33,941 bases of DNA, taken from the NCBI GenBank assembly GCA_019235995.1, contig JAFAJV010000022.1, positions 1 to 33,941 on the forward strand, read 5' to 3'. This DNA is from Vulcanimicrobiota bacterium. Its GTDB lineage: Bacteria; Vulcanimicrobiota; Vulcanimicrobiia; Vulcanimicrobiales; Vulcanimicrobiaceae. Below the pieces are notes generated by a model. It saw only the letters and a program-made list of their open reading frames with translations. It searched no databases and had not been told where the DNA came from. Made by a program: the position numbers and the translations under genes. Positions 1 through 33,941 of this stretch are shown here, piece by piece (positions within the stretch are counted from its first letter, which is position 1; each line of letters begins with the position of its first letter).

Positions 1-1199
1 ACTGTACTCAGATGGTAGCCCTTAGACGAGGGTACGAGGCTGAAGATGGTGCCGCACGTGTACGGCGGACAACCCGGGTTGCCGCCATTCGCCGTCGTCC
101 CGTAAATGACGCCGCCAGGTCCGCTCGCAGGTACGCTGTGCGGGGATTCGGGGCCGCCGTCGCAATCAAAGGCGTGGAGGATTGTCGAAACATAGCGCCC
201 TCGTTGTGGCTTCAATTGAAAAATCGTGCCGCATCCGTGCCGTCCGCCGGCTTGGGTCGTCGCATAAACCGTGCCGTTATTGCCAAGCAAAACTCCGTAA
301 GAAGGAAAGAAGCCCTGGATCTTCTTGCTGAGAAGGCTGATCACGTTAAAGTCGTAGCTCGTGCCGGTCTTTGTCATTTTGAAGATTACGCCACAGCCAT
401 AACCGCCGCACGACTCTCCACCGGAGTTGGTCGTGCCGTAGAGCGAGCCATGCGCATCGATGCTTGGCTGGCTGACGGGTTCCGAGCCATCGTGGCCGTC
501 GAAGCTGTGTAGCAGCGTTTCCACGAATCCGCCCTTGGCGGGCGCCAGCGCAAAGACCGTACCGAAGCCGTATTTTCCGCCGAACCCGGTCGTTCCGTAA
601 AGCGTCCCCGACGAGCTCCGCACCAGGCCGCCATAGGGCGTCACGCCATCGTATGGATAGCCGGGAAACTCGTACAGAATCTTTTCCGCATAGCCGTGTT
701 TGGTCCGTTTCAGTTCGAATACCGTTCCATCGAGTTGCGTCATTTTTCCGCCACTGTACGTAGTGCCGTAAAATTCGCCGTGAGGGCCCGCAATCAAATT
801 GCCGAAAGGCGCGTCGCCGTCGCCATACGACGGTCCCTTAAAGTAATGCAGTACTTCTTCGGTATATCCGCTCCCCTCAGGCGTGAGCTGATATACTACT
901 CCGCAGCCGCCCTGCCCGCACTGCGGTTCGTGAAGGCCGCCGACGTCGGTGGTGCTCACGAGAGTGCCTGCCGGCCCGAAAACGACCTCTTGCGAAGGGG
1001 TCATACCGTCCGGCGAACCCTCAAAACTGTAGAGCACGCGATCACCCTTGTCGAGCCGCGGAGTGGACTCGGCGTAAGGATCACGCGGTGCGAACGATGG
1101 CGCCGAATCGATCCATCGCCCGCAGGCGCCGAGGCCAGCTGCCAGCAGCAATAGAGATAGCGAGCGCAATGCGTGTATGGCAATGCGGTCCATGTGCAT
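1..1199 (-). CDS. GloVer-repeat lipoprotein, 3' end outside the window
   Basis: The frame is open from the left edge to an ATG at 1199 (a second in-frame ATG lies at 1193). It begins MHMDRIAIHALRS, followed by a hydrophobic stretch ending in a lipobox-like AAGLGAC, so it is probably an exported lipoprotein with about 399 residues visible. After the signal come about six repeats of 55-60 residues, each with an LY/LHxF strand, a P-F/Y-G-x-L segment, a FYGTT/LYGTT core followed by GG, and a GTIF/GTVF closing strand. This is the choice-of-anchor 'GloVer' tandem repeat pattern, probably a beta-propeller. A seventh repeat appears to begin at the left edge. The gene is divergent from a second GloVer gene at 1590, and the two share the repeat logic but not close sequence identity. 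Ligand and function are unknown. The family call is firm from the repeat motif; export is inferred. Confidence 0.85.
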   Translation of the reverse strand, partial: MHMDRIAIHALRSLSLLLLAAGLGACGRWIDSAPSFAPRDPYAESTPRLDKGDRVLYSFEGSPDGMTPSQEVVFGPAGTLVSTTDVGGLHEPQCGQGGCGVVYQLTPEGSGYTEEVLHYFKGPSYGDGDAPFGNLIAGPHGEFYGTTYSGGKMTQLDGTVFELKRTKHGYAEKILYEFPGYPYDGVTPYGGLVRSSSGTLYGTTGFGGKYGFGTVFALAPAKGGFVETLLHSFDGHDGSEPVSQPSIDAHGSLYGTTNSGGESCGGYGCGVIFKMTKTGTSYDFNVISLLSKKIQGFFPSYGVLLGNNGTVYATTQAGGRHGCGTIFQLKPQRGRYVSTILHAFDCDGGPESPHSVPASGPGGVIYGTTANGGNPGCPPYTCGTIFSLVPSSKGYHLST

Positions 1200-1589
1200 G
1201 GCCTTCGGCAGCGCGACGTTCACCCCCGTCTAAGAGTTGCTGTCAGGCACCTCGCAAGCTTGCACGGCCGCGCCTCGAAAGTGGATGACAGAGCGCCTTC
1301 ACAGCTGATGGATTACTCAGATTGAATAATTGCGGCAGGAAGGAGATGCGGAGCATGCTAAAGGCGCCAAGCCCAACATCGTTACCGGAGAAATCTGCGC
1401 GGTGTACTAGACGGGACGAGCCGGGACATTTTGCGGGTTCGATTCCCGTTGGCGCTACCAGAAATACACTCGGCGCCGTTAGGAATGTCGCGCCATGCGT
1501 GGCGCGTCGGCTGCTGTACACCAAGCTTGACGCCCCAAATGCGTAGGTGTAGCTTAATCATATTAGCAGCCGTAGAAAAGAGGGCCGCA
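1200..1589. other. Intergenic region between divergent GloVer genes
   Basis: About 390 bp separate the divergent starts at 1199 and 1590. It contains the palindrome GCAAGCTTGC near 1254-1263 and the tRNA-like element described separately. I see no convincing protein-coding frame. Frames that read through the tRNA-like segment give the typical 'VAPTGIEPA' shadow peptide of tRNA 3' ends. Promoters for both genes must lie here, but no clear -35/-10 pair stands out. Confidence 0.5.
1363..1460 (+). other. tRNA-like element or decayed tRNA (acceptor stem plus T arm, no anticodon arm)
   Basis: The 3' end has all the features of a tRNA: a T stem GCGGG (1433-1437), the canonical T loop TTCGATT, CCCGT closing the stem, TGGCGCT as the 3' acceptor strand (1450-1456), discriminator A and CCA (1458-1460). 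A matching 5' acceptor strand GGCGCCA sits at 1363-1369 and pairs over seven positions with one G-U. The 63 bases between contain no 5-bp/7-nt anticodon hairpin at any position and no recognisable D arm, so this is not a normal tRNA. Possible readings are a decayed tRNA, a tRNA-derived attachment-site remnant, or a tRNA-like structured RNA. It lacks the conserved 5' sequence of tmRNA. Confidence 0.45.
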
Positions 1590-2900
1590 ATGTCGCGTTG
1601 GACGTTCGTACTCGTTCTTGTTCTCGTACCTGCCGCTGCCTCAGGCTGCTCCGATGGGAGCGGTTCAGGTGTGACGGCTCCGATCGGCCGAGCGCTCGTC
1701 GGCCGCGGCGCCGCGACGGAGTCGTTTCAAGTCCTGCACTTGTTCGAAAATGGTCGAGACGGCGCCGATCCCGCTGCAGGCCTGCTCCTTGTCGGCGGAA
1801 CCGCCTACGGCACCACATGGAACGGCGGCATCCGTAGGTATGCGGTGTACAACCCTACGGGGACGATCTTTAAAATCGACGCGAGCGGCCACTATTCCGT
1901 GCTGTATCGCTTTTCCGCCCATATGCCGTTCGGTCGACAAGCGAGTCCCGACGGAGGCCTGGTGAACGACCCCGCCGGAAACTTCTACGGCACCACGAGT
2001 CAAGGCGGCCAGAACGAGAAGGGCACCGTCTACAAGCTCAGCGCCCGCGGACGGTTAACGACGCTGTATACGTTCGCGGGCGGCGCCGCCGACGGAGAAT
2101 ACCCTTACGCGACCCTGCTCAGGGACGCACGCGGTAACCTCTACGGAACGACCATTTCCGGCGGCGGTACCGGCTGCGAGGGTGCAGGGTGCGGAACCGT
2201 CTTCGAGATCGATACCTCGAACCACGAGTCCGTGCTGTATCGGTTTGCCGGAGGCACCGACGGATCGCATCCGTATGGCGGCGTCATCCGCGACCGGCAC
2301 GGCAACTTATACGGCACGACGAGCGAAGGCGGTACCTCCTACTGTGTCGGCTCCGGCTGCGGAATCGTCTTCAAGCTCGATCCTCACGGCCACGAAACGA
2401 TCTTGCACCGATTCACCTGTTTCGCAGACGGAGGGTTCCCAATGGACACACCGCTTCAGGGCTCGGACGGCGCCTTATATGCAACGGCCGGCTGCGGCGG
2501 GAAGTTCTACGATGGAATCGTCTTCAAAATCGACATGGGTGGTAACGAAACTGTTCTGTACAATTTCGCGGGCGGTTCCGATGGCGACGCCCCATTCGGC
2601 GGCCTGATTCAAGATGCGGCTGGGAATTTTTACGGAACGACGGAGTTTGGCGGCGGCTACTCGTGCAACGACGGTAACGGTTGCGGTACCATCTTCGAGC
2701 TCGACACCGCAGGCAATGAAACGGTACTATACCCCTTTAAGGGAAAGCGGGACGGCATGGAGCCGGTCACCGGACTCGTCATGGACTTAGCTGGGCATTT
2801 GTACGGCACTACGGAGTACGGCGGTGACCGAGAATGCAACAACGGACTGGGTTGCGGCGTCGTCTTTAAGTTGAAGCAGGCACTACCAAGCGGTCGCTAG
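1590..2900 (+). CDS. GloVer-repeat lipoprotein with seven repeats
   Basis: The chosen ATG at 1590 follows AAAAGAGGG and gives 436 residues. The N-terminus MSRWTFVLVLVLVPAAASGC is a lipoprotein signal with the lipobox cysteine at residue 20. An upstream extension of the frame reads through the tRNA-like element and is not believed. The mature protein is almost entirely seven consecutive repeats of about 55 residues. Each runs from a VLYxF strand through DGxxPxGGL, D-x-x-GNFYGTT and GG to GTIFKID. Repeats 3, 4, 6 and 7 carry paired cysteines in the loop before the last strand (for example CEGAGCG), which may form disulfides. Seven units are consistent with a seven-bladed beta-propeller. Family members are common in soil Acidobacteria and Eremiobacterota and have no assigned biochemical role. 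It is probably a surface or periplasmic-face binding protein. Confidence 0.88.
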   Translation: MSRWTFVLVLVLVPAAASGCSDGSGSGVTAPIGRALVGRGAATESFQVLHLFENGRDGADPAAGLLLVGGTAYGTTWNGGIRRYAVYNPTGTIFKIDASGHYSVLYRFSAHMPFGRQASPDGGLVNDPAGNFYGTTSQGGQNEKGTVYKLSARGRLTTLYTFAGGAADGEYPYATLLRDARGNLYGTTISGGGTGCEGAGCGTVFEIDTSNHESVLYRFAGGTDGSHPYGGVIRDRHGNLYGTTSEGGTSYCVGSGCGIVFKLDPHGHETILHRFTCFADGGFPMDTPLQGSDGALYATAGCGGKFYDGIVFKIDMGGNETVLYNFAGGSDGDAPFGGLIQDAAGNFYGTTEFGGGYSCNDGNGCGTIFELDTAGNETVLYPFKGKRDGMEPVTGLVMDLAGHLYGTTEYGGDRECNNGLGCGVVFKLKQALPSGR

Positions 2901-2979
2901 CTTCGGCGCGGCTTTAGAAGGGTCGGCTCCGCGTTCGTTTTAAAATAGCTGGCAAACGTCTTTTGCACCGAGGGCGATT

Positions 2980-4449
2980 TTGCTACGTTCACTTATCCTT
3001 TGTTTGTGCGCGTCGATCGTGGCATCGCTGGCGCTGCTGAGTTGTCCTCTTGCGGCCGCACTCGCCGACGCTTCTTCCTTAGACTGGGCGCCCTGTCCGC
3101 CGATTAAAGATGCGCAGTGCGCGATGCTGCCTGTCCCGATCGATCCGTCGAAACCGGACGGTGCGACGTTCGACCTTCGTATAGCGCGAATACCGGCAAT
3201 CGGTACGGCACCGAAGCGGGGCATGCTGCTCGTCATTCCCGGCGGACCGGGTGTCGGCATCGAATCGACGGTGGGCGCAGCCGAAAAGCAAGTCACAAAG
3301 TTCCGCACGTACTACGACGTGGTGAGCTTTGACCCGCGTGGGGTCGGCAAGAGCGATCCGATTCGCTGTGAGCCCAACGCCGTACCGAAGCCGCCGCCAC
3401 CGTCTTCTCAGGCTCCGACGCGGGCGCAATTTCAAAACATCGTAGCGACGAACTCTAAGTACTTTACCAGCTGTTTCATGTTGAGCGCGGCGCTCATGCC
3501 ACACCTATCGGCAGTGCAAACCGCCGAAGATATCGAGCGTATTCGGCGCGCCTTGACGCCGAACGACGGCCTTGTCGCGTACGCCGGATCGTACGGAACG
3601 TTGTATGCCGCAATGTATCTAGAACGCTACGGTTCCCGCGTGAAGGCTTTGGTGCTGGACGGTGTCGTGGACCACAGCGTCGATCAGCCGACCGATATCA
3701 CGCGTGCAATTCGCGCACTCAACGAAACCTTTCGGCAGATGTCGGCCTGGTGCGATCGAACGGCTTCGTGCGCGCTCCACGGTAAAAACGTTGGGGCGGC
3801 ATACGATGTCGCTATCGCAAAGGCGCCGATCGTGCGACAGCTCGTCGGGCTCATGCTTGCGGCGGGCCAAGACGCACACGTCGGGTGGCCGGCGATCACG
3901 AAGATGCTCGCGCAGGTCGGCCGCGGCGACATGGCCATGATCGATGCTTTTAAGAAAGCTGCAGCGGAAGCGCGCGGCAACGCATCCCAAGACGCGCAAA
4001 TAACCGCCGGAGAGGGCGGACTTCTTGCCGGTGTCGCCTGCTCTGACTACGGGCCGGTCAACGACTACGACGCGTTCATCAAAGCCGGGCAGACGGCAGT
4101 TCGCGAGGCGCCGCGTTTTGTATGGCGGTATTGGGACTGGACGCCGATCGCGCACATGGGCCCTGGTGCCGCGGACTGCACCGGCTGGCCTCGGCCCGCA
4201 ACGAACGCGCCGCACGTCCTGCGCGTAGGATGGCATCCAAACGTGATGGTTGCCAATCCAACGCGCGATCCATCCACGGCGCTTCCGAATGCACTTGCCG
4301 TGCATCAGCAAATCCCCGGCTCCGTTCTGCTTCTCGCCGACGTTGACGGGCATCAAACTTTGGTTCGATCTCAATGCTCGTTCGACGCAATGATGAAGTT
4401 CTGGAACGATCCAAAGTCGGTGCCGGCCACGATACTCTGTCACCATTAG
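2980..4449 (+). CDS. Secreted S33-family alpha/beta hydrolase (TAP-like)
   Basis: It starts at TTG 2980 after ACCGAGGG and encodes 489 residues with an N-terminal signal peptide (hydrophobic to about residue 28). The oxyanion-loop motif PGGPG is at residues 87-91. The nucleophile elbow reads AGSYG with Ser204, so Ala replaces the usual first Gly. The catalytic acid is probably in TRDPST, and the catalytic His is in DGHQT (His458), as in the TAP-like C-terminal domain. This layout is that of tripeptidyl/proline-aminopeptidase-type hydrolases of the Streptomyces TAP group, which act outside the cytoplasm on peptides or esters. Cysteines around residues 39, 47, 130 and 165 suggest disulfides. 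The next gene starts 10 bp downstream and also encodes an exported serine hydrolase, so the two are probably cotranscribed. Substrate unknown. Confidence 0.85.
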   Translation: MLRSLILCLCASIVASLALLSCPLAAALADASSLDWAPCPPIKDAQCAMLPVPIDPSKPDGATFDLRIARIPAIGTAPKRGMLLVIPGGPGVGIESTVGAAEKQVTKFRTYYDVVSFDPRGVGKSDPIRCEPNAVPKPPPPSSQAPTRAQFQNIVATNSKYFTSCFMLSAALMPHLSAVQTAEDIERIRRALTPNDGLVAYAGSYGTLYAAMYLERYGSRVKALVLDGVVDHSVDQPTDITRAIRALNETFRQMSAWCDRTASCALHGKNVGAAYDVAIAKAPIVRQLVGLMLAAGQDAHVGWPAITKMLAQVGRGDMAMIDAFKKAAAEARGNASQDAQITAGEGGLLAGVACSDYGPVNDYDAFIKAGQTAVREAPRFVWRYWDWTPIAHMGPGAADCTGWPRPATNAPHVLRVGWHPNVMVANPTRDPSTALPNALAVHQQIPGSVLLLADVDGHQTLVRSQCSFDAMMKFWNDPKSVPATILCHH

Positions 4450-4459
4450 GGGCGGGACG

Positions 4460-5923
4460 ATGAAGAGCGCAGCACTCTGCATGATCGTCGCCGTAGTCGG
4501 CCTGCTTGCGGCCATACCCCAGGGCCAAGCGGCGCAAACGACGAGCGGCGTGAGCTCGGCGCAACGGGCCGACATCGACCGCATTGGAGCGAAGTCCGTC
4601 TCGGGGCACTTCGCACCCAGCGTCGTTATCGGCGTGGAGCGCGACGGTAAGAGCGTCTACGTCCACGCCTTCGGCTATCGCACGGTCAATCCTAACGTGT
4701 CGGCGCAATCGTCGACGCCGTATATGATTGGCTCGAATACGAAACAGTTTGCCGCAGCATCGATCCTGCTCTTGCAAGACGAAGGCAAACTGAACGTTAA
4801 CGACCGTCTCTCTAAATACTTTCCTGAGATACCGCACTCAAGCGAAGTAACGCTCCGCGAGCTCCTCACCATGAGCAGCGGCTACGCCGACTACGTCGAG
4901 GCACCGACGTTTCTGCACGCGATGCGCCAACCGGCCTTATCGCCGAAAGCAGCGGTCGATCTCGTGAAGTCGTTACCGCTGGATTTCCCTCCCGGCACAC
5001 GCTGGCAATATAGCAATACGGGCTATATGCTGGCGCAGATGGTGATTGAGAAGGTGAGCGGCATGACGTTTCACGACTTTTTACAGCAGCGTTTCTTCGG
5101 ACCGCTTGGCATGCACGCGACATACCTGCGCCTTTCGAACAATGTCAAGCCGAACGTCGCCGGCGAATACAGCAGCTTCGCGCTCGGGCCATGGGAGCCG
5201 GCGCCATTTTGGGATTACAGCTGGGTCGGCGCGGCGGGCGGATTGGTAAGCAACGTTTCGGATTTGGAGAAGTGGAACGCCGCGCTGGACGGCGGCAAGA
5301 TTCTTTCGCCGCAATCGCAAGCCGAAATGTTCGCGCCGGGACCGGCCGCGTCGAGTCCCGGTGGCGAGGGCTACGGCATGGGGATCCGGGCCGGCAAAAT
5401 GCCGAACGGCCATCGTTTTATCTGGCACGGCGGAAATGCGGCGGGATCGGCGACTCAAAATGCACGTTTCCCCGACGACCATCTCGCGATCATCGTTTTC
5501 TCGAATGCACCATACTATAGCTACAACACGGCGGTACGTGCGATTTATAAAGTGCTGGTCCCTGAGTCCACTGCTAGCGCGTCAGCGGCCGCGGCGCCCC
5601 CACCATCGCCTCCACAAGGGGATCGTCAGCGGATACGAGCGGCGATCGCGTGGCTTAACGACGCAATCGCGGGAAAACCGAATACGACGAACGTCACCAG
5701 GGAGATGCGCACGGTGCTCACTTTGAACCACTTGGCGGCTCTACGAGCGCTGTCGAAATATGGTCCACGCACATACGCGCTCGAAAGCATCGATCGCCGC
5801 AAGCCCACGACGACCTACGTCTTTACGGTAAAAGCGCGAAAAAAGACGATGATGTACGTCTACAAATGGGACGACAATGGAAAGCTCGCAGACGTCCTCG
5901 TGCTTCCTGACATGACTTTTTAG
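4460..5923 (+). CDS. Exported serine hydrolase, beta-lactamase class C fold
   Basis: This is a 487-residue protein with a signal peptide ending near GQA-AQ (about residue 24). The class C/AmpH motifs are in order: SNTK (Ser92 and Lys95), YSN at 184-186, and HGG at 323-325 in place of the KTG box. The HGG form is usual in esterase/DD-peptidase-like members rather than true beta-lactamases. Helix and loop signatures such as LRELLTMSSGYADY also fit the family. A C-terminal extension of about 110 residues follows an Ala/Pro-rich linker (about 370-385) and may be a small beta domain. The ATG lies 10 bp after the preceding hydrolase with GGGGCGGGACG upstream. The likely role is peptide or ester hydrolysis in the periplasm. 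It is paralogous to the gene at 7698. Confidence 0.86.
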   Translation: MKSAALCMIVAVVGLLAAIPQGQAAQTTSGVSSAQRADIDRIGAKSVSGHFAPSVVIGVERDGKSVYVHAFGYRTVNPNVSAQSSTPYMIGSNTKQFAAASILLLQDEGKLNVNDRLSKYFPEIPHSSEVTLRELLTMSSGYADYVEAPTFLHAMRQPALSPKAAVDLVKSLPLDFPPGTRWQYSNTGYMLAQMVIEKVSGMTFHDFLQQRFFGPLGMHATYLRLSNNVKPNVAGEYSSFALGPWEPAPFWDYSWVGAAGGLVSNVSDLEKWNAALDGGKILSPQSQAEMFAPGPAASSPGGEGYGMGIRAGKMPNGHRFIWHGGNAAGSATQNARFPDDHLAIIVFSNAPYYSYNTAVRAIYKVLVPESTASASAAAAPPPSPPQGDRQRIRAAIAWLNDAIAGKPNTTNVTREMRTVLTLNHLAALRALSKYGPRTYALESIDRRKPTTTYVFTVKARKKTMMYVYKWDDNGKLADVLVLPDMTF

Positions 5924-5978
5924 GCGTCTAGACAGCCTCTCGCGTGGCCCGCCCTGATTAGGTCGGTCCTTTGCGCCG

Positions 5979-6881
5979 CTATCGGTTGGCAGCCACCGGC
6001 GCGCCGACCGCCTTTGGTGTCAGCATTGCCGGCGGACCGGGAACGCGTAACCGGGTCAGCATAGCCGACGTCGGGAGTTTGACGCTGCGGACGATCCCAA
6101 CGAGTTGCAAGGCCCGAATCGTCAGCCAAGTGAAGTCCAGTTCGAACCACCGGAGACCGTGTCGCGCGGAAAACGGGAAGGCATGGTGATTGTTATGCCA
6201 GCCTTCGCCCCAGGCGAGCAGCGCGACCCACCAATTATTAGTGGAGCGATCGCCCGTGCGGAAAGTGCGATACCCAGTCCAATGCGAAGCGCTGTTAACG
6301 AACCACGTGATGTGGTACGTGACGACGAGCCGGACGAAGATGCCCCACACGATCCACGACCAGCCGCCGATTGCGAACAAGAGCACGCCGAGTGCGACTT
6401 GCCAAAGCACTGCAGTTTGGTCCAGAAACCGGTAAAAGGGATCATTCGCCAGGTCGGGCGCGAGCCGGCGCTGCTCCGAAACCGTCGGGCGCGCCGGATT
6501 CGGCAAGAAGAGCCATCCGACGTGTGCCCACCAGAAGCCGCGGTCCATGCCGTGCGGATCGCCTTCTCGATCGGAGCGCGCATGATGGCGCCGATGCGTT
6601 GCGACCCATGAAATTGGGCCGCCCTGAAGCGCGAGAAGTCCGAGCACGGTGATGAGGTACTCGAGGGGCTTTGGTAGCTCCAGACTGCGATGCGTAAGCA
6701 ACCGATGGTAGCCGAGTGTCACGCCGATGCCGCCGGTAACGTAACAAAGCACCGCTGCAGCGGCGATGGCGCTCCACGAAAAGAGTGCCGGTACAAATGC
6801 GAGCAAAGCGACGAGATGGATGAGCGCAAGGCCGAGGCCGGTAGTTAGATGGCTGCCGCTACGCGAGGCGGATGATCTCAC
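5979..6881 (-). CDS. Delta-9-type fatty acid desaturase
   Basis: This is an integral-membrane di-iron desaturase that introduces a double bond into acyl chains. All three histidine clusters are present (numbered from the GTG at 6881): HRLLTH (59-64), HRRHH (96-100) and HNNHH (229-233), plus the NSxxH segment before the last box. Two pairs of hydrophobic segments flank them, and the total of 300 residues is the usual length of the acyl-CoA/acyl-lipid desaturase family. The frame is open upstream to a TTG at 6986, but that extra 35-codon stretch looks like untranslated AT-rich leader, so I prefer GTG 6881. Neither start has a good Shine-Dalgarno. It is convergent with the serine hydrolase gene ending at 5923 and probably monocistronic. 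A role in membrane fluidity or cold adaptation is inferred from the family. Confidence 0.87.
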   Translation of the reverse strand: MRSSASRSGSHLTTGLGLALIHLVALLAFVPALFSWSAIAAAAVLCYVTGGIGVTLGYHRLLTHRSLELPKPLEYLITVLGLLALQGGPISWVATHRRHHARSDREGDPHGMDRGFWWAHVGWLFLPNPARPTVSEQRRLAPDLANDPFYRFLDQTAVLWQVALGVLLFAIGGWSWIVWGIFVRLVVTYHITWFVNSASHWTGYRTFRTGDRSTNNWWVALLAWGEGWHNNHHAFPFSARHGLRWFELDFTWLTIRALQLVGIVRSVKLPTSAMLTRLRVPGPPAMLTPKAVGAPVAANR

Positions 6882-7048
6882 AAGATATATTACGCCCAAC
6901 CGATAGAGAAGGTTGCAAGGTTTCGTAAAGAGCCGCTGGGGCTGGCGACGAAAGTCGTAAGCGATCCAAAACGAAACTTTTCGCAACTTTTAAGCGTAGA
7001 TTCGTTGTTTTGAAGAGCAAAACCAACCGGAAAGGAGGTTTGATAGAG

Positions 7049-7228
7049 ATGCGCTTTCATAATGGAGTGCCATTTACGGTCGTGAGTGAACTGCAACATA
7101 TGCCAACACCGACTGAATCTACCTCGCGACGCCGTGCCGCGGAGGAAGCGTGCCCGCAGACGGTGCGCACAGCAAAGGCGTCGAATTGCCGAGCGCCTCA
7201 CCGTGGCAGCGCTAGATTGCCTCTCTGA
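7049..7228 (+). CDS. Possible small protein, 59 aa
   Basis: The ATG at 7049 is preceded by AAAGGAGG (7031-7038) with ten bases between, one of the best ribosome binding sites in the window. The product begins MRFHNGVPFTVVSELQHMPT and is Ser/Arg/Ala-rich afterwards, with no signal peptide, membrane segment or known motif. A second frame starting at 7086 overlaps it, and codon use does not clearly favour either. It could be a genuine small protein, a leader peptide or a chance ORF. The ribosome binding site is the only strong argument for it. Confidence 0.3.
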   Translation: MRFHNGVPFTVVSELQHMPTPTESTSRRRAAEEACPQTVRTAKASNCRAPHRGSARLPL

Positions 7229-7285
7229 CCTAGTTTGTCCGATTGCTTCGGAATGCCTTCGCCCCCGGGGCTGCGAGACAGAGTA

Positions 7286-7294
7286 TGTTATAAT
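7286..7294 (+). promoter_or_regulatory. Extended -10 promoter element
   Basis: The sequence TGTTATAAT is a perfect extended -10 (TGn followed by TATAAT at 7289-7294). There is no good -35 about 17 bp upstream, where the sequence is GC-rich, which is tolerated by extended -10 promoters. Transcription would start near 7301, about 37 bp ahead of the small ORF at 7338. Confidence 0.45.
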
Positions 7295-7337
7295 GACGGT
7301 ACGCCGAATCTAGCGCTCCTAACGAGAGCCGCTATCC

Positions 7338-7613
7338 GTGAACCGAAACTCAGCGATCACGGCAGCCTTGAATTTCAGTGAAAGGGCGGCTATGGCCGGG
7401 ATAAACCGCGTTTGGAATCGCATGAAGGCTTCAGCCGAAAGGCACGCCCGGCGACGAGGCGGCATTCTTTCGGTTAGACAGGCTAAGCTCGAAGTTGCAA
7501 CGCTCTGCCAGAGTGAAAAGACGGAGCAGCCACCCGACGACGCGTTGGAATATCTAGCCAAAGAGTTGGTTCGACTTACTATCTCAGCCAAGGCGATCTT
7601 GACACGCGTCTAA
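7338..7613 (+). CDS. Hypothetical protein, 91 aa
   Basis: The GTG at 7338 opens a 91-codon frame 44 bp after an extended -10 element. The product has a basic central stretch (RHARRRGG near residues 35-42), predicted helical character throughout and no membrane segment or signal peptide. The C-terminal half (DDALEYLAKELVRLTISAKAIL) looks like an amphipathic helix. I recognise no family. An in-frame ATG at 7395 is an alternative start. The promoter and the helix-like composition support coding, but an opposite-strand frame of similar length exists, so this stays tentative. Confidence 0.42.
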   Translation: MNRNSAITAALNFSERAAMAGINRVWNRMKASAERHARRRGGILSVRQAKLEVATLCQSEKTEQPPDDALEYLAKELVRLTISAKAILTRV

Positions 7614-7697
7614 GAGAAACCGAGTTGAATCTCACGTTATCGAGGCGCGTCGTCGCAATATACTAGCACGGCGAAGAGTGCCAGCCTGACCGAAGCG

Positions 7698-8942
7698 GTG
7701 CAGCCGAAGGACGAGGGAAGTGGATGCAGTCCGCCTCGGCGAAGCAGGCGCTCGGTGAGGCTCTACGTTATTTCGCTCTTCGCCCTATTCTCGCTCGCCG
7801 CACCGGCTATGGCGAGCGGGTCCGACACCGCACTGCGCGCCACGCTGCAGCGCGACCTCGATGCACACCTCGCTGTGCGCTCGAAAATCGAGCATATCTC
7901 CGCGATCTCGGTGAGCATCAGCCTGCGCGGGGGATCGCAAAATATCAACCTGACCGCCGGCACGACGAAGTACGGTGGAAGCGCGCGCATCACGCCGCAA
8001 AGCTTGTGGCAAGTCGGCAGCGTTACCAAATCCTTCACCGCCGCGACGATTCTGCAGCTCGAAGCGGAAGGAAGGCTATCGATCGATCAGACCATCGGTC
8101 GATGGCTCCCGCAGTATCCGGCCTGGAAGAACGTGACGATTCGGCGGTTGCTGAACATGACGAGCGGCATCCCGACGTATGACAAAGTACCGGCGATGCT
8201 TGAGACCTACGTAAAAAATCCGAAACGTAACTTTACCGCAGCCGGGCTGATCGCCTACGTCTATCCGGGACAGCCGCACGCACCGCCTCCGACAAGCGGC
8301 TATGACTACTCGAACACCAACTACGTGCTCTGCCAGCTCATTATCGAGCGCGTCACGCATAACAGCTATGCGAGCGAGATCGAGCGGCGTTTTCTGCATT
8401 CCAATGTCGGATTGACGTCGACCTATTATGCGCAAACGCAGTACCCGGTGAACATACTCGACCGCATGGTCTCGGGCTACCTCTTCAGCCGTGAAGCCGC
8501 GCCGCTCGCGCCGTTGCTCGGCACCGACGTTCGCGACGATAGCGTTTCGTGGATGCAAGGCGCCGGCGGGATTGTGTCGACGCCCGAAGACGTCGCACGT
8601 TGGGCGCGTGCGCTTTATGTCGGCCCGATGCTCGCGCCCAAGCAACGCGCCGAGCTCCTCACGCTTGTTTCGATGAAAACCGGCGAGCCCATCAAAAAGG
8701 TGAGTGCTAGCGACCCGAGTGGTTTTGGTCTTGGCGTGGTTCAAGTGATGACGCCTCCAATCGGTACCCACTGGTTCTACGAAGGCGGAACCTTCGGCTA
8801 TCGAATGTTATATGTCTATTTTCCGAATCAGGACGCGGTGATCGCCTTAGGCCTGAACAGCGCGGTCGACGGAAAGCAGGACTCATCAGGGAAGCTCGCG
8901 ATCGCGCTTTACGAAACGCTCCACAAAGCCGGCCGCCTCTAG
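7698..8942 (+). CDS. Exported serine hydrolase, beta-lactamase class C fold (second copy)
   Basis: This is a 414-residue protein from GTG 7698. A basic N-region (PPRRSRR) precedes a hydrophobic signal ending in PAMA-SG near residue 39-40. An in-frame GTG at 7755 would give a tighter signal peptide and cannot be excluded. Family motifs are SVTK (Ser108, Lys111) and YSN (204-206). The third box reads YEGG (361-364), so the basic or His residue seen in KTG/HGG members is replaced by Glu. Other conserved segments are TIRRLLNMTSGIPTY and GAGGIVSTPEDVARW. It lacks the C-terminal extension of the homologue at 4460. The adenosine kinase-like gene starts 9 bp downstream, so the two probably share a transcript. 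Substrate unknown; periplasmic esterase or peptidase activity is inferred. Confidence 0.85.
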   Translation: MQPKDEGSGCSPPRRSRRSVRLYVISLFALFSLAAPAMASGSDTALRATLQRDLDAHLAVRSKIEHISAISVSISLRGGSQNINLTAGTTKYGGSARITPQSLWQVGSVTKSFTAATILQLEAEGRLSIDQTIGRWLPQYPAWKNVTIRRLLNMTSGIPTYDKVPAMLETYVKNPKRNFTAAGLIAYVYPGQPHAPPPTSGYDYSNTNYVLCQLIIERVTHNSYASEIERRFLHSNVGLTSTYYAQTQYPVNILDRMVSGYLFSREAAPLAPLLGTDVRDDSVSWMQGAGGIVSTPEDVARWARALYVGPMLAPKQRAELLTLVSMKTGEPIKKVSASDPSGFGLGVVQVMTPPIGTHWFYEGGTFGYRMLYVYFPNQDAVIALGLNSAVDGKQDSSGKLAIALYETLHKAGRL

Positions 8943-8951
8943 CTGCCCGAT

Positions 8952-9950
8952 ATGGCCGCAGCTCATTTTGAGGTCGTCGGAATCGGCAATGCAATCGTCG
9001 ACGTGATCGCCACCGCCGACGAAGCGTTTCTCGAGGCGCACGGAATGACCAAGGGCGCCATGATGCTCGTCGACGAGGCCCGCGCCAACGCAATCTACGA
9101 GGCGATGGGCGCTACGGTCACGACTTCGGGAGGCTCCGCCGGTAACACCATCGCCGGACTTGCCTCGTTTGGCGCCCGCGCGGCCTACATCGGAAAGGTC
9201 CGCGACGACGTGTTCGGACAGGCATTTCGCCACGACATCACCGCGCTGGGCGTTCATTTTCCCACGCCGTCTGCTGTTGATGGGGCAGCGACGGCCTGTT
9301 GCCTGATCCTGGTTACCGGCGACTCCGAGCGCACGATGAACACCTACCTCGGGGCGTGCGTCACACTCGGGCCCGACGACGTCGACGAAGCGCTGGTGCG
9401 GGATTCACAGATCGTCTATCTCGAGGGCTACCTCTACGACGAACCGCTTGCCAAGCAAGCCTTCGCGCGTTCCGCTGAAATCGCTCACAGCGCCGGACGG
9501 CGTGTGGCGCTTACGCTCTCGGACCCGTTTTGCGTCGAACGGCATCGCGCCGATTTTTTAAATCTCATCGACGGCCACATCGACATTCTGTTTGCCAATG
9601 AACGCGAAGCCGCCATGCTCTTCGAGAATGACGACCGCGAGCGGTGGTACGCGCGTCTGCGCGCCATGACGCAGCTCGCCATCGTCACGCGCAGCGCCGC
9701 TGGTTCCGTGATCGTTGCGCCCCACGAGGAGATCGAAATCGCGGCCGCGCCGGTTGACCGGGTGGTTGACACGACCGGTGCGGGAGATCTTTACGCTGCG
9801 GGATTTTTGTACGGCTTGACGCGGAACGCGCCACTGCGAAAGTGTGGGCAGTTGGGCAGTTTGGCCGCGGCCGAGGTTATCAGTCACTTCGGGGCGCGTC
9901 CGCAGCGCTCGCTGCGTGAGCTCGCGCAACTTATGATTCATTCGTTCTGA
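8952..9950 (+). CDS. PfkB-family carbohydrate/adenosine kinase
   Basis: This is a 332-residue cytoplasmic kinase of the ribokinase/PfkB fold. The N-terminal GIGNAIVDV strand, the substrate-loop SGGSAGNTI (59-67), the FANEREA segment (214-220) and the C-terminal PfkB signature DTTGAGD (273-279, Asp279 the catalytic base) are all present. The SERTMNTYLGA segment (125-135) is typical of the bacterial adenosine kinase subgroup, so phosphorylation of adenosine to AMP is the best guess; another nucleoside or sugar is possible. The ATG at 8952 is 9 bp after the preceding stop without a clear Shine-Dalgarno, which suggests dependence on upstream translation. It ends 60 bp from the convergent stalk-protein gene. 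Confidence 0.88.
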   Translation: MAAAHFEVVGIGNAIVDVIATADEAFLEAHGMTKGAMMLVDEARANAIYEAMGATVTTSGGSAGNTIAGLASFGARAAYIGKVRDDVFGQAFRHDITALGVHFPTPSAVDGAATACCLILVTGDSERTMNTYLGACVTLGPDDVDEALVRDSQIVYLEGYLYDEPLAKQAFARSAEIAHSAGRRVALTLSDPFCVERHRADFLNLIDGHIDILFANEREAAMLFENDDRERWYARLRAMTQLAIVTRSAAGSVIVAPHEEIEIAAAPVDRVVDTTGAGDLYAAGFLYGLTRNAPLRKCGQLGSLAAAEVISHFGARPQRSLRELAQLMIHSF

Positions 9951-9963
9951 CAGCGCGTGACGT

Positions 9964-9981
9964 CCGCACGAAAACGTGCGG
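9964..9981. terminator. Hairpin between convergent genes
   Basis: CCGCACG, an AAAA loop and CGTGCGG form a perfect 7-bp stem in the 60-bp gap between the kinase and the convergent stalk-protein gene. There is no T run on either side, so intrinsic termination is plausible but weak. Confidence 0.4.
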
Positions 9982-10010
9982 TACATCACCGCTTCATTGC
10001 GCGCGATAGG

Positions 10011-12389
10011 CTACCGCTCCGATCTTGCCGGCGTGGGCGATGGAGAAGGGGTCGCAGCAGCTTTGCGTGGACGGAACGTAGCAGGTGTGGGCGCCGAGGT
10101 CGGAGCGACGGTCGGAGCCACGGTCGGAACAACCCGCGGTGTGCGGATCGGAGCGGGCGTCGGCATGGGCGTCGGAGCGACGGTTGGCATCGGTGTCGGA
10201 GCGACGGTCGGGATTACCCGCGGTGTGCGGATTGGAGCGGGCGTCGGCATGGGCGTCGGAGCGACGGTTGGGATAACCCGCGGTGTGCGGATCGGCGCGG
10301 GGGTTGGAATCGGAGCAGGCGTTGGCAACGGAGCGACGGTCGGGATTGGCCGCGGTGTGCGGATCGGAGCGGGCGTCGGCACCGGCGCGGGCGTTGGCAT
10401 GGGCATCGGCGTGACCGTCGGCGGCGGGGTAGGAGCGGCATGCTTCAAACGAAGCTGCAGCGTTTTCTCTGCGGTTTGCGAGGACGACGGGTCGGTAGCG
10501 TTGACCTTCACCGTCACCGATTGCTGGCCGAGAAGCGCACTGAGCGTTACGGTGATCCTGAAGTTCCCGCGGGCGCCCGCCGTCGTGGTGCCGTTGAACT
10601 GACCCGTGCCGGATTGCCCCGCTCCCGCGGTAACGCTAATTCGAGCGTTCGCTACGGTGGTCCCCGCGACGTCGAACGTGCGTCCGACCGAGGCGTTCTC
10701 GTCAGGCAGGCGGATCGTGAGCGAGATGGGGGCCGGACCGGCGCGGCGCACCGTGAACGACCACGAGCGACTGAATGCTAAGCCGGCCCGTCCCCGTCCG
10801 TTTACGTGCACAGTATGGCTTCCGAAGTCGAGCGGAGCGGGAGGTTTGTAGGAAAACCCGCCCGCCGACACGCCGCTGCGCGAGGTGATGTCGTTGCCGT
10901 CGAGCCGGACGCGCACGCTCGAAGCCTCGGCCTCCGGCGTGAAGTTCGCCGCGATCTCCGCGAAGCGATTCTCCACAGTGGTGCCGGGTGCGGGCCGCTG
11001 ATCGCGCAACTGCACCGGATTCTCGGGCGATCGCGCGATTGTGAACGACCACGAGCGATCGAACGACAAGCCGGCCCGTCCGCGCCCGGTCACGCGGACG
11101 GTATGCGTTCCGAGGTCGAGCGGTGCCGTAGGCTTGTAGGAAAATCCGCCGGCCGACACGCTGCTGCGCGAGGTGATGTCGTATCCGTCCAACTGGACGC
11201 GCACGCTGGCGGACTCTGCCTCCGGCGCGAAGTTTGCCGCGATCTCCGCGAGGCGATTGTCCACGGTGGCGCCCGGCGAGGGCCGCTGGTTTCGTAACTG
11301 CACGGGATTCTCGGGCGATGGCGCGGTCGTGAACGACCACGAGCGATCGAACGGCAAGCCGGCCCGCACGCGTCCGCTGACGCGCACGGTGTGCGTTCCG
11401 AAGTCGAGCGGTGCCGGCGGCTTGTAGGAAAAACCGCCGCCCCACACGCCGCTGCGCCAAGTGATGTCGTTTCCGTCCAGCCGGACACGCACGCTGGCGG
11501 ACTCGACAAGCGGCGTGAAGGTCGCCGCGATCACCGCGAAGCGATCGTTTACGGTCGAATCCGGCGAGGGCTGCCGATTGCGCAGTTCCAACGGACCCGC
11601 GGGCGGTGGCGCCGGCCGCGTCGTCGTGAACGACCATGAGTGCGCAAAGCGCAATCCCCCGCTGTCAAGGCCGGCGACGCGAACGCTATGTGTCCCGAAG
11701 TCGAGCGGTGCCGGGGGCTTGTACGAAAAACCGCTTGGCGAGACTCCGCTGCGCGACGTGATGTCGTAGCCGTCCAGCTGTACGCGAACGCTGGCTGCGT
11801 CGACTTCGTGCGAGAACTGCGCCGCGATCGGCGTGAAGCGGTTCCCGGTCAGCGTACCCGGCGCCGGTTCCCGCGCTCGCAGTTGAACGACGCTGACGGG
11901 CGGAGGATTCGGCGGCGCAGGGGGAGGCGCGGGCAGCTGGGCCCTAGGCACGGTGATCGCGACGAGCCGTGTGGCTCCATCGTAATTGACCACCGCGCCG
12001 AGCGACTGTGCGATGAATCGCAGCGGCACGTACGTCGTCGCGCCGACGATGAACGGCGCCACGTCGACGATCTGCGGCTGTCCGTTGACCGTCGCCTCGC
12101 GCGAGCCGATGCGCAGCGACACGCTCGTGCTACCCTTCGTGGAGTTGATCTGGCGGTTCTGATACACGACGCTGGCGCCGAGTCGTTCGAAGATGCCTCG
12201 TAACGGAACAAAGACGCGCCCGGCGCGTTCGATGGGGCCGGGCTGCAGGTAGAGGGGATTCCCGTTGACGACGACGGTAACGCCGGCCGCCACCGCGCGC
12301 CCCCCCAGCGTAGCGGACGCGACGATGGCGAGCGCACACGCGATCCGTACCAAGGATCGACGGCCCATGAGTGAAGGCGCGTGTGGCAT
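10011..12389 (-). CDS. Exported stalk protein: copper-amine-oxidase N1 domain, four Ig-like repeats, Pro/Thr-rich tail
   Basis: The start is taken at ATG 12389, which follows AGGGGGA at close spacing; an in-frame ATG at 12425 lacks one. The product is 792 residues. Residues 1-35 form a signal peptide. Residues about 38-148 are a copper amine oxidase N1-like domain, recognised by VVVNG, RVFVPLRGIFERLGASV and TYVPLRFIAQSLGA; such domains usually act as wall or surface modules, not enzymes. Four near-identical modules of about 96 residues follow, with the core SASVRVxLDGxDIT, GFSYKPxAPLDxGTH and a RSWSFT end. A distinct Ig-like module (about 570-660) comes next, then a tail of about 130 residues built from PTPAPIRTPR and IPTVAPTP units. 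The overall design is of a long extracellular stalk. The gene is convergent with the kinase and downstream of the membrane-protein gene at 12481. Confidence 0.86.
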   Translation of the reverse strand: MPHAPSLMGRRSLVRIACALAIVASATLGGRAVAAGVTVVVNGNPLYLQPGPIERAGRVFVPLRGIFERLGASVVYQNRQINSTKGSTSVSLRIGSREATVNGQPQIVDVAPFIVGATTYVPLRFIAQSLGAVVNYDGATRLVAITVPRAQLPAPPPAPPNPPPVSVVQLRAREPAPGTLTGNRFTPIAAQFSHEVDAASVRVQLDGYDITSRSGVSPSGFSYKPPAPLDFGTHSVRVAGLDSGGLRFAHSWSFTTTRPAPPPAGPLELRNRQPSPDSTVNDRFAVIAATFTPLVESASVRVRLDGNDITWRSGVWGGGFSYKPPAPLDFGTHTVRVSGRVRAGLPFDRSWSFTTAPSPENPVQLRNQRPSPGATVDNRLAEIAANFAPEAESASVRVQLDGYDITSRSSVSAGGFSYKPTAPLDLGTHTVRVTGRGRAGLSFDRSWSFTIARSPENPVQLRDQRPAPGTTVENRFAEIAANFTPEAEASSVRVRLDGNDITSRSGVSAGGFSYKPPAPLDFGSHTVHVNGRGRAGLAFSRSWSFTVRRAGPAPISLTIRLPDENASVGRTFDVAGTTVANARISVTAGAGQSGTGQFNGTTTAGARGNFRITVTLSALLGQQSVTVKVNATDPSSSQTAEKTLQLRLKHAAPTPPPTVTPMPMPTPAPVPTPAPIRTPRPIPTVAPLPTPAPIPTPAPIRTPRVIPTVAPTPMPTPAPIRTPRVIPTVAPTPMPTVAPTPMPTPAPIRTPRVVPTVAPTVAPTSAPTPATFRPRKAAATPSPSPTPARSER
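10080..10440 (-). repeat. Imperfect tandem repeat encoding the Pro/Thr-rich tail
   Basis: Short units such as GGTGTGCGGATCGGAGCGGG and GGCGTCGGAGCGACGGT (plus-strand reading) recur many times in multiples of three bases. They encode PIRTPR and PTVAPTP units in the stalk-protein gene. The repeat invites slippage, so copy number may vary between strains or be misassembled. Confidence 0.75.
10740..11890 (-). repeat. Four tandem ~288-bp modules inside the stalk-protein gene
   Basis: Equivalent points recur about every 288 bp, for example the CGGATTCTCGGGCGAT/CGGGATTCTCGGGCGAT segment near 11010 and 11300. Modules 3 and 4 are the most alike at DNA level, which points to recent duplication or gene conversion. 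Each encodes one Ig-like domain. Confidence 0.8.
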
Positions 12390-12480
12390 GTTTCCCCCTG
12401 ACCAGGCCAAGCGAAGCCCCTCCAAGGGTTCCTCATCGACCTAGCGTCAGCCTACTTGCCGGGGTAATCTGGCCTAGCGG

Positions 12481-13341
12481 TCACGGGCTACGACGAAACA
12501 CCGCTCGGATCGCGATAGCGAGGCCGGCGAGGGAACCCGCCGCCGTCAACAGTTCATACCATACGGTAGTCAACAGGCCGCGCTCGTTTGGTTTCTGGTA
12601 AACGTAAAGCGGGAGCATCTGCTGATTGACCGTTCGCACTAAGGCGGCCCACAGCAGCAGAATTACGAGCAACGCGATCAGTCCCCCGAAAATCAGCGCG
12701 ACCATCTTCTTGTAGCGCGGCGCCATGGCTGCTGCGACGCCGGCGAGCGCGGCCGTCACCACGGGCGTGGTAACGAGCGGAACCAGCTCTGCGTGAAAGC
12801 GCAGAAGCAAGAGCGGGAGGCCGAGGGCGTACCCCGCGAGCAGTGACAAGACCACTGCAGCCGGGACGAACGCAAGCCAGCGGAGGATGTCCGGCATCCA
12901 GTCGAACATTTCGGCGGAGCTCTCAATTGCATCCCGTCGTCCTGCAGCGCTAGCCCAGACCACTCCGCCTGCAGCAGCGAGTCCAGCCAGCACCACATAC
13001 CACACGGGCGGCATCCCGAAGCCCGCGAGCGACGCCAATACCACAGCGTAGATGGCGGTGATTATTACTGCGGTAGCGAGCGTGTAGCGTACATATTCGG
13101 CAAACCGCGGTGCAATCGTACTGCCGCAGTACACGAATGCCGCCGAGCCTATCCCGGCAGCAAAGACTCCGGCGATCTCCGAGACGACACCTGGCGCGAA
13201 GCGGTTGACGGCGTCGTAAACGAGATAGACAACGGCGACAGGCAGCACGGAAAGCGGTCCCGCCAAGCACCATCGCAGCCATGTCGGCCAGAGATGAGTA
13301 TGCTTCATTCGTTCTGGCAATGCGGATGTTTTCGACGTCAC
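12481..13341 (-). CDS. Polytopic membrane protein, unknown function
   Basis: This is a 286-residue protein with about seven or eight hydrophobic helices, for example residues 26-46, 56-75, 87-108, 116-130, 158-180, 190-206, 216-236 and 263-280. No enzymatic or transporter motif is recognised. A soluble loop with AGRRDAIESSAEMFDWMPD lies near residues 133-150. The start may be GTG 13341, with the purine run GGGAG directly before it, or the ATG at 13308 (MKHTHLWPTWLRW), which gives a conventional membrane N-terminus. The gene begins 37 bp after the stop of the secreted protein gene at 13379 and is probably the last gene of that transcript. Confidence 0.75.
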   Translation of the reverse strand: MTSKTSALPERMKHTHLWPTWLRWCLAGPLSVLPVAVVYLVYDAVNRFAPGVVSEIAGVFAAGIGSAAFVYCGSTIAPRFAEYVRYTLATAVIITAIYAVVLASLAGFGMPPVWYVVLAGLAAAGGVVWASAAGRRDAIESSAEMFDWMPDILRWLAFVPAAVVLSLLAGYALGLPLLLLRFHAELVPLVTTPVVTAALAGVAAAMAPRYKKMVALIFGGLIALLVILLLWAALVRTVNQQMLPLYVYQKPNERGLLTTVWYELLTAAGSLAGLAIAIRAVFRRSP

Positions 13342-13378
13342 TCCCGTCGGGGAATAATATGTTCTCCAAAGCGGTCAA

Positions 13379-14017
13379 CTAGCATGCGGCGTACAGCTCG
13401 ATGGAGATCAGGCGGCCTTGCCGGAACGAGAAACTCTGAAACTGTCCGCACCCTGATCCCGGCTCGTTGAACTTGGTCTTCATGGTGGTATACGAGAGCG
13501 TCGTGACTCCCGGCAGGCCCTTGGCATCGTAGGCTCGAGCTGATCCGTATATCCGTTCGACTTGAGCCTGATTCATGCCGAGCGTCACGCCGCGCATCGT
13601 GTGAACGGCGGTCAGATTCGCATTGCTGACCGGTTTCGGCGGAGGCGCAACGTTTGCTGTCAGAGCGAAACCGCGCCAGGCGCAGCAGCCCTTGCCGTAG
13701 AGAACGATCTTGTGCGCGCGATCGTACACCGCGCTCCCTTTTCCGCTCGGGGCGTACGCGAAGGACGTTCCGTTTTTTATCAGGGGACAACCGTCGCCGG
13801 CGTAGTCGAGGCTTTCCTTCTTCACGGTGGGCGTCCGTGCGCCGGCGCAGACGAAGTAGTCGTACTGATTCGTCACAGCCGCTTGACCTTTCTGCCACGC
13901 CACGTCTCCGATGTTCGGGTCGGGAAGCCAGGCACCCAACGACGTAACGGCCGGCGCTGCGCCCACCGCGACTGTCAGCGCGACCGCCCAAAGAGCATTA
14001 AAACGCGAGATCTTCAT
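13379..14017 (-). CDS. Secreted Cys-containing protein with BamE/SmpA-like C-terminal segment
   Basis: This is a 212-residue protein with a signal peptide (about 1-22) and six cysteines (57, 77, 111, 112, 190, 212) that could pair after export. The central part has repeated short beta-strand patterns (GTSFAYAPSGKGSAVYD). Residues 143-158, RGVTLGMNQAQVERIY, resemble the 'G-x-T-x-x-x-V-x-x-x-G' helix of SmpA/OmlA/BamE-like domains, but the match is short. The start ATG is fused to the upstream stop as ATGA (14014-14017), and AGGAAGG lies six bases ahead inside the upstream gene. Both signs indicate translational coupling to the HEFGD lipoprotein, so the two products probably work together. Function unknown. 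Confidence 0.75.
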   Translation of the reverse strand: MKISRFNALWAVALTVAVGAAPAVTSLGAWLPDPNIGDVAWQKGQAAVTNQYDYFVCAGARTPTVKKESLDYAGDGCPLIKNGTSFAYAPSGKGSAVYDRAHKIVLYGKGCCAWRGFALTANVAPPPKPVSNANLTAVHTMRGVTLGMNQAQVERIYGSARAYDAKGLPGVTTLSYTTMKTKFNEPGSGCGQFQSFSFRQGRLISIELYAAC

Positions 14018-15282
14018 ACTGAACCTTCCTGCAGAGGCTTGGGCACGCAGATCTTGGCCTGGTACCCCTTAAACGTTCCTTTGAAGGAGTATTTGGCGCC
14101 GGTGCCTTGGGACGGGGTCCGATAAAACCAGTCGAAGAATGCGAGTTCCTGAGGGTGGTACGTGAAGCCGTTATAATTTACCGTGAACGCCGACCCGGTC
14201 AGCGGATCGCCGGTCTCCAAGTTGCCCTGACATTTGCCCTTCGGCACCTGCCCGACGCCGCCCCAAGCGGGAACCTCGTTGGAGCGATCTTGCGTAAGAG
14301 GAAACGGGTTGTTCAGAAGGTCACCAAACTCATGAGTCCACGTGTTGATGTCGACACTCCCCGGGTTTTTCAATATGCCCTTGTCGTTGTATACGCCGAC
14401 CCCGTAGACTTGCGTGCCCGCAGCACCGCGGCCGAATGAGAGGTGGTAGCCTCCGATCAGCCCCGGCGAATTCACGTCGAGAGTCTCGAAGACGTTGTAC
14501 GTAAGAAAGAGCGCGACTTGGTTCGTCTTAGCCCACTTCTTGGCGAGCCTCTCTGCGGTGCTGAACATCCAGGCGATCGGAACGATACCGGCTCTGTGGC
14601 CATCGCCGCCGCAAAGCGGCTTGGCGGAAACCACGGAATAAGGAGGCGCATCGACAAGCTCGACGATCATCGCTCGAGCCGATTTCAGCACAGTGTGATA
14701 GCCCGGACCCTTACGGATCTTCCAGAATTCCGCACGTTGGAAGCCGTCGGTGATTTGCACCTTCCCGACGTTTGCGCCATTCGACGTCAAAGCGACCGGC
14801 TTGAAGTTCGGCCCTTTGAGGAAGCGGTCCGCAACTGAAACGTTATCGCCGCATGCGGGTTTGGTGGGATCCAGCCAGAAGTCGAGGTTTTTCCCACCGA
14901 AATTGCTCTTGAAGTGCACTTTTAACGCGATCGCCAGGTACGGAATGTTCGTCGTGGTAGCGCTTTTCTTCGGATCCGCTCCGGCGATTCTGTAGTTATA
15001 GGGCTGATCGCGGAGCGGCGACTTGACCGTTCCAGAGAAGAACGGAATGGTACGACGCGCAGCCTGCTGCGCGTCGAGCGAGGCAAAATCGACGCCGTGC
15101 GAAGGCACCGTAACGTACATCGGCGCCCACTGATTCAACTGATCTATGTTGATCACGCGTCCAGTAGGCCCGTACGGCGGTGGAATCACACCTCCGCGTC
15201 CGCCGCACGCGGCAAGGGAGAGACCGGCGAGAATCGCGGCGCACATGGTAACCGCACACCGGCCGCGGCCTAAAGCCTCCAT
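14014..15282 (-). CDS. Lipoprotein with putative HE-type metal motif, unknown function
   Basis: The ATG at 15282 follows GAGGTG with six bases between and starts MEALGRGRCAV. A hydrophobic segment then ends in the lipobox LAAC (Cys26), giving 422 residues. The frame extends further upstream, but that part overlaps the FAD gene's 3' end and is not believed. The core is rich in beta-strand patterns and contains TWTHEFGDLLNNP (HEFGD at 317-321), then SNEVPAWGG and a GKCQGNLETGDP segment. This layout resembles the 'SHELxEAxTDP ... GEIGDxC' pattern of uncharacterised secreted proteins with an HExx metal-binding start. Here the second ligand position of a classical HExxH is Asp, so protease activity is doubtful. 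It is translationally coupled (ATGA) to the following secreted protein. Confidence 0.72.
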   Translation of the reverse strand: MEALGRGRCAVTMCAAILAGLSLAACGGRGGVIPPPYGPTGRVINIDQLNQWAPMYVTVPSHGVDFASLDAQQAARRTIPFFSGTVKSPLRDQPYNYRIAGADPKKSATTTNIPYLAIALKVHFKSNFGGKNLDFWLDPTKPACGDNVSVADRFLKGPNFKPVALTSNGANVGKVQITDGFQRAEFWKIRKGPGYHTVLKSARAMIVELVDAPPYSVVSAKPLCGGDGHRAGIVPIAWMFSTAERLAKKWAKTNQVALFLTYNVFETLDVNSPGLIGGYHLSFGRGAAGTQVYGVGVYNDKGILKNPGSVDINTWTHEFGDLLNNPFPLTQDRSNEVPAWGGVGQVPKGKCQGNLETGDPLTGSAFTVNYNGFTYHPQELAFFDWFYRTPSQGTGAKYSFKGTFKGYQAKICVPKPLQEGSV

Positions 15283-15379
15283 TCTGGACACCTCGTAAAG
15301 CAAGGACGGCCCACGGTGAAAAGTGGGCGCCTTGCCTCTTCCGAGCGATTGTACGCTTTCCTGCTTGCTTTGTGAATCC

Positions 15380-17113
15380 TCACCAGCCGAGCTGGCCGAT
15401 GATCCACGATGCTGCCTGCCCGCGCGTCCAGGATGCGGCGTCGCTTGGCCAGTCGAGATCTCGACCGAGGTTTGCATTCACGCCGTCCCGTGTCGCGGCG
15501 TCGAGCACAGCGTCGGGCGCAAAATCCATCGCAGGCCCCGGACCGCTCATTATTCCGGCGACACCAAGAAGGTGCACGGCCGCAAAACACGCGTCGCCGA
15601 ACTGCACGTCCGTCCACCAAAAAAGAGGAACTCCGCGCGCGAGCAACGTCCGTTGATACCGGCGCAGCATCGTCGGATCACCGAAGATTGTGGCGGGGGT
15701 CGTCCCTTTCGCCAGAGCGAAGCTTGCCAAGGCGCCGGCGGCCTCGCCAATGTTCCATTCGACCGGATGCAGCCGATATGCGCCGTTCGTTATGTGCGTC
15801 GTGCCGATGTTCTTACACGCTGCCAACAGATTCTGCACACGCTGGGGCACGAGCGATCGAGCCGGAATCTCGAAAGGTTTAATCGGTATCCACTGCTGCT
15901 GCATCCCGACGGCCTTAAGGCCGTGAACGTCGAGCGCGCCATAGTCGCCGATTCCGCACGAGTCGAGATAGTTTTTCCCCCTGGGACCAGGGTTGGAGCT
16001 CGCGTCCAAGTCCTGTTGCACGATGGTGTAGCGCGCCTTGATCCGCCGCGATTCTCGGATGTAAGGTTGGGCCGCCGTTCCGTCCGAGGTCCCGAACTGG
16101 TCCGGCCGCGGTTTGAGATTGGGGTAGCCACTCCCCGAGCCGTCGTCGCGCGGCACCTCGGTTTGGAGCCAGTACACGTACCCTAACGCCGCTTGCCGAG
16201 CGCCGGCAATAATCTGCGCATCCTTCGACGGATCGCCCGATGGAATGGTCGCTGCCTGGTAGTCGTTGGCTCCCATGTTGAGCATGCTTAGATCGTACGG
16301 GAAGTCCGGGTCGTCGAAGTTCGAACTTCGAATGTGCCTACGATAGCCCCACATATCCACGGGTTGAGCAAACATCTTCTCGATGTAGCCGTCGAGGATT
16401 GTGTAGTTCTGTTGCTGCTTTAGCGCTTCATAGTTCGCCGGCTGAGGGATCGTATGATCTTCACCCTCGGGCCTGCGTTCGAGTGCCACGACGACGGTGA
16501 TCGGTTGAATCCATTCCGGATGCGCAACGCTCGGAGCGTTGAGCTCGGACGTGTCGTCCTGCGCTTCGGCGCCGATGACATATTCGACGCCGGCAATCGG
16601 AAGCAAGTCACCGAGGTCGGTTGCGTCGAGGAACATCTTCGCACCAATTGTGAGGCTCGCTCCATTACGATCTATGGCGGTGACGCTTTGAATGGTGTCG
16701 CCCGCGACGGCGGCTGCAGTGACGCGCAGTCCGAGCCGCACGTGCACGTTCGGCAAGGCTTGGAGTTGCTGCAAAAGGATTTGGTGTATGACTAGCGGTT
16801 CGCCGGAGAAGCCCGGGTAATCGCCTCCCGGATCGAAAGTGGGCTGCGACGCGCCCGACGCCGAGAGCACGTGGTTGTTCCGATAAAAGGCGCGCACCGC
16901 GTGCTGAAAGGCGCGGTACGCGGCCGTGCTGCCGACCGTCGCCGTGTATTGCGTTTCGTCGGGCTTCGTGACGCCTTGCGCCGAGTACTGGCCGCCAAGC
17001 CAATCGCCGGCCTCGATCAGGCAGACGGGAGCGCCGCCAGCAGAAGCCGCGAGCGCTGCCGCGCATCCGCCGCAGCTTCCTCCGACAATAACGATATCGT
17101 AGGTCAGGTCCAC
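15380..17113 (-). CDS. FAD-dependent oxidoreductase
   Basis: This is a 577-residue flavoprotein of the 'FAD-dependent oxidoreductase' type (PF12831-like). The N-terminal dinucleotide-binding strand DIVIVGGSCGGCAAALAA (Gly-rich loop 11-16) binds FAD. FLDATDLGDLLPIAGVEYVIGAEA, and LAACKNIGTTHITNGAYRLHPVEW with GEAAGALA near the C-terminus, are the hallmark segments of this family. There is no signal peptide, so it is cytoplasmic. The C-terminal WPSDAASWTRGQAASWIIGQLGW is Trp-rich. The start is GTG 17113, without a good Shine-Dalgarno. The natural substrate is unknown; relatives are annotated as xanthan lyase- or glycoside-locus oxidoreductases. The downstream lipoprotein starts 97 bp after its stop, so cotranscription is possible. 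Confidence 0.86.
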   Translation of the reverse strand: MDLTYDIVIVGGSCGGCAAALAASAGGAPVCLIEAGDWLGGQYSAQGVTKPDETQYTATVGSTAAYRAFQHAVRAFYRNNHVLSASGASQPTFDPGGDYPGFSGEPLVIHQILLQQLQALPNVHVRLGLRVTAAAVAGDTIQSVTAIDRNGASLTIGAKMFLDATDLGDLLPIAGVEYVIGAEAQDDTSELNAPSVAHPEWIQPITVVVALERRPEGEDHTIPQPANYEALKQQQNYTILDGYIEKMFAQPVDMWGYRRHIRSSNFDDPDFPYDLSMLNMGANDYQAATIPSGDPSKDAQIIAGARQAALGYVYWLQTEVPRDDGSGSGYPNLKPRPDQFGTSDGTAAQPYIRESRRIKARYTIVQQDLDASSNPGPRGKNYLDSCGIGDYGALDVHGLKAVGMQQQWIPIKPFEIPARSLVPQRVQNLLAACKNIGTTHITNGAYRLHPVEWNIGEAAGALASFALAKGTTPATIFGDPTMLRRYQRTLLARGVPLFWWTDVQFGDACFAAVHLLGVAGIMSGPGPAMDFAPDAVLDAATRDGVNANLGRDLDWPSDAASWTRGQAASWIIGQLGW

Positions 17114-17275
17114 CGCGGAGCGTGCTTTACGTTGCGGGTTGCTACTGCCCCATAGCGGCGAAAAGAGTTTTTCGTCTGGTCCGCTCCTTTGTCACACTCG
17201 GGCAACCGCTGAGCAATTGTACGCCCTCTCGCTAGCTCCTGTCAAAGGAACTAGATGCGGCGATTGCCTCGTGAG

Positions 17276-17623
17276 CTAGGATCGGACGGGGATGTTGACC
17301 ATTCGGAATCGGTGCGAGGCGCATATTGACGTGATTTGTTCATGGCTTAGTCGCTTGAAAGTCCGGCCAGCGAAGTCAAACGCCTCGCCCGCTGCCGTCG
17401 CCTCATAGCGCTCCTGCGCCCCAGGATTCAATGGCGGCCGCCGCTGCAGGGTCTGGCTCTTGAAGTTGACGCGATAAGCAGCCCCGTCTTTAGCGAAGAG
17501 GAAGATTTCCCCACGCGGGTTGGCGTAGCCGCCATAGACGGGCTCGGATAGCTCCGAGGAGTCTTTTCCGTTGAAGCGAGTCGTGATGGCAAGGGTGGCG
17601 ACGGGCAAAGGAGGATGGATCAC
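17276..17623 (-). CDS. Hypothetical protein, 115 aa
   Basis: The frame runs from GTG 17623 to a stop at 17276. The sequence has alternating strand-like segments (GYANPRGEIFLFAKDGAAYRVNF) and ends in RMVNIPVRS. There is no signal peptide, membrane helix or family motif that I recognise. The predicted folded, non-repetitive composition and codon use similar to neighbouring genes favour a real gene. It is divergent from the infA frame, with about 110 bp between the GTG and the infA start, so the two could share a control region. No good ribosome binding site is visible. Confidence 0.5.
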   Translation of the reverse strand: MIHPPLPVATLAITTRFNGKDSSELSEPVYGGYANPRGEIFLFAKDGAAYRVNFKSQTLQRRPPLNPGAQERYEATAAGEAFDFAGRTFKRLSHEQITSICASHRFRMVNIPVRS

Positions 17624-17629
17624 AACTAG

Positions 17630-17749
17630 ATGATCAACTACGAAAATACGGAAAAGGTTGCGCTTTGGGGAAGCTTTGTGAGAAAATACGGCTTTCGCGT
17701 GTCAGGGTGCTCGGGCATCCTAAGGAGTATTTTCAATAGCCAGACGTAG
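17630..17749 (+). CDS. Upstream ORF overlapping the infA start, 39 aa
   Basis: The ATG at 17630 opens 39 codons ([16 protein letters not shown]...IFNSQT) ending at TAG 17747-17749, so it runs 14 bases past the putative infA start at 17736 in a different frame. An AAAGGAGG lies at 17608-17615 but 14 bases away, which is far. An internal GTG at 17678 follows GGGGAAGC more closely. It could be a leader peptide that couples ribosomes to infA. It has no recognised homology and may be a chance frame. Confidence 0.3.
17722..17727 (+). promoter_or_regulatory. Shine-Dalgarno of infA
   Basis: AAGGAG is placed eight bases before the ATA codon at 17736. It is what singles out ATA as the start, since no ATG, GTG or TTG exists in the infA frame between the upstream stop (17721-17723) and the conserved core. 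Confidence 0.6.
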
Positions 17750-18041
17750 CAGAGTTCGAAAAGTCGCTCGGCCTCAGCCGAAAGCTCACGATTCTAACTA
17801 TATCAAAGAGAGCCCGATCGAGGTTGCCGGTAGCATCAAACAAGTCTATCCGAGCGCGACATTTTCCGTAGAGCTTGACAACGGCCACGTTATTCTCGCG
17901 CATATTGCAGGGCGCATGCGCCGTCACCGGATCAGAATTCTGCCCGGTGACCGAGTCGACGTCGAACTTTCGCCGTATGACCTTACGAAAGGCCGCATCG
18001 TTTATCGTCATCGTGCAGGCGAAGAACGCCGGGCCTTGTAG
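17736..18041 (+). CDS. infA: Translation initiation factor IF-1, apparent ATA start
   Basis: The frame encodes an S1/OB-fold protein of IF-1 type. From [20 protein letters not shown] through [33 protein letters not shown] and [10 protein letters not shown] it aligns position by position with the well-known E. coli IF-1 pattern (GTVLETLP, FRVELENGH, AHISGKMR, IRILTGDKV, VELTPYDLSKGRIVFR). IF-1 binds the 30S A site and helps IF-2/IF-3 in start-site selection. The frame is closed upstream by TAA 17721-17723 and has no ATG, GTG or TTG before the core. ATA 17736, eight bases after AAGGAG, gives 101 residues with a basic leader [13 protein letters not shown]. The ATA may be genuine, a lost ATG (pseudogene) or a sequence error. 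The 3' end overlaps the convergent exonuclease gene by 34 bases. No rpmJ or rpsM neighbours are present. Confidence 0.82.
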
Positions 18042-18844
18042 GGGTCCGATATACCGAGACGCTCGCAAACCAACGCAAATTCAGCGGTCGGTCCACGCCA
18101 CTGCAGCTCGTCGACTGTGTCGTAGAGCTTCGCGTCCGTTCGAAGCGTTGCGAGATCCTTGAAGAGTAACGCCTCCATGCGGTGCTTGCCCAGCACCTCG
18201 GGCGGAAAATCTTCGATCTTGCCATAACGCATTATCAGGGACGCCGCTCCCTTCGCGCCGATGCCCTTGACGCCGGGATACCCATCCGAAGCGTCGCCGA
18301 CCAAGGCCAGATAATCGGGAACGAACTCGGGGTCCACCCCAAACTTCGCTCGCACGCCGGCGGCATCGCGAACGGTTTTGTTCCTTCTATCGACTTGTAC
18401 GATGCGATCTCCGCGAACGCACTGCGCGAGATCCTTGTCCGGCGTCCAAATGCAAATCTTCCGAACGCGAGAATCGCGCGCCGCGATCGCGGCGGCCGAC
18501 GCCAGCGCATCGTCGGCCTCGAGAGCGACCATCGCCCATACCGGCACGCCCATGGCGCGCAGCGCATCCTCGAGCGGTTCGAATTGGACGAGGAGCGCCG
18601 GATCGACGCCTTCTCCCGTTTTGTATTCGATCCACAGCTCGTTGCGGAAGGACTCAATCACGTGATCGGTGGCGACACCGATGTGGGTGGCTCCCTCGGA
18701 GATCATCTGCAGGACCGTGTTCAAGACCCCGGCGACGGCACCGAAGCGTGTGCCTTTCTCACTCCCTGCGCGGCGCAGGCCATAAAAGTGACGGAAGAGC
18801 TCATATGTTCCGTCAACGAGATGAACGATCACGGGTTCCGTCAC
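18008..18844 (-). CDS. Stand-alone 5'-3' exonuclease (DNA polymerase I N-terminal domain type)
   Basis: This is a 278-residue protein from GTG 18844 ([18 protein letters not shown]). It has the acidic residues of the FEN/Pol I 5' nuclease family: Asp11, Asp60 region, the EADD cluster (109-112), TPDKD (134-138) and GDASDG (183-188) followed by the helix-hairpin-helix [10 protein letters not shown]. These coordinate two metal ions for 5'-flap or RNA-primer removal. There is no polymerase domain, and the length fits the free-standing exonuclease class. The GTG overlaps the upstream stop as GTGA, and a longer N-terminal extension of the frame is rejected. It is the last gene of an overlapping five-gene cluster, and its 3' end overlaps convergent infA by 34 bp. 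Confidence 0.88.
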
Positions 18845-19125
18845 GGCCAATCCCAAGTGAGGCCCTCGGCCGGCGCGCCGCTGCAGCCCGAGAGTCCGTA
18901 GAGGACGAGCGCGGCAACGCCAAGTGCGAAGAGCACGAAGGCGCCGGCGACGATAATGAGCGGCATTCTTTGGTAAGCCCGCATGCTCGCCGCAAGGAGC
19001 GCCGCCAGCGCGATTGCAACGACGGGCGAAAGAAGCGCCCAAAATCGGGCCAGGAAGAGCGCCGTGCTGAGCGGACAGTATCGCGACGAGAAGTCCGCGG
19101 CGACGCCAGCGTGGAGGGGATCCAC
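18841..19125 (-). CDS. Small membrane protein, 94 aa
   Basis: The GTG at 19125 shares its first base with the upstream TAG stop (TAGTG), and the gene ends in a GTGA overlap with the exonuclease. The product has two hydrophobic helices (about 26-48 and 57-80) joined by a short basic loop ASMRAYQRMP, and cysteines near residues 20 and 83. It has no recognised family. Together with the gene at 19125 it probably forms part of a membrane component. The chain of overlaps in the same direction is the main support for coding. Confidence 0.65.
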   Translation of the reverse strand: MDPLHAGVAADFSSRYCPLSTALFLARFWALLSPVVAIALAALLAASMRAYQRMPLIIVAGAFVLFALGVAALVLYGLSGCSGAPAEGLTWDWP

Positions 19126-19628
19126 TAAAACACCCAGTTCGTCGAGCACAACGAGAAACTGAAGACGCCTAGCAGCACCAAGGCGGCGGCGACGAGCACC
19201 AGGAGCAGCGCACCGATGGCGGCGACCGCGCGACCGATCGCGCTCTTCGCGCGCGCACGGCCCCAGAGAACCGATCCAAAGGCGGCGCTGGAGGATGCGA
19301 CGATCAGCGTCCACAGGACGGCGGTCCCGAGTGTGTCTTTGCTCAGGCACATGATCGTAGTTTCGTCCGTGGCGGAAATTGACGCGGGCAGTCCCATTGA
19401 AAGCGGTGCGTACGCCGAGCATGCCGAGAAGATGGCCACCGCTAGCGCGACCGTAACCACCGCGAAGATCAGGAGAACGACAGCGAAGGACGAGCTCGCC
19501 CGGCGCGACGCGAGCGATCCGCCTGCGAGGATCAAGAAAAGACCCCACAGCCACATGAAGGCGTGCGCATTTTGCCGCACGCAGTACCGTGCCGCCAATC
19601 CCCAGATCGCATCCACCGGCTCAGCCAT
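19125..19628 (-). CDS. Membrane protein with four predicted helices, 167 aa
   Basis: The ATG at 19628 (MAEPVDAIWGLAARYC) lies eight bases inside the 3' end of the methyltransferase gene (ATGGCTGA). Four hydrophobic segments are visible, around residues 24-38, 45-66, 98-118 and 130-155, with a periplasmic-type loop containing SATDETTIMCLSKD between the second and third. There are paired cysteines in the loops and none of the motifs of known transporters. It resembles the many small membrane proteins of unknown role and shows similar composition to the 94-aa protein that follows. Translation is probably coupled on both sides. Confidence 0.68.
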   Translation of the reverse strand: MAEPVDAIWGLAARYCVRQNAHAFMWLWGLFLILAGGSLASRRASSSFAVVLLIFAVVTVALAVAIFSACSAYAPLSMGLPASISATDETTIMCLSKDTLGTAVLWTLIVASSSAAFGSVLWGRARAKSAIGRAVAAIGALLLVLVAAALVLLGVFSFSLCSTNWVF

Positions 19629-20460
19629 CTGGGTTGCAACCCCCGGCGAGTATGGCGTCACCACGTTCGGCGACGGTACCGCTCGGGTACCGTTTCTGGA
19701 GCGCCTGGATTCCGTCTCGGCGAACCTCGGCATACGTTGCCTGCGGCAACGCGTTGAGCACGGTAACGAGCGGTCCCGCGGTGCGCGCCATCATATCCCA
19801 CCACTGCTCGGGCGGCAGCCCTTCGAAGGACGGGACGTTGAGCTCCCGCACCTCCACATCCGTGTAGCCGGCGTCTCGCAGGACGCCGGTCAGCGTCGTC
19901 GGAGTCGAAAGCGCGAAAATGCCGGGGACTCTGGGATTGAACGAGGGTACGGGCGCGTGACGCGCGACGATATCCAGCACGAAGTCGACCAGAGGCAACG
20001 CCGCCCACGTGCTCACGGCGATGCGGCCGCCCGGCCGCAGCGCTCGGCGCCACGCGCGCGCCGCCGCTCTCGGGTCAGGCATGTACATGAGGCCGAAGCG
20101 GCACGTGACGGCGTCGAAGCTCCCCGCTTCGGGGTCGATCGCCAGTTCGTCGTGGACAGTGTGGAATTCGACGTTCGCGACGCCGAGCTGGCGGGCCAGC
20201 GCGCCGGCGCCGGCGATCATCTCCGGCGTGATGTCGAGGCCAACGACGCGACCGCGCGCACCGACGACCCTGGCGATCGCGAACGCCGGATCGCCGCTGC
20301 CGCACGCCATGTCAAGCACGCGGCTACCTTCCCTGATATTCGCCAGCTCGATGAGCTGCAGCGTGAGCGGCGAGGTCTCTGAAAAATCTTCTTCGCCGGC
20401 GGCCCATCCTTCGGCCGCAGCGCCCCACTCCGAACGCTGACGCCCGCGTACGTCGTCCAT
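19621..20460 (-). CDS. Class I SAM-dependent methyltransferase
   Basis: This is a 279-residue enzyme of the UbiE/Methyltransf_11 type. Motif I VLDMACGSGDP (48-58), the acidic end of strand beta2 in GRVVGLDITPEM, motif post-II TVHDELAID, and SFDAVTCRFGLMYMPD followed by ALRPGGRIAVSTW are all present and in order. The substrate is unknown; a small molecule or lipid is typical. It is cytoplasmic. The ATG at 20460 has no good Shine-Dalgarno and lies inside the preceding NHL-repeat frame. The 244-bp overlap includes motif I, so the start cannot be moved downstream past the overlap. The end overlaps the next membrane-protein gene by eight bases. Confidence 0.86.
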   Translation of the reverse strand: MDDVRGRQRSEWGAAAEGWAAGEEDFSETSPLTLQLIELANIREGSRVLDMACGSGDPAFAIARVVGARGRVVGLDITPEMIAGAGALARQLGVANVEFHTVHDELAIDPEAGSFDAVTCRFGLMYMPDPRAAARAWRRALRPGGRIAVSTWAALPLVDFVLDIVARHAPVPSFNPRVPGIFALSTPTTLTGVLRDAGYTDVEVRELNVPSFEGLPPEQWWDMMARTAGPLVTVLNALPQATYAEVRRDGIQALQKRYPSGTVAERGDAILAGGCNPDG

Positions 20461-21356
20461 GCCACGGCGGACGTTTTCGCGCTGCCTGCAGACTCCTCCG
20501 GGATGCGCGCGAGCAGCTTGCCTTCGAGCGAAAGCCGTACGATCGCCGTGCCGTCGGGAGCCCAGATCGTTTGCTTGGAATCGATTGAGATACCGCCCGG
20601 GCCGGCGTCAAAGAGCCGGCGCGTGCCGTCGACTTCGAGCGTTTTCGTCAGCGTGCCGTCGCGCGATAGGACTACGATGGCATGGGCTTTTTGGTCGGGG
20701 ACGTAGATGCTTCCGGATGCATCGACCGCGATGCCAGCGGGTTGACGGCCGGGCAGCGGTATGGCTTGCAGCGTGGTTCCATCCGGCGCGAGTTTCAGGA
20801 CGCGCCGATTAGCGAAGTCGAGGACGTAGAGGTCATCGTTCTTATCGATCGCTATGCTCTCGGGATACGATGACTGATCGAGGCCTGCGCCCTTCGCACG
20901 CTGCCGCCGGGCGAGCACGCGTCCGTCGGGCGCAAGGTACGTGATTCGGTTTGCCTTGGCCTCACACACGATGATGTTTCGGTGACTGTCGAGCACGACG
21001 TGACCGAGGTCGTGAAAGCCGCCGAAGCGTGCCACGGTCTCTCCGGCCGGCGAGAGCTTGAGGACGTTTCGCGATCCCTTATCCGTTGCATAAATGAAGC
21101 CGTCCGCGTCCAGCGCGACGTCTTCGGGCCCGCTTTCGCCCTGCTGCGCCGGCGAAAAGAGATGCCACTCCGCGAGAATTCGCCCGTCCGGTCCTAGTTT
21201 GAGCAAGCGCATCTTATTGGAGCCTGCGTGGTCGGTAACAAACAGATTGCCCGTTGCGTCGGCCACGACGTTGTCCGGGCCGTAAAGCGGATAGCCGGCG
21301 GGGCCGGTGTTCGGGACGTTGAGCGCCGCGAGCAGCGCGGCTAGGGCAAGACGCAT
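20217..21356 (-). CDS. Exported NHL-repeat beta-propeller protein, 3' end overlapping the methyltransferase gene
   Basis: The ATG at 21356 gives a short hydrophobic leader (MRLALAALLAALNVP) and then about six NHL-like repeats of 40-45 residues (VVADATGNLFVTD, VALDADGFIYATD, IAIDKNDDLYVLD, IAVDASGSIYVPD, ISIDSKQTIWAPD). Each is followed by a VLKL/RLL strand, as in SMP-30/gluconolactonase-like or NHL propellers. The repeat part ends near residue 300, at about position 20460. The frame then continues for 81 codons of Ser/Arg-rich sequence that is the methyltransferase gene read in another frame. The natural stop appears lost, through a frameshift, a stop mutation or a sequence error near 20460. 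The propeller is convincing; the C-terminal tail is not. Confidence 0.8.
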   Translation of the reverse strand: MRLALAALLAALNVPNTGPAGYPLYGPDNVVADATGNLFVTDHAGSNKMRLLKLGPDGRILAEWHLFSPAQQGESGPEDVALDADGFIYATDKGSRNVLKLSPAGETVARFGGFHDLGHVVLDSHRNIIVCEAKANRITYLAPDGRVLARRQRAKGAGLDQSSYPESIAIDKNDDLYVLDFANRRVLKLAPDGTTLQAIPLPGRQPAGIAVDASGSIYVPDQKAHAIVVLSRDGTLTKTLEVDGTRRLFDAGPGGISIDSKQTIWAPDGTAIVRLSLEGKLLARIPEESAGSAKTSAVAWTTYAGVSVRSGALRPKDGPPAKKIFQRPRRSRCSSSSWRISGKVAACLTWRAAAAIRRSRSPGSSVRAVASLASTSRRR

Positions 21357-21420
21357 ATCGCAATCGTAACACCACGCGCGTGGTGAAAACTATGTCAGTA
21401 GTTTCAAACTTGGGATCAAA

Positions 21421-21451
21421 ATGTGGACCCGCCTCTCGGGCGGGTCCACAT
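21421..21451 (-). terminator. Strong hairpin terminator
   Basis: A perfect 13-bp stem (21421-21433 with 21439-21451, core GTGGACCCGCC) closes a 5-nt loop. CTTTTTG follows on the plus strand and ATTTTGAT on the minus strand in the reading direction of the gene at 21477. It lies 26 bp after that gene's stop and also insulates the NHL gene cluster, so it may work in both directions. Confidence 0.8.
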
Positions 21452-21476
21452 CTTTTTGAACGCCTCGGCGTGGACG

Positions 21477-22031
21477 CTAGGCGTTTTTCTTGCAGGATAT
21501 GGTCACATTCGTGACCTTCCCCTGCGGATCGGTCGTCGTGTTGGCGTCGCTGGTCTCGGTGTCGCTCACTTTCGTGATGACGTCCGTCACCGTCGTTCCG
21601 TCGAGTCCCTTGCCGCTCCAATTGGCGGTGTTGCCTTGCCAGCCCGAGGTCGATTCGATGCCGTATCCGCCGAGGTTGTCGTAGTAGACGGTCACCCACT
21701 GCTTGACGGTGGGGTCGTACGTCATGTACGTCGAGCTGTTCTGCGGGACGGTGCGATATTGATCGAACGGCGGCGACGAGGCCGTGTCGAGCATCCACAT
21801 CCCGTCGTTGGTCATGGTGTACACATCGGTCTCAGAGCGCGTCTTGCCGCGCAGCGGCTGCGTGCAGGTCCACGTGCCGACCAGGAAATTCATCGAGGAG
21901 AAATCCGGGCGCGGTACTGGAACCGGCGTGGGTGCGGCGGTCGTCATTTGCGCCGTTGAGACGACCGGCGCGGCGGAAACTGCGAGGACGAAAAGCGCGC
22001 ATCCGAACGCGATCGATACGAAAGTCTTCAT
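21477..22031 (-). CDS. Secreted protein, DUF1579-like fold suspected
   Basis: This is a 184-residue protein with a clear signal peptide (1-27) and a Pro-rich linker TPVPVPRPD. The body contains FLVGTWTCTQP, followed by strands such as MWMLDTASS, STYMTYDPTVKQWVTVYYD and WSGKGLDGTTVTDVITKVSD. The order 'LxGxWxC ... Y..TYD...K.W....D..G' is that of small lipocalin-like/DUF1579 secreted proteins of unknown ligand. AAAGGA precedes the ATG by nine bases. The gene has its own terminator downstream and is probably transcribed alone, 101 bp after the FecR gene's stop. Only two cysteines are present in the mature part, near the ends, and they may form one disulfide. Confidence 0.75.
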   Translation of the reverse strand: MKTFVSIAFGCALFVLAVSAAPVVSTAQMTTAAPTPVPVPRPDFSSMNFLVGTWTCTQPLRGKTRSETDVYTMTNDGMWMLDTASSPPFDQYRTVPQNSSTYMTYDPTVKQWVTVYYDNLGGYGIESTSGWQGNTANWSGKGLDGTTVTDVITKVSDTETSDANTTTDPQGKVTNVTISCKKNA

Positions 22032-22132
22032 ACCCCCTAGTCCTTTCTTCGGAACGCGCGTCCCGAAGCTCGTACTGTGGGTGTAAGTCGGCAGGGCGGC
22101 GCTTCCTTCCTACCGCGGAGGCCGGCAGCCGG

Positions 22133-24769
22133 CTAGTGAGGCGGCCGGCCTCCCCCTCCACGGCGCTCACCGCCGCCACCACCACCGCCGCCCGAGGGTC
22201 GCGACGGCGCCGAGTTGCCGTGTGAGTACGACGGTGGTGACCCAAACGAACCGCGCGGATATGACGGATACGAGCCGCGCGGATAGGACGGATACGATCC
22301 GTGCGAATACGATGGATACGACTCGTGCGAGTACGAGGGATAGGATCCGCGCGAATACGATGGATACGATTCCCGTCCGTACGGATCATATCCGCGCGAG
22401 TACGAGGGCTCCGATTCGCGCGAGTACGGAGAGCCGTACGATCCGCGAGAATATGAGGGCATCTCGCGCGAGTACGACGGCGTCGATTCTCGCTCGGTGT
22501 ACTGGTTGCGCATGCTTCCATACGACTCGCCGCGCGACTGCGAGAAGCGGCCCCACGAATCGCCGGGTGCCCGCTCCGCGCGCCCCGCTTCACCCGGCGC
22601 CGAGACGGCGCCCTCGCGTGCCGGGAATCCGCCAGAGCGTGCCTCGCCGCGCGCATCGTTGAAGCGATCCCAGGAGGTGGCGGGCGCGACCTCGCCGCGG
22701 GCAGCCTCACCGTTCGTGCGCGTCATCGGCGCCATGTTCTCACGCGTCACCGGCGCCATGTTCTCGCGCGTCACCGGCGCCATGTTCTCGCGCGTCACCG
22801 GCGCGTTCTCATGCCGCGTCCCTTCGACCTGACGAGACGCCGCCGCGTTCTCACGCGTAACCGGCGCATTGTAGCGCGTCTGGTATGCGGTACCGTGCTC
22901 AATGTGGCTCGTCGTGAACTGATGTGAGGCTACCGACCTCTCGCGCGAAACCGGCGCGTTGACCGTCGCCGCGCGCGTTTCCGGCACATTCGCGTGCGAC
23001 ACCGGGGCGATCGCGCGTCCGGCCGGCGCGTGCGCCATAGCGTGTCCGCTGACGCCGCCGTGGGTCGTTCGCGTTCCGACCCTCTGCGGCTGGTTGAACG
23101 AGGACCTCGCCGCCAGCGCCTTGTCCGACGCGAAGCGCGGTGAGTCGAAGGCCCGCGAGAACTTGACGGGCGTGTGCACCGTACCGTGGGAGAAGGCCAG
23201 GTTGTTGCGCGTCGGCTTGATCGGCAGCGCGCCGTGAATCGTTCCGACGTGATGCCCGATGTCACGCGGGTTCACGGCAACGGTGTGTCCTTTGACGGTT
23301 CCGTGGCGGAAGTGCCGCGTTGTCGTCGCCGTCACGCCGCCATGACGGACGTTGCGGTAGATCCGCGTGATGTTCGTGATGTTCGTGACGCTGGCGTAGC
23401 CGGGGTAACCGTAACCCCCATAGCCCCACCCAAACCCCAGCCACGCCCAGCCGGGATACCATGGATAATACGGCTCGCCGGGCGCGATCGGAACCCAACC
23501 TATATAGGGATAGGGATAGCCGCTTGGGGCATAGCCGCCCGGGGGCGGGTATCCGGAGCCTTCGCCATAGGGGTTCTCGGAATAGCCGGGGCCGCCGCCG
23601 CTGGGCCCGCCTTCACCGTACGGGGCCGGAGCGTTCGAGCTGTAGGGTGCGGCGGGTGCGGCATTGTTATAGGGTGCCGCGGGAGCGCCGGAGCTGCTCG
23701 GGGCTTCCGAGCTGCTCGGCGCGTAGCCGTAGTTTCCGCCGCAGTTGTTGTAGCCGCCGGTCGACGCGACGTCAAAGCCGAAGAATCCCACGAGGGCGGG
23801 CGACCAGTTCGGAGTTCCCGCGGAGCCCGGCGGCAGCCATGCCCAGCCCGAACTTCCGCAGCTGCAGTAATACCAATTTCCATAATGATAGGGCGTCCAG
23901 CCCCACGCCTCGGAACCGATCCAGGTCCAACCGTAGCCGTCTTCCCACGACCACGAACCGTTACGATAGGGCACCCAGCCTGCCGGTTCGTTCGGCACCC
24001 ACGACTGGCCGTAGCCCGCGACCGCTTGCCACTGGCCGTAGGCGCCCAGGTCGTCGTAGCCCGCGAGCGCGGGATTCAAGTTGGGGCTCGATTTCAGCGC
24101 CGCGATCATCGTCTTGTCGCGCGATACGTTGAAGTCGTCGAACGAATCGAATGCGATCTCGGAGGTAGACGTAATCGCTGGTTGGGATGCCGGACCGCGC
24201 GCAATGAGCGTCGAGCCCGCGTCGAGCGTGAAGGTGCGCTGCGGCGTCACCACGTCGACGGCGCCGCGACGCGCCGTAATCCAGCTCGAGCCGTCCGCGG
24301 CAATTGAAATTCGGACGTCGCCGGCCTGGCGTGCACGAACCGTAACCGAGGGCGTGTCGACCTGCAGCGCCGCAGCGTCCCGCACCATTCCGATCTCTGC
24401 GGTTCCGCTGGCGAGCTGCGCCTTTCGGTTATTCGGGTCGTCGCTGACGATGCGAGCCTGGGCGCTCCCGCCCAAACGAAAGGCCGTATAGCCGTCGAAC
24501 TGCAGCTCGGCGCGCGAGGCTGCTCCGGTCGAAATGAAGTCTCCCGGAAGCATCGGCGCGTTGCGGACCGCGTCGGTCTGTACGCGGCTGTCCCCGCGCT
24601 CCACGACCGCCGAACCGTCGACGACGCTGACGCGTACGACGCCCGGTCCGTTCTTATCGGGTGCCCGCCCGACCGGCGGCCGAACCGCACTCGTGAGCAG
24701 CAGTCCGACGAGTGCACCGGCGGAAATCACGCTCACGGAAATTACGCTAATCAACGACTTGGTTGTCAT
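22133..24769 (-). CDS. FecR-domain/DUF6600 repeat-rich membrane-anchored protein
   Basis: The ATG at 24769 follows GGAG at nine bases and encodes 878 residues. Residues 5-28 are a hydrophobic anchor. Residues about 40-200 form a FecR-like beta domain (RVSVVDGSAVVERGD, RAELQFDGYTAFRLGGSAQARI, LASGTAEIGMV, GAVDVVTPQRTFTLDAGSTLIARG). Residues about 245-320 are Trp/Tyr/Gly-rich, with the DUF6600 signature WVPNEPAGWVPYRNGSW, WTWIGSEAWGWTPYHYGNW. The rest is low complexity: Gly/Pro/Tyr-rich, then several VTREN units, then SYPSYS-type repeats and a final Gly/Arg run GGGGGGGGERRGGGGRPPH. FecR domains without a sigma partner occur in envelope-associated proteins, and no sigma factor is adjacent here. 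Function unknown; it probably projects from the membrane. A 22117-22153 stem-forming sequence overlaps its end. Confidence 0.83.
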   Translation of the reverse strand: MTTKSLISVISVSVISAGALVGLLLTSAVRPPVGRAPDKNGPGVVRVSVVDGSAVVERGDSRVQTDAVRNAPMLPGDFISTGAASRAELQFDGYTAFRLGGSAQARIVSDDPNNRKAQLASGTAEIGMVRDAAALQVDTPSVTVRARQAGDVRISIAADGSSWITARRGAVDVVTPQRTFTLDAGSTLIARGPASQPAITSTSEIAFDSFDDFNVSRDKTMIAALKSSPNLNPALAGYDDLGAYGQWQAVAGYGQSWVPNEPAGWVPYRNGSWSWEDGYGWTWIGSEAWGWTPYHYGNWYYCSCGSSGWAWLPPGSAGTPNWSPALVGFFGFDVASTGGYNNCGGNYGYAPSSSEAPSSSGAPAAPYNNAAPAAPYSSNAPAPYGEGGPSGGGPGYSENPYGEGSGYPPPGGYAPSGYPYPYIGWVPIAPGEPYYPWYPGWAWLGFGWGYGGYGYPGYASVTNITNITRIYRNVRHGGVTATTTRHFRHGTVKGHTVAVNPRDIGHHVGTIHGALPIKPTRNNLAFSHGTVHTPVKFSRAFDSPRFASDKALAARSSFNQPQRVGTRTTHGGVSGHAMAHAPAGRAIAPVSHANVPETRAATVNAPVSRERSVASHQFTTSHIEHGTAYQTRYNAPVTRENAAASRQVEGTRHENAPVTRENMAPVTRENMAPVTRENMAPMTRTNGEAARGEVAPATSWDRFNDARGEARSGGFPAREGAVSAPGEAGRAERAPGDSWGRFSQSRGESYGSMRNQYTERESTPSYSREMPSYSRGSYGSPYSRESEPSYSRGYDPYGRESYPSYSRGSYPSYSHESYPSYSHGSYPSYPRGSYPSYPRGSFGSPPSYSHGNSAPSRPSGGGGGGGGERRGGGGRPPH
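22228..22480 (-). repeat. Tandem repeat encoding SYxSYSRG units
   Basis: About ten units of 24-30 bp related to CGAATACGATGGATACGA (plus-strand reading) encode SYPSYSRG/SYPSYSHE peptides at the C-terminus of the FecR protein. All units keep the frame. There are no unique spacers, so it is not CRISPR. Confidence 0.8.
22719..22814 (-). repeat. 24-bp tandem repeat encoding ENMAPVTR units
   Basis: Four units of 24 bp, at 22719, 22743, 22767 and 22791, carry the core GCGTCACCGGCGCCATGTTC. The two central ones are identical and the last is partial. They encode repeated NMAPVTRE blocks in the FecR protein. The perfect identity indicates recent slippage expansion. Confidence 0.85.
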
Positions 24770-24882
24770 CGACTCATCTCCTCAAAGTCGGCATCCCTGA
24801 GGTTTTATTGAAGCGGAATCCGGCGCTGCACGCATCGAATCGCGATTAGCCTACCATTAAGCCGGCGTGAGAAAGCAATGAA

Positions 24883-24903
24883 TGAGAAGCCGTGAGCTTC
24901 TCA
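24883..24903 (-). terminator. Hairpin terminator after the sedolisin gene
   Basis: TGAGAAGC, a 5-nt loop and GCTTCTCA form a perfect 8-bp stem. On the minus strand it is followed by a moderately T-rich run (TTCATTGCTTTC). It starts 44 bp after the sedolisin stop and lies upstream of the FecR gene. Confidence 0.55.
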
Positions 24904-24946
24904 GTGCGCTTGTTCGTCCAGCGAGGCAGCGGCGCGTCAGCGCCGG

Positions 24947-26173
24947 CTAGAATGCCGCGATTCCGTTCGGCGTGCCGAGCCCGGTCGGGCCATTCCAGCC
25001 AATGCCCGCGGCACACAGCGGCCGGCCGCAACCGCCGTTGCTTCCGGAGGCGACGTCGTTGAGATCACTAGAGTGCGCATAGAGATTGCCGGGATCGTTG
25101 GCGCCGGTCTTTGCCGCCAGCGCGAAGACCGACGCGACGATCGGCGTCGCAACCGAGGTTCCGCCCAAGACGACCCATCCGCGTTGGTGGAACGTGTCGT
25201 ACGCCGCGACGCCCGTGTCGGGGTCTGCATCGGCCGACGTGTCCGCTTGCGCGCGCATCGAGCACCCCGTCTTCAGGCCGCTTTGAAAGGAGGGCTTGGC
25301 GTAAACCTTGCTGCAGCCGCTTCCCGCGCCGGACCACGCCGTTTCCGCGAGCGGCTGTATGGCCGTCAAGCTCGTGCCGCCGACCGCGATGACGCTCGGC
25401 AGAATCGCCGGCCACTGCGCCGTGGCGTTGTAGCCGCGGTCGCCGGTAGCCGCCGCGATCGCGACGCCGCCGGCGTCGTAGGCGCCGTCATACGCCGTCG
25501 TTCCCTCCACGCCGCTCCAGCTGTTGCTGACGTAGCGCGCGTGGGCGGTCGCGTATCGTTCGGCCGCGCTGAGATCGGCTGTGCTCGCCGACGCCGCTTC
25601 CACTAATACGATCTTGCAGTTCGGACAGATAGCGGAGACCATTTCGATGTCGAGCGACTCTTCGGCCGCCCAGCCGGCGTTGGTTCGCGCTGTGAACGAC
25701 TGCTTCGTGAAGCATCCGTCGGCGACCGTGCACGCAGGCAGGTCGTAACGCGAGCGATAGACCGCGAGATCGGAGGCGGCGTTCGGGTCGTCGTATGCAT
25801 CGACGATCGCGACCGTGCTGCAGCCGCCGCCATGCGCGCTGTACGACGCTAAGCCATAGGCCGTCTGCAGATCGCTTGGGCCATAGCCGCCCGGCGTGTT
25901 GGGCTGAATCGTTCCAGCAATATCGGTGCGCAGCCACGCCTGGCAGCGCCCGAATCCACTCCCGACATCGCCGCAGACTCGCATGGCGCGACCCCGGCGG
26001 GGCCAGAGTCCGAGCTCGTGCGCCGTCGGCGCATGCGGCGCGGCGTCTACGCTATGCCCGGCGCTCGGCGTGCAGGCGACGCCGGACGCCGTTTGCGGCA
26101 GCGAGCTCGTAGCGTTGCTGCAGGCCGTTAAAGCGACGGCGACCGCCGCGGCGGTGATTGCACGGAAGCGCAC
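24947..26173 (-). CDS. Sedolisin-family (S53) serine peptidase, lipoprotein
   Basis: The start is GTG 26173, giving 408 residues. Residues 1-18 are a lipoprotein signal with VALTAC, so the enzyme is probably exported and lipid-anchored. A longer upstream extension of the frame is rejected. The S53 catalytic set is visible: the ExxxD motif EESLD (171-175) in AEESLDIEMVSAICPNCKI, the oxyanion Asp in ATGDRGYN (Asp245), and GGTSVATP with Ser340. The large pro-domain usual in sedolisins is missing; only about 80 residues precede the catalytic part. Several Cys pairs (residues 67/77, 118, 148/154, 183/186) suggest disulfides. It degrades or processes extracellular protein, and an acidic optimum is typical of the family. 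It is divergent from the cyclase regulator, with 91 bp between starts. Confidence 0.86.
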   Translation of the reverse strand: MRFRAITAAAVAVALTACSNATSSLPQTASGVACTPSAGHSVDAAPHAPTAHELGLWPRRGRAMRVCGDVGSGFGRCQAWLRTDIAGTIQPNTPGGYGPSDLQTAYGLASYSAHGGGCSTVAIVDAYDDPNAASDLAVYRSRYDLPACTVADGCFTKQSFTARTNAGWAAEESLDIEMVSAICPNCKIVLVEAASASTADLSAAERYATAHARYVSNSWSGVEGTTAYDGAYDAGGVAIAAATGDRGYNATAQWPAILPSVIAVGGTSLTAIQPLAETAWSGAGSGCSKVYAKPSFQSGLKTGCSMRAQADTSADADPDTGVAAYDTFHQRGWVVLGGTSVATPIVASVFALAAKTGANDPGNLYAHSSDLNDVASGSNGGCGRPLCAAGIGWNGPTGLGTPNGIAAF

Positions 26174-26264
26174 GCAACCAGCATCGCACCGCTTTCCCAA
26201 TGCCGCCTGAGAGCCTCGTTGCCGAGAGTCATCTTTTCTCCTCGCGGCGAAAGCACGCAGCCGA

Positions 26265-28799
26265 GTGAGTTTGACGTTCGCCTTCACCGATATCGAGGGC
26301 AGCACAACACGATGGGAGCGTGACCGCGTTGCGATGCAGGACGCCGTGCGCCGCCACGACGCGATCGTGCGCGAGGCCATCACCGAGCACGGCGGCGAAG
26401 TCTTCAAGACGATCGGCGACGCATTCTGCAGCACCTTCGAACGCCCCGAGGCGGCCGTCGCGGCGATGCTCGCGGCGCAGCGCACGCTAAACGCCGAGGA
26501 CTTCTCGACCGTCGACGGCTTGCGAGTGCGCACCGCGATCCACAGCGGTGTCGCCGACGCACGGGAAGGCGACTACTTCGGTCCGGCGGTCAACAAGGTT
26601 GCGCGGCTGCTCGCGATCGGCCACGGCGGTCAGATTCTGCTCACGGCCGAGACGGCCGCCCTCGTCGATGGCGCTCTGCCGAAAGGTGCGTCGCTGCGCG
26701 AGCTGGGCGCCTATCATCTCAAAGACTTCAGCGAGCCGCAACGCGTGCATCAGCTGATGGCGGCGGAACTCCCGTCGGAATTCCCGCCCCTGCGGTCGCT
26801 CGGGACGCTGCCCAGCGATCTTTCGCTCGTCGACGCCGCGGAGTTTTACGCGGTGCCCAGCTTCAGCGGGCGCGACGGCGAGCTCGATGCGGTACACGCG
26901 GCGCTGAAGGACGACGGCGCGGTCGCGCTGGTGCATGGGCTCGGCGGGGTCGGCAAATCGTCCCTTGCTCGCGAGTACGGATGGCGCAACCGCGACGCGT
27001 ATTCCGTCGTGTGGTGGCTGAACGCCGAGACCGAAGCCGGCATCATCGACGGCTTGGTGCGCTTGGGCACGATGTTCGCGCAGGGACTCGACCAGCTGGC
27101 GGATCGGCGCGTCGCGGCGCAGCGCGTCATCAATTCGGTGCTGGGCGGCTTCGACAAGCCGGTCCTCCTTGTCTTCGATAATCTCGAAGACGAGGGTCTG
27201 CTTCGGACCTGGCTGCCGCGCACCGGAGCTCGCGCCGTCGTCACGTCGCGCGACGCCGCGTTGAGCGCCGCCGCCGATACGGTTCCGGTGCAGGTCTGGC
27301 CGCTCGATGTCTCCGTTGCGTACCTGCGCGACTCGAGCGGGCGCTCCGACCTGAGCGAAGACGATGCACGCGACATCGCCCAAGTCCTCGGAACCCTTCC
27401 GCTGGCGCTGGCGCATGCCGCCGCCGCGCTGCGCGGCATGCGGATGATCGGCCCTCGGGGCTACTTGGCGCGCATCAACGAGCATCTCAAGAATGCTCCA
27501 CGCGGCGCGAACTACCCGCGCTCCGTCTTCGCGACGTTCAGCGAATCGATCGCGCAGGCCGAGCAGCAAGCTCCCGGCGCGGCGGCGGTGCTCTGTTTCG
27601 CGGCCTGCTTTGCGCCCGATGCCATCCCCGAAGAGCTGTTCCATCAGGGGGGCGATCCCTGTCCGGAACGTCTCGAGCCGATAGTTCCCGGCGGTGATGC
27701 AATCGATTTACGCTCGGCGCTCAGCGACGACTTCCGGTTGGACCACGCGCTCGCCGCGCTCGATCGCCTCGGCCTGCTGCCCTTTGTTGCGAGCTCGCGG
27801 ACCTTCGGGATGCACCGGCTCGTCCAGATCGCGGCACGCGATCTTCTGCGGAACGATGCCGCGTGGTCCGAATTTGCGGTGGCCGCCGCCCTCGCGGTGT
27901 TTCCGCGCGCGGAGTTCGAAACGTGGCCGCAGTGCGAGAGGATACTTGCGCACGCCCGCGCGGCGTTAGACGCCTTGCCAGACGGCGCCCAACGATTAAC
28001 GGCGGCCGACCTGTCACGGCGCTGCGCCATCTACCTGTGGGCGCGCGGCGAATACGACGCGGCCGAAGAGTTCTGTGCGCGCGCGCTGGAGATCCTCGAA
28101 AGCGCACACGGGCCGAATCACCCCCACGTCGCGCGAGCACTCAACAACCTCGGCGTGCTCTACATGGAGCTGGGGCGACATCCGGAAGCCGAGCCGCTCC
28201 TCGCGCGCGCGCTGGCGATGCGCGAGGCCGACCTCGGCCCCGACCATCCCAGCGTCGCGCTGAACCTGTACAACCTCGGACTCGTGTGCATGGAACTGGC
28301 TCGACCTGCCGAGGCGGAGTCGTTTCACACGCGTGCGTTGAGGATTCGCGAGAAGGCATTCGAGCCGGATAGTCCCGAGCTTCTGCAGAGCTTGGTCGGT
28401 CTCGGCGTGCTCTACCGAACCGAAGGACGCTACGCCGACGCCGAGTCGCTTCTCACCCGCGTGCTCGCGGCCCGTGAGGCGGCGCTCGGGGCTGATCATC
28501 CCGACGTAGCCATGAGCCTCATGTTCGTCGCGGAGGTTTGTGCCGACTCGGGACGCGGCACCGAGGCCGAGCGGTTATACCTTCGCGCGTTGGCAGTTTG
28601 GGAGAAGGCGCTCGGCCCCGATCATCCCGACGTCGCGGAGGGGCTCAAGGGGCTCGCGCGTGTGTATCGCGATGACGGCGATTTTGCCAGATCGGAGGCG
28701 CTGCTTCATCGAGCGCTGACGATTCGTGAGAAGACCCTCGGCCCGCATCACCCGCTGACGAAGGCCACGCGCGAGGCGCTGGGCGCGGTCGCCTCCTGA
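26265..28799 (+). CDS. Adenylyl cyclase / NB-ARC NTPase / TPR signalling protein
   Basis: This is an 844-residue multidomain regulator from GTG 26265. Residues 1-165 form a class III nucleotidyl cyclase domain. Metal-binding Asp9 (FTDIEGST) and Asp52 (KTIGDAF), substrate Lys48, Asp103 in DYFGPAVN, and transition-state residues Asn110 and Arg114 (NKVAR) are all present, so it looks catalytically complete and should make cAMP. Residues about 195-480 are a STAND/NB-ARC ATPase with Walker A HGLGGVGKSS (Lys231) and Walker B LLVFDN (301-306), then a winged-helix-like part. Residues about 590-840 hold five or six kinesin-light-chain-type TPRs of 42 residues (ALxxREKxLGPDHPDVA). It is cytoplasmic. 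Such proteins sense a ligand through the repeats and signal through the cyclase. The effector is not in the window. Confidence 0.9.
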   Translation: MSLTFAFTDIEGSTTRWERDRVAMQDAVRRHDAIVREAITEHGGEVFKTIGDAFCSTFERPEAAVAAMLAAQRTLNAEDFSTVDGLRVRTAIHSGVADAREGDYFGPAVNKVARLLAIGHGGQILLTAETAALVDGALPKGASLRELGAYHLKDFSEPQRVHQLMAAELPSEFPPLRSLGTLPSDLSLVDAAEFYAVPSFSGRDGELDAVHAALKDDGAVALVHGLGGVGKSSLAREYGWRNRDAYSVVWWLNAETEAGIIDGLVRLGTMFAQGLDQLADRRVAAQRVINSVLGGFDKPVLLVFDNLEDEGLLRTWLPRTGARAVVTSRDAALSAAADTVPVQVWPLDVSVAYLRDSSGRSDLSEDDARDIAQVLGTLPLALAHAAAALRGMRMIGPRGYLARINEHLKNAPRGANYPRSVFATFSESIAQAEQQAPGAAAVLCFAACFAPDAIPEELFHQGGDPCPERLEPIVPGGDAIDLRSALSDDFRLDHALAALDRLGLLPFVASSRTFGMHRLVQIAARDLLRNDAAWSEFAVAAALAVFPRAEFETWPQCERILAHARAALDALPDGAQRLTAADLSRRCAIYLWARGEYDAAEEFCARALEILESAHGPNHPHVARALNNLGVLYMELGRHPEAEPLLARALAMREADLGPDHPSVALNLYNLGLVCMELARPAEAESFHTRALRIREKAFEPDSPELLQSLVGLGVLYRTEGRYADAESLLTRVLAAREAALGADHPDVAMSLMFVAEVCADSGRGTEAERLYLRALAVWEKALGPDHPDVAEGLKGLARVYRDDGDFARSEALLHRALTIREKTLGPHHPLTKATREALGAVAS

Positions 28800-28812
28800 A
28801 TCTACAATTCTA

Positions 28813-29205
28813 TTACGGGCCGCTCGGGTGGCTCACGAAACTCGGATTCAGGCACTGGGTTCCTCCGTTATCCCGGGTAACGAAGGCGCTCAGCTGCGCG
28901 GTCACGGCGCTGGGTGCTCCGTCAGGAAGCGTATTTCCGCTAAACCGCCACCTACCGCAATCCTTCACGTAATACTCGGTGAGGCGCCCTTTGGACTGAA
29001 TGTCGATGCGGGCGTAGTCCTGCACGACGACGATGTCCATGATCCTCGAGACATCGGAAGCGCCATGCGAGAGCGCCAGGTTTTGGAGCGCGCTCGTGTC
29101 GGCGTCGGAGCCGCAATACGCCGCAAGGGCCGGAATCGGCGAGATCAATGCGATGCTCGCGACGGCGCCCGAAAATGCGATCGAAAAAAAGCGTATGAAA
29201 GTCAT
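28813..29205 (-). CDS. Small secreted protein, 130 aa
   Basis: The ATG at 29205 follows GGAGG with nine bases between; an in-frame TTG at 29226 overlaps that site and is rejected. A signal peptide (about 1-28, ending PALA-AYC) precedes a small domain with three cysteines (AAYCGSD, VKDCGRW, TQCLNP) and strand-like segments VVVQDYARIDI and LTEYYVKD. There is no known catalytic motif. The stop is 13 bp from the convergent cyclase gene's stop. Its promoter region (29206-29314) is shared with the divergent propeller lectin. Function unknown. Confidence 0.7.
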   Translation of the reverse strand: MTFIRFFSIAFSGAVASIALISPIPALAAYCGSDADTSALQNLALSHGASDVSRIMDIVVVQDYARIDIQSKGRLTEYYVKDCGRWRFSGNTLPDGAPSAVTAQLSAFVTRDNGGTQCLNPSFVSHPSGP

Positions 29206-29314
29206 GGTTCGAATCCTCCGCAACAAGGCCCGCCCGCATAGTTCGTTGGATGCGGAAGCGCCCCTATGCCGACGCTAAGGAACTCGGTGCGCTGAAGCGA
29301 ACGTGTAGCCGCGT

Positions 29315-30487
29315 ATGCCGACCGACGAAGATGCGGTTCGGACGTCCGCCCGAATCGCAGCCGCGATCGCTCTTTGTGCGAGCGTCGCGTTCCTACCGAC
29401 GCCTGCCGCTACTGCGCCGACGTACGCGGCGAAGCTGCTCAGCGTCGGGAAAACGCCGTCCGCCGCGCGTAACTCCGACGGCGCGCTCGAGGTTTCTGTA
29501 GCCGGTCCCGATAGCGCCTTATGGCACGTCCGGCAGGCCACGTCCCAGCCGGGATCCTGGTCCGCCTGGTCGTCGCTCGGCGGAGTCGTCACAAGCGACC
29601 CGTCCGTGATCGCCGGTTCGGGAGGGCAACTCGAAGTGTTTGCCCGCGGCAGCGACGATGCGGTGTGGCACGTTTCGCAAGAGGCGGCGAATCCGCGCGG
29701 CTGGTCCGTATGGGCATCCCTCGGCGGGCGCATCACGAGCGGCCCAGTGGCGGCGCTCGACGCCGATGGACGCCTCGAAGTCTTCGCACGCGGCACCGAC
29801 GGCGCGCTCTGGCACACCTTGCAGAATTCGCCGGACTCTCAAGACTGGTCCGTGTGGTCGTCGCTCGGCGGGCGCATCACGAGCGATCCGGTCGTGACAC
29901 GCAACGCCGATGGGCGGCTCGAGGCCTTCGCGCGCGGCACCGAGAACGCGCTGTGGCATACGTGGCAGGATTCCCCGAACTCGCAAGGTTGGTCGGGGTG
30001 GTCGTCGCTGGGCGGACGCATCACGAGCGATCCGGCGGCGGCTCGCGATTCCGGCCGAAGGGTCGAAGTTTTTGCGCGCGGCACCGACGGAGCGCTATGG
30101 CGCACGTCACAACGCGCGCCCGGATCCGCGAATTGGCTCGGCTGGAGCTCTCTGGGCGGCAGCATCACCAGCGATCCCGCGGCGGCGCTCGACGCGGACG
30201 GACGGCTCGAGGTCTTCGCGCGCGGCACCGACAACGCGCTGTGGCACGTCTGGCAAGAAGTAACGTATGCGCGCCACCAGTACGAGATCGTCGCGACCGT
30301 CTCGTGGTCCGCCTGGGCCTCGCTGGGCGGCGGCATCCTGAGCGACCCGGCGGTTGCGCCCAACTCCGATGGGACGCTCGAAGTCTTTGCACGCGGCACC
30401 GACAACGCATTCTGGCACATCGGGCAGACGGCGCCGCACTCGCGCGGCTGGTCCGGCTGGGCCTCACTCGGCAGGCCCCGCTCCTAG
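29315..30487 (+). CDS. Secreted PLL-like seven-repeat beta-propeller lectin
   Basis: This is a 390-residue protein with a signal-like N-terminus (hydrophobic to about residue 37). It is otherwise made of seven repeats of about 48 residues with the pattern ITSDPxxAxxxDGRLEVFARGTDxALWHxxQ and then WSxWxSLGG. This spacing of Trp and FARG/ALWH motifs is that of the Photorhabdus lectin (PLL)/tectonin-like propellers, which bind fucose or methylated sugars in pockets between blades. Repeat 6 carries a seven-to-nine residue insertion (YARHQYEIV). The conserved Trp/Arg in most repeats suggests several binding sites. There is no anchor, so it is probably released or surface bound. The ATG at 29315 lacks a clear ribosome binding site. 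It is convergent with the paralogous pair ending at 30496. Confidence 0.85.
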   Translation: MPTDEDAVRTSARIAAAIALCASVAFLPTPAATAPTYAAKLLSVGKTPSAARNSDGALEVSVAGPDSALWHVRQATSQPGSWSAWSSLGGVVTSDPSVIAGSGGQLEVFARGSDDAVWHVSQEAANPRGWSVWASLGGRITSGPVAALDADGRLEVFARGTDGALWHTLQNSPDSQDWSVWSSLGGRITSDPVVTRNADGRLEAFARGTENALWHTWQDSPNSQGWSGWSSLGGRITSDPAAARDSGRRVEVFARGTDGALWRTSQRAPGSANWLGWSSLGGSITSDPAAALDADGRLEVFARGTDNALWHVWQEVTYARHQYEIVATVSWSAWASLGGGILSDPAVAPNSDGTLEVFARGTDNAFWHIGQTAPHSRGWSGWASLGRPRS

Positions 30488-30495
30488 CCGGCGGC

Positions 30496-30801
30496 TTATG
30501 GGGCCGCCGTCGTAGTCGTGCCCAGAAGCCCGTTGAAAAACGATCGATAACGTTGCAAGGCCACGCGTAGAGCTTCCGTATCGGGCTGGCGATCGTTGCT
30601 CCACTGCTCTTCGAGCGCGCCTCGTTCCCGTGTGAAGGTCGCGGTGAGCTCGTCCGCGAGCTCGCCGACCATCGCGTGCGCGTCGCGTACGGCGCCGCGG
30701 GGATCGTCGACGAAGCCGGTTTGGATGTCGTCCCAGCGGCTCCGAAACTCGTCCATTCGATCGTCGGGTAAGAACCCGGTTTGGTCCTCTCTGGAGTTCA
30801 T
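30496..30801 (-). CDS. Helical protein, paralogue of the C-terminal domain of the upstream gene product
   Basis: This is a 101-residue protein starting MNSREDQTGFLPDDRMDEF. The ATG at 30801 overlaps the upstream stop (ATGA) with GGAAAGGG ahead. A longer N-terminal extension of the frame would run in the upstream gene and is rejected. The sequence is acidic and helical: RWDDIQTGFVDDPRGAVRDAHAMV, then TFTRERGALEEQW and DTEALRVALQRYRSFFNGLL. The same order of segments is found in the C-terminal half of the gene at 30798, so the pair arose by duplication. Proteins with this domain are widespread in Actinobacteria and soil bacteria and remain uncharacterised. It is probably cytoplasmic. Confidence 0.78.
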   Translation of the reverse strand: MNSREDQTGFLPDDRMDEFRSRWDDIQTGFVDDPRGAVRDAHAMVGELADELTATFTRERGALEEQWSNDRQPDTEALRVALQRYRSFFNGLLGTTTTAAP

Positions 30802-31346
30802 GCTGTCGCCCTTTCCGTTGGCCCCACCAGATCGTTGAAAAGCGTACGGTAATGCACCATCGCTTGCCGCAGCTCTTCCGTGTCGGCGTCGCTGCGAACG
30901 GAGATATCGTGAGCAGTGCGATAATCGTCGAGCACCCGTGCGTGATGCGGCGATAAGTCGGCGGCGCGTTGTTCGAAATCGCCCGGCGGATATCCGCGAT
31001 CGCGCATGACATTGCCGATCAACGAATCGGCTTGCCGCAGCGCGGCCACCGGCTCGTCGACGAACCGCGCCTGAACCTGCCTCCATTCATCTGCGTAGCG
31101 CTCGCGTGCCCCGGGCGGCAGCTCCGCAAGCTTGAACGTCTTAACGCGCTCCTCGCGACGCGCCAGCTCGCGTTCGGCCTCGGCGCGGTCGCCGCGTTCT
31201 TTGGCGACGCGGTCGTACTCGTGGCCGAAACGGCGCTGGAGGGCTGTCGACCGCGCGCGACGCGCCATAGCGATCACCGCGATGATCACGAGGATCAGTA
31301 CGATTGCACCAAGCACGTAATATATGGTCGGGCTCGTCGTCATCAT
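30798..31346 (-). CDS. Membrane-anchored helical protein with the same domain as the downstream gene product
   Basis: This is a 182-residue protein from ATG 31346 (a second ATG follows directly). Residues about 8-28 are one transmembrane helix (IYYVLGAIVLILVIIAVIAM), followed by a basic and then charged coiled-coil-like stretch (EYDRVAKERGDRAEAERELARREERV). The C-terminal domain is KTFKLAELPPGARERYADEW, ARFVDEPVAALRQADSLIG, LSPHHARVLDDYRTAHD and DTEELRQAMVHYRTLFNDLVG. This matches the downstream protein in segment order, including the DTExLRxAxxxYRxxFN end. A short inverted repeat GTGGG/CCCAC (31351-31364) lies just upstream of the ATG. The two coupled genes probably form a membrane-associated pair. 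Confidence 0.8.
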   Translation of the reverse strand: MMTTSPTIYYVLGAIVLILVIIAVIAMARRARSTALQRRFGHEYDRVAKERGDRAEAERELARREERVKTFKLAELPPGARERYADEWRQVQARFVDEPVAALRQADSLIGNVMRDRGYPPGDFEQRAADLSPHHARVLDDYRTAHDISVRSDADTEELRQAMVHYRTLFNDLVGPTERATA

Positions 31347-31412
31347 GGCCGTGGGTTTACCCACTTCCGCGCCTCGCAACCCGGCTCGAACGCAGGGCGA
31401 ATTGCGAAGCCC

Positions 31413-32339
31413 CTAGCCGCTTGCGAAGAGCGGCGTCGTAATGTAACGCTCCGCGCCGTCGGCAAGAAGCACGACGATCGTTTTGCCTTCGGCTTGTGGG
31501 CGCGAAGCAATGCGCAGAGCCGCCGACAACGCTGCGCCCGACGACGCCCCGGCGAGGATGCCCTCTTCTCGCGCGAGGCGGCGTGCATGGACGAACGCAT
31601 CATCGTCCGTGACGGCGACGACCTCGTCAATCAGCGAGCGGTTCAGCACGTCGGGGATGAATCCGACGCCGATGCCGGGGATCTGGTGATTGCCGGGCGA
31701 CCCGCCCGACAGCACGGCGGCGTTCGCCGGCTCGACTGCGACGATGCTCACCTGAGGCTTGCGTGTCTTCAGCACGTCCCCGACGCCTGTGATCGTGCCT
31801 CCCGTGCCCACCGCCGAGACGAACGCGTCCACGGCGCCTCCGGTGTCGCTCCAAATTTCCTCGGCTGTCGTCCTGCGGTGCATCTCTGCGTTCACGGGGT
31901 TGCTGAACTGATCGAGCCGAAAGGCGTCCGGCCGTTCTTCCGCGATACGCCGCGCCCGGCTGACGGCATCGTTCATGAGGATGCCCGGCGTAAGGATGAC
32001 TTCCGCGCCGAGGTGGCGCAGCAACGCGACGCGTTCGAGCGACATGACCTCGGGCATCGTCAGGATCAGCCGGTATCCGCGGATGGCGCACACGAACGCC
32101 AGCCCGATTCCCGTGTTGCCGCCGGTCGCCTCGACGACCGTCATTCCCGGCCGCAGCGCCTCGCGGCGCTCCGCGTCGTCGATCAAGGCCACGCCGAGCC
32201 GATCCTTGACGCTGCCGCAGGGATTATGCATCTCGAGCTTCGCCAAGAGCCGGCACGGCAGTGCTCGAGCGACGCGCGCCAACTCCACGATCGGCGTCCG
32301 GCCTACGCAGTGAGTGAGGTCCGGTGCTGCGCCCCCCAT
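31413..32339 (-). CDS. Cysteine synthase-like PLP enzyme (O-acetylserine sulfhydrylase family)
   Basis: This is a 308-residue fold-type II PLP enzyme. The lysine that binds PLP is Lys45 in NPCGSVKDR. GGNTG (73-77) stands where sulfhydrylases have TSGNTG. GTGGTITGVG is the phosphate loop, and GGSPGNHQIPGIGVGFIP and EEGILAGASSGAA follow the CysK pattern. Sulfide plus O-acetylserine to cysteine is the likely reaction. The Ser to Gly change in the substrate loop and LADGAERYITT in place of LPDSGERY may change substrate choice (other beta-substituted amino acids). The start ATG at 32339 lacks a good ribosome binding site. It is divergent from the small membrane protein gene at 32396. Confidence 0.86.
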   Translation of the reverse strand: MGGAAPDLTHCVGRTPIVELARVARALPCRLLAKLEMHNPCGSVKDRLGVALIDDAERREALRPGMTVVEATGGNTGIGLAFVCAIRGYRLILTMPEVMSLERVALLRHLGAEVILTPGILMNDAVSRARRIAEERPDAFRLDQFSNPVNAEMHRRTTAEEIWSDTGGAVDAFVSAVGTGGTITGVGDVLKTRKPQVSIVAVEPANAAVLSGGSPGNHQIPGIGVGFIPDVLNRSLIDEVVAVTDDDAFVHARRLAREEGILAGASSGAALSAALRIASRPQAEGKTIVVLLADGAERYITTPLFASG

Positions 32340-32395
32340 CGCCGGGGAGCTTCGAGCCAGCCCGCGGCGATAGCCTTCGGTGCGCGATTGGGTAG

Positions 32396-32758
32396 ATGAT
32401 TAAGACGATGCGAAATCGTCGGCGCCTGCTAAAATTTCAAGCTGCGTACTACTGTGCCACCGGGATCTCGCCGCTGGTGTCCATGCGCCTCTTCGAGACG
32501 GTCACGGGAAAAAAGCGCGACCGCTGGCTCGTGCAGATGGTCGGGCTGCTCGCGGCCTCGATCGGACTATCGCTGTGGCTGAGCAGCCGCTCCGAAGAAA
32601 CGGAATCGGCCGCGCTGGCCTTGTCGTTCAGCTCGGCGCTCGCATTCGCCGGGATCGATATCACGCACGTATGCAGGCGGCGCATCTCACCGGTCTATCT
32701 GTTCGACGCCGCCATCGAGCTGTTGATCGTCGGCCTTATCGCGCTGTCTTCCTTCTAG
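32396..32758 (+). CDS. Small integral membrane protein, 120 aa
   Basis: The ATG at 32396 (MIKTMRNRRRLLKF; an in-frame ATG lies at residue 5) opens a 120-residue protein with a basic N-terminus. It has about three or four hydrophobic helices (for example QMVGLLAASIGLSLWL, LALSFSSALAFAGI and LFDAAIELLIVGLIAL) and a short loop HVCRRRISPVY. No family is recognised. Codon use is like that of its neighbours. It overlaps the convergent hemerythrin gene by 23 bases and is divergent from the cysteine synthase-like gene, with 56 bp between starts. Confidence 0.72.
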   Translation: MIKTMRNRRRLLKFQAAYYCATGISPLVSMRLFETVTGKKRDRWLVQMVGLLAASIGLSLWLSSRSEETESAALALSFSSALAFAGIDITHVCRRRISPVYLFDAAIELLIVGLIALSSF

Positions 32759-33236
32759 AAGGCCGCTTCTTAGAAGAAGACGTGCGCGGAGAACGCATCA
32801 GCCGGCTCTTAGCGGCCTGCATCTGGGTGCCGAGCTCCTCGAGCTCCTCGGCGTCGAGCATCTGACGAGCGAGCTCGAAGATGGTCGACTCTTCTTCCTT
32901 GACGTGATGCGTGACGTTCTCGGCCAGCACCTGGACCTCGGCCTTGAACTGTTCGTCCGGCTGCCTGCCTGACTTGAGCAAGGCGATCAGCTTCTTGATG
33001 AGCTCGTGCTCCGTGTACGCTTCGAATACGTCGACGGCTTCATCGGATTCTTCGGCCCTGTCGCGTAAGGTCGGATAGAAGTATTTTTCTTCGATCGCAG
33101 CGTGCACCGTGAGGGCGCTCTCGATCTCGTCGGCGAGATCGGTCAGGCGTCCGTCGCCCGGATCGCACCGCTTCGCCCGGTCGAGCAGCGTTCCAACGGT
33201 CTTGTGATCGTTCTTGAGCAGGGTCAACACGTCCAT
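32736..33236 (-). CDS. Hemerythrin HHE-domain protein
   Basis: The ATG at 33236 follows AAAGGA with nine bases between and starts MDVLTLLKNDHKTVG, the usual N-terminus of this family; a longer upstream start is rejected. It has 166 residues. Likely metal ligands are His11, His45, Glu49, His77, His110 or 111 and Glu115 (NDHKT, HAAIEEKYFYP, EHEL, HHVKEEES), giving a non-heme di-iron four-helix bundle that binds oxygen or NO. The C-terminus is a basic tail (SSSKKRPSRRK), which could bind nucleic acid or be disordered. It is probably cotranscribed with the short-chain dehydrogenase, 29 bp upstream. A stress or redox role is inferred. Confidence 0.87.
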   Translation of the reverse strand: MDVLTLLKNDHKTVGTLLDRAKRCDPGDGRLTDLADEIESALTVHAAIEEKYFYPTLRDRAEESDEAVDVFEAYTEHELIKKLIALLKSGRQPDEQFKAEVQVLAENVTHHVKEEESTIFELARQMLDAEELEELGTQMQAAKSRLMRSPRTSSSKKRPSRRKTAR

Positions 33237-33265
33237 CGCAGGATTCCTTTCACAGTCGGCAAGCA

Positions 33266-33941
33266 CTAACCATTGATCACGTCTCCGCCGTTGACGTGGA
33301 TCGTTTGGCCCGAGATATATGAGGCATCGTCGGATGCGAGGAAGATGACCGCGGCGGCCACTTCGTAGGGTTGGCCCGGCCGCTTCATCGGCGTATCGGC
33401 GCCGAACGTCGCGACGTCTTCGGCTTTGAAGGTCGCGGCGATCAATGGTGTCCAGATCGGGCCAGGAGCCACGGCGTTGACCCGTATGCCCCGATCGACG
33501 ACGGCGTTCGAGAGCGCGCGCGTAAACGACACCAAGGCTCCTTTGGTCGCGGAGTAATCGATCAGCTGAGGGCTGCCCTGATACGCCGTCACCGACGCGA
33601 TGTTGACGATAGACGATCCGCGGCGAAGGTGCTTCAGGGCCTCCTGCACCGTAAAGAATTGCGCGAACACGTTGGTTCGAAACGTCTTCTCGAGCTGCTG
33701 TGCCGGAATATCCTCGGGGCGCGCCTGCGGGTGCTGTTCACCGGCGCCGTTCACGAGGACGTCGATGCGCCCGAAACGCTCGACGGTCTTGGCAACGATG
33801 TCTCGAGCCACGCGCTCCTGGCCGATATCGCCCGCGAGCAACTCGCATTCGCGGCCTTTCTCGCGGACGAGGCGCCGCGTCTCGTTCGCGTCGTCGTCCT
33901 CTTCCAGATAGGCGATCGCGACGTCGGCGCCTTCCTTCGCG
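33266..33941 (-). CDS. Short-chain dehydrogenase/reductase, 5' end outside the window
   Basis: About 225 residues are visible, and the start lies beyond the right edge. The family features are in order. DVLVNGAGEQHPQ is a NAG-type motif in the form common to stress-associated 'SDR family, glucose dehydrogenase-like' proteins such as Gsp39/YghA. SSIVNIASVTAYQG holds the catalytic Ser, YSATKGALVSFTRAL has Tyr and Lys of the YxxxK pair, and VNAVAPGPIWTPL and ASDDASYISGQTIHVNGG end the Rossmann domain. The cofactor-binding Gly-rich loop is off the edge. The upstream part (AKEGADVAIAYLEED) fits an NADP-type strand. It is NAD(P)H-dependent and cytoplasmic, with the substrate unknown. It precedes the hemerythrin gene by 29 bp in the same direction. 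Confidence 0.88.
   Translation of the reverse strand, partial: AKEGADVAIAYLEEDDDANETRRLVREKGRECELLAGDIGQERVARDIVAKTVERFGRIDVLVNGAGEQHPQARPEDIPAQQLEKTFRTNVFAQFFTVQEALKHLRRGSSIVNIASVTAYQGSPQLIDYSATKGALVSFTRALSNAVVDRGIRVNAVAPGPIWTPLIAATFKAEDVATFGADTPMKRPGQPYEVAAAVIFLASDDASYISGQTIHVNGGDVING

Follow-up and report, generated by a model that had tools for sequence, protein, structure and literature searches.

A displaced tRNA-Glu end, very probably the attachment-site scar of a mobile element, in a genome placed by genus with Candidatus Eremiobacterota

Which kind of sequence carries a perfect T arm, an acceptor strand and a terminal CCA between two protein-coding genes, if no cloverleaf can be drawn around it? 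This question is raised by a locus in a stretch of 33,941 nucleotides, called the window in the following, which represents the entire contig C127 of genome G000 (154 contigs, 2.61 Mb). From the letters alone, the locus had been described as a tRNA-like element whose T arm and 3' acceptor strand form a minihelix with a heptamer further upstream; a decayed tRNA or the attachment-site scar of a lost element was regarded as most likely, a tRNA-mimic RNA as the more exciting possibility. The comparisons reported here indicate that the feature is very probably an attR-type scar, i.e. a displaced tRNA-Glu end with a truncated arm, which was left by a mobile element targeting tRNA-Glu.

The tRNA end in the window and its surroundings

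The central part of the feature, window positions 1435-1460 on the forward strand (GGGTTCGATTCCCGTTGGCGCTACCA), consists of a perfect T arm, the 3' acceptor strand, the discriminator A and CCA, as had been noticed before. It is identical in 26/26 positions to the 3' end of a predicted tRNA-Glu(TTC) gene on a different contig of the same genome (G000:C1:6712-6786), hence the search for an intact tRNA with this end, which the sequence-only reading had proposed, was successful. The reversed control pattern gave 0 matches in the G000 genome, and the identity over 26 nt is far beyond chance. We regard these 26 nt as the displaced 3' end of tRNA-Glu(TTC) and as the putative core of an attachment site. 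Three further copies of the tRNA end that do not belong to a tRNA gene exist in G000, at C1:9309, C2:6229 (reverse strand) and C2:641 (reverse strand). The copy at C2:6229 also has the stretch before the core in common with the window, with 89% identity over 1404-1464 including the core (G000:C2:6225-6287). This match extends to the end of the tetramer GAAA that follows the CCA (1461-1464, forward strand) and recurs in relatives after several tRNA-Glu genes and scars. The positions 1404-1434 (forward strand) are interpreted as a remnant of the distal arm of the element, from which the outer inverted-repeat half is missing. In G000 the tRNA-Glu gene and the window scar are situated on separate contigs; a scar downstream of tRNA-Glu in the same orientation and on a single contig was observed in G000 (the C1 copy), G010, G013 and G022.

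The scar is located between two divergent GloVer-type genes, as stated in the earlier reading. The left one (3-1223, reverse strand) is an ORF that runs off the contig and shows 34% identity to a GloVer gene at G000:C1:7999-9075; the right one (about 1590-2900, forward strand) is an ORF with a TIGR03803 repeat match at 1941-2084. Such repeats are abundant, with at least 102 to at least 150 TIGR03803 matches at E <= 1e-5 per genome in all six genomes scanned. Therefore, the proximity of the scar to GloVer genes says little, and the assumption that these genes represent a specific cargo was rejected. Further to the right, Pfam assigns an alpha/beta-hydrolase and a beta-lactamase-family gene (2980-4449 and 4460-5923, within 2892-5951, forward strand). 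This segment is 79% identical over 3,070 bp to an inverted counterpart at G013:C7:1626602-1629657, which lies inside a tRNA-Glu island between scars at 1626009 and 1649667. That the right flank of the window represents the native flank of tRNA-Glu received no support: the FA desaturase has relatives with 83-90% identity on G006:C21 and G011:C24, and the G013 relative of the Cu_amine_oxidN1-domain protein is found at C7:141 kb, far from tRNA-Glu at 1,618 kb.

Two observations on the reading frames of the contig may be added. ORFs that run antisense through the tRNA end encode the peptide APTGIEP or similar, in the window (1243-1524, reverse strand) as well as at G000:C1:9165-9413 (reverse strand) and G000:C2:1-732 (forward strand); antisense frames across tRNA ends probably give rise to spurious gene calls at scars of this kind. 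Moreover, a single ORF of 844 aa at 26265-28799 (forward strand) fuses an adenylate/guanylate cyclase domain, an AAA/NB-ARC domain and many TPR repeats.

Arms, integrases and islands at tRNA-Glu in related genomes

Matches to the tRNA-end pattern were found in 24 of 41 genomes (G000 and 40 relatives), with up to 13 matches per genome. In relatives of the same genus the same 3' end is repeated many times, often in tandem, and it follows shared sequences that we call arms. In the stretches examined, 70 distinct sites could be defined (at most four mismatches over 23 nt), of which 16 were called as tRNA and 54 were not; the latter include a tRNA truncated at a contig end and a site preceded by N. 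In many of the remaining sites the core immediately follows a common arm, and the same tRNA core is joined by several arm types. In one arm type the core begins with GCTTTCGATTCCC and the match to the tRNA starts only from the T loop onward, which would fit a crossover in the T loop. Exact matches to arm plus core in named genomes were obtained in eight stretches, all of them from Candidatus Eremiobacterota. The same exact pattern had 0 matches in viral_contigs, and a viral origin was rejected on this pattern. Some copies lie apart from tRNA-Glu or have no recognised arm (G013:C1:190689, C1:291556 and C7:782626). A palindrome-like repeat, GTCATCCTGAGCTTGTCGAAGGA and variants of it, is present directly before the core at G000:C2:641-699 (reverse strand), G003:C19:4044, G014:C56:10153, G016:C1:4506 and G016:C93:43257; a repeat of this type also occurs near a broken core in G010.

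The arms behave as would be expected of element ends. For 17 of 45 scars with enough flanking sequence, the arm repeats in inverted form what follows a tRNA-Glu gene that bears an integrase (scores of 28 to 41, cut-off 28); in 600 non-overlapping pairs of control windows the score averaged 13.8, with the 99% point at 22 and no pair above 26. In the window, the core is preceded by an element end sequence that is common to the C2 and G010 copies, namely the inner arm. The arm of the window and that of the C2 copy (60 nt before the core) align with a score of 37, compared to 19 for the best non-overlapping among 400 control 60-mers, and positions 1404-1427 are 96% identical over 24 nt to G010:C1:1748476-1748499. 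The best inverted partner of the window arm has a score of only 22, corresponding to the missing outer half, and the full 40-nt arm has an edit distance of 15 to the type-A consensus, which is no closer than the best controls (minimum 14). The link of the window to the arm family rests on the inner arm and the two nearer copies.

Tyrosine integrases were found at a fixed place relative to the cores. Ten genomes gave 88 PF00589 matches and 56 core matches. Of the former, 13 follow a core at a distance of 125-216 bp downstream, invariably on the opposite strand, and the 3 kb upstream of these cores are free of PF00589; one additional match is situated 1,326 bp downstream of a core on the same strand. 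Five of the 13 adjoin tRNA-Glu itself and eight adjoin scars. With an HMM built from nine seed integrases and frames read from stop to stop, an integrase frame ends within about 110 bp of the core, or overlaps it from the far side, at seven of the 16 tRNA sites. Integrase sublocation is reportedly a subject that was treated by Williams in 2002. The window contig has a single attachment site, with no second site and no PF00589 match, and the three PF00589 matches of G000 are on C72, C25 and C153; the suggested search for integrase genes near the feature was hence negative. Since there is no integrase in a bounded interval, the window feature is filed as a scar and not as an element. In the stretches examined, PF00589 was likewise absent from 14 of 16 segments between neighbouring sites on the same strand, including two segments of G000.

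An element with both ends was found in G010:C1, where a tRNA-Glu gene with integrase at 1644992 and a scar at 1743598 are each other's best partner in the pairing of arms (score 36). The paired ends bound 98,606 bp. A Pfam run on 19 of its 51 ORFs of 200 aa or more revealed the tyrosine integrase, TrbI, TrbL/VirB6, VirB4, a VirD4-type coupling protein and a MobA/VirD2-like relaxase. Two more weak integrase matches inside the element suggest that it may be composite. Further in, a lantibiotic dehydratase and an ABC transporter are encoded. The DNA that starts approximately 6.2 kb past the scar at 1743598 has a counterpart of 92% identity in G002:C58, which extends over 1,627 bp from position 366 and begins about 230 bp after an intact tRNA-Glu. 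As the flank of G010 follows directly after tRNA-Glu in G002, G002 looks like the empty site and G010 like the filled one. The interval between the first scar of G010 and this flank also holds a scar at 1746539 and, near 1748500, an arm whose core is broken. Arrays exist as well: G016:C134 contains four tRNA-Glu ends on the same strand in 36 kb, with AbiEii/AbiEi toxin-antitoxin, a ResIII helicase, a TOTE-type primase-helicase and an HTH-AAA-TPR protein between them. Between the two scars of G000:C2, positions 1010-3166 encode an AAA_15-type ATPase with weak likeness to AriA and OLD-family defence proteins.

Readings as RNA, decayed gene or mobile repeat

ARAGORN predicted 0 tRNAs in the window, and Rfam, whose models were among the checks proposed earlier, gave no family at gathering score; a lax scan of 1200-1620 produced only two sub-threshold matches (E 0.4 and 0.76). 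A tRNA, tmRNA or other known RNA was rejected accordingly. No cloverleaf or homologous 5' half exists, because the sequence 5' of the T arm is unlike tRNA-Glu and shows no trace of a D arm or an anticodon arm. The minihelix was based on the heptamer GGCGCCA at 1363-1369 (forward strand), which is indeed present 81 nt before TGGCGCT (1450-1456) and was assumed to be the 5' acceptor strand. However, the homology of the window with other copies begins at 1404, so that the heptamer is outside the conserved segment. With wobble allowed, 769 of 2605 sampled 80-mers of the window contain a 7-bp partner for TGGCGCT, and the exact heptamer occurs in 48 of these 2605, which corresponds to a coincidence of roughly 2% per 80-mer. 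Among 50 copies not called as tRNA (window included), a wobble-allowed partner was found in nine, at or below chance level, and one of the nine (G020:C34) is a true tRNA gene cut by the contig end. The heptamer is therefore judged coincidental, and the minihelix did not withstand the comparison. We also rejected a self-contained hairpin around each scar: pairing of inverted arms within scars had a mean of 13.67 compared to 13.3 between scars (permutation p 0.16), hence no local stem is conserved, and the arms look like the two ends of an element.

These results bear directly on the explanations that compete with a scar. It is extremely improbable that the T arm and acceptor strand pair with 1363-1369 in a tRNA-mimic or tRNA-like regulatory RNA that would be processed at the CCA. 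Such a pairing can be drawn and the copies recur in the genus, but the position of the 5' partner outside the conserved segment, the frequency of chance partners, the lack of an Rfam match at gathering score and the absent preference for pairing within a scar all argue against it, and the mimic found no positive support. A tRNA-Glu gene that decayed in place, with its 5' half drifted or deleted, is also very unlikely. The perfect 3' end and the heptamer, which equals the first seven bases of tRNA-Glu, would speak for such a pseudogene; nevertheless, the D and anticodon arms have left no trace, neither ARAGORN nor Rfam recognises a tRNA, the sequence before the core is related to the arms of other scars, and a perfect 3' end with a missing 5' part is what displacement predicts. 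Of the two origins that the sequence-only reading had offered jointly, the attachment-site scar is thus strongly supported, whereas the decayed tRNA is abandoned: no likeness to tRNA-Glu exists 5' of the T arm, where the 31 nt before the core represent an element arm. A different idea is that arm and tRNA end form a short mobile repeat of about 100 bp, which spreads by itself like a MITE or a SINE. In favour of it, two type-A copies of arm plus core in G013, at C1:190689 (reverse strand) and 291556 (forward strand), lie about 100 kb apart in opposite orientation on a contig without PF00589 match, and most segments between same-strand sites (the 14 of 16 mentioned above) are free of PF00589 as well. 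We consider it highly improbable all the same, given that the integrase next to 13 of 56 cores always has the same place and orientation, and given the arrays and the apparently empty site; moreover, the arms pair with the tRNA-side end and not with their own downstream side, as the ends of a long element should, and missing integrases are explicable by decay, rearrangement or mobilisation in trans.

Origin of the scar and its meaning for the phylum

The attachment-site scar is strongly supported because an intact tRNA with the same end, the genus-wide combination of arm and tRNA fragment, integrases at a fixed place, an element with two ends and an apparently empty site come together. A mobile element with a tRNA-Glu-specific tyrosine integrase would insert at the T loop or 3' end of tRNA-Glu(TTC). 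The attP copy of the element would restore the tRNA gene, and the old 3' end with T arm, acceptor strand and CCA would come to lie at the distal border of the insert. What survives in the window would be this displaced end and the inner half of the distal arm; the outer half is lost, and the contig has no integrase. We infer that the window copy has the same history as the elements of the relatives. Either it would still share an island with tRNA-Glu, interrupted only by contig gaps, or the two would have become separated at a later time; apart from serving as a possible attachment site, it would have no function today. In the simplest reading, C127 begins within, or once belonged to, a tRNA-Glu island and the scar is the old attR. 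Decay and rearrangement may explain the copies that do not fit and the segments without integrase, and a more active array is possible as well. In such a scheme the tRNA-Glu ends of the genus would form a gene-capture array, in which integrase-less segments of about 1 to 24 kb, each closed by arm and tRNA 3' end, are inserted and removed in trans by integrases of resident conjugative elements, and the scar in the window would be one of the sites at which segments can land repeatedly. This array would be somewhat integron-like, with the tRNA end as cassette site; we regard it as rather unlikely.

Displaced tRNA 3' ends are already known. Islander makes use of the fact that integrating islands displace tRNA 3' ends, and it lists 3760 islands that carry a 3' tDNA fragment (T-stem-region class: 1836) as well as four arrays of three or more (PMC4383910). 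The sites described here resemble those cases because a 3' fragment of the tRNA marks the far end of the island, the tRNA gene is restored, the crossover falls in the T-stem region and a tyrosine integrase is found next to the tRNA in relatives. In contrast to Islander cases, contig ends separate the fragment in the window from its tRNA, and no integrase is found nearby. Furthermore, rows of three or more sites exist in several relatives, compared to only four cases in Islander, where each member is also required to have an integrase of its own. Tandem accretion of ICEs and IMEs together with integrase-less CIMEs has also been described (PMC5704250); there, att-bounded segments without integrase stand beside integrase-bearing ones at the same tRNA, as in the relatives. 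However, the window has one site and not a bounded segment, and mobilisation in trans is putative here. The G010 element with its integrase, TrbI, TrbL, VirB4, VirD4-type protein and relaxase resembles ICEs with VirB/Trb-type transfer genes in tRNA genes, whereas those transfer families are absent from the 20 window ORFs scanned; that the lost element of the window was itself conjugative is a guess. Judged by their titles, the reports found on ICEs or genomic islands in Eremiobacterota contain none on such sites and one mining resistome study.

Hence, the window feature adds an instance of an ordinary kind of scar and is not a new tRNA-like molecule; what looked like an odd tRNA-like element can be put down to a mobile element that left its footprint. 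Traces of this type help to locate gene transfer where genomes are available from metagenomes only, and they can mislead tRNA finders and gene finders. For the uncultured Candidatus Eremiobacterota, an integration hotspot at tRNA-Glu(TTC) is indicated: one relative has a two-ended element of 98.6 kb with conjugation genes, and another has arrays with toxin-antitoxin, restriction-helicase and TOTE-type genes. Within this phylum, a tRNA-Glu hotspot with such long arrays is of mild interest.
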